NCBI GenBank assembly: GCA_013200995.1
Contig: CP053688.1
Span: 1,798,001 to 1,862,000, forward strand
Source of the DNA: Arthrobacter citreus
Lineage (GTDB): Bacteria; Bacillota; Bacilli; Bacillales; Bacillaceae_G
Direction of reading: 5' to 3'
Length of the DNA: 64,000 nt
In this document: positions 1-64,000 of the stretch, piece after piece
Layout of the letters: each line of letters opens with the position of its first letter
How positions within the stretch are numbered: the first letter of the stretch is position 1
The notes under the pieces: model-generated
Database searches by the model: none
What the model saw: the letters and a program-made list of their open reading frames with translations, nothing else
Told to the model about the DNA's origin: nothing
Made by a program: the position numbers and the translations under genes

Positions 1-481
1 CTTCTAATGACCCGCTAAGTAATAAAGCATTCCCTTCACCAGTCGTTAAATCAATCCAAACTAAAGCATATGAAGTTTTAGAAACTTCCGTTAATGTTGA
101 GATGTAATGGTTCTGCTTCTCATCAATTGATCTACCTTCCATTTGCGTACCAGGAGTAATTAATTGAACAACCTCTCTTTTTACTACTCCTTTAGCGACC
201 GTTGGATCCTCAACCTGTTCACATATTGCTACTTTGTAACCTTTTTCTACTAATTGTTCTATATATCCAGCAGCTGCATGAAAAGGAACACCACACATTG
301 GAATTCGCTCTTCAGTACCACCTGCTCGCCCTGTTAATGTTATTTCCAAAACTTGAGATGCTTTTATCGCATCCTCAAAAAACATTTCATAAAAATCGCC
401 AAGTCTAAAAAATAAAAAAGCATCCTGGTAATTTTTCTTTATATTTAAATATTGCTCAATCATTGGCGTATATGTTGCCAT
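1..481 (-). CDS. mutS: DNA mismatch repair protein MutS, N-terminal part (cut by window edge)
   Basis: The first 160 codons of MutS; the rest runs off the left edge. MutS recognises mismatches and small loops and recruits MutL. The N-terminal mismatch-binding domain is clear: the start [16 protein letters not shown] and the block [11 protein letters not shown] with the Phe-Tyr-Glu wedge at residues 30-32, followed by [19 protein letters not shown]. The start is the ATG at 479-481. It lies downstream of cotE in the same direction, as in B. subtilis, separated by about 300 bp that contain the cotE terminator and an imperfect dispersed repeat but no gene. Confidence 0.97.
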
Positions 482-744
482 TTTATCCTCTCCATCAAAA
501 AACATTCTTCGCATATTATATCACATTTTGACGAAGGCTTATGAAAGTTCGAAAGTTAAGATCAAGAAACTCTTCGATTGGTTAAACGATAAAAATAGAG
601 TAACAGTCACGTTTTGAAGAAAACGCTCAGATTGGCTAGCTTTTAAGTTAAGACAGAGGCGTAGTTGCACTTATACTTAAATTCCTAAAATTGGAAAATT
701 CTTCTTTTTTCTTCTCCGCTGCCAATTTATACTTTCTTACCAAA

Positions 745-776
745 TTAAAAAAGCTAGGAAGTTTCACCTTCCTAGC
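745..776 (-). terminator. Intrinsic terminator of cotE
   Basis: A perfect 9-bp stem (753-761 with 768-776, GCTAGGAAG paired with CTTCCTAGC) is followed on the minus strand by a T run. It lies just after the cotE stop codon. Confidence 0.85.
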
Positions 777-781
777 CTAGC

Positions 782-1327
782 TTATTCTTCTTCGCCTTCT
801 AATACGAAATCTGGATCTAAATCTTCAAATTCGTCATCTACATCAAAGAAATCATCATCGTCATGTACACCGTGAGGCGCAACAAGTACAACAACTTTCG
901 TTTCACCTACTACTTCAACTAAAACTTCTTTTTCTACAGTTACAATAAATCGATTCCCATTTGGAGAAATAATTGCATCTAAACAATTTGGATGTTTTAA
1001 TGATCGTGCAATAACTTCACAATCTTCACCAGTAAAATTGTCATCTCTGTGTCTTAATCTTACTACTTCAGTATACTTAACAGACTCAGGCACTACTTCT
1101 GTTTTCGTATTGTCACCATAGGAGTACCAAATATTAATATCATATTTACCAGATACTTCTACTCCATCTTTACATTTTTTTGCATCATATACATGGTTTA
1201 TAACCCAGCAGCCTAAAATACTTGATGGTGTATGATTTGGTGTAAGTGTATGAGTGACTTTGTTATATTTCTTGCCTCTTCCTACGACTGCCTTCGTTAT
1301 AATCTCTCTGTGTTCGCGTTCAGACAT
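782..1327 (-). CDS. cotE: Outer spore coat morphogenetic protein CotE
   Basis: 181 residues, the same length as B. subtilis CotE, and recognisable throughout (MSEREHREIITKAVVGRGKK at the start, then HTLTPNHTPSSILGCWVINH). CotE forms a ring around the forespore in the mother cell and directs assembly of the outer coat (crust in some species). The C-terminal 25 or so residues are very acidic (DDDDFFDVDDEFEDLDPD), a family feature. A GAGGAGG ribosome binding site lies upstream. It is followed by mutS and preceded by ricA and miaB, the usual Bacillus order. Candidate sigma-E and sigma-K promoters lie upstream. Confidence 0.97.
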   Translation of the reverse strand: MSEREHREIITKAVVGRGKKYNKVTHTLTPNHTPSSILGCWVINHVYDAKKCKDGVEVSGKYDINIWYSYGDNTKTEVVPESVKYTEVVRLRHRDDNFTGEDCEVIARSLKHPNCLDAIISPNGNRFIVTVEKEVLVEVVGETKVVVLVAPHGVHDDDDFFDVDDEFEDLDPDFVLEGEEE

Positions 1328-1359
1328 AGGTGTGACCCTCCTCGTTCCATTTTCATTTC

Positions 1360-1446
1360 ATTCTATGCGTGACATATGCGGAATGTGTTAATGACATGAA
1401 AATTCTTTTATACAAGTTAAAAAAACATGTGATGATAAATTGTATG
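1360..1446 (-). promoter_or_regulatory. Candidate sporulation promoters of cotE (sigma-E P1, sigma-K P2)
   Basis: On the minus strand CATACAAT (1439-1446) is a perfect sigma-E -10 element, but its -35 is weak. Closer to the gene, AACA (1386-1389) and GCATAGAAT (1360-1368), spaced 17 nt, resemble a sigma-K promoter (AC, then CATAnnnTA). B. subtilis cotE is known to have a sigma-E P1 and a sigma-K P2 in this order. Assignment here is by consensus only. Confidence 0.45.
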
Positions 1447-1545
1447 ACGACAGCCTAATAAAGTTGACTCTATTTTGAAGAATTTAAAAAATAAACATGA
1501 AAAATATTATATTTAGGCTATTTAGTAATTACTTTATTAGCTTTA

Positions 1546-1592
1546 CTTAAAAAAAAGACTCAGGCAGCAAAATTAATTGCTTCTCCTGAGTC
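1546..1592 (-). terminator. Intrinsic terminator of the miaB-ricA operon
   Basis: Stem ACTCAGG (1558-1564) with CCTGAGT (1585-1591), extended internally by AAGCAATT-type pairing, followed on the minus strand by eight T. It directly follows the ricA stop and separates ricA from cotE. Confidence 0.85.
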
Positions 1593-1601
1593 CTAAATTT
1601 G

Positions 1602-2048
1602 TTAATTGCTGCAGCTATCTGTTTTGCAAGCATCCGGTCCATGTGCTACCTTTGATCCTGTTTCTCCGCTTAGTAAGTTGCCACCTGTTGATTTAATAAT
1701 TTCATCTGTTACACCATTTGAGATCGTGTGGGCGATTAATTGTAGTAAATCATTCACTTCTACTTGAGATGATTGGAATTCTTGTACTACTGGAATTGAT
1801 TCTAATTTTTCGTTTAAATCATCAAGCTCTTGTTCAACCTTTTTAAGAGCTTCTTTCTTACCCCAGTGCTCTAAATTAACAGCTTGTTTTTGTAATGATT
1901 TAATTTCTTCGATATGCGATCTTACAGAATCGCTCTCGTTAATTTGCGCTTCAGCACGTTTAAAAAAGTCTACTTCTTCTGTTTCAGAAATCATTACTGC
2001 TAATTCTTTAGCACGTTCAACGATATCAGCTTTTGTATATTTTCCCAT
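1602..2048 (-). CDS. ricA: RicA (YmcA), subunit of the RicA-RicF-RicT RNA-maturation complex
   Basis: 148 residues, clearly YmcA (family segment ISETEEVDFFKRAEAQINE and EVNDLLQLIAHTISN). In B. subtilis YmcA, YlbF and YaaT form an Fe-S-binding complex that works with RNase Y in mRNA processing and is needed for biofilm formation, competence and sporulation. Two cysteines near the C-terminus (DACKTDSCSN) are candidate cluster ligands. The start MGKYTKAD at 2048 is chosen because AGAGGTG lies at the right distance. Its ATG overlaps the miaB stop by one base (TAATG), so translation is probably coupled. RNase Y, its partner, is also in this window. Confidence 0.95.
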   Translation of the reverse strand: MGKYTKADIVERAKELAVMISETEEVDFFKRAEAQINESDSVRSHIEEIKSLQKQAVNLEHWGKKEALKKVEQELDDLNEKLESIPVVQEFQSSQVEVNDLLQLIAHTISNGVTDEIIKSTGGNLLSGETGSKVAHGPDACKTDSCSN

Positions 2049-3577
2049 TATAGCACCTCTACTGTTTCTTCTACTAATTCTCCATCTAATGACCATGTTT
2101 TAGCTTTTGTAACTTTTACTTTTACAATTTGACCAACGATTGATTTAGGACCTCTAAAGTTTACAAGTTTATTATAAGGAGTATACCCAGCAAGTACATC
2201 TGGATTCTTCTTACTTTCACCCTCTACTAAAACATCAAGAATTTGTCCTTCAAAACGTTTATTAAATTCAGCTGATTTTGCATTTACAACTTCGTTTAGA
2301 CGTTGTAATCTTTGCTTTTTCACACTCTCTGGTACATTATCTACCATTTTGGCAGCCGGTGTTCCTTCACGCGGTGAATAGATGAAAGTAAATGCTAAAT
2401 CAAAACCTACTTCTTCATATAACGTCATCGTTTCTTCAAATTGCTCATCTGTTTCATTTGGGAATCCAACAATTATATCTGTTGTAAATGAAATTTGTGG
2501 CATAGCCGTTTTTAATTTTCTTACAAGTTCAAGATACTGTTCACGATCATATTTACGTGACATTAACTTCAGAACTTCTGAGCTACCCGATTGAACCGGT
2601 AAATGAATATGTGGCATTAAGTTGCCACCTTTTGCTAATACTTCTATTAAATGATCATCAAAATCTCGTGGATGACTTGTTGTAAAACGTACACGCGGAA
2701 TACCAATTTTACGGATTTCATCCATTAAATGACCTAATCCATAAGTTCCTTCAGCTAAGTCTTTACCGTATGCATTAACATTTTGACCTAATAAAGTAAC
2801 TTCCTTGTAACCTAGTCTAGCTAACTCACGAACTTCATTAATAATGTCTTCTGGTTGACGGCTACGCTCTTTACCACGTGTATAAGGAACAATACAGTAT
2901 GTACAGAATTTATCGCAACCATACATAATATTAACCCATGCTTTAATTTCACCACGACGGACTTTTGGAAGATTTTCAATTACATCCCCTTCTTTTGACC
3001 ATACTTCGATAACCATTTCTTTACTAAACATTGCTTCTTGAATAATAAATGGTAGTCTATGAATATTATGGGTACCAAATACCATATCAATAAATGAATG
3101 TTTTTGTAAGATTCGATTAACGACAGCTTCTTCTTGGGACATACAACCACAAATACCAATTAACAAGTCTGGTCTTTGAAGCTTTAACGGTTTTAAGTGT
3201 CCAATTTCTCCAAATACTTTATTTTCAGCATTTTCTCGAATTGCACATGTGTTTAATAGAATAATATCAGCATCTTCAACTGATGTAGCAACTTCATAAC
3301 CCATCGTTGTAAAGATACCGGCCATAACTTCTGTGTCATGCTCGTTCATTTGACAACCATATGTACGGATTAAGAATTTCTTACCTGCACCCGAATTTCT
3401 CATTTCTTCAGGAATTTCGAAACCGCGATCATAAGTAACTTCTTCTTTACCTCTACGCTTTGCATCAGCTAAAGAAGGAGCTTGGTAAACCTTTTCAAAA
3501 TATTGACTATAATCTTTATCGTTTTTATTTTTCGTATTATTTATATTAGTGCCTTGAAGGCGTTGTTGTTCATTCAT
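2048..3577 (-). CDS. miaB: tRNA-2-methylthio-N6-dimethylallyladenosine synthase MiaB
   Basis: 509 residues, the B. subtilis length, using the ATG of MNEQQRLQG at 3577, which has AAAGGAG upstream; an in-frame ATG 10 codons further up lacks this. MiaB is a radical-SAM enzyme that methylthiolates i6A37 in tRNAs reading UNN codons. It shows the N-terminal UPF0004 domain ([12 protein letters not shown] and [15 protein letters not shown] cysteines), the radical SAM motif [14 protein letters not shown] (CxxxCxxC) in the middle, and a C-terminal TRAM domain. It is co-transcribed and overlaps with ricA. Confidence 0.97.
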
Positions 3578-3780
3578 AAAACAATCTCCTTTCAATCGAA
3601 CGTCCACACATTAATTAAGTATATAACGTTATTCTACAATATACAATGTGCGTTACGCAAAAAAGAAAGCCTAAAATAGAAGTATATTTGAATAATTTTT
3701 TTAATATTTTTAATCATTTCTGTTAAAATAGAGAGCGCTTTAATTAATAATAGAAGAATGTTATTTTTCACTTCAATTAC

Positions 3781-3811
3781 AAAATAAAAAGAGGACCATA
3801 AAAGGATCCTC
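3781..3811 (-). terminator. Intrinsic terminator downstream of the mraY-like gene
   Basis: Inverted repeat GAGGATCC / GGTCCTC (3791-3811) followed on the minus strand by TTTTTATTTT. Confidence 0.8.
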
Positions 3812-3845
3812 AAAATTCAAAATTTATACTATTTAAGTACTTAGT

Positions 3846-4796
3846 TTACATAAATAAATAAAAATATAAAAGGCTTAATAAGCTACATGTCCAAGATATA
3901 ATAGTAAAATTCATAACAATGATATTTTCCGACCAACCATACTTAATTCCATAATGAAAATGGATAGGAGCCATGAGAAACAGACGCTCTCTTGTTTTTT
4001 TAAAGTAAAGAACTTGAAAAATAACAGAAAACTGCTCAGCTAAATAAATTAAAAACAAAATCGGAATCAAAATTTCTACTTTTTCAATGATCGCTAAAAA
4101 GGATAGTGAACCACCAATTGCCATTGAACCTGTATCGCCCATAAATGCCTTAGCGGGATATAAGTTATAAATTAAAAAACCAGCTAAACTTGCGATCATA
4201 ATTAGACTAAAAATTTTTACTTCTATATGATCTGAAATCAGAAAAAAGAAAAAGAAGGTAGGAATTGAGACCATACCAAGAAGTCCATCCATCCCATCAG
4301 TAAAATTAATAGCATTTGCAGATCCTACAATAAATAAAGTCACGATCGCTAAATAAACCCATAATGGTAAAAAGATTTTGATTGAATCTGTAAAACGAAA
4401 AGTTGTATCTATACCAAAATAATTAATTAATACAATAAGCAACAAAATAGTAAATGAAAATTGAAAAATTAGTTTTGTCTTAGCCGATATTCCTCCAGGG
4501 TCCTGCTTTGATGCTTTCCAAAAGTCATCAAGAAAACCTACAAAACTAAATAAAATAAAGGTTCCAACTAAAAAAAGCATGAGTGGGCTTGAATAATTAA
4601 GGAATGCTACTAATATACCAATCAAAAATATGCTTCCTAGCATTAATGGTGTACCTTTTTTATTATGGTGTTCAGGTGGTAATTCAGCTCTTATAGGTTG
4701 TGTCAACTTCAATTTTCTTAATGTAGCAATTAATAAGGGTGAAAAAATACTTACTAAAACAAAAGTTAAAAGGGCCGGTAAAAGTGAGAACAACAA
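3846..4796 (-). CDS. MraY-like phospho-MurNAc-pentapeptide transferase family protein (paralogue outside the dcw cluster)
   Basis: Polytopic membrane protein of about 316 residues in the MraY/WecA family, which transfers phospho-sugars to undecaprenyl phosphate. MraY-like landmarks are present: HHNKKGTPLMLGS, the DD pair in FVGFLDDFWKASK, NAINFTDGMDGLLGM, AFMGDTGSMAIGG, and a late loop APIHFHYGIKYGWSE. In housekeeping MraY this loop reads HHH; here the middle histidine is Phe. It is not in a division/cell-wall cluster, so it is probably a second, specialised copy. Start: a TTG at 4796 sits 8 nt after AAAGGAG; a TTG six codons upstream would place the ribosome binding site inside the gene. Function and acceptor are inferred. 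Confidence 0.8.
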   Translation of the reverse strand: MLFSLLPALLTFVLVSIFSPLLIATLRKLKLTQPIRAELPPEHHNKKGTPLMLGSIFLIGILVAFLNYSSPLMLFLVGTFILFSFVGFLDDFWKASKQDPGGISAKTKLIFQFSFTILLLIVLINYFGIDTTFRFTDSIKIFLPLWVYLAIVTLFIVGSANAINFTDGMDGLLGMVSIPTFFFFFLISDHIEVKIFSLIMIASLAGFLIYNLYPAKAFMGDTGSMAIGGSLSFLAIIEKVEILIPILFLIYLAEQFSVIFQVLYFKKTRERLFLMAPIHFHYGIKYGWSENIIVMNFTIISWTCSLLSLLYFYLFM

Positions 4797-4994
4797 ATTT
4801 TTTTCTCCTTTCAATTCCTTTTAACTTAGAAATTCGATAATGCTGTGGAATATCCTTTATTTCCCTGTTTTTTGTTTTAATATCCCTATTTGCTAACCCA
4901 ATTGAGCTTTTACTGTACCCCACTCTATTTCTGAATTAATACGAGAAAAACGCTCTTCATTGCTCTATCATTTTCTAATTCCCCATCCAAAATG

Positions 4995-5540
4995 CTATTT
5001 TAATATATTACTAATCTTAATTTTCCAAATCATGTGATCATAACCTTTTCCCCAAAAATCCTTATATAAGTATTTAGGTTCGCCAAATTTCTTTTTCCAG
5101 ATTTTTTGTGCGTTCGTATAACCACTATCTAAACAAAATTCATTTATTCCTCTATTCTGTAAAGTAGAATACATTGTATTTAGTAATAATTTCCCTACTC
5201 CTTTCTTTTGATAGTCCGGATGAACGAAAACAGTTCCTATTTCAATTAGGCCATTTAATTCATTTTTTGTGCATTTCATAATGAGATCACTCACCGGTCC
5301 GTATTCAATTGAACCGATAATTTTATCATGATCAAGGGCGATTAAAAAATATCTACTCTCTCCATTGCTGTCAAAATCGTTTTTTAAGTATTTTTCTTTC
5401 GTTTTAATTTCATCGTTAATATCTTCTAATTTCTCCCCTATACCCTCTTTTGTAAACGTATCGATGATCACTTCCCGAAAAAATTGATTTAACTCTTTGT
5501 CATCTTCAATTCTCGGTCTTCTAATTTGAATATTCATCAT
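4995..5540 (-). CDS. GNAT-family N-acetyltransferase
   Basis: About 181 residues with a typical GNAT fold: the acetyl-CoA loop VHPDYQKKGVGKLLLNTM (Q-x-x-G-x-G/A) near residue 112, preceded by the beta-4 strand LIEIGTVFV. The acceptor substrate cannot be told from the sequence. Start chosen at the ATG-ATG pair (5540/5537), which is 8 nt from AGGAG; a GTG three codons upstream overlaps that site. It stands alone between the mraY-like gene and korB; the roughly 300 bp upstream (5541-5843) hold only AT-rich DNA and the korB terminator. Confidence 0.85.
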   Translation of the reverse strand: MMNIQIRRPRIEDDKELNQFFREVIIDTFTKEGIGEKLEDINDEIKTKEKYLKNDFDSNGESRYFLIALDHDKIIGSIEYGPVSDLIMKCTKNELNGLIEIGTVFVHPDYQKKGVGKLLLNTMYSTLQNRGINEFCLDSGYTNAQKIWKKKFGEPKYLYKDFWGKGYDHMIWKIKISNILK

Positions 5541-5802
5541 ATAAATCACTCCTAACCTTTAAACAATTCAACAAAAAATTTGCATAGTCCTATTTATTTT
5601 GGAAAATTTTTAATTATAGATTAACAAAACTTTTTCTAAATATAAGTTCTTAAACGCCAAGTTATAGTTGTGAAATTGAATAAAGTTTGTTAACATTACT
5701 CAATTAAGAAAAGATTGATAATTATTATATTCCTATAAAAAAAATGAACAAATTTATTATAAAATTCTGAATGAACGTTCACATACTGCTTTATATCTCA
5801 AA

Positions 5803-5832
5803 AATAAAAAAACTCCTCAATAAAAGAGGAGT
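5803..5832 (-). terminator. Intrinsic terminator of korAB
   Basis: Perfect stem ACTCCTC (5812-5818) with GAGGAGT (5826-5832) followed on the minus strand by T7ATTTTT. The A-rich 5' side makes it potentially bidirectional. Confidence 0.88.
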
Positions 5833-5843
5833 TTTTGTTTTTA

Positions 5844-6710
5844 TTACATGAATTCAGCAACTAATTTTTCGAATTGACCTTTTTCTAATTGTAGATCTGA
5901 TTCCACTAATGGATCTTCACTGTAACCAGTAATTAATTCTTGGTATGATTTTTGCTCTTTATTTTGGTAAATAAGACCAGTTACTAAACCTTTATTTTGC
6001 ATTAATGTTTGCATAGCCATTTCTTTGTTTGAAGGATCATATCCTTCAATATCAGAAAGTTTAACAAGATTTTCTTTAAACCAGTCATATGTGTTTACTT
6101 TATTGTAAGTTACACATGGGCTGAATACGTTAATTAAAGAGAAACCTTTGTGGTTAATACCTTGCTCGATTAATGAAGTTAACTCTTTTAAGTCACTTGA
6201 GAAACTTTGTGCTACGAATGTTCCACCAGCTGTTAACGCCATTTCCATTACTGAAAGTGCAGATTCAACAGAACCTTGTGGAGTACTCTTAGTTTTGAAT
6301 CCTACATCACTACGAGGAGATGTTTGACCTTTTGTTAAACCGTAAATTTGGTTATCCATTACGATGTAAGTAACGTCGATGTTACGACGAATTGCATGGA
6401 TTGTATGACCTAAACCGATTGCGAATCCATCACCGTCACCACCAGAAGCGATAACAGTTAGATCACGGTTAGCCATTTTAACACCTTGTGCAATTGGAAG
6501 TGAACGACCGTGAATACCATGTAAACCGTAAGAGTTAATATATCCAGAAATACGACCAGAACATCCAATACCAGAAATTACTGCAAGGTTATCAGGTTCT
6601 AAACCAACATTTGCTGCTGCACGTTGAATCGATGCTTGTACTGAGAAGTCTCCACATCCAGGGCACCAGTTTGGTTTGATATTATTACGAAATTCTTTAA
6701 ATGTTGCCAT
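5844..6710 (-). CDS. korB: 2-oxoacid:ferredoxin oxidoreductase, beta subunit (KorB type)
   Basis: 288 residues. This subunit binds thiamine diphosphate and, with the alpha subunit, decarboxylates a 2-oxoacid (probably 2-oxoglutarate) to its acyl-CoA, reducing ferredoxin. The family start NWCPGCGDFSVQ with Cys-x-x-Cys, and the TPP/Mg motif SGGDGDGFAIGLGH followed by VMDNQIYGLTKGQTSP, are present. AAGGAG precedes the ATG, which overlaps the end of korA by 14 nt, so the two subunits are translationally coupled. Substrate specificity (2-oxoglutarate versus pyruvate) is not settled by sequence reading alone. Confidence 0.94.
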   Translation of the reverse strand: MATFKEFRNNIKPNWCPGCGDFSVQASIQRAAANVGLEPDNLAVISGIGCSGRISGYINSYGLHGIHGRSLPIAQGVKMANRDLTVIASGGDGDGFAIGLGHTIHAIRRNIDVTYIVMDNQIYGLTKGQTSPRSDVGFKTKSTPQGSVESALSVMEMALTAGGTFVAQSFSSDLKELTSLIEQGINHKGFSLINVFSPCVTYNKVNTYDWFKENLVKLSDIEGYDPSNKEMAMQTLMQNKGLVTGLIYQNKEQKSYQELITGYSEDPLVESDLQLEKGQFEKLVAEFM

Positions 6711-8454
6711 TTAGAACAACTCCTTCCTTGCAAGTGTTGTAAATTTCTTTTGGTAAGAAAGGATTTCCATCATATTTTAGTAAGCTTGAAATCTTTTCTG
6801 CATGACCACAATTCATTTTAATAATGCTTGCTAATTGACCAGTAGCATTATTTTCAACAACGATTACGCGTTTAGCTTTTTTAAGCTCAGGCATTAATTC
6901 GTTTGTTGGGAATGGGTGAATTAAACGTACATGAGCATGGTTAACTTTGATACCATCTTGCTCTAAACGAACCATTGCTTCTTCGATTGCACCACGAGTT
7001 GAGTTAAAACCAACTAATAATACATCAGCGTCTTCGTGTTTAGAGTTCACTAACACTGGGTTAGGGAATTTTAAGTTGTTTAACTTACGCATACGTTTAT
7101 CCATTTGTTGATTACGGTTAATTGGTGATTCAGATGGTTTACCCATTTCATCATGCTCAACACCAGTTACGTGGTGAATACCACCTTTCATACCTGGTAC
7201 TACACGTGGAGAAACGCCGTCCTCAGTCACTTCATAACGTTTGAAGTATTCTTTGTTTTCAGATACAGGTAATTCTTGTTTGTAATCAAACTTACCACGG
7301 CGAATTTGAACTTTTTCAAATTGAAGTGGTTCAACAGTTTGTTTACCTAAAGAAAGCTGTAAGTCTGTAATTACGATAACAGGAACTTGGAATTCTTCAG
7401 CTACGTTAAACGCTTCCACCATATCGTAGAATCCTTCTTCTACTGTACTTGGAGCGATTACTACTTTCGGAATCTCACCGTGTGTACCGTAGATCATAGC
7501 CATTAAGTCTGATTGTTCTTGTTTAGTAGGAAGACCAGTACTTGGACCACCACGTTGAGTATCAACGATTACTAAAGGAACTTCAGTAATACCAGAAAGG
7601 CCGATTGCTTCCATCATTAATGAAAGACCAGGACCTGCAGATGCTGTTAATGTACGAACACCAGCATAGTTAGCTCCGATTGCCATTGTACATGCAGCAA
7701 TCTCGTCTTCAGTTTGAATAACTGCTCCACCATACTGTGGTAATTTTTTAATTAAGTATTCCATAATCTCAGATGCAGGCGTAATTGGATACGCTGCCAT
7801 AAAACGTGAACCACCAGCTAATGCACCCATTGCGATTGCATCATTACCGATTAAGAACATACGTTTTTTACCATCTGCTTCTGATAATTGCATTTTATTT
7901 ACATTCACGCCAAGCATTTCTCTCATTTCTTGTGCTCCACGTGCGATTGCTTCTATGTTTTTCTCAACAATTTGTTGACCTTTTTTACCGAAAATTTCAT
8001 CTACAACTTCTCTGAAAACTTCAATTGAAAGACCTAAAATTGCACTTGAAGCTCCAACTGCAACCATGTTTTTCATTAATGAAGTACCTAGTTCAGCAGC
8101 TAATTCTGTAAATGGAATTGAATAAAGTGTTACATCAGTTGAATCTGGAATTGTCGGATTAAATTTAGCATCAGCGATTACGATACCGCCTTTGCGTAAT
8201 TCATAAAAGTTTACATCGATTGTTTCTTGGTCAAAGGCTACTAAAATATCTAAGTCATCTGAAATTGCACGAACTTCAGTTGTACTTACACGAATTTTGT
8301 TATTAGTGTGACCACCTTTAATACGAGAAGAGAAATGACGATATCCGTATAAATAGTAACCTAAACGGTTTAACGCAATTGCAAAAATCTCACCTGTACT
8401 TTCGATACCTTCACCCTGTTGTCCTCCAACTTTCCATGAAAGTTGTTCAATCAT
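6697..8454 (-). CDS. korA: 2-oxoacid:ferredoxin oxidoreductase, alpha subunit (gamma-alpha fusion, KorA type)
   Basis: 585 residues. The N-terminal ~180 residues are the gamma domain (SWKVGGQQGEGIESTGEIF, HFSSRIKGGHTNNKIRVS) and the rest the pyrimidine-binding and C-terminal domains of the alpha subunit (NDAIAMGALAGGSRFMAAYP, TPASEIMEYL, ASAGPGLSLMMEAIGLSG). The fused gamma-alpha layout is normal for Bacillus KorA. It forms a two-gene operon with korB just upstream of miaB, an arrangement common in the B. cereus group. AAGGGGTG provides the ribosome binding site. Confidence 0.94.
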   Translation of the reverse strand: MIEQLSWKVGGQQGEGIESTGEIFAIALNRLGYYLYGYRHFSSRIKGGHTNNKIRVSTTEVRAISDDLDILVAFDQETIDVNFYELRKGGIVIADAKFNPTIPDSTDVTLYSIPFTELAAELGTSLMKNMVAVGASSAILGLSIEVFREVVDEIFGKKGQQIVEKNIEAIARGAQEMREMLGVNVNKMQLSEADGKKRMFLIGNDAIAMGALAGGSRFMAAYPITPASEIMEYLIKKLPQYGGAVIQTEDEIAACTMAIGANYAGVRTLTASAGPGLSLMMEAIGLSGITEVPLVIVDTQRGGPSTGLPTKQEQSDLMAMIYGTHGEIPKVVIAPSTVEEGFYDMVEAFNVAEEFQVPVIVITDLQLSLGKQTVEPLQFEKVQIRRGKFDYKQELPVSENKEYFKRYEVTEDGVSPRVVPGMKGGIHHVTGVEHDEMGKPSESPINRNQQMDKRMRKLNNLKFPNPVLVNSKHEDADVLLVGFNSTRGAIEEAMVRLEQDGIKVNHAHVRLIHPFPTNELMPELKKAKRVIVVENNATGQLASIIKMNCGHAEKISSLLKYDGNPFLPKEIYNTCKEGVVLNGNI

Positions 8455-8540
8455 TTCCTACACCCCTTTGAATGCCCTCATTCGTAATAAGTTAAATTAT
8501 AAATGGATAATTTTTTTTGCATCTCATTCATTTTTATAAA

Positions 8541-8597
8541 AGAATGAAAGCGATTTAAAACATATCTTTTGATATGAGTTAATTCGCTTTCAATTCT
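8541..8597. repeat. Long imperfect hairpin between the dipeptidase gene and korA
   Basis: An inverted repeat with GAAAGCGA (8546-8553) and TCGCTTTC (8584-8591), continued outward by AGAAT/ATTCT (8541-8545 with 8593-8597) and inward by CATATC/GATATG around a TTTT loop. There is no clear T run on either strand, so it may be a weak terminator of the dipeptidase gene, an mRNA structure at the korA leader or a small repeat element. Confidence 0.5.
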
Positions 8598-8683
8598 AGA
8601 CCTATTAATCAAAAAAATCAATGATTTTGAAAGAAATTATTCCTTTAATTTTTATATTTTTATTATTCTGAACAAGTAACGTG

Positions 8684-9610
8684 TTATTTGTAATGTATAT
8701 ATGATGAATAATTCTCATACATAAAGCCTTTTACTTGCTGTTCGGTATAATATTTTAGCAATTCATTTGTTAAATTTTGATAAAGTCCAACATGATGTAA
8801 ATCGGTTGGATGTGTATCGATGCCATCGAAATCTGATCCCATCGCGATATATTTTTCTCCACCTAGTGAACACATATAATCAATATGTTTAATAATATCT
8901 GAGATCGTTGCAACACCTTCATCGACTAAAAATGCAGGATAAAAATTAATTCCTACAATTGCACCTCTATTAAACATCGCCTTCAACTGTTCATCATTTA
9001 GATTTCTAGGGTGTTTACAAATTGCTTTAGCGTTTGAATGAGTTGCTGTTGGGTATTTTGCTTGCTCGAATGCATCCCAAAACGCGGCTTCACTACAATG
9101 AGAAAGATCACACCACATATTATGCTCATTTAAGTAATGAACTACACTTCTTCCAAAATTAGTTAATCCCCCATTCCTTTCTTCAAGTATTCCATCAGCA
9201 GTTTCATTCGCGTAATTCCATACTAGACCGACACTACGCACTCCTAGACGGTGTAATATCTTTAGTCGGTTAATATCACCTAAAAGTGCGTCACAGCCTT
9301 CTAGCGTCAAAATAGCACCCATTTCGTGACTTTTTAATCCAACTTCATCTTCTTTTGTTCGAATAACTTTTATATTATTATTTTCTGTTGCTACTTTTTC
9401 ATAAAAAAGAGTTACACATTGAAGTGCTGCGTCAAACTTTATTAGTTTATGTACATTTTCGGGGATATAAATCGCATAACATTGTATCTTACTTTCTCCC
9501 TGTTTTAATCGATTAACTGAAACCTCCAATGAATCATCATTTTCAAAATTGATCGTAGGCTTTTCTAATAATTTCATCAGTACATCACAATGCGCATCAA
9601 ATACTTTCAT
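8684..9610 (-). CDS. Peptidase family M19 membrane-type (renal) dipeptidase
   Basis: 308 residues. M19 enzymes are binuclear zinc hydrolases of the amidohydrolase superfamily that split dipeptides, including D-amino-acid-containing ones. Metal-ligand motifs are visible: DAHCDVLMKL at residues 5-14, LTLEGCDAL with the bridging Glu, CDLSHCSE, TATHSNAKAI and MGSDFDGID near the C-terminus. No signal peptide is seen, as is usual for the bacterial cytoplasmic forms. It stands between spoVS and korA and seems to be a single-gene unit. The natural substrate is unknown. Confidence 0.92.
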   Translation of the reverse strand: MKVFDAHCDVLMKLLEKPTINFENDDSLEVSVNRLKQGESKIQCYAIYIPENVHKLIKFDAALQCVTLFYEKVATENNNIKVIRTKEDEVGLKSHEMGAILTLEGCDALLGDINRLKILHRLGVRSVGLVWNYANETADGILEERNGGLTNFGRSVVHYLNEHNMWCDLSHCSEAAFWDAFEQAKYPTATHSNAKAICKHPRNLNDEQLKAMFNRGAIVGINFYPAFLVDEGVATISDIIKHIDYMCSLGGEKYIAMGSDFDGIDTHPTDLHHVGLYQNLTNELLKYYTEQQVKGFMYENYSSYIHYK

Positions 9611-9696
9611 TCCTTTACACCCTTCCTTTTTTTGATTATTTAGACTAGTTTAACATAATTAATAATACCGAATATAAATTAAATCATTATACATAA

Positions 9697-9722
9697 AGAA
9701 AACTCGCCGATTGGCGAGTCTT
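9697..9722 (-). terminator. Hairpin downstream of spoVS (second, weaker terminator)
   Basis: Perfect stem ACTCGCC (9702-9708) with GGCGAGT (9713-9719) and a short T run on the minus strand. It lies about 140 bp beyond the spoVS terminator and may stop read-through into the dipeptidase gene. Confidence 0.55.
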
Positions 9723-9812
9723 TAGGTGAAGCCACAGGAATAGTTGATTTCTATTTATACCTAAAATTGGAAACTTTTCGATGATTCTTCAACGTAGCCA
9801 ATTTATGAAATT

Positions 9813-9857
9813 TTAATAAAAAATAAAACAACCTGTCGCTTTAGGCTAACAGGTTGT
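9813..9857 (-). terminator. Intrinsic terminator of spoVS
   Basis: Stem ACAACCTGT (9828-9836) with ACAGGTTGT (9849-9857) followed on the minus strand by TTTATTTTTTATT. Confidence 0.87.
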
Positions 9858-9862
9858 ATTTA

Positions 9863-10123
9863 TTAACGAGGTTCTACGATTAATTTAATCGCTGTACGCT
9901 CTTCCCCATCGATTTGAATATCTGTAAATGCAGGGATACAAATTAGGTCCACACCACTTGGTGCAACGAATCCTCTCGCAATTGCAACTGCTTTTACAGC
10001 TTGGTTTAACGCGCCAGCACCGATTGCTTGAATTTCTGCTGTACCACGCTCTCTCAATACACCTGCAAGTGCTCCTGCTACAGAATTAGGGTTTGACTTT
10101 GCTGAAACTTTTAATATTTCCAT
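9863..10123 (-). CDS. spoVS: Stage V sporulation protein S
   Basis: 86 residues, the exact family length and near-invariant sequence (MEILKVSAKSNPNSVAGALA, then GAGALNQAVKAVAIARGFVAP). SpoVS is an Alba-fold-like small protein needed for dehydration and coat assembly of the spore and affecting septation in B. subtilis. AAGGAGGATCAGG precedes the ATG. It follows ymdB and rny in the same direction and has its own sigma-H-type promoter. Confidence 0.97.
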   Translation of the reverse strand: MEILKVSAKSNPNSVAGALAGVLRERGTAEIQAIGAGALNQAVKAVAIARGFVAPSGVDLICIPAFTDIQIDGEERTAIKLIVEPR

Positions 10124-10173
10124 TCCTGATCCTCCTTGTACTTACAAAGCTAATATTGTGTACAATAAAAACT

Positions 10174-10201
10174 ATTCTCGATAACAAGAAGTTATTCCTG
10201 C
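10174..10201 (-). promoter_or_regulatory. Sigma-H-type promoter of spoVS
   Basis: On the minus strand GCAGGAATA (10193-10201) matches the sigma-H -35 consensus RnAGGAwWW exactly, and CGAGAAT (10174-10180) matches the GAAT core of the -10, with a 12-nt spacer. spoVS is sigma-H controlled in B. subtilis, so sequence and known regulation agree. Confidence 0.65.
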
Positions 10202-10249
10202 AAATATTTAAAAGTTTTTTAAAAATTTTCACAATTCTCTTAATTAAAC

Positions 10250-11041
10250 TTATAGCTCTTGATGGTCATCATTAATTTGTATTCTTTTAATAGATTTTGC
10301 ATGGCCTGTTTGTTTATCTAATTCGATAATAACACCACTTAGCTGGCCTCTACCTTCATCTACTTCGAATCTCACTGGTAAGTTCGTTAAGAATTTTTTA
10401 ATAACGGCTTCCCTTGTAACACCTAAAATCCCATCATAAGGACCAGTCATCCCTACGTCCGTAATAAACGCTGTACCAGCAGGTAATACTCGCTCATCAG
10501 CTGTTTGTACATGTGTATGAGTACCAACAACCGCAGTTACTCTTCCATCTAAATACCAGCCCATAGCAATCTTTTCACTTGTTGCTTCAGCATGAAAATC
10601 AACAAAAATAATTTTCGTTCTTTTTTGTGCGATTTTTATTAGTTCATCAGCTTTTTTAAACGGACAATCAAGTGGCGGTAGAAATGTTCTACCTTGTAAA
10701 TTGATAACCGCTATTTCAACATCATTAAAGTTTAAAAATACTAAACCATTCCCTGGAGTACCTTCAGGGAAATTAGCTGGTCTTACTAAGTATTTTGCTT
10801 GATCAATAAATTCAAAAATATCTTTTTTATCCCATGCGTGATTACCAAGTGTTACTGCTTGAGCACCTAATTCTAAAAATTCACGATAAATTTTTTCCGT
10901 TATCCCTTTACCATGGGCTGCATTTTCACCATTTATGATTGTTACTGAAGGATTATATTTCCTTTTTAAAGCCTGAAGATTTGCTTTTACCATTGTTCTA
11001 CCATTTGAACCAACTACATCGCCTATAAACATTATTCTCAT
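10250..11041 (-). CDS. ymdB: YmdB metallophosphodiesterase
   Basis: 263 residues (B. subtilis YmdB 264). A calcineurin-like phosphodiesterase that hydrolyses 2',3'-cyclic nucleotides and controls the switch between motility and biofilm. Metal-binding motifs are in order: MFIGDVVGSNGR, INGENAAHGKGI, TLGNHAWDKKD, DFHAEATSEK and VGTHTHVQTAD. The start MRIMFIGD at 11041 is chosen because AAGGATG lies upstream and it matches the family start; an in-frame ATG 14 codons upstream is ignored. It follows rny, whose product YmdB is reported to contact. Confidence 0.95.
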   Translation of the reverse strand: MRIMFIGDVVGSNGRTMVKANLQALKRKYNPSVTIINGENAAHGKGITEKIYREFLELGAQAVTLGNHAWDKKDIFEFIDQAKYLVRPANFPEGTPGNGLVFLNFNDVEIAVINLQGRTFLPPLDCPFKKADELIKIAQKRTKIIFVDFHAEATSEKIAMGWYLDGRVTAVVGTHTHVQTADERVLPAGTAFITDVGMTGPYDGILGVTREAVIKKFLTNLPVRFEVDEGRGQLSGVIIELDKQTGHAKSIKRIQINDDHQEL

Positions 11042-11230
11042 TATGTTACATCCTTCCAACTTGCCACTGTAAACGTACAGCACTGATTTTACATTAGATT
11101 ACCCAAAAATACGAAAAGCCCCATTACTAGCACAATCTGAATCTTACATCTATGCCAATCAACTATGATTAACTTCAGATATGTATTAGTTGGAGCTATT
11201 CTTAAAAATGCTTTATTTTGTTACTAAAAA

Positions 11231-11261
11231 GAAAATAAAGTGGCATATACCACTTTATTTT
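11231..11261 (-). terminator. Intrinsic terminator overlapping the rny stop codon
   Basis: A 12-bp stem AAAATAAAGTGG (11232-11243) with CCACTTTATTTT (11250-11261) includes the stop codon of rny. It should separate rny from ymdB transcripts at least partly. Confidence 0.75.
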
Positions 11262-12826
11262 GCATACTCGACTGCACGAGTTTCTCGAATAACCGTAACT
11301 TTTATATGACCTGGATAATCCAGTTCGTCTTCAATACGTTTTCTAATATCTCTTGCTAATCTATGAGCTTGTAAATCATCAATTGTATCTGGTTTTACCA
11401 TTATGCGGACTTCACGACCAGCTTGAATAGCGAATGACTTCTCTACACCTTCATACGATTCAGAAATCTCTTCAAGTTTTTCTAAACGTCGGATATAGTT
11501 TTCTAAAGTTTCACTACGAGCACCTGGTCTTGCAGCAGATAGTGCATCTGCAGCAGCTACAAGAACTGCTATGATTGAAGTTGGCGCAGCATCTCCATGG
11601 TGAGATGCGATACTATTGATTACTACTGGATGTTCTTTATATTTTGTTGCTAATTCAACACCGATTTCAACGTGGCTTCCTTCTACCTCATGGTCAATCG
11701 CTTTACCAATATCGTGAAGTAATCCTGCTCGTTTTGCAAGTTTTGTATCTTCACCTAGTTCAGCAGCCATAAGACCAGCTAAGTTAGCTACTTCCATCGA
11801 ATGTTTTAGTACATTTTGTCCATAACTAGTTCTAAATTTCAGACGACCTAATATTTTGATTAAGTCAGGGTGAATTCCATGGACACCCACTTCGAAAGTA
11901 GTTTGTTCACCGACTTCACGTATGTACTCATCTACTTCTCTTCTAGATTTTTCAACCATTTCCTCGATTCGTGCAGGATGGATTCGACCATCTTGTACTA
12001 ATTTATCTAGTGCAATTCTCGCAGTTTCACGACGAATTGGGTCAAAACCTGATAATATTACAGCTTCAGGCGTATCATCAATAATTAAATCTATACCAGT
12101 TAACGTTTCTAAAGTACGTATATTTCGACCTTCACGACCGATAATACGACCTTTCATCTCATCATTTGGAAGATTTACAACTGAAACAGTTGTTTCAGCA
12201 ACATGATCTGCAGCACAACGCTGGATTGCTAATGATAAAATATCTTTTGCTCTCTTATCTGCTTCTTCTTTTGCTCGAGCTTCTGTTTCTTTAACTAGTA
12301 TTGCTGTTTCATGGGATAATTCATTTTCGACTTTAGTAAGTATTAATTGTCTTGCTTCTTCACGATTTAAGCTAGAAATTCTCTCTAACTCTTCTTGTTG
12401 GGCAGCAATTAATGCTTCTATCTTGCTTTCCATATCTTCTATCTGCTGTTGTTTTAAAACAAGAGATTCCTCTTTTCTTTCAAGAGCAGACTCACGTTTT
12501 GAAAGTCCATCATCTTTACGATCTAAGTTCTCTTCTTTTTGCGTTAAACGATTTTCAGATTTCTGTATTTCACTACGTCGATCTCGAATTTCGTTCTCTG
12601 CATCTGTACGAATTTTGTAAATTTCGTCCTTTGCTTCCAATAAAGCTTCTTTTTTAACTGTTTCTGAATCACGTTTTGCATCTTCAATAATTTGATTTGC
12701 ATGATTAGTTGCGCCATTTATTTTAGCTTCTGCAATGGACTTACGGACAAAAAATCCGACAGCATAACCGACTCCGAATGTGGCAAGCAATGCGAAGATG
12801 ATCAAAATTATAGTATTTGCACCCAT
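11255..12826 (-). CDS. rny: Ribonuclease Y
   Basis: 523 residues. The main membrane-anchored endoribonuclease that starts mRNA decay in Bacillus. Order of parts: N-terminal membrane helix (residues ~4-26, [20 protein letters not shown]), a long charged coiled coil to ~200, a KH domain ([19 protein letters not shown]), then the HD domain with [10 protein letters not shown] and ASHHGD. RicA (ymcA), which tunes RNase Y activity, and YmdB, reported to bind it, are in the same window. Preceded by a 577-bp gap (12827-13403) that holds only the recA terminator and AT-rich DNA; pbpX found there in B. subtilis is missing. Confidence 0.97.
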
Positions 12827-13315
12827 GATTTCACCTCCTCTTGCTATTTAATTAGTTTCATTTTTGTCGGCTGTTATATTGTATAAATAATTGCATCAAC
12901 ATACAGCACATTTCGATTTCATTTTTTTACAAAAAAGTAATATTTTTTTAGAATATACACTTAAATATTAAATCTCTTACCAAATGATGTCAAGCCTTGT
13001 AAATTGCTTACATACTTGATTTATCAATATTTATTACATTTTTACTAGATTTCATACATCAAAATCTAAATTTTATTCATTAACTTTTTTTTATTTGGTT
13101 TTAATCACGAATTAATTTCAATGATTTTTCAATTAATAAATATCTATTTTCTTATGTATTTAGTTATATTTCCTTAAAAGAAATAGGGAGCGTTTGACTA
13201 TAGCTTCCACGTTATCCATAGGATTTGAGGACTGTTTAAAGCGATTCAGATTAAAGCAAAAAAAAATTAAAGAAACATCACTACTACCCTTTTCGGACTT
13301 TGCTTTTCCTGTATT

Positions 13316-13355
13316 TAAAAAATGCGAGCACTTTTAATAAGCACCCGCATTTTTG
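13316..13355 (-). terminator. Intrinsic terminator of recA
   Basis: Stem AAAAATGCG with CGCATTTTT around a G-U-rich upper stem, T run on the minus strand. It sits about 50 bp past the recA stop. Confidence 0.8.
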
Positions 13356-13403
13356 GTTTGTCTTTTATAATCTTAGTTTCTTAAATTTTTTTTAGGAAAA
13401 AAT

Positions 13404-14447
13404 TTATTCTTCTAATAAAGAGAATTGATCTTCGTCATCTGTTTGAGTAACAATAACAGGGTTATCCAAGCCATGGTGAACACGGATCGATTGTTTAATC
13501 GTATCACGTATATCTTTATTTTCTTTTAAGAATATCTTAGCATTCTCACGGCCTTGTCCAAGACGTTCTTCATTGTAAGAATACCATGCTCCACTCTTAA
13601 GAACGATATCTAAATCAGATCCAATATCAAGAATTTCCCCTTCTTTAGAAATACCTTCTCCATACATAATATCTACATCTGCTTGTCTGAATGGTGGTGC
13701 TACCTTATTTTTAACGACTTTAATCTTCGTTTTGTTACCTACAATATCATTACCTTGTTTTAATTGTTCAGCACGACGTACCTCTAAACGAATTGTAGAG
13801 TAGAATTTTAACGCACGTCCACCTGGAGTCGTTTCAGGATTACCGAACATAACCCCAACTTTTTCACGAATTTGGTTAATGAAGATTGTAATTGTTTTTG
13901 ACTTGTTAATTGCACCTGAAAGTTTACGTAATGCTTGAGACATTAATCGAGCTTGTAGACCTACGTGAGCATCACCCATGTCTCCTTCAATTTCAGCTTT
14001 TGGAACTAATGCTGCTACTGAGTCAACAACGATAATATCAATTGCACCACTACGAACTAACGCTTCTGCAATTTCAAGTCCTTGTTCACCTGTATCAGGC
14101 TGAGATAATAATAACTCATCAATGTTTACACCTAATTTTTGAGCATAGACAGGATCTAATGCATGCTCAGCATCTATAAACGCCGCTTGTCCTCCATTTG
14201 CTTGAACTTCAGCGATTGCATGTAATGCTACAGTTGTTTTACCTGAACTTTCAGGACCATATACTTCAATAATTCGGCCTCTTGGATATCCACCTACACC
14301 TAATGCAACATCTAGTGCTAACGATCCACTAGAGATAGTTGAAATTTGGCGATCTGTTTGTTCCCCTAGTTTCATAATTGAACCTTTACCGAATTGTTTT
14401 TCAATTTGTTTTAAAGCCATATCTAAAGCAGCTTGGCGATCACTCAT
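13404..14447 (-). CDS. recA: Recombinase A
   Basis: 347 residues (usual length). RecA forms filaments on single-stranded DNA, drives homologous strand exchange and triggers LexA self-cleavage. Walker A is GPESSGKTT at ~65-73, followed by the usual [20 protein letters not shown], and loop 2 region [20 protein letters not shown]. No intein is present. A strong AAGGAGG lies before the ATG. A LexA box and a sigma-A promoter are directly upstream, as in B. subtilis. Confidence 0.98.
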
Positions 14448-14486
14448 TAAGATTCCTCCTTAAGGATTCATTTATCTATTAACTAT

Positions 14487-14515
14487 ATAATAACTGTTTT
14501 TTGTTCGTTTGCCAA
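14487..14515 (-). promoter_or_regulatory. Sigma-A promoter of recA
   Basis: On the minus strand TTGGCA (14510-14515), a 17-nt spacer and TATTAT (14487-14492), about 40 nt upstream of the start codon. Confidence 0.7.
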
Positions 14516-14524
14516 CTAAAAAAT

Positions 14525-14538
14525 AGAACGTTTATTCG
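14525..14538 (-). promoter_or_regulatory. LexA (DinR) operator of recA
   Basis: CGAATAAACGTTCT on the minus strand fits the Bacillus SOS box CGAAC-n4-GTTCG with changes only at the T and final base. It lies just upstream of the -35, the same place as the recA operator in B. subtilis. Confidence 0.75.
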
Positions 14539-14639
14539 ATTTTTTTCGAGATTAAACTTAATTTTTAAAGAATAGAAACGCTTGTTTCGTATTTTTCAAA
14601 CTATAAAACTAGATTTTTATTAATATGAAAACTATAAAA

Positions 14640-14672
14640 TTAAAAAACTCGGCTAAATAACCGAGCTTTTTT
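14640..14672 (-). terminator. Intrinsic terminator of cinA
   Basis: Stem AACTCGG (14646-14652) with CCGAGCTT (14661-14668) and T runs on both sides; on the minus strand it closes the pgsA-cinA unit. Confidence 0.8.
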
Positions 14673-14695
14673 ATTATAAAATAACCTATCTAATT

Positions 14696-15961
14696 TTATA
14701 AGTCTTGACTTTCAAAACTTGAATGTAGTAATTTAATCAGCATGTTTGCGCCGTTTTTAACACTCGATAATCTTATTTGTTCCCTAGTACCACTGAATTG
14801 GAACTCTTTAATGAACGGTTCATTATCATTCATTTTTATTCCAATATATACTTTACCTACTGGAACATTTTCTAATGTTGAAGGTCCTGCTTCACCAGTA
14901 AAGCTAATCGAAATATTACTACCTGTTAAACTTTGAATATTTTCAACTAGTGATTTAGCACATTCTGCACTTACTGCACCGTTATTTGCCAGGATGTCTG
15001 ATGGTACATTTACTAGTTTTTGTTTCATTTCATTCGTGTAACAAACTACACTTCCTTTAAAAATGGACGAATTACCAGGAATGTCTGTCACTCTTTTACT
15101 GAAAAGTCCACCCGTTAAACTTTCAGCAGCAGATATAGTCAGTTTAAATTCCTTCAATTTTCTTGATAAAACGGTAAATAGATTATCACCGTTAGTACCG
15201 TATATGAATTGCCCAACACGCTCGCGAATTTTTTCTTCAGCTTGTCCAATTAATTTCTCTGCCTCTTGTTCATTACTAGCACTTGCTGTAATTCGGAGCA
15301 TTACTTCTCCTTCACTTGCTAAAGGAGCAATTGTTGGATTCGATTGGTTTTCAAGTAAATCAAGAATTTGAGTTTCTAAAATTGATTCTCCGATCCCAAA
15401 AAACTTGAGTTCCTTTGAGATAATTGTATTTGATTCCTTACCTTTTAAGAAATAAGGAATTAATTCATTTTCAACCATCGGAATCATTTCTCTTGGTGGT
15501 CCAGGTAATAGAACAAATTGCTTGTCACTAGATTCAAAAACCATTCCAGGAGCCATTCCATTTTTATTTAATAAGACGTGCGCATTGTTAATTACCAATG
15601 CTTGTTTTTTATTATTTTCAGTCATTGGTCGATTTACTTTAATAAAATATTGTTCAATGTACTCAAGTGATGGAGTATGGTATACAAGTGTTTCTTGTAC
15701 AAATTCAGAAACAACTTCTTTTGTTAAATCATCTTTAGTTGGACCTAATCCACCAGTTAAGATAATTAAATCACTTCTAGTAGAAGCGATTTCAAGTGCA
15801 TGTTTAAGTCGTTCTGAGTTATCTCCTACAACCGTTTGGAAATGATGGTGATATCCTAGTGTAGATAAATGTTTAGCCAAAAATTGCGCATTCGTGTTTG
15901 CAATTTGACCTAAAAGTAGCTCAGTCCCTACAGCAATTATTTCAGCACGCTTCAAAATCAT
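14696..15961 (-). CDS. cinA: CinA-like protein (competence/damage-inducible; MoCF domain plus PncC domain)
   Basis: 421 residues. The N-terminal part is a molybdopterin-binding-like domain (AEIIAVGTELLLGQIANTNA, ILTGGLGPTKDDLTKE) linked to ADP-ribose pyrophosphatase activity in the family; the C-terminal part (from ~255) is a nicotinamide-nucleotide amidohydrolase (PncC) domain (ISAAESLTGGLFSKRVTDIP, FTGEAGP). CinA is usually co-transcribed with recA; here the order pgsA-cinA-recA is kept but a terminator lies between cinA and recA. The ATG at 15961 has a close GGGGG; the TTG two codons on would have better spacing. Confidence 0.93.
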   Translation of the reverse strand: MILKRAEIIAVGTELLLGQIANTNAQFLAKHLSTLGYHHHFQTVVGDNSERLKHALEIASTRSDLIILTGGLGPTKDDLTKEVVSEFVQETLVYHTPSLEYIEQYFIKVNRPMTENNKKQALVINNAHVLLNKNGMAPGMVFESSDKQFVLLPGPPREMIPMVENELIPYFLKGKESNTIISKELKFFGIGESILETQILDLLENQSNPTIAPLASEGEVMLRITASASNEQEAEKLIGQAEEKIRERVGQFIYGTNGDNLFTVLSRKLKEFKLTISAAESLTGGLFSKRVTDIPGNSSIFKGSVVCYTNEMKQKLVNVPSDILANNGAVSAECAKSLVENIQSLTGSNISISFTGEAGPSTLENVPVGKVYIGIKMNDNEPFIKEFQFSGTREQIRLSSVKNGANMLIKLLHSSFESQDL

Positions 15962-15978
15962 TTCCCCCTTTTAATTCT

Positions 15979-16557
15979 TTACATTGATTTAATAAGAACA
16001 TCTCTATTTTTATAAAAATAATCCCAACCAGAATATACTGTAAAGAATAACGCAACCCAAAGTGCTACATCTGCAATTGAAAATGGTAAGAAATTCAATG
16101 GGAAGTCATGTAGGAAATATGCTGAAATCGCAACGATTTGAGCCCAAGTTTTAATTTTACCTAACATTGCTGCAGCATGAACTTCACCTGTACCAGCTAA
16201 GATCATTCTTAAACCAGTTACAGCGAATTCTCTACTTATAATGACAATTGTAATCCACGCGGGAACGTAGTTAAAATCAGTTAAAATTATTAACGCTGAA
16301 GATACTAGTAATTTGTCAGCTAGTGGATCTAGGAACTTTCCAAAATTTGTAACTAAATTAAATTTTCGTGCATAATAGCCATCAATAAAATCAGTTACAG
16401 AGGCAATAATAAAAATTCCTGCTCCTACTAGGTGGTTAACTGGTATCGAATCACCAATTAACGTAATATTTCCCCATCCAAAATCTATTAAAACAACCAA
16501 CATAAATAATGGGATTAAGCAAACCCTTGATACTGTAATCTTATTTGGTAAATTCAT
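15979..16557 (-). CDS. pgsA: CDP-diacylglycerol-glycerol-3-phosphate 3-phosphatidyltransferase
   Basis: 192 residues (B. subtilis 193). Integral membrane enzyme of phosphatidylglycerol synthesis. The CDP-alcohol phosphatidyltransferase motif DG-x2-AR-x8-G-x3-D-x3-D is complete in DGYYARKFNLVTNFGKFLDP followed by LADK. The start MNLPNKITV at 16557 is chosen because GGAGGG sits 8 nt upstream; five extra in-frame codons upstream would be made from that ribosome binding site. Confidence 0.96.
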   Translation of the reverse strand: MNLPNKITVSRVCLIPLFMLVVLIDFGWGNITLIGDSIPVNHLVGAGIFIIASVTDFIDGYYARKFNLVTNFGKFLDPLADKLLVSSALIILTDFNYVPAWITIVIISREFAVTGLRMILAGTGEVHAAAMLGKIKTWAQIVAISAYFLHDFPLNFLPFSIADVALWVALFFTVYSGWDYFYKNRDVLIKSM

Positions 16558-16630
16558 GGTAAAACCCTCCAAAACTTTCTAGAAAATGAAGCAATTTATA
16601 ATAAATGAATAAAAGCCATCTTAAAGATGA

Positions 16631-17527
16631 CTATTGATTCATTTTTAAATTTTTAATCGTAATCTTTTGGTGAACAGCATTTGTTGGACTAACTGGATAT
16701 TTAAATACCTCATCATTAATTCTTAGCTCAACATTATTTGAAGCACCAATATTTACAGTTACTTCATTTTCTTCTGTTAAGTCATAGTTTTGAGTTTGTC
16801 CTTGTTTTAAAATCCCACTATAAAACATTTTTCCCTCAGCATTTTTTAAATCCACATAACTTTCACCATTAGCAACCACTTCTAATTTAAATACATCTGT
16901 ACCAGATAATGAAATTGAAGTGCGTTTTCCTTGAGCAGAGTCAACTGTAATTTTTTGAGTCGGTTCTTGCTTAGTCTCATCATTTTTCGCTTTCTCTGTT
17001 TGTTTCTTATTATCATTTTTAGCCTGATCTAGAGCATTATTTTTTGGTTTTTCTATTTCAGAATTAGAATTAGTTTGAGATTGGTTTGTATCTGCAGACT
17101 TTTCATCATTTTTTGATGGAAGCATCATATAGATAGCAATGCAGATTCCCATGATTAGGATTGCTATTAATATTCTTGGTAAATAATCCATTATACGCGA
17201 CGACTTAACGTTGTTTAATGGTTCTTTAAGTTTTGATGCTCTACTAGGAATTTCTTCATGCTTTACTTCTTCTGCAATTGTATTTGCTTCAACAGTATCT
17301 TCTATGACAGGTTTATCAGATAGAAAACCCGACACATCAACGCCAATCGTTTCTGCATATTGTTTAATAAATGCACGAACATAAAATTGCCCAGGCAATA
17401 TTTCATAGTTACCTTCTTCAATTGCTTCAAGATAACGTTTTTGAATCTTCGTTAACTCTTGTACATCATCAATTGATAAGCCTTTGGCTTCTCTTGCTTC
17501 TTTTAAATATTTTCCTATTTCTGTCAC
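16631..17527 (-). CDS. rodZ: RodZ-type cell-shape protein (YmfM), HTH domain plus membrane helix plus DUF4115
   Basis: 298 residues. The N-terminal Xre-like HTH (IGKYLKEAREAKGLSIDDVQ, to ~residue 70) binds MreB in the family; a single membrane helix lies at ~115-135 (YLPRILIAILIMGICIAIYM), followed by an Asn/Lys/Gln-rich linker and a C-terminal extracytoplasmic beta domain (from ~195). RodZ links the MreB cytoskeleton to the elongasome. Upstream of pgsA, as in B. subtilis. Confidence 0.93.
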   Translation of the reverse strand: MTEIGKYLKEAREAKGLSIDDVQELTKIQKRYLEAIEEGNYEILPGQFYVRAFIKQYAETIGVDVSGFLSDKPVIEDTVEANTIAEEVKHEEIPSRASKLKEPLNNVKSSRIMDYLPRILIAILIMGICIAIYMMLPSKNDEKSADTNQSQTNSNSEIEKPKNNALDQAKNDNKKQTEKAKNDETKQEPTQKITVDSAQGKRTSISLSGTDVFKLEVVANGESYVDLKNAEGKMFYSGILKQGQTQNYDLTEENEVTVNIGASNNVELRINDEVFKYPVSPTNAVHQKITIKNLKMNQ

Positions 17528-17547
17528 AAATTACACCCCAACTAACT

Positions 17548-18339
17548 TTAAAAATCAAACATAGAGAACGAGTTGTGTCCATTTTTGTCCATTTGGTCTA
17601 CAAGTTCATATTTAATTTCTTCATTTTCATCATTTCTTAATTCAATTATGTAATCAAAATCATCTAAAGAGTATTCAGTTTGCTGTACAAATACATCTGG
17701 ATGCTCTACTACCTTCACAGAAGACATTGCCATAATTTCGCGAACTAATTGCCAATGTTGTTCATTTGCTCTTCTATGAGAAAGAATACCATCAATAATA
17801 AATACATTGTCTGAATTATATTCGTCTTCTATTAATTGACTTCTTAATGTTTGTTTAATTAATGTTGATGATACAAATAACCAGCGTTTATTCGCACAAA
17901 CACTTGCTGCTACTACTGATTCAGTTTTACCAACGCGAGGCATCCCCCTGATTCCGATTAGCTTATGGCCTGGCTGTTTAAATAACTCTGCCATAAAATC
18001 AACAAGCATACCTAAATCATCGCGAACAAAACGAAAAGTCTTTTTATCATCTACGTCTCGTTGGATATAAGTACCATGTCTTACAGCTAAACGATCTCTA
18101 AGAGTTGGTTTTCTTAGTTTAATTATTGTTATATTGTCCATAGTATTTAAAATTGATTCAAATCTTGTAATTTGATCATCATTGTCGCAACCAAGTAGCA
18201 TACCACGTTTCATTGTGTCGACACCATTAATTGTTAAAATATTAATCCCTAGCATACCGATTAACGAAGCAATATCTCCAAGTAGTCCAGGGCGATTCTT
18301 ATGTATTTCATACTCAAAATACCATTCGATTAACTCCAT
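17548..18339 (-). CDS. ymfK: YmfK-family protein (DUF3388) with ACT-like and P-loop regions
   Basis: 263 residues. Conserved in Bacillus at this position; biochemical role unknown. The N-terminal ~80 residues look like an ACT domain (EYEIHKNRPGLLGDIASLIG), and GIRGMPRVGKTESVVAA around residues 129-145 is a Walker-A-like loop. GGGGGTAT precedes the ATG. It lies between ymfI and rodZ; ymfJ, found between ymfI and ymfK in B. subtilis, does not fit into the 112-bp gap here. Confidence 0.88.
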   Translation of the reverse strand: MELIEWYFEYEIHKNRPGLLGDIASLIGMLGINILTINGVDTMKRGMLLGCDNDDQITRFESILNTMDNITIIKLRKPTLRDRLAVRHGTYIQRDVDDKKTFRFVRDDLGMLVDFMAELFKQPGHKLIGIRGMPRVGKTESVVAASVCANKRWLFVSSTLIKQTLRSQLIEDEYNSDNVFIIDGILSHRRANEQHWQLVREIMAMSSVKVVEHPDVFVQQTEYSLDDFDYIIELRNDENEEIKYELVDQMDKNGHNSFSMFDF

Positions 18340-18451
18340 ACTTATACCCCCTATTTGTTAACTACTTACAACTCTATTTAATAATAAACGATTTCACCAT
18401 AATATAAAAGGTAAAATATGTGAAATAAATAACTTTCGACTCGAAATTTTT

Positions 18452-19180
18452 TTAAGAAGTGTGCCAACCGCCGTTTACTCCAAGAATTTGACCAGTTATA
18501 TAGGAAGATTGTTCGGAAATTAGGAAATTTACCGTATTGGCGATTTCACTTGGTAGTGCTAATCTACTCATCGGTATTTCATTTGCAATTTCGATTAAAT
18601 CAGTTTCAGTAAATGAATTTAACATATTCGTTTTTACTGCACCTGGAGCGACTGCATTTACTTTTATATTGCTTGGCCCTAATTCTTTTGCTAGAGCCAT
18701 TACATATGCATTTTGAGCACCTTTAGTTGTTGAGTATAGCACTTCACAAGATGCACCGATTTGACCCCATATAGAAGAAACTACAACAATACTTCCAGAT
18801 TTTTTCGCCACCATATTTGGAAGAAAATAATTGACTACTTTTATCAAGCTTTTAATATGTAATTGAGTTAATTGATCTATTTCTTGATCACTTACATCAT
18901 TAATTAGTCCGTAAATCGAAAATCCAGACGCATAAACAATTGAATCAATCTGATCAACAATTTGTGACGTTAAAACATCAACACCATTTTTCTCTGATAA
19001 ATCCGCTTGAACTAATTGGCATTTTAATTCATGCTCTCTAGCTAGTTCTAGGATTTCGTTAAGTGGCTCTTTCTTACTGTTAAAGTGGACAACTAAATCA
19101 TGTTTTTCGTTTATTAATTTTTTTGAAATAGCCAAGCCTATGTCTCCACTAGCTCCTATTACTAATATTCTTTTTCTCAT
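18452..19180 (-). CDS. ymfI: Short-chain dehydrogenase YmfI (EF-P 5-aminopentanol modification)
   Basis: 242 residues, starting at MRKRILVIGASG because GGAG lies 6 nt upstream; 14 extra upstream codons are not supported. SDR motifs: VIGASGDIGLAIS (NADP-binding), VVSSIWGQIG with the catalytic Ser, YSTTKG (Y-x-x-x-K), and NAVAPGAVKT. In B. subtilis YmfI reduces the 5-aminopentanone on EF-P Lys32 to 5-aminopentanol, the active form for swarming. Neighbours ymfH and ymfF belong to the same functional group in Bacillus annotation. Confidence 0.93.
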   Translation of the reverse strand: MRKRILVIGASGDIGLAISKKLINEKHDLVVHFNSKKEPLNEILELAREHELKCQLVQADLSEKNGVDVLTSQIVDQIDSIVYASGFSIYGLINDVSDQEIDQLTQLHIKSLIKVVNYFLPNMVAKKSGSIVVVSSIWGQIGASCEVLYSTTKGAQNAYVMALAKELGPSNIKVNAVAPGAVKTNMLNSFTETDLIEIANEIPMSRLALPSEIANTVNFLISEQSSYITGQILGVNGGWHTS

Positions 19181-19337
19181 ACTAATCTCCATATTAAAGG
19201 CAGATTTAAGGGGTTTAGACATTATTAGGGATATGTTACGACAAAGAATCTATTTATTACGCATATTATGTACTAAATATACATTTATTATCTTAATATA
19301 CCCTTAAATCTGCTTATTTAGTTTTTTCCCCATTTTA

Positions 19338-19367
19338 AATAAAAAGCACCCTAATAAGGATGCTTTT
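19338..19367 (-). terminator. Intrinsic terminator after ymfH
   Basis: Stem AAGCACCC with GGATGCTT (one G-U pair) and TTTTTATTT on the minus strand. Confidence 0.75.
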
Positions 19368-19383
19368 CGTGATCAAAACTCAT

Positions 19384-20667
19384 TTAATGCGGAAGAACGA
19401 AAAATTCGCTCATATAGTCATCATTAATTAGATGACTTGCACTTGCTTTTAAATCCTCTATCGAGATCGATTGTAACACAGATACTATGTCAAATAAATG
19501 CATATCTAAAAATGCGTATCTTGTAAATTGATTCGCTATATATTCTGGAGAATTTAATGAACGTAAAAATCCTCCAATTTTCTTTTTAACTACCCGGTCA
19601 ACAATTTCTTTTTCCCAGTCATGGTTTTTAGTGTCTAATAAGACTTCTTTTATTTTTTCAGAAAGTTTCTCAGGTGAAGTTGAATCTCCACCAATAATTG
19701 CGAATGCAAAACCATTTTCGGCAGAGTAATCATATGAAAACGAATCATCTATTAAACCATCTTCATACATTTGTTGATAAGTATTTGAACCTTTTCCGAA
19801 TAAATAATCTAGTAGGATGGAAATAGATAATTCATGTTTTAGTAATTCGCTTCCACCTTTAGGTGCAGAAAAGTCCTTTATTCCAACGAGTACTTTCGAT
19901 GATTGGACATTCATATGTAATACTTTTTTCTTTTCTGCAGATTCAGGAGTTTCCTCTGGGAAAAATCTCTTAATTTCATTAGCATCTTTAAAAGTCTTTT
20001 TATTTTGATTATCTCTAATTAAGTTCATTGTTTCTTCAGGATTTACTGGACCAACAACAAAGAATAACATATTGCTTGGATGATAAAATGTTTCGTAACA
20101 AGTGTATAATAATTCTTTATTAATTTTTGATATTGATTCAACCGTACCAGCAATATCAGTTCTAACTGGATGTTTACCATATAAATTAGCAATCATCCCA
20201 AAGTACTGTCTCCAATCAGGATTATCTTCGTACATTTTAATTTCTTGACCAATGATTCCTTTTTCTTTTTCAACACTTTGATCAGAAAAATAAGGTTCTT
20301 GAACAAAATCAATTAATGTTATTAAATTCTGTTCTACATTATTCGTAGCTGAAAATAAGTAAGCTGTTCGCGTGAAACTCGTAAATGCATTTGAAGAAGC
20401 ACCTTGTTTGCTAAAAACCTGGAATACATCTCCATCTTTCTTTTCAAACAATTTATGCTCTAAAAAATGAGCAATTCCATCTGGTACAACCAATTTTTCA
20501 TCTTTTCCTAATGGAATAAACTCAGAATCAATTGAACCATATTTAGTAGTAAAGGTCGCATATGTTTTGTTGTAACCCTGCTTTGGAAGAATATATACTT
20601 TTAATCCGTTCTCAAGCTCTTCGAAATAAAGAGTTTCATTCAATTGTTCAAAATACTTTTTTTCCAT
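19384..20667 (-). CDS. ymfH: M16-family zinc protease YmfH (EF-P modification-associated YfmH family)
   Basis: 427 residues. The inverted zinc motif HxxEH is intact in GIAHFLEHKLFEKK near residues 67-71, with a downstream Glu in EKGIIGQEIKMYEDNP, so this is the catalytic-type subunit. Its partner ymfF lies directly upstream and overlaps by one base (TAATG), the usual layout for paired active/inactive M16B subunits. In Bacillus these proteins are annotated with 5-aminopentanol modification of EF-P; the peptide or protein they cleave is unknown. Confidence 0.9.
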   Translation of the reverse strand: MEKKYFEQLNETLYFEELENGLKVYILPKQGYNKTYATFTTKYGSIDSEFIPLGKDEKLVVPDGIAHFLEHKLFEKKDGDVFQVFSKQGASSNAFTSFTRTAYLFSATNNVEQNLITLIDFVQEPYFSDQSVEKEKGIIGQEIKMYEDNPDWRQYFGMIANLYGKHPVRTDIAGTVESISKINKELLYTCYETFYHPSNMLFFVVGPVNPEETMNLIRDNQNKKTFKDANEIKRFFPEETPESAEKKKVLHMNVQSSKVLVGIKDFSAPKGGSELLKHELSISILLDYLFGKGSNTYQQMYEDGLIDDSFSYDYSAENGFAFAIIGGDSTSPEKLSEKIKEVLLDTKNHDWEKEIVDRVVKKKIGGFLRSLNSPEYIANQFTRYAFLDMHLFDIVSVLQSISIEDLKASASHLINDDYMSEFFVLPH

Positions 20668-21944
20668 TATTCTCCCTCCTGACCTTTTAAGAAATAAGTT
20701 GTATGCAGCTTTATTTTATTAGCCACAGCTACCATTTCATCTTTTGTAACTTTTTCAATTGCAGGAATCCAGTCTTCAATCGGACGTTCGTTACCTGCAG
20801 CTTGATCATTGAATAAAGTTTCAATTATTCCATAAGCCGTGTCCATACTTTCTAATAAGCTATTTTTGATAACTAGTTTTGTCTGATCAATTTCTGCTTC
20901 TGTGAAATTTCCTTTTTTCATTTCTTCAAGCTGCTCAGCAATGATTGTCGTTGCTTTTTCAAAGTTTTCAGATGCAATACCCGACATTACCATTAAGATT
21001 GATTTATGGCTTTCAAAACGCGAAGCAGCATAGTATGCTAAACTGTTTTTTTCTCGTACATTGATAAATAATTTTGAATGTGAGTATCCTCCAAAAAGCC
21101 CATTAAACACTTGAAGTGCAAAATAGTCTGGGTCTTTGATGGAAATTTCAGTTGTATAACCAATGTGTAGCTTAGCCTGATTCAATTTTTGCTCTTCAAT
21201 TACTTCATTAGGTGAACTAATTGGAGTTGCTTTTACAGTATCAACAGTGACTTTCTCACTTGTAGTATTTCGGAAGTTTTCTTCAACCAATTGTTTACAT
21301 TGATCAAATTCAACATCACCAACAACATAAAGATCAATTAAATCTTGCTGCAGGGCTTTTTCATAATATTTATAAAGAGATTCAGCTGTAATTGAATTAA
21401 CATCCTCAGTTTTTCCATTTGCAAGTAACGCATATGGCTCATCCTTAAACATTTCTTCTACTAGTCGTTGATTTGCAAATTTCAATTTATCATCGTTAAT
21501 CGACTGGATTCGTTGTATTTGCGTTCTTTTTTGAGTTTCAACATGTTTAGCTGAAAATGCACCATTTTCTAAAAATGGATTTTGCCATATTGACGCTATA
21601 AGCGAAAGTGCTTCATTTAATAAAGAGCTTTGATTTGAAAGGTATTTTTCATTTGCAACATCAATTGTAAACGACATGACATGATAATCACCTTTTTTTG
21701 AAACGTCTACAAAGAAGGTTGCACCGTATAATTCTTCTAATTTTCTTCTAATTTCACCATTAGTAGGAAGATCTTTCGTACCACTTTGTAATACATAAGG
21801 TAAAATTCCACGGTACGATACTGTATCTTCTTCAAGTTTTCCACGTACTTTTAGTGTAATCGAATTTGTTTTAAATTTTTCTGTCGTAACCACATGTAGT
21901 TTAATGCCATTAATATCACTGTTTTTGTATTGTAACAAATTCAA
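20667..21944 (-). CDS. ymfF: M16-family protein YmfF, non-catalytic partner of YmfH
   Basis: 425 residues of M16 fold. The zinc motif is lost: the place expected to read HxxEH reads GILPYVLQSGTKD, so it cannot bind zinc there. The C-terminal half keeps the R/Y-type substrate region (NVREKNSLAYYAASRFESH). It is expected to form a heterodimer with YmfH. AAGGAGGG precedes the ATG. Confidence 0.9.
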   Translation of the reverse strand: MNLLQYKNSDINGIKLHVVTTEKFKTNSITLKVRGKLEEDTVSYRGILPYVLQSGTKDLPTNGEIRRKLEELYGATFFVDVSKKGDYHVMSFTIDVANEKYLSNQSSLLNEALSLIASIWQNPFLENGAFSAKHVETQKRTQIQRIQSINDDKLKFANQRLVEEMFKDEPYALLANGKTEDVNSITAESLYKYYEKALQQDLIDLYVVGDVEFDQCKQLVEENFRNTTSEKVTVDTVKATPISSPNEVIEEQKLNQAKLHIGYTTEISIKDPDYFALQVFNGLFGGYSHSKLFINVREKNSLAYYAASRFESHKSILMVMSGIASENFEKATTIIAEQLEEMKKGNFTEAEIDQTKLVIKNSLLESMDTAYGIIETLFNDQAAGNERPIEDWIPAIEKVTKDEMVAVANKIKLHTTYFLKGQEGE

Positions 21945-22123
21945 ATTTAACCCTCCTTAGTCAATTATTATTTACTCATATTTATTTCCAATATCTTCAT
22001 TGTATCTCTAATTTTACCAAAATAAAACCTACTGCTTAGTTTACCCAAAATATTTATTTCAAATAAAAAAGAAAGTAGTACCTCCTTTTAAACCATTTTT
22101 TAAAGAATTTAATCTAAACTGAC

Positions 22124-22160
22124 TAAAAAAAAGCCTCCTATATATAATATAGGAAGCTTC
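22124..22160 (-). terminator. Intrinsic terminator of the nucleoside ABC importer operon
   Basis: Stem AAGCCTCCTATA with TATAGGAAGCTT (22131-22159) followed on the minus strand by seven T. Confidence 0.88.
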
Positions 22161-22174
22161 TAAGAAAATATTAT

Positions 22175-23122
22175 TTATCGTTTACCTTTTTCATAAGCAA
22201 CACCAACAGATTTTGGTGCTTGTGAAGATTTTGAGAATATTACTAGCGCAATTAAAGTTACTACGTATGGGAATAGCTTTAATGCCAATGGTGGTATATG
22301 AGCCAAACTTGGAATAACTTGAGATACATTGGCAATTGTTGTAGCTACACCAAAGAATAATGTTGCAGCTAAAATTCCAAGTGGTTTCCATTGTCCAAAA
22401 ATTAATGCCGCAATCGCTAAGAAACCAAGACCTGCTACACTTCCTGTAAATTCGCCAGAGTATGTTACTAAGATAATAGCTCCACCTAATCCAGAAAATG
22501 CACCTGAAATAATTACACCTAAATAACGAACACGGTATACATTAATACCCGCTGCATCAGCTGCTTGAGGATATTCACCACACGCACGTAGACGTAAACC
22601 AAGACGAGTTTTATAAAGTACAAATGTGCTAATTAATAAAATCGCAATTACTAACCATGTTGTCGAATACGTATTTTTGAAGAATAAATCTCCAAGTATC
22701 GGAATGTCTTTTAATAATGGAATATCTGTACGAGTAATACCATTAATACTGATATTACCTGATCCAGTTATATTTCTAGCTAAGAAAATCGTTAAAGCAC
22801 CAGCAATCATATTGATTGCAATACCACTAATTACTTGATCAGCATGTAAATTAATACTTGCGAATGCATGTAATAGTGAAAATAAAGCACCTGCAAGAAC
22901 TGCAACTAGAATCCCTACCCAGATTACCCATGTTTCTCCTTGATGAGTTTCTTGAAGTTTAGAAATTGTTAAGGCACTTGAAAAACCTCCGACAACCATT
23001 AATCCCTCTAAACCGATATTTACGACACCGCTTCGCTCAGAAAATAAACCACCTAATGCTACGATTAATAATGGAATCGTATAGGCAATTGCATATGGGA
23101 AAATTTGTATAATTAAATCCAT
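22175..23122 (-). CDS. nupQ: Nucleoside ABC transporter permease (NupQ/YufQ family)
   Basis: 315 residues with about 8-9 membrane segments, member of the BPD-transporter-2 permease family that carries purine nucleosides (guanosine in B. subtilis NupNOPQ). Recognisable blocks: LGGLFSERSGVVNIGLEGLM near residues 24-43 and GINVYRVRYLGVIISGAFSG. Three bases follow the stop of the upstream permease gene, so both are in one operon with the ATPase and the lipoprotein. Confidence 0.9.
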   Translation of the reverse strand: MDLIIQIFPYAIAYTIPLLIVALGGLFSERSGVVNIGLEGLMVVGGFSSALTISKLQETHQGETWVIWVGILVAVLAGALFSLLHAFASINLHADQVISGIAINMIAGALTIFLARNITGSGNISINGITRTDIPLLKDIPILGDLFFKNTYSTTWLVIAILLISTFVLYKTRLGLRLRACGEYPQAADAAGINVYRVRYLGVIISGAFSGLGGAIILVTYSGEFTGSVAGLGFLAIAALIFGQWKPLGILAATLFFGVATTIANVSQVIPSLAHIPPLALKLFPYVVTLIALVIFSKSSQAPKSVGVAYEKGKR

Positions 23123-23125
23123 GCC

Positions 23126-24193
23126 TTATTTCACCTTCTCTCCTACATTGCTGTCCTTGTACTTGCGTGATTTAGTTATTCGATCAATAACTTTTTTAAT
23201 TAAAATACTCGTTGCAGAGAAATAGATAATGATTGCAATAATAACATCAGCGATATCTGGTGGAATTGAAGTCATTGCACTCATAAAACCTTTACCAGAA
23301 TACAAGATTCCAAAGAATATTGCTGAGAAAAATACTCCAATTGGCGTATTCATTCCTAAAAGTGCTACTGCAATTCCATCGAATCCTTCAGTAGGTAAAA
23401 CACCAATTTGAATTAATGAAGAGTTACCAGCGAATTGAACTACACCAGCTAAACCAGCCAGTCCACCTGAGATCATCATTGATAAAATAACATTTCTGTT
23501 TACAGAAATCCCTGCATATTCAGCTGCACTACGGTTATAACCTACAGCTTTTAATTCATAACCTAATACTGTGCGGTTAATGATAAATGAAATAACGATT
23601 ACCATAATAACTGCAACAAATAACCCGAAGTTTATATATGAATCTCCAAATAAACTAGATAAAAATGGCATTTTTAGAGTAGCAGAGTCTGCAAGCATTT
23701 TTGACTCAGTTTCTGTACTACCTTTAAAATATTGTGGAACTAAATAATAAACAGTCCAATAAGCAATCCAGTTCATCATAATTGTTGAAACTACTTCATG
23801 AACATTAAATCTTGCCTTTAATAATCCTGGAATAAATGCCCAAGTTGCACCTGCGATAAATGCTACAATAACCATCAAGGGAACTAAGATTAGTGTAGGT
23901 AAATCAACAGTTAAACCTACTGCAGAAGCACAAAACCCTGCAAAAAGCATTTGACCAGCTGCACCAATATTAAATAAACCTGTTCTAAATGCAAATGCAA
24001 CAGAAAGTCCAGTTAAAATTAACGGAGTAGCAGTTGCTAATGTATTACCAATACGCTCCGGATCCTTTAATCCACCTTGGAATAAATAAGTAAATCCTTC
24101 TACTGGATCACTACCCGTAACAAAAATTAAGATTGCTCCAGCTATTAATCCTAATAAAATGGCAATTAGAGAAATGATTCCTCCTTTTTTCAT
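23126..24193 (-). CDS. nupP: Nucleoside ABC transporter permease (NupP/YufP family)
   Basis: 355 residues, polytopic, with the family block AFRTGLFNIGAAGQMLFAGF near residue 70 and the cytoplasmic EAA-like loop YAGISVNRNVILSMMISGGL. Overlaps the upstream ATPase gene by 4 bp. It is longer than its partner, as in the B. subtilis pair. Confidence 0.9.
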   Translation of the reverse strand: MKKGGIISLIAILLGLIAGAILIFVTGSDPVEGFTYLFQGGLKDPERIGNTLATATPLILTGLSVAFAFRTGLFNIGAAGQMLFAGFCASAVGLTVDLPTLILVPLMVIVAFIAGATWAFIPGLLKARFNVHEVVSTIMMNWIAYWTVYYLVPQYFKGSTETESKMLADSATLKMPFLSSLFGDSYINFGLFVAVIMVIVISFIINRTVLGYELKAVGYNRSAAEYAGISVNRNVILSMMISGGLAGLAGVVQFAGNSSLIQIGVLPTEGFDGIAVALLGMNTPIGVFFSAIFFGILYSGKGFMSAMTSIPPDIADVIIAIIIYFSATSILIKKVIDRITKSRKYKDSNVGEKVK

Positions 24194-25713
24194 GCCCCTT
24201 CACCTCTCCTTATACCAGCCATCATTAATCCTAATTCATCTTCATTCGTTTCTTTAGCATTAACAATATCAATGATTTCACCAGCATTTACAATTGCAAT
24301 GCGGTCAGATAAATTAAGAACCTCTTCAAGCTCTAACGAGATTAGTAGAACAGCTTTTCCACTATCTCTTTGCTCTATTAATCTCTTATGAATATATTCA
24401 ATCGAACCTACATCCAATCCACGTGTTGGCTGACACGCAATTAACAATTCTGGTTTAAGTTCAATTTCACGACCAATGATTGCTTTTTGCTGATTCCCAC
24501 CAGACATAGATTCAACAACCGTTTTCGCACCTTCACCAGATCGCACATCAAATTCTTCAATAATTTTTTTGGCATGTTTAGCTATTGCCGCCTTGTCTAA
24601 TACGCCATATTTAGAAAATGGTTCTTGATTATAAATCTCTAAAACTACATTTTCTTCAATTGTATATTCAAGAACAAGTCCTCTTTTTTGACGGTCCTCA
24701 GGAATATGAGCGATACCACTATGAATTCTCTGACGAATACTATCCTTTGTAATATCTTTGCCTTTTAGTAGAATAGAACCTTCTTCAATCGGTCTTAATC
24801 CAGTTATTGCCTCAACAAGTTCAGATTGTCCATTCCCTTCAACTCCGGCAATACCAACGATTTCACCTGCACGTACTTGTAGAGAAGCATTTTTTAAACC
24901 TAAAACTTTTTTATTATTTTTAACACTTAAATTATTAACATCTAGTACAACTTCGCCAGGTTTTGAATCTTCTTTCTCTACCTTGAAAGACACCTGACGT
25001 CCGACCATCATAGAGGCCATTTCAGATTCAGAAGTTTGTTTAACATCAACTGTACCAATGTATTTTCCGTGACGAATAACTGTACATTGATCAGCAACAG
25101 CTTTGATTTCTTTTAATTTATGTGTGATGATAATGATTGATTTACCTTCATTAATTAAATTTTTAATGATTTTCATTAAATCTTGAATCTCTTGTGGAGT
25201 AAGTACCGCTGTTGGTTCGTCTAATATTAATACTTCTGCATTACGGTATAATGTTTTTAAAATCTCAACCCTTTGCTGCATCCCTACAGAGATATCTTCA
25301 ATCTTTGCATATGGATCAACATTTAAGCCATAAGTTTTAGAAAGCTCTTCAATACGCTTTGCAGCTGTCTTAATATCGACTACTAACCCTTTTTTTGGCT
25401 CAAGACCAAGAATAATATTTTCAGTTACTGTAAAGTTTGAAACTAATTTAAAATGTTGATGAACCATTCCAATTCCTAGTTCATTTGCAACATTTGGGTT
25501 TGCGATTTTAACTTCTTTACCCTTGACCTTTATAATCCCTTTTTCAGGTGTGTACATTCCAAAAAGGACGGACATTAAAGTTGATTTCCCTGCTCCGTTT
25601 TCGCCTAATAAAGCATGAACTTCCCCTTTTTTTAATCGTAGTGTAATATTATCGTTCGCTATAATGCCAGGAAACTCTTTTGTTATATTTAGCATCTCCA
25701 CTACATATTCCAT
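24190..25713 (-). CDS. nupO: Nucleoside ABC transporter ATP-binding protein (NupO/YufO family, two ABC domains)
   Basis: 507 residues with two ABC domains. The first has Walker A LLGENGAGKSTLMS, signature-like SVGMQQRVEILK and Walker B LILDEPTAVLT. In the second the Walker A region is degenerate (GVEGNGQSELVEAI) and Walker B reads LLIACQPTRGLD, the typical asymmetric pattern of this carbohydrate/nucleoside class. It lies between bmpA and the permeases. Confidence 0.93.
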   Translation of the reverse strand: MEYVVEMLNITKEFPGIIANDNITLRLKKGEVHALLGENGAGKSTLMSVLFGMYTPEKGIIKVKGKEVKIANPNVANELGIGMVHQHFKLVSNFTVTENIILGLEPKKGLVVDIKTAAKRIEELSKTYGLNVDPYAKIEDISVGMQQRVEILKTLYRNAEVLILDEPTAVLTPQEIQDLMKIIKNLINEGKSIIIITHKLKEIKAVADQCTVIRHGKYIGTVDVKQTSESEMASMMVGRQVSFKVEKEDSKPGEVVLDVNNLSVKNNKKVLGLKNASLQVRAGEIVGIAGVEGNGQSELVEAITGLRPIEEGSILLKGKDITKDSIRQRIHSGIAHIPEDRQKRGLVLEYTIEENVVLEIYNQEPFSKYGVLDKAAIAKHAKKIIEEFDVRSGEGAKTVVESMSGGNQQKAIIGREIELKPELLIACQPTRGLDVGSIEYIHKRLIEQRDSGKAVLLISLELEEVLNLSDRIAIVNAGEIIDIVNAKETNEDELGLMMAGIRRGEGA

Positions 25714-25830
25714 AATTTTCCTCCTTGTATATTACGAAGTCATTTATTTTCAAAGTTTTACTTGATTTCGGAATATTTTTCATAATTTTTTATTTTTAGG
25801 GAGGTTTTTTCTCACTCACCCGAAACTCAC

Positions 25831-25883
25831 GCCCTAATCAATTGGAAGCTTCACCAATAAAAGTGCTTACAATTGATTAAGGC
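25831..25883 (-). repeat. Strong intra-operon hairpin A between bmpA and nupO
   Basis: GCCCTAATCAATTG (25831-25844) pairs with CAATTGATTAAGGC on the far side (25870-25883), continued by AAGCTT/AAGTGCTT. No T run follows. It is likely an mRNA stability, processing or partial-termination element that keeps the lipoprotein message more abundant than the transporter message. Confidence 0.55.
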
Positions 25884-25907
25884 ATGAAAATTCAAAATCA
25901 TTTATAG

Positions 25908-25956
25908 GGTAGAAGAAGCATATAAAGGGATTCTCCTTTCCTATGCTTCTTCTGCC
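25908..25956 (-). repeat. Strong intra-operon hairpin B between bmpA and nupO
   Basis: GGTAGAAGAAGCATA (25908-25922) pairs with TATGCTTCTTCTGCC (25942-25956) with one mismatch, and the inner AAGG/CCTT extends it. It lies 25 bp after the bmpA stop. There is no T run, so simple intrinsic termination is unlikely; partial termination or 3'-end protection of bmpA is plausible. Confidence 0.6.
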
Positions 25957-25980
25957 AATTATTAAAAAGAAATTTACTAA

Positions 25981-27084
25981 TTACTTAATTAAACTTCCTC
26001 TTTCACTTGCAACTACGATTTCACCAGACTTAATTTTGTTAAATACATCGTTAACTGTTGTTAATGTATCAGAGCTTAAGTTTGGATTTTCTTTTGGTAA
26101 ACCAATACCGTCATTTTTTGCATCATAAGTTAAAGTTTGTCCACCAGGGAATTTTTTATCTTTTTCAGCTTTTACCATATCAGAAGCTGCTTTAGCTACA
26201 CCTTTCATAGCTGAAGTTAAGATTACTGATTTGTTATCTTTATAAATACCATCAGCGTATTGATCTACGTCAACACCAACAACCCATACTTCTTTACCAC
26301 TAGCAACTCTGTTTTTAGCTTCAGTAATAGCACCTTGTCCTACTCCACCTGCTGCAGAGAAGATCGCTTTAACGCCACGGTCATACATTTGAGCTGCAAT
26401 TTGTTGACCTGCTGCTTTGTCTGTAAAGCTTCCAGAATATACTACGTTATTAGCTTTTAAAGAAATGCTTGTTCCAAGTTTTTCATTTGCATATTTAACA
26501 CCTTGTTGGAATCCCCAGTTATATTTTTGAACTGCAGGAATTTCCATACCACCGATAAATCCAACATCACCAGTTTTTAATTGAACTGCTGTTGCAATAC
26601 CAGCTAGGTAACCAGCTTCTTGCTCTGCGAAGAAAATTGAAACCGAGTTCTTTTTAACATCCGGTGTCATATCTTTAGCTGAGTGTGGAGTACCATCGAT
26701 AATTACAAATTTGTCATTTTTATATTTATCTTGCGCTTTATAAATTGCTGTTTCGAATTTAAAACCTGGAGTAACGATAAATTTAAAGCCCGCGTCATTT
26801 AGGTTACCGATTTCTTTTAAGTAATCCGCTTCAGTTTCTCCAGCAGGTTTCAAGTATTTAGTATCATTCTTAAGATTGAAACCTAATTCTTTAGCTCCTG
26901 CTTGGATTCCTTCCCAAGTACCTTGGTTAAATGATTTATCATCAATTGTACCCGAGTCAGTTACCATACCTACTTTAAATGCGCCTTTTGCGTCTTTTGT
27001 ATCTCCACCTTTTCCACAAGCACCTAAAATTGTACCTGCTGCTAAGGCCATTGAAAGAACAAGACCAGCTTTTTTCATCTTCAT
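25981..27084 (-). CDS. nupN: BMP-family nucleoside-binding lipoprotein (NupN type)
   Basis: 367 residues. A lipoprotein signal is clear: MKMKKAG, a hydrophobic stretch, and the lipobox LGAC with Cys23 as the lipidated residue. The mature part is a Bmp/PnrA purine-nucleoside receptor (KVGMVTDSGTIDDKSFNQGT, VTPGFKFETAIYKAQ, GDVGFIGGMEIPAVQKY). It is first in an operon with nupO, nupP and nupQ and lies directly after the divergently spaced but co-directional GntR gene. Ligand inferred from family. Confidence 0.93.
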   Translation of the reverse strand: MKMKKAGLVLSMALAAGTILGACGKGGDTKDAKGAFKVGMVTDSGTIDDKSFNQGTWEGIQAGAKELGFNLKNDTKYLKPAGETEADYLKEIGNLNDAGFKFIVTPGFKFETAIYKAQDKYKNDKFVIIDGTPHSAKDMTPDVKKNSVSIFFAEQEAGYLAGIATAVQLKTGDVGFIGGMEIPAVQKYNWGFQQGVKYANEKLGTSISLKANNVVYSGSFTDKAAGQQIAAQMYDRGVKAIFSAAGGVGQGAITEAKNRVASGKEVWVVGVDVDQYADGIYKDNKSVILTSAMKGVAKAASDMVKAEKDKKFPGGQTLTYDAKNDGIGLPKENPNLSSDTLTTVNDVFNKIKSGEIVVASERGSLIK

Positions 27085-27249
27085 AAAAATTTTGCCCCCT
27101 TAAATTTTTATTTACATTTGTACTAGCTTGGTATATAATCGTTAGCTTAACGATCCACCTCCCTAATAATTTTTAATGAAATTTCTGACAATATTATTTA
27201 CAAACCAGCCAAAACTTATTTTTCGTAAACATAATTTTGGCTATACAGT

Positions 27250-27975
27250 TTAATTTCTCTTTCTTAAAACATTAAAACTGAACTGATCCGCTCTGAAGTA
27301 ATTATAAGAATGTAAAACTGCACGGTTTAAGTCATCAAAATGTAACTGTTCGATTAATAATAATGAAACATCTGGTTCACACTGTAACAAAGGGGATACT
27401 TTATCGTGGTATCCTATTGGCTCAATTCTTGCACTAGAGTATTCGATAGTTCGACCAGTTTCTTTTTGGATGAATGAAAAAAATGAATGATCTTCGTATG
27501 ATGGAACCTGTTTAAAATAATTTGTTGGTAATTTATCAATGCAGTAAACTACAGGTTCTCCATTAGCTGTTCGAATTCTTTCAACTACATGCATGCGATC
27601 ATCTTCGGTAATTGTGAAGCTTTTTAAATCTTCCTTTGTAGGAACTAATAGTTTAGAAGTTAAGAAGATTGTACCAGGCGTTTTACCAGCATCAATAATC
27701 ATTTCTGAGACACTACTTAATTGTTCAATACCTGTCCTAAAAATCGGTTTCGGTTTAACAAACGTCCCTACTCCGTGTCTTCTAACTAAAATATTTTCTT
27801 CTTCTAAAACTCTTAATGCTTCTCTTAATGTTGCTCTACTGACTCCAAAAATTTTCGATAACTCATACTCTGATGGTAACTTATGATGTGGTAAATAAAT
27901 ACCATTCTCAATATCTTGTTTTATGCGATCCATCACTTGAAGATAAAGCAATCTGGTATCGGTTTTAATCTTCAT
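27250..27975 (-). CDS. ymfC: GntR-family (HutC subfamily) transcriptional regulator YmfC
   Basis: 241 residues. N-terminal winged helix of GntR type (LYLQVMDRIKQDIENGIYLP, LSKIFGVSRATLREALRVLE) and a C-terminal UTRA ligand-binding domain (from ~80). In Bacillus it sits beside spoIIIE. Here it precedes a nucleoside importer, so a role in controlling that importer and itself is likely. A repeated motif directly after its promoter is a candidate autoregulatory operator. Confidence 0.9.
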   Translation of the reverse strand: MKIKTDTRLLYLQVMDRIKQDIENGIYLPHHKLPSEYELSKIFGVSRATLREALRVLEEENILVRRHGVGTFVKPKPIFRTGIEQLSSVSEMIIDAGKTPGTIFLTSKLLVPTKEDLKSFTITEDDRMHVVERIRTANGEPVVYCIDKLPTNYFKQVPSYEDHSFFSFIQKETGRTIEYSSARIEPIGYHDKVSPLLQCEPDVSLLLIEQLHFDDLNRAVLHSYNYFRADQFSFNVLRKRN

Positions 27976-27999
27976 TTCCCATCCCCCAAACTTCGGATT

Positions 28000-28026
28000 T
28001 CAGACATCAGTTGTTAGACATCTGTC
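28000..28026 (-). promoter_or_regulatory. Candidate GntR operator in the ymfC leader
   Basis: On the minus strand the segment contains AGATGTCTAAC followed by TGATGTCTG, two copies of GATGTCT about 13 nt apart. It begins about 16 nt downstream of the -10 and upstream of the ribosome binding site, a position that suits autorepression. Identity as operator is inferred. Confidence 0.45.
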
Positions 28027-28041
28027 GTATAATCCTTCTTT

Positions 28042-28070
28042 ACTATACTGTTATTTTTTACTCATTTCAA
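28042..28070 (-). promoter_or_regulatory. Sigma-A promoter of ymfC
   Basis: TTGAAA (28065-28070), 17-nt spacer, TATAGT (28042-28047) on the minus strand, about 70 nt upstream of the start codon. Confidence 0.7.
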
Positions 28071-28129
28071 CACTTTTTTGAAAACGCTTTATTTTTTATT
28101 TCGTTAATACAACTTTTGACTCGATTAAA

Positions 28130-28193
28130 CATAAAAAAAACTCTTATAATCTACAGTTTCACTAGGTGAAAAAGCTAGATTATAAGAGTTTTT
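28130..28193. terminator. Large bidirectional-type hairpin between spoIIIE and ymfC
   Basis: A 17-bp stem, AAAACTCTTATAATCTA (28137-28153) with TAGATTATAAGAGTTTT (28176-28192); the loop holds a second small hairpin TTTCAC/GTGAAA. T runs on both sides. On the minus strand it backs up termination of spoIIIE. Confidence 0.75.
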
Positions 28194-28348
28194 GATTTTT
28201 CATTAAGTATAAAATCATTTCTCCATAATAATGCTTTTTCCCCATAGTATTGCAAATATTGGTTGCAATGTAGAAACTTCCGACCCATAACGCCTGATTT
28301 ATATGAGGACTATCAATTTATCTGAAGAAATAATATCATTCTATGTCT

Positions 28349-28380
28349 AAAATTGTCAATAATGTTTCGACAATTTTTTT
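28349..28380 (-). terminator. Hairpin directly after spoIIIE
   Basis: AAAATTGTC (28349-28357) pairs with GACAATTTT (28369-28377). The T run is stronger on the plus strand than on the minus strand, so termination of spoIIIE here is likely only partial. Between this and the larger hairpin (28194-28348) I see a small ATTGCA/TGCAAT repeat and no gene. Confidence 0.5.
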
Positions 28381-28387
28381 AATTTTA

Positions 28388-30787
28388 TTAAGATAAGGCC
28401 TGCTCATCTTCTACAGGTTTACTAATTAATACTTCTCGTGGTTTACTGCCTTCATACGGACCAACAATTCCATTTTCTTCCATAGAATCAATCAATCTAG
28501 CTGCTCTAGTATAACCTATTCTAAACCTTCTTTGTAGTAGTGAAACCGAGGCTGATTGCATGTTTGAAACTAACTCAACAGCTTCATTATAAAGATCATC
28601 ATTCACTTCAGTTTTACCATCTTTTTCCTCTTTCACCATCATCTCTTCTTGGTATTGAGCCTTTTGTTGAGAGATCGAAAACTCAACAACTCTTTCAACT
28701 TCATCATCTGATAAAAATGCTCCTTGAACTCGAGTTGGTTTAGATGCACCTATAGGTTGGTATAACATATCTCCTCTACCTAAAAGTTTTTCTGCTCCAC
28801 CAGTATCAAGGATCGTACGAGAATCTGTTTGAGAAGATACACTAAAAGCAATTCGTGATGGTATATTCGCTTTAATGACCCCAGTGATGACATCAACCGA
28901 CGGTCTTTGTGTAGCAATAATTAAATGAATACCTGCAGCACGAGCCATTTGCGCTAATCTTGTAATGGAATCTTCTACATCACTTGAAGCTACCATCATT
29001 AAATCTGCTAACTCATCTACAATAACAACGATAAATGGTAATAAAGGTTGCTTCGAATCCGTCATTGCGTTATTTTGTTTCGTTAATTCATTGTAACCTT
29101 CAATATTTCGAGTTCCTGAGTGTGAAAAAAGCTCGTATCTTCTTTCCATTTCACTAACAACTTTTCGAAGTGCTTGTGATGCTTTTTTAGGATTCGTTAC
29201 AACTGGAGTTAATAAATGCGGAATCCCATTATAAACATTTAATTCAACCATTTTCGGGTCGATTAACATAAGTTTTACTTCAGAAGGTTTCGCATTCATT
29301 AGGATACTAACTATGATTCCATTTATACATACACTTTTCCCACTACCTGTTGCTCCAGCTACTAATAAGTGCGGCATTTTATTAAGCTCTGCAAACACAG
29401 CATCACCGGCAATATCTTTACCTAGCGATACTGCTAATGGATTTTGTAATTTAGGATTTTTCGCTTCGAGAACTTCTCTTAATAAAACCGTCGTTATACT
29501 TGTGTTAGGCACTTCAATTCCAACCGCTGATTTACCAGGAATTGGAGCTTCAATTCGGATATCTTTAGCAGCAAGCGCAAGTGCTAAATCATCACTTAAA
29601 TTGACAATTCGACTAACTTTTACACCTGCTTCAGGGTAAACTTCATATTTCGTAACAGCTGGTCCATGATGTACTTTTGTTACAGCTGCTTTTACGCCAA
29701 AGCTTTGAAATGTTCTTTCAAGCTTGTCCGCATTTTCCTTTAATTTTGATTCATTTTCTCGTTTTTTAACGCCTTTTGGGTATGCCAATAAATCCAATGA
29801 AGGTAATACATAATCTACTTTATCATCCATCCCAACTTCGGCGACTGGCAAGTCTATTGATTGATCATCTTCATCAGCAAACTGTGCTTGAATCTGATTT
29901 GAATCACTTGCTACGGTAAATTTTGGCTCTTTAGGAGGCTGATATGTAGGAGAATATTCAATTTGAATTTCTTTTTTCGGTTCAACAGCCTCATTTTCAT
30001 ATGCATGATCAATATGATAATTCGGAATACTATTGTTTGGAACCTCTTCCTCAGTTTCTTCATATGAATCTTTTCTCGATTTTCTTTTTTGCTTTGCTTC
30101 AGCCCGTCTACTTGTTGTTGTTTTTTGTTCCCTTCCTCGCTTCCAGAAATTTGCAAAATCCTTCCAACTATCTGAAATAATATTTCTTACTTTTGGCATC
30201 ATATATTGATATAAATAACCGCCAAGTGGTTTTCCAGTAATAAACAATATCCCAGCAACAACAGCAATTATTCCAAAGAGAATCGCACCAGTTCGATCGA
30301 ATAAGAAATATAATACTGCAAAAAGTAGCGCTCCAATCATCCCTCCACCGAGATCTACCGTACTAATTTTACCTTTAGCTTCGATAAGGAATAAATCTAG
30401 TGTACTCTTTATGACAGATTGATCTTTAAATTGATTATTTTTTGCTAATAAATCAAATAGAGTAACATGACTAAACATCAATATACTAAAGAAGATTAAC
30501 AATCCGCCAATCGTTATACTCGAAACAAATGGAGGTCTTTTCCGGTAAATAATACTATATGCAGATAAACCGATAATAAATAAGAAGCTAAGCATATACC
30601 ATTCGCCAAAGAAAAATCTCAAGAATAATACAAAGACTTTACCAACTATTCCAAGCTTTAAGATTGTGACAATCGAAAGTGCTAAAAATATTAATCCACT
30701 TATTTCATACCATATTGAGCCATGTCCCTTTGCATGTCCATTTGATGACTTTCGAGCTTTTGACTTTTGCTGCTTCTGCTTTGCCAT
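28388..30787 (-). CDS. spoIIIE: DNA translocase SpoIIIE (FtsK/SpoIIIE family)
   Basis: 799 residues (B. subtilis 787). Four N-terminal membrane helices (~residues 20-185) anchor it at the septum; a charged linker follows; the motor has Walker [15 protein letters not shown] and Walker [16 protein letters not shown]; the C-terminal gamma winged helix ([20 protein letters not shown]) reads polar DNA sequences. It pumps the chromosome into the forespore. The start MAKQKQQK at 30787 is used because GGGGGTG is 6 nt upstream; five in-frame codons before it overlap this site. Confidence 0.96.
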
Positions 30788-30819
30788 GTAATTCACCCCC
30801 ATCTAAATTTGCAGATTCG

Positions 30820-30852
30820 CCAAAGAAAGCAGCCTTTTGGCTGCTTTCTTAA
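30820..30852 (-). terminator. Intrinsic terminator of the tepA-ylzJ unit
   Basis: Perfect 12-bp stem AAGAAAGCAGCC (30823-30834) with GGCTGCTTTCTT (30839-30850) around TTTT; it isolates spoIIIE from tepA-ylzJ. Confidence 0.8.
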
Positions 30853-30910
30853 ATTGAATTTATTATAACATATCAGAACATATGTTTACCATGTATTGTT
30901 AATAATTACC

Positions 30911-31123
30911 TCAAGATGGAAAAACTAAAATTCTTTGACCTGGTGAATATTGCATATAATGCTCTGGGTCGGTACTGACAATTCTTCTAATTTCAAAAGC
31001 TGTCCCCCCAACACTATCAACTAACATAGGAACACCATTGTATTCCATAAATTGCTGTGAGGTATATTCTTTTTGATCAACAGGATAAATCGATTCAAGT
31101 GGCATAATTGTATAAAGAATCAA
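30911..31123 (-). CDS. ylzJ: YlzJ-like small protein
   Basis: 70 residues, matches the YlzJ family found after tepA in Bacillus ([13 protein letters not shown], then YNGVPMLVD and [12 protein letters not shown] at the end). Function unknown. The start is TTG: AGGAG lies 8 nt upstream and the TTG overlaps the tepA stop as TTGA, indicating translational coupling. Confidence 0.88.
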
Positions 31124-31875
31124 AATTCATTCTCCTCTTTAGTTGATTTTTCTTTTCTTTCATCAATTAATTCCTGCAATTTACCTAGTGCTTGCCCAAT
31201 TCCACCAACATCGTCAATTAATCCATATTTTACTGCATCTCCACCGACTACATTTGAGCCGATATCTCTAGTTAAATTACCTTTTGTGAACATTAGTTCC
31301 TTGAACCGCTCTTCAGTAATATTTGAATGCTTCGTAACAAATCGAGTTACTCTTTCCTGCATTTTATCAAGATATTCAAACGTTTGTGGTACACCAATTA
31401 CGAGACCTGTTAAACGAATTGGATGAATCGTCATTGTAGCTGTCTCAGCAATATATGAAAAATCAGTACTTACTGCAATTGGTACTCCAATACTATGTCC
31501 TCCACCTAAAACGATTGAAACAGTAGGTTTTGTTAAGGATGCAATCATTTCTGAAATTGCAAGTCCTGCTTCAACATCTCCACCAACCGTATTTAATATG
31601 ATTAATAATCCTTCAATTTTAGGATTTTGCTCAATCGCTACTAATTGAGGTATCAAATGCTCATATTTAGTCGTCTTATTCTGAGGTGGTAATGCAACAT
31701 GCCCTTCAATTTGCCCAATGATCGTTAAACAATGTATTTTTGAATCATTACTAGTTGGAACATTTGTTTGTCCTAACTGTTGAATTTTTTCAACGATACT
31801 CATGTCCTTTTGATCATTTGGCTTTGGAGGTGCTTCTTCATTTGGTATTGGCGTTTCATTATTTGAATATGTCAC
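31120..31875 (-). CDS. tepA: ClpP-class serine protease TepA (translocation-enhancing protein)
   Basis: About 251 residues. Crotonase/ClpP fold with the nucleophile Ser in [13 protein letters not shown] and the oxyanion region [16 protein letters not shown]. Cytoplasmic; in B. subtilis it was linked to secretion and degradation of short peptides such as signal peptides. The likely start is the GTG at 31875, 7 nt after GGGGGAACC; an ATG six codons upstream would lie before that site. N-terminal ~45 residues are low-complexity (Pro/Asn/Glu-rich). Confidence 0.92.
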
Positions 31876-31972
31876 AACGGTTCCCCCTATCATTTTTCAT
31901 ACAAGTTAGTATGTGAAAATAATAAGGAAATCATACCCATCTTTGGAATATGAAGCGCTTAAACTTTTAAAT

Positions 31973-33643
31973 TTATACTTCCATTAAGATTGGAAGAATC
32001 ATCGGTCTTCTTTTTGTTTCTTCATATAAATAAGCACTTAATCCATCCCTAATTGAATTTTTCAATAATGTCCATTCAATTTGATCGTTTTGCAACATTT
32101 TTTCAGTAATGCCTTTTACAATTTCAGTTGATCTCGTTATTAATTTTTCTGACTCACGAACATAAACAAATCCGCGAGTAATAATTTCTGGACCAGAGAT
32201 AATTACTCTTTTTTGTTTATTAAATGTGACAACTACAATCAGTATGCCATCTTGGGAAAGTAGTTTACGATCACGCAATACAATATTTCCAACGTCACCG
32301 ACACCAATTCCATCTATTAGAACGTTCCCTGCTTCAACTCTTTCAGTTCGAGTAGCTTGGCCATTGTGAAACGAGACAATGTCACCTTTTTCAACAATAA
32401 ATATATTTCCTTTTGCGATCCCTACTTCTTCTGCAATATGTGAATGTGCTTTTTGCATTCTAAATTCACCGTGAACTGGTATGAAATAAGTAGGTTTCAT
32501 CAACTCTAGCATCAATTTCAATTCTTCTTCATAACCATGGCCAGATACGTGAACTTTTTTATAACCATAAATTACATTCGCTCCAGCCCTAAATAATAGA
32601 TTAACAGAAGTCGCTACTAACATTTCATTACCTGGAATAGGCGTTGATGCCATTATTACAGTATCACCTTTTCGTATTGAAACTTGTTTATGTGTACCTT
32701 TTGCGATTTTAGAAAGTGCTGCCATTGGCTCGCCTTGAGTTCCAGTTGTTAAGATTACAATATCTCTTTCTTTAAAATTATCAGTATCCACTACAGAAAT
32801 CATTAAATCCTCTGGAATTGTTAAATAGTCTAATTCCTTCGCTATTTCAATTGACTTCATCATACTACTTCCGACAACTGCTAATTTTCGCTCGGCTGCA
32901 ACACATGCATTCATAACCTGTTGAATACGATAAATATTTGAAGAAAAACAAGCTACTAATACTCTTCCCTTCGCATACATTATTTCTTTTTTAATCTCTT
33001 CGGCTACTTTCTTCTCTGAACCTGAGAATCCTTGTCTTTCTGCGTTTGTACTATCTGAAAGTAAACATAGAACTCCTTTATCCCCGATAATTGCAAGTTT
33101 ACCTAAATCAGCACCAGCAAAAGGACTTTTCGATTGATCAAATTTGAAGTCCCCGGTATAAACTACCGCTCCTTGAGATGTATTTACACAAAAACCAAAT
33201 GAATCTGGAATACTATGAGTAACTCTAAAAAAGCTAATAGAACTATTTTCAAATGTAAATAAGCTATTTTCATCATATAGTTCAAATTGTTCAAGGTTCT
33301 TTATTCCTTTTTCACTTAATTTTTCTCTAATAAATAAATAAGCTAATTTATTTGTATAAAACTTTACTTGAGGAAGCTTATTCATAATATATGGAATTGC
33401 ACCAATATGATCCTCATGTCCATGTGTTATAAAAACTCCAACAATTTTATGAGCGTTCTTCTCTAAATAACTGACATCAGGTATAACATGATCTATTCCG
33501 TACATTTCTTGCTCAGGAAATTTCAAACCCGCATCTAGCACGTATATCAAATCTCCTACTTCGACTATATACATGTTCTTTCCGACTTCACCTACCCCAC
33601 CAAGGGCAAAAACTTTTACTTGTTCTTTCATTTCGTTCACCAC
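31973..33643 (-). CDS. rnjB: Ribonuclease J2
   Basis: 556 residues, metallo-beta-lactamase/beta-CASP RNase that forms a heterocomplex with RNase J1. Motifs: FITHGHEDHIGAIPYIM (zinc), VYTGDFKFDQ, CFSSNIYRIQQVM (beta-CASP) and VHVSGHGYEEEL (late His). Starts at a GTG 8 nt after AGGAGG (a second GTG follows at once). Upstream of tepA, as in B. subtilis (formerly ymfA). J2 rather than J1 is supported by the syntenic position. Confidence 0.93.
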   Translation of the reverse strand: MVNEMKEQVKVFALGGVGEVGKNMYIVEVGDLIYVLDAGLKFPEQEMYGIDHVIPDVSYLEKNAHKIVGVFITHGHEDHIGAIPYIMNKLPQVKFYTNKLAYLFIREKLSEKGIKNLEQFELYDENSLFTFENSSISFFRVTHSIPDSFGFCVNTSQGAVVYTGDFKFDQSKSPFAGADLGKLAIIGDKGVLCLLSDSTNAERQGFSGSEKKVAEEIKKEIMYAKGRVLVACFSSNIYRIQQVMNACVAAERKLAVVGSSMMKSIEIAKELDYLTIPEDLMISVVDTDNFKERDIVILTTGTQGEPMAALSKIAKGTHKQVSIRKGDTVIMASTPIPGNEMLVATSVNLLFRAGANVIYGYKKVHVSGHGYEEELKLMLELMKPTYFIPVHGEFRMQKAHSHIAEEVGIAKGNIFIVEKGDIVSFHNGQATRTERVEAGNVLIDGIGVGDVGNIVLRDRKLLSQDGILIVVVTFNKQKRVIISGPEIITRGFVYVRESEKLITRSTEIVKGITEKMLQNDQIEWTLLKNSIRDGLSAYLYEETKRRPMILPILMEV

Positions 33644-33833
33644 AACCTGTTCCTCCTACATAATTCTTTAAATTTACAGACCGTTCAAAATCTTACAATT
33701 ATTATATCCTAGTCCGAACAGGTAAAACAAGATACATTCTTCCTTATATAGGAAAATCGAATTACTAATGGTATGAAAAATGGAACAGAATGATGATCTT
33801 TTAAAGTAGTAGAAGATTGAGGTTAGAAAGGGG

Positions 33834-34028
33834 CATGAGTAAGAAAATAAGCATGATGGTCAAAAACACTTAAAGGAGCATGAGTTACTAAAACTGCTAA
33901 ATTCTCTAAAACACTTACTCATAAAGAGGTCATGAGTAACTATATTAGCTAAAATTTCAAAAAAACGTACTCATAACAAGTGCATGAGTACGTAAAAATA
34001 CAAGATGATTAAACAAACTTACTCTTAA
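33834..34028. repeat. Tandem array of about four degenerate 52-bp repeats
   Basis: CATGAGT begins units at 33834, 33879, 33931 and 33983, and TACTCATAA or a variant closes them at 33916, 33968 and 34020, giving a 52-bp period in the last three. Each unit therefore carries the complementary pair ATGAGTA/TACTCAT. It occupies the middle of the 595-bp gap between rnjB and rph, which otherwise holds no gene. Confidence 0.7.
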
Positions 34029-34238
34029 CAAGCCTTAGTGGAAGCCCACTACTACCAACATTACTTACCTATGATTATGTTTGGCCCATATTTCAACAAA
34101 CTGACCCCCGCTTCTAATAATAGAAGGAGGCAGGCTACCGAAAAGGCCGATTGCATTTTCTTTTCGTAGTTATCAAATTCCAGGTCTGAAATGACATTTA
34201 CAAAATCAAAAGAACATCAAAATGAAGTAGTTCAGCCA

Positions 34239-36863
<2,625 letters not shown>

Positions 36864-36930
36864 CTAACCAATTTTGTTATTTGATTTTAGCAGTAGTAAG
36901 GGAGAATAAACAGTCTATTTTAACTTGATA

Positions 36931-37011
36931 TAAAATGGTATAATTAAAGTAGGAAGAGAAAATAAAATTAATGAGCACTCTGTTAAATGACTATACAGGG
37001 TGCTCTTTTTC
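36931..37011 (+). ncRNA. Short promoter-terminator unit between rph and the laccase gene
   Basis: An extended -10 element TGGTATAAT (36936-36944) on the plus strand is followed within 30 nt by an 11-bp terminator stem (73-83 with 95-105 of 36900, GAGCAC/GTGCTC plus five pairs) and TTTTTC. A transcript of only about 60 nt is predicted. A 15-codon frame beginning ATGAGCACT runs through the hairpin, with GGAAGAG upstream. It could be a small RNA, leader peptide or a terminated antisense start of rph. Inferred only. Confidence 0.4.
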
Positions 37012-37155
37012 ATTTTAAAAAACGATTTCAACTTTTTTTACTGTTTTATATTTCCCCCTCTAAAGAATAGCTAATCTCTCTTTTGAACTTTTATTTATCG
37101 AATGTAATTTTTAGATAAGAAAGGAATATGAATAATTTAGGAAGGGAGGTAATGC

Positions 37156-38799
37156 ATGAATATAAATAACAGTGAGTCACATAATTTTAATCATTTTTCC
37201 GATAAACAACGTACTAATCCTCTAATAAATAACCAATCGATCAGTAATAACGTACGTTCAAATAAAATCAGCCTCTCTAAATTTGTTGATGAACTCCCTA
37301 TTCCACCTATTTTAAAACCTCTTTGGAAGGATCATTTTTATACTTATTACGAAGTAAGAATGACGGAGTTCAAGCAATCCCTTCATAGTGAGTTAGATGA
37401 TTCAACTGTTTGGGGATACGAAGGTAGTTACCCTGGACCTACAATTCAAGTTGAATCAGGTGAAAAAGTGTTTATTAAATGGATCAATCATCTTCCTGAC
37501 CGGCACTTGTTCCCCATAGACTATACAGTTCACGGTGCACATATGGATCTACCTGAAGTCCGTACAGTAGTACATGTTCATGGTGCTTGTGTTGAATCAG
37601 ATAGCGATGGTTATCCTGAAGCTTGGTTTACAAGGGACTTTATTCAAGTTGGGCGTTATTTTAAAAAGCAAGTTTATCGATATGATAATTGCGATTGTGC
37701 CTCGACACTTTGGTACCATGATCATACACTTGGTATTACTAGACTCAATGTTTATGCTGGATTAGCAGGTTTCTATTTAATAAGTGATCAAAATGAGCAT
37801 TTATTCAATTTACCTAGTGGGAAGTATGATGTTCCGCTTATGATACAAGATAAAAGTTTTAATCATGATGGATCACTTTTTTATCCAAATCAACCAGATA
37901 AACCAATCAAGGAATTGCAGACGTCTATTCTGCCTGAATTTGTTGGAGATACGATTGTTGTTAATGGTAAAGTGCATCCCTATTTTAATGTTGAACCAAG
38001 AAAATATCGATTCAGATTACTAAACGCTTCGAATACACGCTTTTTTCGATTTACGCTTGATTCGGGTCAGCTTATGTATCAAATCGCAACAGAAGGTGGG
38101 TTTATGCAGCACCCTATTGGAATCAATGAACTTATGTTATCTCCTGCCGAACGTGCAGAAGTCATCATTGATTTTACGAATCTTGAAGGTAAATCTATTA
38201 TTCTAAAGAACGATGCCCCTGCCCCGTTTCCAGATGGAAATGCCGTTGATGAAAATACAGGGACTATCATGCAGTTTAGAGTTACTTTGCCTTTGTCAAA
38301 TATTGATACTAGTATGATCCCAGGTTATATGATGAGTATTCCAAAAATAAATGAACGGTCTGTTTCAATGGAGCGATATCTCACATTAAATCACGAGATG
38401 GATCAATACGGACGAGAAATTATGTTATTGGATAACAAACACTGGGATGCGCCGATTTCTGAAAACCCGAAGTTAGGCTCGACCGAAATATGGTATTTAA
38501 TTAACTTAACGCCTGATGCTCATCCAATCCATCTTCACTTAATTGATTTCCAAATAGTAGACCGGAGAAATTTTGATGTAGAAAAATATAAGAAAGAAAG
38601 GATCATTCATTACACAGGACCAGCTATCCCACCAAAACCACAAGAAAATGGATGGAAGGACACTGTTCAGTCTAATCCAAACCAAGTAACTAGAATCATA
38701 ATGAAGTTTGGACCTTTCACAGGATTATATGTTTGGCACTGTCATATGTTAGAGCATGAGGACTATGAAATGATGAGGCCATATATTGTTATTCAATAG
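37156..38799 (+). CDS. CotA-like multicopper oxidase (spore-coat laccase/bilirubin oxidase family)
   Basis: 547 residues. Strong similarity to CotA, the outer-coat laccase that makes the brown pigment: KFVDELPIPPILKPL, WGYEGSYPGPTIQV, VNGKVHPYFNVEPRKYRFR. All copper sites are there: HVHG, WYHDHT, HPIHLH, and HCHMLEHEDYEMM with the axial Met. It carries an Asn/Ser-rich extension of ~40 residues before the CotA-like start and no signal peptide, which fits a coat protein. GGGAGG lies before the ATG. It is one of two large plus-strand genes in this window. CotA identity is likely; sporulation control is inferred. Confidence 0.92.
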   Translation: MNINNSESHNFNHFSDKQRTNPLINNQSISNNVRSNKISLSKFVDELPIPPILKPLWKDHFYTYYEVRMTEFKQSLHSELDDSTVWGYEGSYPGPTIQVESGEKVFIKWINHLPDRHLFPIDYTVHGAHMDLPEVRTVVHVHGACVESDSDGYPEAWFTRDFIQVGRYFKKQVYRYDNCDCASTLWYHDHTLGITRLNVYAGLAGFYLISDQNEHLFNLPSGKYDVPLMIQDKSFNHDGSLFYPNQPDKPIKELQTSILPEFVGDTIVVNGKVHPYFNVEPRKYRFRLLNASNTRFFRFTLDSGQLMYQIATEGGFMQHPIGINELMLSPAERAEVIIDFTNLEGKSIILKNDAPAPFPDGNAVDENTGTIMQFRVTLPLSNIDTSMIPGYMMSIPKINERSVSMERYLTLNHEMDQYGREIMLLDNKHWDAPISENPKLGSTEIWYLINLTPDAHPIHLHLIDFQIVDRRNFDVEKYKKERIIHYTGPAIPPKPQENGWKDTVQSNPNQVTRIIMKFGPFTGLYVWHCHMLEHEDYEMMRPYIVIQ

Positions 38800-38802
38800 T
38801 GG

Positions 38803-38856
38803 CAAAAAAAAAACCACTTACGTCCATCCAAATAATTGGATTGTAAGTGGTTTTAG
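38803..38856. terminator. Bidirectional terminator between the laccase gene and dapA
   Basis: AAAACCACTTAC with GTAAGTGGTTTT (about 38810-38821 with 38843-38854) plus inner TCCA/TGGA pairs, flanked by A and T runs. Serves the converging laccase and dapA transcripts. Confidence 0.88.
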
Positions 38857-38858
38857 TA

Positions 38859-39752
38859 TTAATTTTTTTGTAATGCTTCGTCTAATTTGTTAATTAGAAT
38901 ACTTAATGTTGTGCGCTCAGCTTCTGAAAGTGGTACAAGTGGTAAACGAACACCACCAACATCTAAACCTTTCATTTGTAAAGCTGTTTTGATTGGACTT
39001 GGGCTTGGAGCCATGAAGAATCCATCAAATAATGGCAAAAGCTTACGGTGTAAGAATTGTGCTTTAGCCATATCTCCTGTGAAGAAGCTTTCAGCTAATT
39101 GCTGCATTTCATTTCCTAACACGTGAGATGCTACTGAAACAGTTCCTTTTGAACCAATTGCAAATGCTGGTAACGTTAAACCGTCATCGCCACAATATAA
39201 TTCAAAATCTTCAGGAGTACGATCAATAATTTCTGTCATGATACCTAAGTTACCAGTCGCATCTTTAATTGCAACTACGTTTTTTATTTCTGCAAGTCTT
39301 ACAACTGTGTCTACAGAAAGGCTAGCTATTGTTCTTCCTGGTACATTATATAACATTACAGGTAGTTCAGTACTTTCTGCTGCAGCTTTAAAATGTTGAT
39401 ATAGACCTTCTTGGTTTGGTTTATTGTAATAAGGTACAACAACCATGATTGCGTCTACGCCTAATGCTGAAACTTTTTTAGTTAAATCTACTGTTTCACG
39501 TGTATTATTACTTCCAGTACCCGCTACTACTGGTACTCTACCATTTGCAGCTGAGACAACGTGACTGATTAACGCTAATTTCTCTTCAGTCGTTAAAGTT
39601 GGAGATTCACCAGTTGTACCGCATACTACGATTGAATCAGTCCCATTTTCTATTAAGTAGTTCACAAGCTTTGTTGTTTTTGCGAAATCAATGTTACCTT
39701 TTGAATCAAAAGGAGTTACCATTGCTGTTGAAATTTTACCAAATCTACTCAT
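38859..39752 (-). CDS. dapA: 4-hydroxy-tetrahydrodipicolinate synthase
   Basis: 297 residues. Condenses pyruvate and aspartate semialdehyde, giving the branch intermediate for lysine, meso-DAP and, in sporulating cells, dipicolinic acid. Motifs: VCGTTGESPTLTTEEK (pyruvate binding), YNVPGRTIASLS, and the Schiff-base Lys in VVAIKDATGNLG. Last gene of the asd-dapG-dapA run; its product feeds DpaA/DpaB encoded upstream. Confidence 0.97.
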   Translation of the reverse strand: MSRFGKISTAMVTPFDSKGNIDFAKTTKLVNYLIENGTDSIVVCGTTGESPTLTTEEKLALISHVVSAANGRVPVVAGTGSNNTRETVDLTKKVSALGVDAIMVVVPYYNKPNQEGLYQHFKAAAESTELPVMLYNVPGRTIASLSVDTVVRLAEIKNVVAIKDATGNLGIMTEIIDRTPEDFELYCGDDGLTLPAFAIGSKGTVSVASHVLGNEMQQLAESFFTGDMAKAQFLHRKLLPLFDGFFMAPSPSPIKTALQMKGLDVGGVRLPLVPLSEAERTTLSILINKLDEALQKN

Positions 39753-39772
39753 TGTTCCACTCCGATCAAATA

Positions 39773-41002
39773 TTAATCCACTTTAACTGAACTAAGTTCA
39801 AATGCATCATGAAGTGCCGTAACCGCTTCGACCATATCTTCATTTTTTACAAGTACCCAAATAGTCGTATGGCTGTCTGCTGATTGTAAAATTTGAATTC
39901 CTTTTTCAGCAAGTGCTGTTACAATTTTTGAAGTTACCCCAGGTACTCCAGCAATTGCAGCTCCAACGATTGATACTTTCGCACAACCTGTAGTGTATGA
40001 AGGCTCGTAGCCAATTCCTTTTAGTACATCAATTGCTTTAGTAGAAACCTCATCACTCACTGTGTATACAACACCATTTGGAGAAATATTAATAAAGTCT
40101 ACACTTATTCCTTTATTTGCCATCGCTTTAAATACTTGAGAATGTAAATCAAATGTATGTTCCTTTGATGTTACTCTAATTTGTGTAACATTAGGTACAT
40201 GTGCGATTCCTGTAATTAATCGATCATGAATACCTTCACCAATTATTCGCTGTGTTGGATTCGATGTTACTAGTGTACCTAAACTAGTTGAATACGTTGA
40301 ACGAATTCGAATAGGTACTTTTCCTTGCATTGCAATTTCGACAGCTCGAGGATGAATTACTTTTGCCCCTTGATATGCCATATTACAAATTTCTGCATAA
40401 GTAACAACAGATAATGGTCTAGCTTCTTTTACAATTCTTGGGTCGGCTGTCATTACGCCTTCAACATCGGTAAAAATTTCGATTGTTTCTGCGCCTACTG
40501 CAACACCAAGAGCAGAAGCAGATGTATCACTTCCACCTCTACCTAAAGTCGTGGTATCACCATTAGATGTTGATCCTTGGAAACCTGCAACTACTACTAC
40601 ATCGTAGTTTTCTAATTCTTTCAATAATCGGCCACACTTCATATCTAAAATTTTCGCATTACCGAATTCATCATTTGTTCTGAAGCCAGCCGATGCTCCT
40701 GTCATTGCCATAGCGTGAATACCATTTTCATTTAATAAATTTGAAAAGACAATTGATGAAATTGTTTCTCCACATGACATTAATAAATCAAGTTCTCGTT
40801 GAGTAACTTTACTTTTTTTGGCACCAACTAAATTTAATAGTGTATCCGTTGCATAAGGCTCACCTTTTCGTCCCATTGCAGATACAACTACTACTAGTTT
40901 ATAACCATTTTCTAACGCTTTTTTTATATGCTTAAGTGCGTGCTTTCTACCATTTTCATCACGTACTGAAGTCCCACCAAATTTTTGGACTAATATTTTC
41001 AT
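39773..41002 (-). CDS. dapG: Aspartate kinase I (DapG)
   Basis: 409 residues. Phosphorylates aspartate, first step of the DAP pathway. Kinase motif VQKFGGTSVRDENGR at the start and GRGGSDTSASALGVA in the middle; two C-terminal ACT domains (from ~260; NISPNGVVYTVSDE, VSIVGAAIAGVPGVTSKI). In B. subtilis this isozyme is DAP-sensitive and sits in the same dpaA-dpaB-asd-dapG-dapA block, which supports the symbol. Confidence 0.95.
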   Translation of the reverse strand: MKILVQKFGGTSVRDENGRKHALKHIKKALENGYKLVVVVSAMGRKGEPYATDTLLNLVGAKKSKVTQRELDLLMSCGETISSIVFSNLLNENGIHAMAMTGASAGFRTNDEFGNAKILDMKCGRLLKELENYDVVVVAGFQGSTSNGDTTTLGRGGSDTSASALGVAVGAETIEIFTDVEGVMTADPRIVKEARPLSVVTYAEICNMAYQGAKVIHPRAVEIAMQGKVPIRIRSTYSTSLGTLVTSNPTQRIIGEGIHDRLITGIAHVPNVTQIRVTSKEHTFDLHSQVFKAMANKGISVDFINISPNGVVYTVSDEVSTKAIDVLKGIGYEPSYTTGCAKVSIVGAAIAGVPGVTSKIVTALAEKGIQILQSADSHTTIWVLVKNEDMVEAVTALHDAFELSSVKVD

Positions 41003-41027
41003 TCTTGCACCTCTCTAGCAGTTTTCA

Positions 41028-42071
41028 CTAAATGATGCTTAACTCAATTAATCTTTCAGCAATTTGCACTGAATTCCAAGCAGCACCTTTTAACAGATTA
41101 TCTGATACAATCCATAAATGGAATCCTAATGGATTATCTAAGTCTTTACGGATACGTCCTACAAATACTTCATTACTTCCAATACTGTAATATGGCATTG
41201 GATATAGTTGTTGTTCTGGATCATCTTGTAAAACGATTCCAGGTGCATCACTTAATAGTGATTTTAATTCTTCTACCGATACTTCTTTATCAACTTCAAT
41301 ATATACTGACTCTGAATGACCAGAAATTACAGGTAGTCTTACGCATGTTGCACTAATTTGTAATTCAGGTAAATGCATGATTTTTTTAGTTTCATTTATC
41401 ATTTTCATTTCTTCATAAGTATATCCATTTTCAGTAAATACGTCGATTTGTGGAATTGCATTAAAAGCAATTTGATAATGTTTTTCACCACTTTTTACCG
41501 GTAATACTGATGGAGTAGCTTCTTCGCCATTTAAGAAAGCTTGAGCTTGATCCTTTAACGCTTCAATCGCTGTAACTCCAGCACCTGAAACAGCTTGGTA
41601 AGTAGAAACTACTACTTTATTTAAACCAATTGTTTGACGAATTGGTTCAAGTGCAACAACCATTTGAATTGTTGAACAGTTAGGGTTAGCAATAATACCT
41701 TTATGATTAAATAAATCTTTGTCATTTACTTCAGGTACAACTAATGGCACATCTACAGCCATTCTGAAAGCACTAGTGTTATCTACTACAACTGCTCCTC
41801 TTTTTACTGCTTCTGGAGCTAGTTCTTTCGATACAGATCCCCCAGCACTAAATAAAGCAATATCTACACCTTCGAATGCTTCAGGAGTAGCTTCTTGTAC
41901 GATAACTTCTTGCCCATTGAATGATAACTTTGTTCCTGCAGAACGTTTTGATGATAAGTATTTAATTTCTTTAATTGGAAAATTTCTTTTTTCTAATGTT
42001 GCAATCATTTGTTGTCCAACTGCACCAGTCGCACCTACTACAGCTACTACATAACTTTGTTTATTCCCCAC
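41028..42071 (-). CDS. asd: Aspartate-semialdehyde dehydrogenase
   Basis: 347 residues. NADPH-dependent reduction of aspartyl phosphate. Motifs: [17 protein letters not shown] (NADP loop), NPNCSTIQM with the catalytic Cys, and [11 protein letters not shown] with the active-site His. It begins with GTG. It lies after the 3' piece of split dpaB, and with the intervening element in place it is about 3 kb from the rest of the dpa genes; a sigma-A-like promoter of its own lies just upstream. Confidence 0.96.
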
Positions 42072-42108
42072 TTTTTTTGCACCATCCCTGTTTTCACTTT
42101 TATTAAAT

Positions 42109-42137
42109 AGTTTACGTCAAATGAAGTTGATATTCAA
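42109..42137 (-). promoter_or_regulatory. Candidate sigma-A promoter of asd-dapG-dapA
   Basis: TTGAAT (42132-42137), 17-nt spacer, TAAACT (42109-42114) on the minus strand. It would let the housekeeping DAP genes be expressed independently of the dpaA-dpaB message. A further inverted repeat AGTATGT/ACATACT (42173-42179 with 42191-42197) lies upstream. Confidence 0.5.
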
Positions 42138-42217
42138 AGGTTTTCGCTTGAATAATTATTTTCATAGTAACGAGTATGTATCCTAATGACACATACTCAA
42201 TTTTCTTCATTCTAACA

Positions 42218-42248
42218 TAGAAAAAATAATTCAGTATTATTTTTTCTA
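42218..42248 (-). terminator. AT-rich terminator-like hairpin after the 3' end of dpaB
   Basis: Perfect 13-bp stem TAGAAAAAATAAT (42218-42230) with ATTATTTTTTCTA (42236-42248), just past the dpaB stop codon. The stem supplies its own T run; efficiency is uncertain. Confidence 0.55.
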
Positions 42249-42254
42249 AAATAA

Positions 42255-42428
42255 TTATTGTAGATCACGATATTTTTCAACTAGAACTGGTTGAAGCTGT
42301 TTTCCTTCTATTGAAGATTTAACTGTATCAAGTAATGCTTCCATTCTTGCTACTAATGAATTTGGTTTTTTTACAGGATCGTCTTGACCAAAGGGAATAA
42401 AATATATATTTTTTGTACTCATTAAACG
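42255..42428 (-). CDS. dpaB: Dipicolinate synthase subunit B, C-terminal part of split gene (last 57 codons)
   Basis: This stretch has no start of its own but encodes the conserved DpaB end: RLMSTKNIYFIPFGQDDPVK, then KPNSLVARMEALLDTVKSSI and EGKQLQPVLVEKYRDLQ followed by TAA (42255-42257). It is in frame with the 142-codon 5' part at 45471-45896 once the intervening 3,042 bp are removed across the shared CATTAAATT. The joined protein is 199 residues, against about 200 for B. subtilis SpoVFB. While the element is present this piece cannot be translated as part of DpaB. The open frame shows no decay, which argues for selection to keep it working. Confidence 0.95.
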   Translation of the reverse strand, partial: RLMSTKNIYFIPFGQDDPVKKPNSLVARMEALLDTVKSSIEGKQLQPVLVEKYRDLQ

Positions 42429-42457
42429 CATTAAATTATGGCTTAGAGGATAATACC
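42429..42457. other. Attachment site of the dpaB element, asd-side (core plus inner arm)
   Basis: Core CATTAAATT (42429-42437), identical to the copy at 45471-45479, followed inside the element by the arm TGGCTTAGAGGATAATACC (42439-42457). The arm is the inverted partner of 45452-45470 (17 of 19 identical). The predicted crossover dinucleotide is AA at 42433-42434. Confidence 0.85.
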
Positions 42458-42581
42458 TATTTAATCAGTTTATCGTTTTATATGGGACATATAAATTGAC
42501 TTAAAAGGAAGTATCATAAAGGATTTAATTGGGGATTGAAACAAGAAAGCAGTTAAAAATAATGAATAATGCAATTTCATC

Positions 42582-43118
42582 CTATTGATGATTGTTAACA
42601 TAATAGTAAGAGTATACATAATCCAATTGTTTTTTAATGCAAGTATTATAAAATGTTTGTTTGTAATCATTATAGAGTACTCTTAAAAAGCTATCTCTAA
42701 TCGATTTAATTGTTAAATTATGAAACCTCAAATAACATTCAGTCCAAAAAAACATATTATTTGAAAAAGTTTCATCGTCAATTTCAAAGAATGATCGTAC
42801 AGCTTTCACTCCCATATTTCCTAACAATACGGAAACATCCTCCACGTCAACATTTGCATCGAGTTCAAAAATGACAATCTGAGAATCACTTCTATGATGT
42901 TTTTGTGAACTACTTACTGAGTATCCTATTAATTCACCATTTGTTAGATTTAAAGCAACTACCGCTTTGGCATAATCTAATGTCCAATTTTTATAAGCTA
43001 GCTCCAACACATCTCTAATTCTAACATTTGAAATTAAATGCTCGGCATGTTTTTGTTCAATCAGTTTTTCCACTTTATTTAGTTGTTTTTTGAATTGATA
43101 TTCGATAATAACCAACAT
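42582..43118 (-). CDS. Hypothetical protein carried by the dpaB element
   Basis: 178 residues; no family recognised. It looks soluble: an N-terminal charged helix (YQFKKQLNKVEKLIEQKHAE), a middle beta-like part (AKAVVALNLTNGELIGYSVS), and a C-terminal end rich in Tyr/Phe/Asn. The middle part (VVALNLTNGELIGYSVSSSQ) faintly recalls an acetyltransferase-like strand pair, but no acetyl-CoA loop is visible. A GAGAGG lies only 1 nt from the ATG at 43118 (4 nt from the TTG after it), so the start is uncertain. It has its own terminator upstream of it and is not needed for the split-gene logic; it may be cargo, a remnant of a larger ancestor or an excision helper. Confidence 0.65.
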   Translation of the reverse strand: MLVIIEYQFKKQLNKVEKLIEQKHAEHLISNVRIRDVLELAYKNWTLDYAKAVVALNLTNGELIGYSVSSSQKHHRSDSQIVIFELDANVDVEDVSVLLGNMGVKAVRSFFEIDDETFSNNMFFWTECYLRFHNLTIKSIRDSFLRVLYNDYKQTFYNTCIKKQLDYVYSYYYVNNHQ

Positions 43119-43171
43119 GCCTCTCTATGATGAATATTTAAACTCACTATCACCATAAATACGTTCCTTTT

Positions 43172-43205
43172 GTAAAAAAAATGACAGATTTTTGAATAAT
43201 CTGTC
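43172..43205 (-). terminator. Intrinsic terminator inside the dpaB element (T1)
   Basis: Stem GACAGATT (43183-43190) with AATCTGTC (43198-43205) followed on the minus strand by eight T (43174-43181). It ends something transcribed from 43206-43590, where I see no gene. Confidence 0.75.
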
Positions 43206-43589
43206 CTAGACTGCTCGCCAAACGCTCGCTTCTTTCGTAATTGGTCTATCTTCGGTGCTCATTATCCCGTAACAAACTAGTAATACTATTCAACTACTTG
43301 TATCGTCATATTAGTGTCATGGCCTTTATTATATCTTCAGAAAAAATGATTGCATATTTAGTTTTTTACCGTTGTAAAAGGATAAAAAATAGATTCTAAC
43401 AAGGGCTGGAGGCATCGTATCTAAAGGTTTGTTAAATTTAAGTGGCCGTCCAAAAATCGTAATCGACACATTAGCGATCTTGACTGTCTTGTCATAAAGG
43501 AAAGTGTGAGGGTATCTAAGTGGTTTTTTTCAATAAGAGTTGATTATACGAGCCCCATTTATGGATATTTAATGAGTTAATTCCTAAAA
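43206..43589 (-). other. Gene-poor stretch of the dpaB element closed by a terminator
   Basis: About 380 bp between two minus-strand terminators. The only in-frame candidate is an 18-codon frame (43206-43262, MSTEDRPITKEASVWRAV) that ends right at terminator T1 and has a poor ribosome binding site. It may be a decayed gene or a non-coding RNA. No repeats or promoters were recognised with confidence. Confidence 0.35.
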
Positions 43590-43636
43590 ACACAAAAAAG
43601 AGGTTATCCCTATCACACTATCGGGACACCCTCTAG
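43590..43636 (-). terminator. Intrinsic terminator of the 58-codon gene (T2)
   Basis: AGAGG with CCTCT plus TCCC with GGGA (43599-43634), followed on the minus strand by TTTTTTG. It directly follows the stop of the 58-codon gene. Confidence 0.75.
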
Positions 43637-43637
43637 T

Positions 43638-43814
43638 TTAATAATCATCCTTATTCTCCAACTCTTGTTTAATAATTTTCCAGCCAATTAGGTGGATTTC
43701 TTCGAGGATTTTTATTTTATTTTCTTCCGATACATCAATAGGTGCAATGATATTGACTTTTGTTTTTCCAAATTGATAGGTAGCAGTAAATTCTGTTTGT
43801 TTGCTCAGTTTCAC
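43638..43814 (-). CDS. 58-codon protein divergent from the recombinase (candidate recombination directionality factor)
   Basis: 58 residues: begins VKLSKQTEFTATYQFGKTKV, continues NIIAPIDVSEENKIKILEEI and ends IGWKIIKQELENKDDY. A GGGGG run lies just upstream; the start is GTG at 43814 (or the CTG two codons on, which has better spacing). A TATAAT (43829-43834) lies upstream on the minus strand. The YGK-x3-NI-x2-P pattern resembles small proteins I associate with serine-recombinase modules. Its position and size make it the best candidate for an excision factor (SPbeta SprB is also 58 residues, from memory), but this is inference. Confidence 0.7.
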   Translation of the reverse strand: MKLSKQTEFTATYQFGKTKVNIIAPIDVSEENKIKILEEIHLIGWKIIKQELENKDDY

Positions 43815-43943
43815 CACCCCCGTAATTTATTATATGATTCGTTTGGATACGGACTAACCAATCTTTTAATAAGGTTACGAGAGCTTCACAAATTATTTAA
43901 TTCCTTAATTAGACATATACATAGTCTAAGAGGTGAAAAATAA

Positions 43944-45440
43944 ATGGAACGTGTTGCTTTGTATTTACGGAAAAGTCGTGCGGATCTTGATGCTGAAGCC
44001 CGTGGTGAAGGTGAAACTTTATCAAAACATAAAGAGCAGCTTTTAAAATTCGCACAAGATAGTCAGTTAAATATAATTTGTATTCGGCAGGAAATTGCTT
44101 CTGGTGAATCACTTGTTTATCGTCCGGAAATGCTTAAGCTCTTACAAGAGGTCGAGGAATTTAAATATGATGGTGTACTTGTAATGGATATGGATCGGCT
44201 TGGACGCGGTAATATGAAGGAACAAGGAATTATATTAGAAACCTTTAAATCTTCCAAAACAAAAATTATTACGCCTAGAAAGACTTATGATCTACATGAT
44301 GAGTTCGATGAAGAATATAGTGAATTTGAAGCTTTTATGGCTCGAAAAGAGTTGAAAATTATTACTCGTAGACTTCAACGAGGTCGTATTTTATCAGTTC
44401 AAAGAGGCAATTACATCGGAACTTTTGCTCCTTATGGCTATGATTTATATGAAACAAAAGAATTTCGTTCTTTAAGTATTAATATTGAACAGGCAACAGT
44501 AGTAAAAAGTATTTTCGAATGGTATACAAAAGAATTGATTGGTGCAACTGAGATTGCGAACCGTTTAAATCAAATGAATATACCTTCTTTTTCGGGTAAG
44601 AAGTGGAGCTATCATTCTATTCTTGAAATGATAAAAAATCCTACTTACATTGGTAAAATAACCTGGAATAAAAAAAATGGCAAGGGTGTAAGAAAGCCTA
44701 AATCTGAGTGGCTTATAGTTGATGGAAAACATGATGCAATTATCGATAACGAAGTATTTAATTCGGCACAAGAAATTTTAGGTAGTCGTTATCATGCTCC
44801 TTATAATAGTAAGTTAAGCAATCAGCTAGCTGGATTAATTTTTTGTAGTAAATGTGGTTCAAAATTACAGCAGCGCTATCCGAAAGGAAAACCTAGACAA
44901 ATTGTTTGTACAAATAACCGCTGTAATACTCGGTCCTCCTATACTCATTTAGTTGAAGAGAGGATATTACAAGGATTAGAAATTTGGTTAAAAGAGTATA
45001 AACTAAGTTTTAAAAATCTATTAGAGACCAACGACTTTGAAGTTATTAATTTAAAAAAACAAGCACTTAAGCAAATCGAAAATGATTTAAAGGAAGTAGA
45101 AAAACAAAAAAATAATTTATTTAATTTTTTAGAACGTGGAGTTTATGATGAATCCATTTATATTGAACGCTCTGAGATACTCTCTAATCGTTTTAAAGAG
45201 CTCTCAAATAGTAAGACCTTAATAGTAGAAGAATTGTCAAAATATCAACAAAGAGAACAGTTTAAAGAGCAAATGATTCCAACAGTTGAAAACGTGCTAG
45301 ATTTATATTTCAAAACAACTGATATAGAGCTTAAAAATCATCTACTGAAATCAATCCTAATTAAGGTTGAATATCAAAAAGAACCACATCAAAAATTAGA
45401 TGATTTTAGTATTATTCTTTATCCGAAGCTACCAAAATGA
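43944..45440 (+). CDS. Large serine recombinase, SpoIVCA type
   Basis: 498 residues (SpoIVCA 500). Domain order: N-terminal resolvase catalytic domain with nucleophile Ser11 in ALYLRKSRADLD and MDMDRLGRG at ~87-95; recombinase DNA-binding domain (~170-280, GTFAPYGYDL, AGLIFCSKC boundary); zinc ribbon with Cys301, Cys304, Cys322, Cys327; and a charged coiled coil (~365-430). It should cut both att sites and join them with a 2-bp overlap. AAGAGGTGA (43928-43936) precedes the ATG. It is on the strand opposite to dpaB, and its stop codon lies 12 bp from the attachment arm. CATATACAT at 43914-43922 vaguely resembles a sporulation -10. Confidence 0.95.
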   Translation: MERVALYLRKSRADLDAEARGEGETLSKHKEQLLKFAQDSQLNIICIRQEIASGESLVYRPEMLKLLQEVEEFKYDGVLVMDMDRLGRGNMKEQGIILETFKSSKTKIITPRKTYDLHDEFDEEYSEFEAFMARKELKIITRRLQRGRILSVQRGNYIGTFAPYGYDLYETKEFRSLSINIEQATVVKSIFEWYTKELIGATEIANRLNQMNIPSFSGKKWSYHSILEMIKNPTYIGKITWNKKNGKGVRKPKSEWLIVDGKHDAIIDNEVFNSAQEILGSRYHAPYNSKLSNQLAGLIFCSKCGSKLQQRYPKGKPRQIVCTNNRCNTRSSYTHLVEERILQGLEIWLKEYKLSFKNLLETNDFEVINLKKQALKQIENDLKEVEKQKNNLFNFLERGVYDESIYIERSEILSNRFKELSNSKTLIVEELSKYQQREQFKEQMIPTVENVLDLYFKTTDIELKNHLLKSILIKVEYQKEPHQKLDDFSIILYPKLPK

Positions 45441-45447
45441 TTTTGGT
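45431..45447 (+). repeat. Palindrome at the end of the recombinase gene
   Basis: ACCAAAATGATTTTGGT: an 8-bp inverted repeat with a 1-nt centre covering the recombinase stop codon. Too short-looped for a normal terminator; it may mark the end of the attachment region or stop transcription weakly. Confidence 0.4.
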
Positions 45448-45451
45448 GTTT

Positions 45452-45479
45452 GGTATTATCATCTAAGTCACATTAAATT
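45452..45479. other. Attachment site of the dpaB element, dpaA-side (inner arm plus core)
   Basis: Arm GGTATTATCATCTAAGTCA (45452-45470) and core CATTAAATT (45471-45479). With the partner arm it would form a symmetric attP with arm-core-arm of 19-10-19 bp. The core encodes Asn-Leu-Met on the dpaB strand; the crossover dinucleotide is predicted at 45475-45476. Confidence 0.85.
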
Positions 45480-45896
45480 GGTTCCATTTAAACCTAAAGC
45501 ATCATTTGTAGAAATACCTAAAACAACAGGTTTTCCATTTCTTAAAGTAGCTTTAGCTGCCATTAATACAGGGCTGTCAGTTTGAGCATTAGCAAACTTA
45601 CTCATTGAATTACCCGTTAAAGGTGCAATGACCATACAATCTAATTGTACTTTTGGTCCAAATGGTTCTGCTCCTACAATTGAATCAACTGTTTTACGCC
45701 CTGTTATTTCTTCAATTTTTTTGATCCAGTCTTCTCCTACACCAAATCTTGTAGTTGTACTTTTTACTGTAAATGTGACTACAGGATATACGTCAGCTCC
45801 ATCATCGACTAATTTTTGAATTTGGGGTACGACCTCTTCATAAGTACAATGAGAACCTGTAATTCCGAATCCTATTTTCTTACCTTTTAAACTCAT
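45468..45896 (-). CDS. dpaB: Dipicolinate synthase subunit B, N-terminal part of split gene (142 codons)
   Basis: Flavoprotein-like (HFCD family) subunit that, with DpaA, makes dipicolinic acid in the mother cell for spore heat resistance. Starts MSLKGKKIGFGITGSHCTYE and keeps the motifs APLTGNSMSKFANAQTDSPV and LGISTNDALGLNGTNLM, where it runs into the element and stops after one more triplet (TGA, 45468-45470). The last ~57 residues of the family are missing here and are found at 42255-42428. The ATG overlaps the dpaA stop as TAATG. As it stands the product would be truncated and most likely inactive. Confidence 0.95.
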   Translation of the reverse strand: MSLKGKKIGFGITGSHCTYEEVVPQIQKLVDDGADVYPVVTFTVKSTTTRFGVGEDWIKKIEEITGRKTVDSIVGAEPFGPKVQLDCMVIAPLTGNSMSKFANAQTDSPVLMAAKATLRNGKPVVLGISTNDALGLNGTNLM

Positions 45897-46795
45897 TACG
45901 ATTGCTCCTTCCTTTTCTCTAAATCTTCTTTTAATAGCTGCGTTAGTACGTTTGCGATTATTTGCCCTGCTGTTTTAGGAGCAACGATTCCTGGTAAACC
46001 TGGTGCTAATAATGCTTTAATACCTCTTTTTTCAGCATAACGAAAATCTGTTCCTCCAGGTTTTGAAGCTAAATCAATAATTAGCGCATGTGGTTGTAAT
46101 TTTGAAATGACCCCTGCAGTGACAATTAAAGTAGGAACTGTATTAATAACAATATCAACATCCTTTAAGGCTTCTTCAATGTTCTTGAATTCAAATGCTT
46201 CTAAGCCCATTTCAACGATTCTTGCAATATGTTCAGATTTACGAGCCCCTACTTTTACTTTAGCCCCTAAATTATGAAAGGTCCTTCCGACACTCATTCC
46301 TGTGCGACCTAAACCTAATACGGCTACTTTCGAATTATGAATCGTGTATTCAGTGTGTTGAATTACCATCATAATTGTTCCTTCAACAGTTGGAATACTA
46401 TTATAAATTGCTACATCATCACGTTCAAATAATTTTACTAATTTTCGATTTGAAGCTGCAACTATACTATCTAAGTAAGAGTTACTTATTCCGGAGTAAA
46501 TCGTACAATGAGCTGGAGTACTATCTAATATTTCTTTCGTCAAAACAACTTTTTCATTTGAAAAAATTGTATCAACAACTCCTTCAATATTCGTACCTGG
46601 TACTGGTAGAAGAATTGCATCTAGATCTTCAAAATTAGCATCAGCCATTAATTCTTTTGATGCACTTGTAAAACCACTATCTAATTGTTCGAAACCTATT
46701 AATGTTACTTTTGCGTCTAACTCTGTTAACTTTCGAATAACTTCTAACTGTCTGGCGTCCCCGCCAATCACAGCAATGTGCAAGCCAGTTAACAT
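45896..46795 (-). CDS. dpaA: Dipicolinate synthase subunit A
   Basis: 299 residues (SpoVFA). NAD(P)-dependent dehydrogenase-like subunit that oxidises dihydrodipicolinate to DPA. Rossmann motif VAVLGLGRTGMSVGRTFHNL at about 154, then GARKSEHIARI, and APGLPGIVAPKTAGQIIANV near the end. Intact. AGAAGGTGA lies before the ATG. A sigma-K-type promoter is ~85 bp upstream. ymxH, found before spoVFA in B. subtilis, is missing. Confidence 0.96.
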   Translation of the reverse strand: MLTGLHIAVIGGDARQLEVIRKLTELDAKVTLIGFEQLDSGFTSASKELMADANFEDLDAILLPVPGTNIEGVVDTIFSNEKVVLTKEILDSTPAHCTIYSGISNSYLDSIVAASNRKLVKLFERDDVAIYNSIPTVEGTIMMVIQHTEYTIHNSKVAVLGLGRTGMSVGRTFHNLGAKVKVGARKSEHIARIVEMGLEAFEFKNIEEALKDVDIVINTVPTLIVTAGVISKLQPHALIIDLASKPGGTDFRYAEKRGIKALLAPGLPGIVAPKTAGQIIANVLTQLLKEDLEKRKEQS

Positions 46796-46881
46796 GCAGC
46801 ATTCACCTTCTTTACTTCACTATGGTAAATGGAAATTAATAATTTGTAAGCAGGACTACCGCCTAACATCTTTCTCCTAAA

Positions 46882-46910
46882 TATCTTATGAATCTTCCTT
46901 TGCATTGGTG
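46882..46910 (-). promoter_or_regulatory. Sigma-K-type promoter of dpaA
   Basis: On the minus strand CACC (46907-46910), 16 nt, and CATAAGATA (46882-46890), which matches the sigma-K -10 CATAnnnTA exactly. spoVFA is sigma-K-controlled in B. subtilis, in the mother cell. Confidence 0.6.
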
Positions 46911-46960
46911 AAGATTCTTTCTAAAATTAAGGCCCAGTAATCAAAAAGTATTTATCAGAA

Positions 46961-47001
46961 AAAATAAAAGAGGATCCTTAACCTTTGTTAAGGACCCTCT
47001 C
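46961..47001 (-). terminator. Intrinsic terminator of mlpA
   Basis: AGAGG(G)TCCTTAAC pairs with GTTAAGGA(T)CCTCT, followed on the minus strand by TTTATTTT. It insulates dpaA from the upstream genes. Confidence 0.88.
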
Positions 47002-47011
47002 ATTCATAATC

Positions 47012-48253
47012 TTAATGTTTTAAATTAGATGGAATTATCCCATCTGGACTAACTAATGCAACTGCATAATCGTCTGTAAAGACAAAGTTTGCAATATCAT
47101 TTACATTTTCAATCGTAACGTCATCAATTAATTTGATTATTTCATCTAATGAACGATGATGACCAATCATTAATTCATTTTTACCATTACGACTCATTCT
47201 GCTATTTGTACTTTCTAAGCCTAACATTAAATTACCTTTTAATTGTTCTTTACAATTAATTAATTCTTTTTCTGATATGCCATCTGCCTTTAAAACTTTT
47301 AAAGTTTCTTGGATTGTTTCAAATAATTGGTTTACTTGGCTTTTACCAGTACCACCATATATTGCCACCATACCACTGTCTTGATATGCAGAATGATATG
47401 AGAAAACTGAGTAAGCAAGTCCTTTTTGTTCACGAACATCTTGGAATAATCGACTACTCATACTACCGCCAAGAATATTATTTAAGGCGATTAATGGATA
47501 TAAATCCTTATGTCCTAGTTCAAGACCTCTATATCCGATACAAAGATGTGCTTGTTCTGTTTCTTTTTTACGAGAAATTTCTCCATAATGAATTGTAGGA
47601 ATCCCAAAGTTAACGTCTTTCTTTTTCCCTTCATAATTTCCAAATAAATCTTCAACTCGTTTAATAAAAGATTCATCAATATTACCAGCAATCGAAATAA
47701 CGACTTGATCTGGTGTATAAAAATCATTCATATATTGGCGTAGTGTATCGCCATTAAAAGTTTTTAAAGTTTCTTCAGTACCTAATATTGGATACCCTAG
47801 TGGATGAGTTTCATACATAACCTTGCTTAGTAAGTCATGTACTAAGTCATCTGGTGTATCATCGTACATTTTAATTTCTTCTAGTACTACATTTTTTTCT
47901 TTTTCTAATTCACCCTCGTCAAAAGTTGAATTAAAGAACATATCCCCTAGTACTTCTAATGCGTAATCTGCATGTGTATCTAAAACTTTAGCGTAATAAC
48001 AAGTATATTCTTTTGAAGTAAAAGCATTTACTTGTCCACCAATTGAATCAAAACTTTCCGCAATTTCTTTAGCATTGCGCGTTTTAGTACCTTTAAAGAA
48101 CATATGCTCTAGAAAATGCGAAACGCCATTTAATTCTGGTGTTTCATTGTATGAACCAGTTTTAATCCATACACCTAGTGCAACGGAACGAACCGTTGAA
48201 ATATTTTCAATAACTACTCTTACTCCATTTTTACAAGTATGTCGTACAATCAT
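47012..48253 (-). CDS. mlpA: M16-family zinc protease MlpA (YmxG)
   Basis: 413 residues. Intact inverted zinc motif HFLEHMFFKGT near residue 47 and the later Glu in EKNVVLEEIKMYDDTP. Similar to mitochondrial processing peptidase beta. In B. subtilis it affects production of extracellular proteases; the substrate is unknown. Preceded by ylxY as in other bacilli. Confidence 0.93.
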   Translation of the reverse strand: MIVRHTCKNGVRVVIENISTVRSVALGVWIKTGSYNETPELNGVSHFLEHMFFKGTKTRNAKEIAESFDSIGGQVNAFTSKEYTCYYAKVLDTHADYALEVLGDMFFNSTFDEGELEKEKNVVLEEIKMYDDTPDDLVHDLLSKVMYETHPLGYPILGTEETLKTFNGDTLRQYMNDFYTPDQVVISIAGNIDESFIKRVEDLFGNYEGKKKDVNFGIPTIHYGEISRKKETEQAHLCIGYRGLELGHKDLYPLIALNNILGGSMSSRLFQDVREQKGLAYSVFSYHSAYQDSGMVAIYGGTGKSQVNQLFETIQETLKVLKADGISEKELINCKEQLKGNLMLGLESTNSRMSRNGKNELMIGHHRSLDEIIKLIDDVTIENVNDIANFVFTDDYAVALVSPDGIIPSNLKH

Positions 48254-48352
48254 GTAATGCCTCCTATGTATACACCATCTATTTACAATTGTAATAAGAT
48301 TGAAAAATTTAACTATATTTTACAATCATCTTAACAAAGCTGAATTCAATTG

Positions 48353-49333
48353 TCATTTGTTTTCAACTTTTTTAATTGTATCGTACCGTTTTTCATCTAA
48401 TAAAGTTGAGATATTTACAACTTTCCTTCCTGATGTCTCAATTCTTGTAATCAATTCATCAAGCGCATCAGCTGTCGGTTTGGTTGGATGCATAAGAACG
48501 ATCGTACCATTTTCTGCTTTTTTCATGACACGATTAATAATGACTTCTCTTGGTGGCTTTTGCCAATCAATCGTATCTGCTGTCCACATAATTGTTTTTA
48601 ACCCTAAACTTGAAGCAATTTTTACCACTTCATCACGATAGCTACCGCTTGGAGGGGCAAACCATTCAACTTTATGATCGGTTGTAGCTAAAATTACAGA
48701 ATTTGTTTCCACTATTTCATTTCTTATTTGTTGACTGCCTAGTCTTGCCATATCAGGATGTGTATACGAATGATTACCAACCTCTTGGTCCGCAGCAGTA
48801 ATTAATTGAGCAACAGTTGGGTTATTTTTTACCCATCTACCTTCTAGAAAGAAAGTTGCTTTTGCATTGTGCTTCTTTAACACTTCCAACATTCTTGGAA
48901 TGTATTCATTTCCCCAAGCCACATTAATCGTAAACGCTACCATTGGTTTTTCCGGATTCCCTTTATACACTGGTGATGGAGGTAAATCTTTTAAGTGAAT
49001 TTTAGGAGAAACTTCTTTAAAAACTAGCTTACTCTTATCGAATTTGCCTTTTGCCTTCATTTTCCTATACGATGCATCTACATCAACCGCTAATCCGTTA
49101 TACCCAGGAATGGCCTTCCAAACCGAATCCAAATAAGCATCTTTAGGAGGTATTTCATATGATGGTGCGTTTGTTTTAATTTCAGCTAGTAAATCATTTG
49201 TTTTTGCTGTTACTAGTGACGATTTTGCATTTAAATTCCTTACGTAATGATTAGTGTAATGATTTCTAACTACTAGAGTTGCTAGAAATAATGCCACAAC
49301 TAATGCTAAGACTTTTAACCTACCTCTACTCAT
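48353..49333 (-). CDS. ylxY: YlxY-family polysaccharide-deacetylase-like protein
   Basis: 326 residues with an N-terminal membrane helix (residues ~6-22, LKVLALVVALFLATLVV) and a NodB-fold domain (~125-320). The motif that in active deacetylases reads TFDDGP is AFTINVAWGNEYI, lacking both Asp; the second motif GNHSYTHPDM and third FAPPSGSYRDEV are kept. This pattern is, as far as I recall, typical of the YlxY/PdaB-like group. Enzymatic activity is therefore in doubt. Located between mlpA and pnp as in B. subtilis. Confidence 0.88.
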   Translation of the reverse strand: MSRGRLKVLALVVALFLATLVVRNHYTNHYVRNLNAKSSLVTAKTNDLLAEIKTNAPSYEIPPKDAYLDSVWKAIPGYNGLAVDVDASYRKMKAKGKFDKSKLVFKEVSPKIHLKDLPPSPVYKGNPEKPMVAFTINVAWGNEYIPRMLEVLKKHNAKATFFLEGRWVKNNPTVAQLITAADQEVGNHSYTHPDMARLGSQQIRNEIVETNSVILATTDHKVEWFAPPSGSYRDEVVKIASSLGLKTIMWTADTIDWQKPPREVIINRVMKKAENGTIVLMHPTKPTADALDELITRIETSGRKVVNISTLLDEKRYDTIKKVENK

Positions 49334-49544
49334 TTCCTAAACACCCTCCTACTAGAAGGAATATGATATTTTTGAATAAAATAGAACAAGCTCCCTACAA
49401 AATTATGTACTTATATGGTAATTTCTAGTTCTACTTTTTTATTGTAACCAAAAAAAAATATGAAACACAAAAAAATGCAGGAAAAAATAGGAAATGCGGA
49501 ATCAAGGAAAGGAAGTGTCTAGAAAGAGAGGGTAAAACAAAAAA

Positions 49545-49586
49545 ATAAAAAAAAAACAACAGGTTCACCTTAAGTGCCTGTTGTTC
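49545..49586 (-). terminator. Intrinsic terminator of pnp
   Basis: AACAACAGG with CCTGTTGTT around AC/GT pairs, followed on the minus strand by about ten T. Confidence 0.9.
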
Positions 49587-49620
49587 TTTATTATAAGGAA
49601 AGCTATACACTTTCTCTTTT

Positions 49621-51735
49621 TTAGTTTTGTTCAGCTTTTTCTTTTTGCTCTTTTAATACTGCTTTGCGAGATAAGTTAACTCGGCCTTGTTTGTCGATTT
49701 CAGTTACTTTTACAAGGATTTCGTCCCCAAGTGAAAGTACATCTTCAACTTTTGCAATACGCTCTTCTGCTATTTCAGAAATGTGTACTAAGCCATCTTT
49801 ACCTGCAAAAATTTCAACGAATGCGCCGAATTTTTCAATACGTTTAACTTTACCCATGTATAGTTGACCTACTTCTACTTCACGAACAAGGTCTTCAATA
49901 ATTTGTTTTGCACGCTCGTTCATAGGTTGGTCTACAGATGAGATAAATACAGTACCATCTTGTTCAATGTCAATTTTCACGCCAGTTTCTTCAATAATTT
50001 TATTGATTTGTTTTCCACCAGGTCCGATAACATCTTTAATTTTATCTGGATTAATTGACATCATTAAGATTTTTGGAGCAAACTCAGATAATGCTGTTCT
50101 TGGTTCGCTAATTGTTGCCAACATTGAATCAAGAATTTGCATACGTCCAATTTTCGCTTGTTCTAAAGCTTCTTTTAAAATTTGTTCTGATAATCCATCG
50201 ATCTTAATGTCCATTTGAAGTGCAGTAACACCTTTTGCAGTACCTGCAACTTTAAAGTCCATATCTCCTAAGTGATCTTCCATACCTTGAATATCTGTAA
50301 GGACTGAATAATGTTCACCAGATTTAATTAATCCCATTGCAATACCTGCAACTGGTGCTTTAATTGGTACACCTGCATCCATCATTGCTAATGTACTTGC
50401 ACAAATACTAGCTTGTGAAGTTGATCCATTTGATTCAAGAACTTCTGAAACAAGACGGATTGTGTATGGGAAGTCTTTTTGATCCGGAATACTTGGCTCA
50501 AGAGCTCTTTCACCTAGTGCTCCGTGACCAATTTCACGACGACCTGGTCCACGAATTGGTCCTGTTTCCCCAACGCTAAATTGTGGGAAATTATAATGGT
50601 GCATAAATCGTTTTGATTCTTCAATACCTAATCCATCAAGGATTTGTACGTCACCTAGAGCACCTAGTGTACAAATACTTAACGCTTGAGTTTGCCCACG
50701 AGTGAATAAACCTGAACCATGCGTACGTGGTAGTAAACCAACTTGTGAAGATAATGGACGGATTTCATCTAATTTTCTTCCATCTGGACGTACTTTTTCA
50801 ACTGTAATTAATCGGCGAACTTCTTCTTTTACAAGCATTGAAAGAATTTCTTTTACTTGTCCAATTGTCTCGTCGTCCGCTTCATTTTCTTCAAAATGTA
50901 GAACAACGCGTTCTTTTACTACATTGATCGCATCTTCACGAGCATGTTTTTCATGAACTTGAATTGCTGCATTTAATTCTTCTTCACAAATATCACGAAT
51001 TTGTTTTTCTAAATCCGCATTAATTTCATGAAGTTTAATTTCTAATTTTTCTTTACCAATTTGAGCTACTATATCTTCTTGGAAAGCAATTAATTTTTTA
51101 ATTTCTTCATGTCCAAACATGATTGCTTCAAGCATTACTTCTTCTGGCACTTCGTCAGCTCCAGCTTCAACCATGTTAATTGCATCTTTTGTTCCAGCTA
51201 CGGTTAAATTAATGTCACTGTTTTCAGCTTGTTCAACAGTTGGATTAATAATAAATTCGCCGTTTATACGACCGACTACTACTCCAGCAATTGGTCCATT
51301 AAAAGGAATGTCAGATACGCATAGAGCTAATGAACTACCAAACATAGCAGCCATTTCTGATGAGCAATCTTGATCTACACTCATAACCATACTGATTACT
51401 TGTACTTCATTACGGAATCCATCTGCGAATAATGGTCGAATTGGACGGTCAATTAATCGACTCGCTAAAATTGCTTTTTCACTTGGTCTACCTTCACGTT
51501 TAATAAATCCACCAGGAATTTTACCTACTGCATATAAACGCTCTTCATAGTTTACTGTTAATGGGAAAAAGCTAACTTTTTTAGGTTCTTTTGATGCAGT
51601 TGCTGATGATAATACGACAGTATCTTCGTATCTTACTAAAACTGCTCCATTTGCTTGCTTAGCTAATTGTCCTACTTCAACTGTAAGAGTTTTACCAGCA
51701 AGCTCCGTGGAAAAAACGTGCTTTTGTTGTTCCAT
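49621..51735 (-). CDS. pnp: Polynucleotide phosphorylase
   Basis: 704 residues. 3'-to-5' phosphorolytic exoribonuclease. Two RNase PH domains (~10-230 and ~310-545; [19 protein letters not shown]), a KH domain ([18 protein letters not shown]) and a C-terminal S1 domain ([20 protein letters not shown]). Follows rpsO, as usual. Confidence 0.97.
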
Positions 51736-51910
51736 ATGGTATAAATACCCCTCTCTAATTTACAATTCAATGTTTAGATTAAATTATGTAAAAAATCGTA
51801 TATTCTCTATTATCTCCTATGTTTAGTAAAGAAATCAACTAACGAGAAAAAGAGATTAAATATTTATAAATTTAACATCGAATGAACACTTAATTTAAGT
51901 CGATATGTAT

Positions 51911-51942
51911 AAGAAAAAGCGGGAAGAATCCCGCTTTTTTCT
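51911..51942 (-). terminator. Intrinsic terminator of rpsO
   Basis: AAAGCGGGA with TCCCGCTTT, T runs on both sides. Some read-through to pnp is usual. Confidence 0.88.
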
Positions 51943-51967
51943 AAAAGTATCAAATTAATACTCGAAA

Positions 51968-52237
51968 TTAACGACGTAAACCTAATTTGTTAATTAATTC
52001 ACGGTAACGAGTAATGTCTTTGTTACGTAAGTAGTTAAGTAAGTTACGACGCTTACCAACCATTTTTAATAAACCACGACGAGAGTGGTGATCTTTTTTG
52101 TGAGTACGTAAGTGCCCATTTAAAGAGTTAATGTTTTCAGTTAAAACTGCAATTTGAACTTCTGGAGAACCAGTATCGTTTGCATGAGTTTTGTAAGTGC
52201 TGATAATTTCGTTTTTACGTTCTTGAGTTAATGCCAT
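51968..52237 (-). CDS. rpsO: 30S ribosomal protein S15
   Basis: 89 residues, exact S15 length with conserved [20 protein letters not shown] and [20 protein letters not shown]. Binds 16S rRNA early in 30S assembly. GAGGTG ribosome binding site. Upstream leader and promoter are recognisable. Confidence 0.98.
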
Positions 52238-52330
52238 GTTAATTCACCTCATAATATTATTGTTGAACACCTATCACCTAGCAGTCGTCGGTGAATCGAT
52301 CAGCCAAGCAACGGTTTTTCAAATACTTTA
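52238..52330 (-). promoter_or_regulatory. Structured leader of rpsO (candidate S15 autoregulatory element)
   Basis: The leader has nested inverted repeats, such as CACCGACGACTGCTAGGTG on the minus strand, between the promoter and the ribosome binding site. Ribosomal protein S15 represses its own mRNA through leader structures in several bacteria. The specific fold here was not computed. Confidence 0.45.
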
Positions 52331-52333
52331 TTA

Positions 52334-52362
52334 AGTTTACATTGTTTTAACTATAAAAGCAA
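52334..52362 (-). promoter_or_regulatory. Sigma-A promoter of rpsO
   Basis: TTGCTT (52357-52362), 17-nt spacer, TAAACT (52334-52339) on the minus strand. Confidence 0.65.
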
Positions 52363-52372
52363 GTCTTGTAAA

Positions 52373-53317
52373 TTAGTTATTTAGAAAATAACTTTTTACA
52401 GTTTCTCGATCTTTTTGTAATTGATCAATCAGTTCATTGATTCCATTAAATTTCTTTTCATCACGTATTCTTGTGTACCAGAATAATTCTACTTCATTTC
52501 CATAAATATCATCGTTAAAATCAAATATATTTACTTCAATTGTTTGTTTTTGGAATTCATGATAAAAAGTTGGTTTGTATCCTATATTACACATACCTTC
52601 ATACAGTTGTCCGTTAACGATACATTTTACTGCATAAACGCCAACTGAAGGTAATGCATACGGTATTGAAACAGAAATATTAGCTGTCGGAAATCCAATT
52701 GTTCTACCACGTTTGTCCCCGTCTACAACTATTCCCTTTATTTGATACTGTCTACCAAGTAAATGAGTAGCATCTTCCATTTCACCGGCTTTTATTGCTT
52801 CTCTAATGCGAGTCGAACTAACTTTTTCTTCATCTAAAACAAATTTCGTTACGGTTGATTGAGTAAATTCACCTCGAGAATGGAATGGTAATGATTCCAT
52901 GTTCCCTTTACCGTATTTTCCAAATGAAAAATCAAATCCAGCTACAACATGTTTTGCATTTAAAGAAATAATATATTGATCGACAAATTCTTGTGGTTGG
53001 AGATTTGCAAATTCCTCTGAAAATTCAACTACAAATAATTGGTCTACACAAAGTTTCTCCATCCACTTCACTTTTAGTTCCAAAGGCGTCAAATAAGAAA
53101 TCGCATCATCACGATTTCCCAGTATAGCAGATGGATGAGGATCAAATGTCATTACTGATAATAATAATCCTTTTTCATCCGCAATCTCTTTGGCTGTTTT
53201 TATGACTTGTTGATGACCTATATGTACTCCATCAAAAAAGCCAAGTGCTAAGACCGTTTCTTTACAATCTTCTTTTTTTATTGAATGAGGATGGGTGATT
53301 TTTATTACTTTTGTCAT
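52373..53317 (-). CDS. ribF: Bifunctional riboflavin kinase/FAD synthetase
   Basis: 314 residues (ribC of B. subtilis). N-terminal FMN adenylyltransferase domain (LGFFDGVHIGHQQVI, FSFGKYGKGN, VSSTRIREAI) and C-terminal riboflavin kinase domain (~185-310; DKRGRTIGFPTANI). Makes FMN and FAD. Lies between truB and rpsO. Confidence 0.96.
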   Translation of the reverse strand: MTKVIKITHPHSIKKEDCKETVLALGFFDGVHIGHQQVIKTAKEIADEKGLLLSVMTFDPHPSAILGNRDDAISYLTPLELKVKWMEKLCVDQLFVVEFSEEFANLQPQEFVDQYIISLNAKHVVAGFDFSFGKYGKGNMESLPFHSRGEFTQSTVTKFVLDEEKVSSTRIREAIKAGEMEDATHLLGRQYQIKGIVVDGDKRGRTIGFPTANISVSIPYALPSVGVYAVKCIVNGQLYEGMCNIGYKPTFYHEFQKQTIEVNIFDFNDDIYGNEVELFWYTRIRDEKKFNGINELIDQLQKDRETVKSYFLNN

Positions 53318-53389
53318 TTATATCACCTTTTCTATAATCAAGTCTCTTTTCCCATTATAGAACAATGATTAAAATTTATATAGTTTTTT

Positions 53390-54301
53390 CTATTGGTTAT
53401 GAAATACTCTTGTTGGTTTAATGACTTGATTATTTTTAGGATTTGGAGTATACATTGCAATAATTTTGTTATTTTCGTTATAGACTGCAATATATTCTTC
53501 TTCTTTACAATTCATTGTGTTAGGAAAAAATCCACCATTAAATACTCTTACTTCTTCTTCGGCAGTCACATTTAAACGGGGATACTCATTTAGTGCTTGC
53601 TCCATCGTTAGCATCACACGATCAAGAGTTGCTGCTTCAGTAGCTTCTTCTAGTTCCTCTAATGTTACACAATCATCTATTGTAAATGCACCAGCTTTTG
53701 TTCTAGTTAAATAAGACATATGTGCAGGGTAACCTAACAGTTCACCCATTTGAACAGCTAACGTCCTAATATATGTACCTTTACTACAGAACACTTCAAA
53801 TTTAAATGAAATTGTTTCTCCTTCAAATACTTCTCGATCATCAAGTAACATCATTTCAAAAATCGTAATCGTTCTAGTTGGACGTTCTACTTCGATTCCT
53901 GCTCGCGCATATTCATATAACTTTTTACCATTTACTTTAACTGCTGAAAACATTGGAGGTGTTTGCTGAATATCACCTGTTAATTGATTTAAAACAATTA
54001 AAATTTCTTCACGAGTAATAACTCGATCAACATTCTTTTGCTCAACTATTTCACCATGTGCATCCTCAGTTGTTGTAGAAAAACCTAAAGTAATTTCACC
54101 AATATATTTTTTACGATCATCAGTTAAATATGGTATTAGCTTTGTTGCTTCACCAATACATATTGGCAAAACACCCGTTACTTCGGGATCAAGTGTACCT
54201 GTATGACCAACCTTTTTTGTTTTTAAAATTTTTCTAATTTTAAAGACACAGTCATGAGAGGTAAGACCTGCTGGTTTATTCAGTGCGATTACGCCATTCA
54301 T
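53390..54301 (-). CDS. truB: tRNA pseudouridine(55) synthase
   Basis: 303 residues. Catalytic Asp in GHTGTLDPEVTGVLPICIGE near residue 40, KKYIGEITLG after it, and the C-terminal PUA domain. Modifies U55 in the T-loop of tRNAs. Usual position after rbfA. Confidence 0.97.
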   Translation of the reverse strand: MNGVIALNKPAGLTSHDCVFKIRKILKTKKVGHTGTLDPEVTGVLPICIGEATKLIPYLTDDRKKYIGEITLGFSTTTEDAHGEIVEQKNVDRVITREEILIVLNQLTGDIQQTPPMFSAVKVNGKKLYEYARAGIEVERPTRTITIFEMMLLDDREVFEGETISFKFEVFCSKGTYIRTLAVQMGELLGYPAHMSYLTRTKAGAFTIDDCVTLEELEEATEAATLDRVMLTMEQALNEYPRLNVTAEEEVRVFNGGFFPNTMNCKEEEYIAVYNENNKIIAMYTPNPKNNQVIKPTRVFHNQ

Positions 54302-54333
54302 CTTATCACCTATAATTTATTTTTTGCATGATG

Positions 54334-54368
54334 AAAAATGGATAGACGAATCACTCGCCTATCCATTC
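54334..54368 (-). terminator. Hairpin after rbfA
   Basis: AATGGATAG with CTATCCATT around CGA/TCG, followed on the minus strand by TTTC. Lies five bases past the rbfA stop; may terminate partly before truB. Confidence 0.7.
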
Positions 54369-54372
54369 ATTA

Positions 54373-54720
54373 TCAGTTATTTTCTTTATTAATTTGAGTT
54401 AGCAATGTTTCAATTCGATTACCATAATCGACTGACTCATCAAATTCAAAAATTAATTCTGGAGTCTTACGTAAACGAATACGTTGACCAATTTCAGAAC
54501 GAATAAATCCTTTTGCTTTCGCTAAACCAATTAATGTATTCTGACGTTGTTCATCGTCACCTAATACTGAAATATAGACTTTAGCTTGTTGAAGGTCACC
54601 AGTTACTTGAACGTCAGTAACTGTTACGAAGCCGATTCTTGGATCTTTAATTTTTCTACCAATAATTTCACCAAGCTCTTTCTTCATTTGTTCCCCAACT
54701 CGATGTGCTCTTACTTTCAT
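54373..54720 (-). CDS. rbfA: 30S ribosome-binding factor A
   Basis: 115 residues, single KH-like domain; starts [20 protein letters not shown] and contains [20 protein letters not shown]. Late 16S rRNA maturation factor. ylxP, often found between infB and rbfA, is absent: only 186 bp with a hairpin lie there. Confidence 0.96.
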
Positions 54721-54844
54721 ACTTTCACCTCTATCTTACAAAGCAAAACATTTCGTGCTTTCATACGATTAGTTTAACTAATTGTATAAATAATTATTTA
54801 TGTTGCTTACCTAATCATTTGTGACCGGTTCACTTTTTCTAATA

Positions 54845-54900
54845 TAAAGCGACTTGCCCCTCTAGTTAGCTTACTTCGGGGGCAAAGTGAGTCGCTTCAT
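54845..54900 (-). terminator. Strong hairpin between infB and rbfA
   Basis: AAGCGACT and TTGCCCC pair with GGGGCAA and AGTCGCTT over about 15 bp. The T run is short (TTTATATT), so this could be a partial terminator or processing site inside the operon. Confidence 0.6.
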
Positions 54901-54906
54901 TTTTCG

Positions 54907-57081
54907 TTATTTACGTTTAATTTCTTCCATTACATAAGCTTCGATTACGTCGCCTTCTTTAATATCATTGTATTTCTCGATCGTAATACCACATTCGTAG
55001 TTTGTAGCTACTTCTTTAACGTCATCTTTGAAACGTTTTAAAGTATCTAATTGACCTTCAAATACAACAATACCGTCACGAATTAAGCGAACTCCGCTAT
55101 CACGAGTGATTTTACCTTCAGTTACATAACATCCAGCAATTGTTCCAACTTTTGATACTTTAAATACTTGGCGTACTTCCGCTTGACCGATTACTTTTTC
55201 TTCGAACTCAGGGTCTAGCATACCTTTCATCGCAGCTTCGATCTCTTCGATTGCTTTGTAAATAATACGGTGTAATCGAATATCAACTTTTTCTAAATCA
55301 GCAGTACGTTTTGCATTTACATCAGGACGTACATTGAAACCAATAATGATTGCATTAGATGCTGAAGCTAAGATTACATCAGACTCAGTAATTGCACCTG
55401 CGCCAGTATGGATAATTTTAACTTTTACGCCTTCAACTTCAATTTTTTGTAATGAACCTGCCATCGCTTCAACAGAACCTTGTACGTCTGCTTTTACAAT
55501 TAAGTTGATTTCTTTTACATTACCTTCTTGAATTTGAGCAAATAAATCTTCAAGAGATAATTTTGAGCTTTCGCTACGTTGTTGAAGAACTGCTTTTGAA
55601 GCACGAGCTTCACCAACTTGACGTGCACGTTTCTCATCAGCAAATACCATAAAGCGGTCGCCAGCTTGAGGAACTTCATTTAAACCAGTAATTTCCACTG
55701 GAGTTGATGGGCCAGCTTCTTTAATTCGACGACCTAAGTCATTTACCATCGCACGTACACGACCAAATGAAGTACCAACTACAATTGGATCTCCTACTTT
55801 TAATGTACCATTTTGAACTAATAATGTTGCAACTGAACCTTTACCTTTATCTAATTCAGCTTCAATTACAGTTCCTAGTGCTTTACGCGTAGGATTTGCT
55901 TTATATTCTTCTACTTCACTAACTAAAAGAATCATTTCAAGTAACTGATCAACACCTTCACCATTTAATGCTGAAATTGGAACAAAGATTGTGTCTCCAC
56001 CCCATGCCTCTGATACAATACCGTGTTCAGTTAATTCCTGCATTACACGATCTGGGTTTGCAGCTTCTTTATCCATTTTATTCACAGCAATGATAATAGG
56101 TACTTCTGCTGCTTTTGCGTGGTTGATTGCTTCTACTGTTTGAGGCATAACACCGTCATCAGCTGCTACAACGATAATTGTAATATCAGTAACTTGTGCT
56201 CCACGTGCACGCATTGTAGTAAACGCTGCGTGACCAGGAGTATCTAAAAATGTAATTTTCTTTCCTTCGATTTCTACTTGGTAAGCACCGATATGTTGAG
56301 TGATACCACCTGCTTCTCCAGCAGTTACCTTTGATTTACGAATATAGTCAAGTAAAGTTGTTTTACCATGGTCAACGTGACCCATAATTGTTACAACTGG
56401 TGGACGTTCTTCTAAAGAAGCTTCATCATCAGCTTCATCAATAAAGCCTTCGAATTCTGTTTCATCAACAATTACTTCTTCTTCTACTTCAACACCATAG
56501 TCACTTGCTAATAATTCTATTGTGTCTTTATCAAGGTCTTGGTTAATTGTTGCCATAATGCCAAGCATGAATAATTTTTTAATTAATTCTGATGGTTCTT
56601 TACCTAATTTTTTTGCAAGCTCAGATACTTTTAAAGAACCTGAGAAAATTATTTTATTTGAGGTATTATCGGTCGAGTTATTTTTATGATTCATATTTTG
56701 AATGCCTTTCTTTATCCCTGTCGTTTGTCGATCTTCATTTTGACTGCTTTGCTTTTGGCTATCAGTCTTTTTCTTTTTATTACTGTTCTTTTTTGACTTT
56801 ACTTCTGTTTCTTCTAGTTGATAATCTTCTTCGAAATCAAGCTCTTCACTAACTTCTACATTAAATGCAGGAATTACCTTAAAAGAAGGTTTAGCTTTTT
56901 GGGGTTGTTTTATCTCAACAGTTTTAGGCTGAAAACTCACATTTAACTTTTCAACAATATCTTCTGCAATTGTGGCCATATGATTCTTTACTTCGATTTT
57001 TAAATCCTTGAGTCTTTCAATAATTTCCTTACTTGAAACATTTTGCTTTTTAGCATACTCATAAATTCTAATTTTCGTCAT
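54907..57081 (-). CDS. infB: Translation initiation factor IF-2
   Basis: 724 residues. N-terminal IF2-N domain ([20 protein letters not shown]), a Lys/Gln/Asn-rich linker (~95-140), a second IF2-N-like segment, then the GTPase with [16 protein letters not shown] (G1), [15 protein letters not shown] (G3), and [10 protein letters not shown] (G4), and C-terminal domains binding fMet-tRNA. An internal ATG at 56694 (MNHKNNSTD, near residue 130) could give a shorter form as known for IF2-beta in other bacteria. Confidence 0.97.
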
Positions 57082-57104
57082 ACGTTCACCCCCAGATTAG
57101 TCCA

Positions 57105-57404
57105 TTAATTTAATAATGTCTGAAGTTTTGTTGCAAATCCTTGATCAGTAATTGCAACGACCACGCGAGCATCTTTCCCAATAGCGTGCCCTAATTCATA
57201 TCGATTTTCAACATAGCAAAGTGGTGTATTGTAATAAGTTGTTTTGTCTTTTATTTTCTTCGCGGTTAAATCGGAAGCATCCTTTGACAAAATCACTAGC
57301 TTTGCTCTTTTTTGCTGGACCTCTTTTACAACTAACTCCTCGCCTGAAACCACTTTTCGAGCTCTAGCTGCAAGTCCTAATAATGACAAGCCTTTATCTA
57401 TCAT
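57105..57404 (-). CDS. ylxQ: YlxQ, L7Ae-family RNA-binding protein
   Basis: 99 residues; L7Ae/L30e/S12e/Gadd45 fold ([40 protein letters not shown]). In the family it binds kink-turn RNAs; the cellular target is not established. Overlaps ylxR by 4 bp. Confidence 0.93.
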
Positions 57405-57682
57405 GTTTGGTCCTTTTCAATAAAAGCAATTAGTTCGTCATATAAGCTAGTATCAATTTTAGCGTTTAATTGCTGTTCTAAAGTATTTTTTTGTTGAGCT
57501 AGTTTCACAACTTCAACAGATTTTGTTAAGTACGCGCCACGACCCGATTTTTTACCACTTGGATCAATTGACACTTCTCCTTCTTTAGAACGCACAATTC
57601 TTATTAATTCTTTTTTTGGTTTCATTTCTTGTGTAACAACACACTTACGTAATGGAATTTTTCGATTCATGAGTTTACTCAC
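57401..57682 (-). CDS. ylxR: YlxR (RnpM) family protein
   Basis: 93 residues. Conserved [20 protein letters not shown] and [13 protein letters not shown]. Recent work in B. subtilis ties YlxR (RnpM) to RNase P RNA binding and gene regulation (from memory). Overlaps nusA and ylxQ by 4 bp each. Confidence 0.93.
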
Positions 57683-58803
57683 TCCTCATTAAAGTCGTCA
57701 GCGTAAGCTTCAAAACTATCATTAGAAACTGTTACTTCTTGTGCTGGTGATGTATAGTCAATCCCAATTTTATCTGCATCTGACTGTGATTTAATATCAA
57801 TTTTCCATCCAGTTAAACGCGCAGCTAATCTTGCATTTTGACCTCTTTTTCCAATTGCAAGAGACAATTGGTGATCCGGCACAACTACAGTAGTTGCTTT
57901 ATCATCTTCATTAACTAAAACTCTAATGACTTGTGATGGACTTAGTGCATTTGCTACAAATTCTACTGGATCTGAAGACCAACGTACAATGTCAATCTTT
58001 TCACCTTTTAATTCATTCACGATTGATTGAACACGTTGTCCTTTTTGACCTACACAAGCACCTACTGGATCTAAATCTGGATTTGATGTATAGACTGAAA
58101 TTTTAGAGCGGTCTCCAGCTTCACGAGCTACAGAACGAATTTCTACAACTCCATCATATATTTCAGGTACTTCAGTTTCAAATAAACGTTTTAGTAATCC
58201 AGGGTGTGTACGTGATACAAAAATTTGTGGTCCTTTAGACGTTTTTTCAACTTTTGTAACAAATACTTTAATGCGGTCATGGATTTTGTATTTCTCAGTT
58301 GGAATTTGTTCTGTTACAGGAAGCACTGCTTCTATTTTACCTAAGTTAACATAAATTGCTCGAGAGTCGATACGTTGTACTGTACCTGTCATCATATCTT
58401 CTTGACGATCAATGTATTCAGAGTAAATTACACCGCGTTCTGCTTCACGAACTCTTTGTGTTACTACTTGTTTAGCAGTAGTTGCAGCAACTCGTCCAAA
58501 GTCTTTTGGAGTTACTTCTAACTCAATAACATCTCCAACCATAAAGTTTGGATTATGCGTTTGAGCTTCTTCAACAGTAATTTCTAAACGAGTATCAAAC
58601 ACATTGCTTACAACTTCTTTTCTTGCAAATACACGAATTGAACCATTATGTAGGTTAAAATCAACTCGAACATTTTGTGCTTGATTAAAATTACGTTTAT
58701 AAGCAGAAATTAAAGCCGCTTCAATCGCTTCAATTACCACATCTTTGCTAATTCCTTTTTCTCTTTCAATTATTTCTAATGCTGTTAATAACTCCGAACT
58801 CAT
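57679..58803 (-). CDS. nusA: Transcription termination/antitermination factor NusA
   Basis: 374 residues: N-terminal RNA-polymerase-binding domain, S1 domain (~135-200; MMTGTVQRIDSRAIYVNLGK), KH1 (VGACVGQKGQRVQSIVNELK) and KH2 (LAIGKRGQNARLAARLTGWK). Lacks the acidic repeats of gamma-proteobacterial NusA, as expected in Bacillus. Second gene of the rimP-nusA-ylxR-ylxQ-infB operon. Confidence 0.97.
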   Translation of the reverse strand: MSSELLTALEIIEREKGISKDVVIEAIEAALISAYKRNFNQAQNVRVDFNLHNGSIRVFARKEVVSNVFDTRLEITVEEAQTHNPNFMVGDVIELEVTPKDFGRVAATTAKQVVTQRVREAERGVIYSEYIDRQEDMMTGTVQRIDSRAIYVNLGKIEAVLPVTEQIPTEKYKIHDRIKVFVTKVEKTSKGPQIFVSRTHPGLLKRLFETEVPEIYDGVVEIRSVAREAGDRSKISVYTSNPDLDPVGACVGQKGQRVQSIVNELKGEKIDIVRWSSDPVEFVANALSPSQVIRVLVNEDDKATTVVVPDHQLSLAIGKRGQNARLAARLTGWKIDIKSQSDADKIGIDYTSPAQEVTVSNDSFEAYADDFNEE

Positions 58804-58819
58804 TAAAAGTACCCCCTAC

Positions 58820-59293
58820 TTAGAAAAACGTAACAGCAAGTCTTGCACTTGCAATTTTTGGTGTTGGAATTGTAATCATTTTTTTTCTCGTTTTAATCGT
58901 TAATTCTAACTGAACTTCTTCTGACGTATAGGATATTAATTTTCCTTCAAATTTCTTTTCGTCAAGGATTGGCTCGTAAGTTTTGATGAAAACTTGTTTT
59001 CCAATCGCTTTGATAAAGTCCTGTTCTTTTTTTAATGGACGCTCAGCACCAGGTGATGAAACATCTAAGAAGTAAAGATTTTCAATTGGATCTTTTTCAT
59101 CTAATACTTCACTAAGTTTTTCACTTACTCCGGCACATTGTTCCAAATCAATTCCATTCTCACTATCTATAAATACTCGAAGGAACCAGTCTTTTCCTTC
59201 TTTTACGTATTCTACATCAACTAATTCTAATCCTAGTTGTTCAATTATTGGTTGCGCTAATTCCGTTACAACCTCTGTGACCTTCTTACTCAA
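58820..59293 (-). CDS. rimP: Ribosome maturation factor RimP (YlxS)
   Basis: 157 residues. Starts with TTG at 59293, which lies 7 nt after AAGGAGG; longer in-frame starts would run through that site. Contains [20 protein letters not shown] and the conserved [20 protein letters not shown]. Needed for 30S maturation. First gene of the nusA-infB operon. Confidence 0.95.
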
Positions 59294-59327
59294 GAAGTAT
59301 CCTCCTTCCAAACATAACAAGATGAAA

Positions 59328-59350
59328 ATTCCCTGCTATTTAGCAGGGAA
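59328..59350 (-). terminator. Hairpin upstream of rimP
   Basis: TTCCCTGCTA (59329-59338) with TAGCAGGGAA (59341-59350), very short loop, T-rich after it on the minus strand. Second stop for polC or leader structure of rimP. Confidence 0.55.
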
Positions 59351-59431
59351 ATTATCTTTAGTATTTCCAATTTACACAATAATCGTAACCTAAAATTAAG
59401 GTTAATATCATCGGTAAAAGATGAATTGGGT

Positions 59432-59461
59432 AATAAGAAAGAGCAGGTTCCCCTGCTCTCC
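59432..59461 (-). terminator. Intrinsic terminator of polC
   Basis: AGAGCAGG with CCTGCTCT (59440-59459) followed on the minus strand by TTCTTATT. Confidence 0.75.
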
Positions 59462-59526
59462 AAAAAAAATCCCGTGCTAAATCACATCTGTATTTACTAT
59501 ACCATAATTCCCAAGTTTTGCAAACT

Positions 59527-62500
59527 TTAAAAGCCATCGAATAGTGATAATTGATTTTGATCTGGTAAATTTTGTAAACAGCCTTGTTTATCTAGATATT
59601 CTAATACTGTTTTAGAAATTTTACTTCTTTGTTGTAAATCTTCTTTTGAAAGGAATTCACCGTCTTCTCTTGCTGTTACAATGTTTTTAGCAGCATTTGT
59701 CCCTAATCCTGGAATCGAATTGAATGGAGGTAATAATTTATTACCATTTACTAAAAATTCATCGGAACTTGATCGATATAAATCCATTTTTTCAAATGAA
59801 AAGCCTCTTTCACACATTTCTAACGCTAACTCAAGTACAGTCATTAAACTTCTTTCTTTAACTGATGCATCTAATCCCTTTATGGCAATTTCTTCAATTT
59901 TTACTTTGATCGTACTTGGACCTGCGATCATTGCTTCAATATCAAAATCTTCTGCACGTACTGTAAAATAAGCAGCATAATAAAGAATTGGATGATGTAC
60001 TTTGAAATAAGCAATTCGTACCGCCATCAAAACGTATGCAGCAGCATGCGCTTTCGGGAACATGTACTTAATTTTTTTACAAGAATCAATATACCATGCA
60101 GGAACCTTATTATTTCTCATTTCCTCTTCCCACTCTGGTGGTACACCTTTACCTTTACGAACAGATTCCATTATTTTAAATGCTAATGATGGATCTAATC
60201 CTTGATAAATTAAATAAACCATAATGTCATCACGACAACCAATTACTTCAGATAGAGAACATGTTCCGCTGTTTATTAACTCAGACGCATTTCCTAACCA
60301 TACATCGGTACCATGTGATAGACCTGATATTTGAACTAGTTCAGAAAATGTAGATGGCTTCGTATCTTCTAACATTTGACGCACGAATTTTGTTCCAAAT
60401 TCAGGAATTCCATAAGTACCTGTTTTACAGCCAATCTGTTCTTCTGAAACACCTAATGGCTCAGGTCCCGCAAATATTTTCATTACTTCAGGATCATCAG
60501 TAGGAATTGTTTTTGGATCAATTCCACTTAAGTCTTGAAGCATACGGATAACGGTTGGATCATCGTGGCCAAGAATATCAAGTTTTAATAAATTATCATG
60601 GATTGAATGGAAATCAAAATGAGTCGTTTTCCATTCAGACTTTACATCATCGGCTGGGAACTGAATTGGAGAAAAATCATAAATGTCCATATAATCTGGT
60701 ACAACGATAATCCCCCCTGGATGTTGACCAGTTGTTCTTTTAACACCTGTACATCCCATCGCTAAGCGATCATATTCAGCCCCTCGTAAAGTCAGATTAT
60801 GATCATTTGCATAGCCTCTTACATAACCGTAAGCTGTTTTATCAGCTACGGTACCAATTGTACCTGCACGATACACATAGTCCTCACCAAATAGTACTTT
60901 TGTGTAGTTGTGAGCAGTTGGTTGATATTCACCGCTGAAATTCAAATCAATATCAGGAACCTTATCCCCTTTAAATCCAAGGAAGGTTTCGAAAGGAATA
61001 TCATGTCCATCTTTTTTAAATGCTGTTCCACATTCTGGACAATCTTTATTAGGTAAATCAAATCCCGATCCTACAGATCCATCATTGAAGAACTCTGAGA
61101 GTTTACAATTTGGACAGACATAATGTGGTGGAAGTGGATTTACTTCCGTTATTTCTGTCATCGTCGCAACTAGTGATGATCCTACAGATCCCCTTGAACC
61201 TACTAGGTAACCGTCATCTAAAGATTTTTTTACTAGTTTATGTGAAATCAAGTAAATTACGGCGAATCCATGCCCAATGATACTTTTCAATTCTTTTTCA
61301 AGACGCGCTTCTACAATTTCAGGTAACTGCTCCCCATAAATAGACCTTGCCATTTGATAGCTCATATCACGAACTTCATCTTCTGCGCCTTCAATTTTTG
61401 GAGTATATAAGTCATCTTTAATTGGTTTAATATCTTCAATTAAACTAGAAATTTTTTGAGTATTTGTAACGACGATCTCTTTTGCTTTTTCTTCTCCTAA
61501 AAATGCGAAAGAAGCTAGCATTTCATCAGTTGTTCTAAAATGAACATCTGGTAAGCGATGTCGATTTAATGGATTTGCTCCGCCTTGAGAACCAACTAAA
61601 ATTTTGCGATAAATTTGGTCTTCTTTTTGTAAGTGATGTACGTTACCAGTACCAACTACAATTTTTTCTACTTTTTCGGCCATTTTCACTAGCTTTGAGA
61701 TTACTTCTCTTAAATGTTGTTCATTTCGAACAAGTTCTAATTCTATTAAATGTAATAATGTTTCTGGTGGCATTACTTCAATATAATCATAAAATTCCAT
61801 TAGCTTTTCTGCTTCTTCAGGAGATTTTTGAACACTCGCCTCAAAAACTTCACCTTTATCACAAGCAGATCCAACTAATATTCCTTCACGATGTTTTACT
61901 AATAATGATCTAGGTACCCTTGCAACTCGATGATGATAATGAAGATGGGAATATGAAACAATTTTAAACAAGTTTTTTAGACCTACCTCATTCGTTGCAA
62001 GTAAAGTCGCATGTGATGGTCGTGCTCGTTTATACGCATCGCCTTTCCCCATATTATTATTTAGCTCGTCATGATAATTCATATCCTGCTCTGCTGCATC
62101 TTTAAGCATTTTTAGAAGCAAGAAACCAGTGGCTTCAGCATCATAAATCGCTCTATGATGTTGTGTTAAGTTAATATCGAATTTTTTACATAGTGTATTT
62201 AAGCGGAAGTTTTTAAAATCTGGATACAAGTTTCTAGCTAACTCAAGCGTATCAATTACACCGTTATTCGTAATACCAATATCAAATTTTTTAAAGCCCA
62301 TTTGAATAAAGCCCATATCAAATGATGCATTATGTGCGACAAGTATATCGTCACCCATCCACTCTTTAAATTCCCGAAGAATAACATCTACATTTGGAGC
62401 ATCTTTAACCATTTCGTCTGTAATTCCAGTTAATTCGATTGTAGTTGCGCTTAAAGGGTGATGTGGATTTGCGAATCGTTCAAATCGATCAATAATTTCA

Positions 62501-63834
62501 CCTTTATGAATCTTAACAGCAGCTAATTCGATAATCGTATCGTAAACCGCTGATAGTCCAGTTGTCTCTACGTCAAATACAACATAGGTTGCTTCCTCTA
62601 ATGAAACATGAGATGGATTATATGCTGTTGGAACACCATCATTTACTAGATTTATTTCAACACCATATAATATTTTCACACCAAGTTTTTTACCTGTTCC
62701 AAATGCTTCTGGGAAGGACTGTACAACTGCATGATCCGTGATGGCAATTGCCTCATGTCCAAACTTACTTGCTTGCTTAACTAAGTCTCCTGCTGAAACT
62801 ACAGAATCCATTTGGCTCATATGAGTATGTGCATGTAACTCGATTCTGCGCTCACCTTCTTTTGCCTTATCCTTCCGTTCTTCAGGAGTAATCTCATTAA
62901 TATCATTTGCCATCATCACTAAATCACGTACAAATGTATCATTTTGTACTGATCCTCTTACTTTTAACCACATACCCTTTTTGATTCTATTTAACATCGG
63001 GATATCTTCTTTGTCTCTAGAGAACATTTTCACTAGTATTGAGCTAGTGTAATCTGTCATTTTAAACGTAATTAAGACCCTGCCACTTTTAAGTTCACGT
63101 ACTTCAGAATCAAATACATAACCTTGGACTACAACACGTTTTTCTTCTTCAATGATTGACGAGATTGTATTAATTTCTGTTTCCTTAATATAATAACCGA
63201 CAACTAGAGGACCTTGTGGTTCATCTCCCTCAGCCTCTTCTGCCTCTCTCTTATCTAATTCAACAAGTACTTCCATCGCTCTTTTGCGATCTTCCTCAGC
63301 CTTTTTCTCAAGAAACTCGGCTTTTTCTTCTACATTTTCAAGAATCGTATTCTCAAAAAATAATTTCGGAAAGCCTACTTTTTGGTATAAGTCTTGAAGC
63401 TGAGGTACATATCTACTTGTAAATGTATTTTCTTCAATTAGACTATTTAAATTAATCGTTACTTTATTATTTTCAACTGAAGGTATTGCTCCTTCTATAT
63501 GTTGTAAAATTGGAGATTTTGATTCAACTGATTGAATCATAAATGACCAATAATCGATTACTTTTTGTTCTTCAATAGTTAGGTTATCTGTTTTAATAAC
63601 TACTGAAACATCTGCTATATGTTTAAACGTCCTTAATAAACTTGTAACAAAAACTTGAAACGTTGCAAAAGGTAAAACATTTTCTATTTTAAAGATAAAC
63701 TGCCATTTTCTTTCACTTTTATTTACTTCAAGATTTACGATTTCTCCGTTTTTAAAATACAGTTCTCGCATTTCTTGAGGAAATTGAAGTTGATCTAATA
63801 ATAGCTGAAAACGTTCCTCTCGAGTTTGTCCCAT
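59527..63834 (-). CDS. polC: DNA polymerase III PolC (replicative, with 3'-5' exonuclease)
   Basis: 1,435 residues, usual for Firmicutes PolC. N-terminal tau-binding/OB region, PHP domain ([20 protein letters not shown], ~335), inserted exonuclease ([20 protein letters not shown], ~420), zinc cluster ([18 protein letters not shown]), catalytic palm ([19 protein letters not shown]), and C-terminal helix-hairpin-helix ([20 protein letters not shown]). Replicates the chromosome. It would follow proS outside the right edge. Confidence 0.98.
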
Positions 63835-63915
63835 TCTTTCACCAACCTTTTAAAAAATTGCATTAAAAAATACAATACATTTTTGAAATTATAAAAGTCT
63901 AGATTTTGACTAAAA

Positions 63916-63951
63916 ATTGAAAGTACCTCTCAAAAAAGAGGTACTTTCATT
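63916..63951 (-). terminator. Intrinsic terminator of the gene beyond the right edge
   Basis: TGAAAGTACCTCT pairs with AGAGGTACTTTCA (63918-63949), followed on the minus strand by TTTTTAG. In bacilli proS lies here; bases 63952-64000 show no coding sequence I can recognise. Confidence 0.85.
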
Positions 63952-64000
63952 ATTTGTGTGCCCGTCACTCTTTAAGAGGTCGACCCACTTTTATTTTATT

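What the first reader, a model, noticed from the sequence alone, without database searches (positions are those of the whole stretch)
42429..45896. dpaB (spoVFB) is interrupted by a 3-kb recombinase element and is restored in frame by excision
Seen: dpaB codons 1-142 end in ...NGTNLM then stop at 45468; the missing C-terminal 57 codons start exactly after a second copy of CATTAAATT at 42429. Removing 3,042 bp across this repeat gives an uninterrupted 199-residue DpaB. A SpoIVCA-like serine recombinase lies inside. Known: sigK-skin and spsM-SPbeta are repaired this way in the mother cell during sporulation, and an element in spoVFB (vfbin) has, to my memory, been described in a B. cereus-group strain. 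Inference: this is a very small, sporulation-excised element gating dipicolinate synthesis.
Basis: partly seen in the sequence, partly recalled or inferred. Interest (0 to 1): 0.95.

Follow-up and report, generated by a model that had tools for sequence, protein, structure and literature searches.

The report
Minimal skin-type element splitting dpaB
In this soil-type bacterium the only gene for one subunit of the enzyme that makes the spore-protecting chemical dipicolinic acid is cut in two by a 3-kb DNA element, which likely cuts itself out and rejoins the gene when the cell builds a spore; the same element sits at the same codon in ten of twelve related genomes, so it looks like a lasting, very small programmed DNA switch.

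Summary
Confirmed. The window lies in a Gottfriedia-group genome. Its only dpaB is split at codon 142 by a 3,042-bp element carrying a large serine recombinase. Eleven of 13 genomes of the genus carry it at the same codon; two have natural uninterrupted dpaB. The bare 9-bp repeat is at chance level, but each copy borders one arm of a 19-bp inverted repeat that would form a symmetric attP in the circle.

Evidence that dpaB is rejoined: the 3' half, without an evident ribosome-binding site, evolves under strong purifying selection (dN/dS 0.05); the recombinase stays intact and co-diverges with the host; one sister assembly breaks exactly at the core, with two bases of the circle junction. Excision, its timing and DPA output were not observed.

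The unit is skin-type: 23 of 34 related loci outside the genus lie beside a sigK half, and 29 of 34 hold a small ORF related to the 59-aa ORF here, a predicted directionality factor. dpaB is split at two other positions in three other genomes.

Known kind: vfbin interrupts the same gene in Bacillus weihenstephanensis. New: the minimal genus-wide form without phage genes beyond the integrase-type recombinase, the skin-type unit in dpaB, and a third conserved ORF.

The parts
45468..45896 (-). dpaB 5' half: codons 1-142, then a stop just past the core
   Evidence: TIGR02852 positions 1-137; only dpaB place in the genome
45452..45479 (-). attL: 9-bp core 45471-45479 plus element arm 45452-45470
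43944..45440 (+). large serine recombinase, 498 aa, convergent with the dpaB 5' half
   Evidence: Pfam domains, PHROG 95 integrase, alignment with YokA, dN/dS 0.080 in 11 genomes
43818..43943 (.). shared upstream region of recombinase and o59: TGGTTAGTCC - 14 bp - CATATAAT on the minus strand, predicted mother-cell promoter of o59
   Evidence: both blocks kept in 11 of 11 split genomes; positions; sigma-E consensus recalled
43638..43817 (-). o59: 59-aa protein, predicted recombination directionality factor
   Evidence: in 11 of 11 split genomes; related ORF at 29 of 34 loci with related recombinases; model beta-beta-alpha, mean pLDDT 77.5; role not tested
42582..43118 (-). o178: 178-aa protein of unknown role
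   Evidence: in all 11 split genomes, dN/dS 0.20; 8 homologues in the protein search; no Pfam or NCBIfam match over its cut-off and no PHROG
42429..42457 (-). attR: element arm 42439-42457 plus 9-bp core 42429-42437
42255..42437 (-). dpaB 3' half (its ORF from the ATG is 42255-42431); no ribosome-binding site seen before the ATG
   Evidence: TIGR02852 positions 137-187; sequence; dN/dS 0.050 in 10 genomes
45896..46795 (-). dpaA, first gene of the pair
   Evidence: TIGR02853 spore_dpaA, 452 bits, cut-off 320
46882..46909 (-). sigma-K-like promoter before dpaA: AC-N17-CATAAGATA
   Evidence: 6 such matches on both strands of the window; -10 kept in 12 of 13 genomes; consensus recalled

Best explanation
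The only dpaB of this Gottfriedia-group genome is split at codon 142 by a 3,042-bp element that likely excises itself in the mother cell during sporulation, rejoining dpaB in frame. Shown: the split, the shared core, the symmetric arms, the recombinase, naturally uninterrupted dpaB in two sister genomes, purifying selection on both gene halves and on the three element genes. Inferred: in growing cells and in the forespore the element stays in place. In the mother cell, sigma-E-type transcription would make the 59-aa protein, which would act as directionality factor and switch the serine recombinase to excision. attL and attR would recombine at the central TT of the core, giving a circle with a symmetric attP and an intact dpaB. 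Sigma-K would then transcribe dpaA-dpaB, so that dipicolinate is made late. The mother cell dies, so the element is inherited through the spore. By descent the recombination unit is of the type found at sigK (skin elements), likely moved to dpaB and stripped of its phage.
For: One dpaB in the genome. Split at the same codon in 11 of 13 genomes of the genus, uninterrupted in 2, and uninterrupted in 6 of 6 genomes of other genera of the family. Window attP matches at 17 of 22 positions, relatives 17-19, 10 of 10 genomes measured; 20,000 random pairings gave mean 10.9, sd 1.2, best 17. dN/dS of the dpaB 3' half 0.050, close to dpaA 0.051 and asd 0.039. Element and host distances correlate, r = 0.987, p = 0.0001. 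In G002 the contigs break at the core, and one carries two bases of the circle junction. Related recombinases lie beside a sigK half at 23 of 34 loci, with an o59-like ORF at 29 of 34. sigK itself is intact here.
Against: No excision, expression or DPA was measured. The -35 before o59 does not fit the sigma-E consensus (recalled). The sigma-K-like promoter pattern occurs six times in the window. The circle evidence is one assembly break and two bases. The window's own attP score (17) equals the best of 20,000 random pairings; only three of the ten scores are higher. o59 has no detectable relation to any solved directionality factor, and five of the 34 related loci show no o59-like ORF. G006 and G004 do without the element.
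Confidence: 0.87

Rival explanations
1. Excision happens but is not tied to sporulation: it occurs at a low level in all cells, or on stress, giving a mixed population as in phase variation.
For: The G002 assembly suggests some excised molecules in DNA of unknown growth stage. [quoted passage not shown]
Against: The other split genomes assembled in the integrated form. CATAYAAT before o59 is kept in 11 of 11.
Confidence: 0.06
2. dpaB is dead: the element is a parasite that broke it for good, and dipicolinate is made another way or not at all.
For: Some spore formers make DPA without DpaAB (recalled).
Against: dN/dS 0.05 for the 3' half and no internal stop in 10 genomes; persistence with host co-divergence.
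Confidence: 0.03
3. No excision is needed: the two halves are made as separate polypeptides that assemble into a working subunit.
For: Both halves keep an open frame, and the 3' half starts with an in-frame ATG.
Against: No ribosome-binding site is seen before that ATG. In G008 the 5' half runs on for four extra residues and the 3' half sits in a longer frame. Does not explain why recombinase and att arms are kept.
Confidence: 0.03

Closest known systems
vfbin in spoVFB (dpaB) of Bacillus weihenstephanensis KBAB4 (Abe et al. 2013; paper not seen, known here through passages of PMC4191935, PMC10747680, PMC6957869 and the discussion of PMC5595907)
   Same: Interrupts the same gene; reported as excised during sporulation; recombinase expressed at sporulation.
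   Different: Reported to carry phage-related genes; here no ORF but the integrase-type recombinase matches a phage family. Insertion codon and recombinase identity could not be compared.
skin elements in sigK (B. subtilis, C. difficile and others)
   Same: Related recombinases, mostly convergent with the 5' gene half, and an o59-like small ORF at most loci.
   Different: Target gene is dpaB, not sigK; the element is 2.8-3.0 kb in nine of the ten genomes measured. B. subtilis Skr is encoded immediately upstream of spoIVCA and overlaps it, whereas o59 is divergent.
gin in gerE of B. cereus ATCC10987 (PMC5595907)
   Same: Non-prophage element with serine recombinase, 9-bp core and a separate directionality factor.
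   Different: 28.6 kb with 31 genes and three recombinases.
SP-beta in spsM and phi3T in kamA (PMC4191935, PMC6957869)
   Same: Large serine recombinase homologous to ours; 58-aa directionality factor with a mother-cell promoter.
   Different: Prophages in other genes; no detectable sequence match of o59 to a solved directionality factor.

Membership tests
sporulation gene-intervening element | interrupts a mother-cell sporulation gene that exists uninterrupted in relatives | tested here: met
   dpaB split in 11 of 13, intact in 2 of 13 genus genomes and 6 of 6 of other genera; mother-cell expression of dpaB is taken from B. subtilis (recalled)
sporulation gene-intervening element | short shared core at both ends, joining the gene in frame | tested here: met
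sporulation gene-intervening element | own site-specific recombinase | tested here: met
sporulation gene-intervening element | directionality factor made in the mother cell | tested here: inconclusive
   o59 fits by place, size and family; no functional test; no solved homologue
sporulation gene-intervening element | excision during sporulation | not testable with these tools
   only a contig break at the core in G002
vfbin | located in spoVFB/dpaB | tested here: met
vfbin | carries phage-related genes | tested here: not met
   of four element ORFs scanned only the recombinase matches a PHROG; the feature is taken from a passage
vfbin | same insertion codon and related recombinase | not tested
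   KBAB4 sequence was not reached
skin (sigK element) | inserted in sigK | tested here: not met
   sigK intact in one piece; the element is in dpaB
skin (sigK element) | recombination unit (recombinase plus small protein) of the sigK-element kind | tested here: met
   23 of 34 relatives outside the genus beside a sigK half; o59 family at 29 of 34; placing inside the tree weakly supported, 0.33

The most novel reading that the evidence does not exclude
This is a near-minimal, fully domesticated programmed-excision device: a phage-derived, sigK-type recombination unit that changed target to dpaB early in the genus, shed its phage, and has been inherited with the host ever since. Its 59-aa gene belongs to a family of directionality factors that serves skin-type recombinases across Bacilli and Clostridia, and its 178-aa gene is a third, genus-specific part of the switch. 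Mother-cell genes (sigK, dpaB at three different places, perhaps a cotJC-type gene) are interchangeable homes for such units.
Probability: 0.45. Interest if true: 0.72.

Novelty: new variant of a known kind. Interest (0 to 1): 0.6.

Why it matters
The sporulation elements described in the papers seen here are mostly prophages, defective prophages or a 28.6-kb island, so the parts needed for timed excision are hard to isolate. Here nature offers a 2.8-kb version with one recombinase, one candidate directionality factor and clear att sites, kept by selection in many species: a compact test bed, and possibly a tool for one-way, cell-type-timed DNA switching. It also suggests that the split state can last as long as a genus, and that dipicolinate synthase has been split several times. 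Comparing split and naturally intact sister species makes an open question directly testable: does the host benefit, or is it merely bound to excise or make no proper spore?

Tried and rejected
A second intact dpaB: none found. The 9-bp repeat as proof in itself: rejected, chance level. o178: no Pfam or NCBIfam match over its cut-off, no PHROG at E up to 0.01, no phage record, 8 homologues of which the four named ones are Gottfriedia or Bacillus sp., model too poor to search (mean pLDDT 55). o59: Foldseek gave 71 weak matches, none with E up to 0.001; profile search of solved structures gave 3 matches, best E 0.011, to a lactate dehydrogenase. IMG/VR: no DpaB relative. Five faecal phage records with DpaB relatives were not followed. 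A direct comparison with vfbin was not reached.

Splits outside the genus: I picked by eye, from the 397 rows, 11 genomes outside the genus with two DpaB matches, and opened all 11. Three are real splits (G078, G118, G199). G050 looks frameshifted. In the other seven the second match is a weak hit in a 404-445-residue open frame, probably CoaBC. Splits that leave only one match would be missed, so three is a lower bound.

Dropped before counts: the two intact genomes from the dN/dS means; G002 from the dpaB 3'-half and asd means, because those parts lie on another contig; pairs without usable dS (54 of 55 left for o59, 48 of 55 for o178), and dS values of 5 or more left out of the mean. The attP score used 10 of the 11 split genomes (G002 left out). 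Of the 68 recombinase matches listed, only the 29 fetched as loci outside this genome were examined for neighbours.
Full report
WHAT IS THERE. On the minus strand the order is dpaA (45896-46795; TIGR02853), dpaB 5' half (45468-45896), element, dpaB 3' half (42255-42431), asd (41028-42071; TIGR01296). The two dpaB parts match positions 1-137 and 137-187 of the dpaB family TIGR02852. The genome, 5.47 Mb in 3 contigs, shows one dpaB 5' part and its 3' part. Three of these are named Gottfriedia acidiceleris (two) or G. luciferensis (one); six are named only Bacillus sp. Gottfriedia is a genus of Bacillaceae.

THE ELEMENT. From core to core it measures 3,042 bp in the window, 2,778-2,823 bp in eight relatives and 9,227 bp in G008, named Bacillus sp. 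EAC. In G002 it lies across two contigs. Its genes are a 498-aa large serine recombinase facing the dpaB 5' half, a 59-aa ORF (o59) divergent from it, and a 178-aa ORF (o178); all three are in all 11 split genomes. The recombinase has the three usual Pfam domains and aligns with SP-beta integrase YokA over residues 4-475, serine opposite serine in YLRKS / YLRRS (that this is the catalytic serine is recalled). Of four element ORFs scanned, only the recombinase matches a PHROG.

ATTACHMENT SITES. The 9-bp core AATTTAATG occurs five times in the window with 4.14 expected, so alone it proves nothing. On the element side of each core lies one arm of an inverted repeat. With two mismatches allowed the arm pattern occurs only at these two places (0.18 expected; 1 of 100 shuffles reached two). 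Joined as in a circle, the arms match at 17 of 22 positions in the window and 17-19 in the nine relatives measured. Random pairings gave mean 10.9, sd 1.2, best 17, none of 20,000 at 18 or more. The empty site is not symmetric about that centre (9-10 of 22). In G008 the attR core differs at one base, leaving TTTAATG in common, and the arms of G008 stay symmetric, 19 of 22. The centre of symmetry is TT, the likely crossover (inference).

SISTER GENOMES. All 13 genomes of the genus have one dpaB 5' part. Eleven are split at the same codon; G006 and G004 are uninterrupted; all six genomes of other genera in the family are uninterrupted. Recombinase distances track host-gene distances, r = 0.987, permutation p = 0.0001 (0.976, p = 0.0002 without G008), so the element has been inherited with the host. 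In the nucleotide tree G006 pairs with G008, which has the element (0.98), suggesting a precise loss in G006; the protein tree does not resolve the order of G006 and G008 (0.07). G004 falls outside the rest in the protein tree rooted by other genera (0.998) and may never have had the element.

IS DPAB REJOINED? Three lines. (1) Selection: mean dN/dS among split genomes is 0.011 for the 5' half (11 genomes), 0.050 for the 3' half (10), 0.051 for dpaA (11), 0.039 for asd (10), 0.080 for the recombinase, 0.20 for o178 and 0.25 for o59 (11 each), no internal stops. The 3' half has an ATG but no ribosome-binding site that I can see before it, so constraint on its protein points to translation after joining. 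(2) Assembly: in G002, contig C34 ends two bases past the core, and these bases (TG) are the ones expected in the circle, not those of attR (CG); contig C23 ends one base beyond the other side of the core. An assembler would stop there if both integrated and excised molecules were present. It is two bases and one break, so suggestive only. (3) Naturally uninterrupted genes exist at the same site.

TIMING. Before o59, 11 of 11 genomes keep TGGTTAGTCC, 14 bp, CATAYAAT (positions in the window): a good sigma-E -10 by the recalled consensus, with a -35 that does not fit it. An imperfect -35 is also reported for sprB (passage). Before dpaA lies AC-N17-CATAAGATA, sigma-K-like by the recalled consensus; this pattern occurs six times on both strands of the window, and its -10 is kept in 12 of 13 genomes. 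sigK is in one piece here. The order sigma-E for excision, then sigma-K for dpaA-dpaB, is plausible, not shown.

DESCENT. The related recombinases examined outside the genus are 48-55% identical. In the named genome collection 4 of 5 lie beside the 5' half of sigK. Of 398 genomes sampled from the class, 51 (this one included) have a match at E up to 1e-100; of the 29 such loci fetched from other genomes, 19 lie beside a sigK half. Together that is 23 of 34. A profile started from o59 finds a related small ORF at 29 of these 34 loci after three rounds: divergent from the recombinase in 28, within 700 bp in 24; 5 loci show none. The rounds after the first include ORFs from the same loci, so the count leans upwards; the first round gave 29 hits before any such addition. 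The tree keeps the Gottfriedia recombinases together (support 1.0) among mostly sigK-associated ones, but its inner placing is weak (0.33). Phage relatives exist, the best Thermoanaerobacterium phage THSA-485A at 50%. Reading: a phage-derived, sigK-type unit moved to dpaB and lost its phage.

DPAB AS A REPEATED TARGET. Of 397 genomes sampled from the order, 382 have a dpaB match. Twelve of the 397 are of this genus (10 split, 2 intact). Of the other 385, 11 showed two matches and all were opened: three are splits with a serine recombinase next to the 5' half, namely G118 (about 11 kb) and G078 (about 21 kb), both near codons 86-89, and G199 (about 46 kb, near codons 16-23). Their recombinases are 22-34% identical to ours.

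COMPARISON WITH THE LITERATURE. What I saw: passages of PMC4191935, PMC10747680, PMC6957869 and PMC5025042; of PMC5595907 the abstract, the first of three parts of the results, and the discussion. vfbin in spoVFB of B. weihenstephanensis KBAB4 is described there as excised and carrying phage-related genes; the original paper was not seen. In the listings of the searches on spoVFB/vfbin, dipicolinate synthase with intervening element, gene rearrangement with serine recombinase, and dpaB with prophage I saw no title or abstract on Gottfriedia; the search for Gottfriedia with sporulation returned no paper. The library holds open-licence papers only. So: known kind, same gene as vfbin, but a new, minimal, genus-wide variant.

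SCORES. Confidence that the element excises and restores dpaB during sporulation: 0.87. Interest 0.6: a specialist knows the phenomenon, but probably not this small, clade-fixed form, nor the small protein family that accompanies skin-type recombinases.

Noticed in passing
G000:C1:735323-736267 and 817979-818275 (same genome, outside the window; L098, L132, L133): A kamA-like gene is also split: positions 2-319 and 313-417 of TIGR03820 lie about 82 kb apart, with a second serine recombinase right after the 5' part. A full-length homologue lies at 4182547-4183767. kamA is a known target of phi3T-type phages.
   Followed up: partly
L010:5001-8574 (Petroclostridium sp. X23): The only match to sigK other than weaker sigma-factor hits is split with its halves in opposite orientation, around an inverted core AGGTAATGAA; recombination there would invert about 1.7 kb instead of excising it, so sigK may be restored by inversion.
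   Followed up: partly
L070 (G008, Bacillus sp. EAC), between the o59 and o178 homologues: The 9.2-kb version of the element carries an Mga-type regulator and a set of WxL-type cell-surface proteins, so the element can take up cargo.
   Followed up: partly
L130:3073-3462: A related recombinase lies beside a 5'-truncated manganese catalase ORF (CotJC-like by recall), perhaps another interrupted spore-coat gene.
   Followed up: partly
window 43120-43640: The window's element is 219-264 bp longer than its eight short relatives, with the extra DNA between o59 and o178. The same stretch keeps hairpin-plus-T-run signals and a conserved block CGGTAAAAAACTAAATATGCAAT in 10 of 11 genomes, perhaps a leader of o178.
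   Followed up: no
G118 and G078 (L089-L091): Two genera of other families share a dpaB split near codons 86-89 with related recombinases but inserts of 11 and 21 kb.
   Followed up: partly
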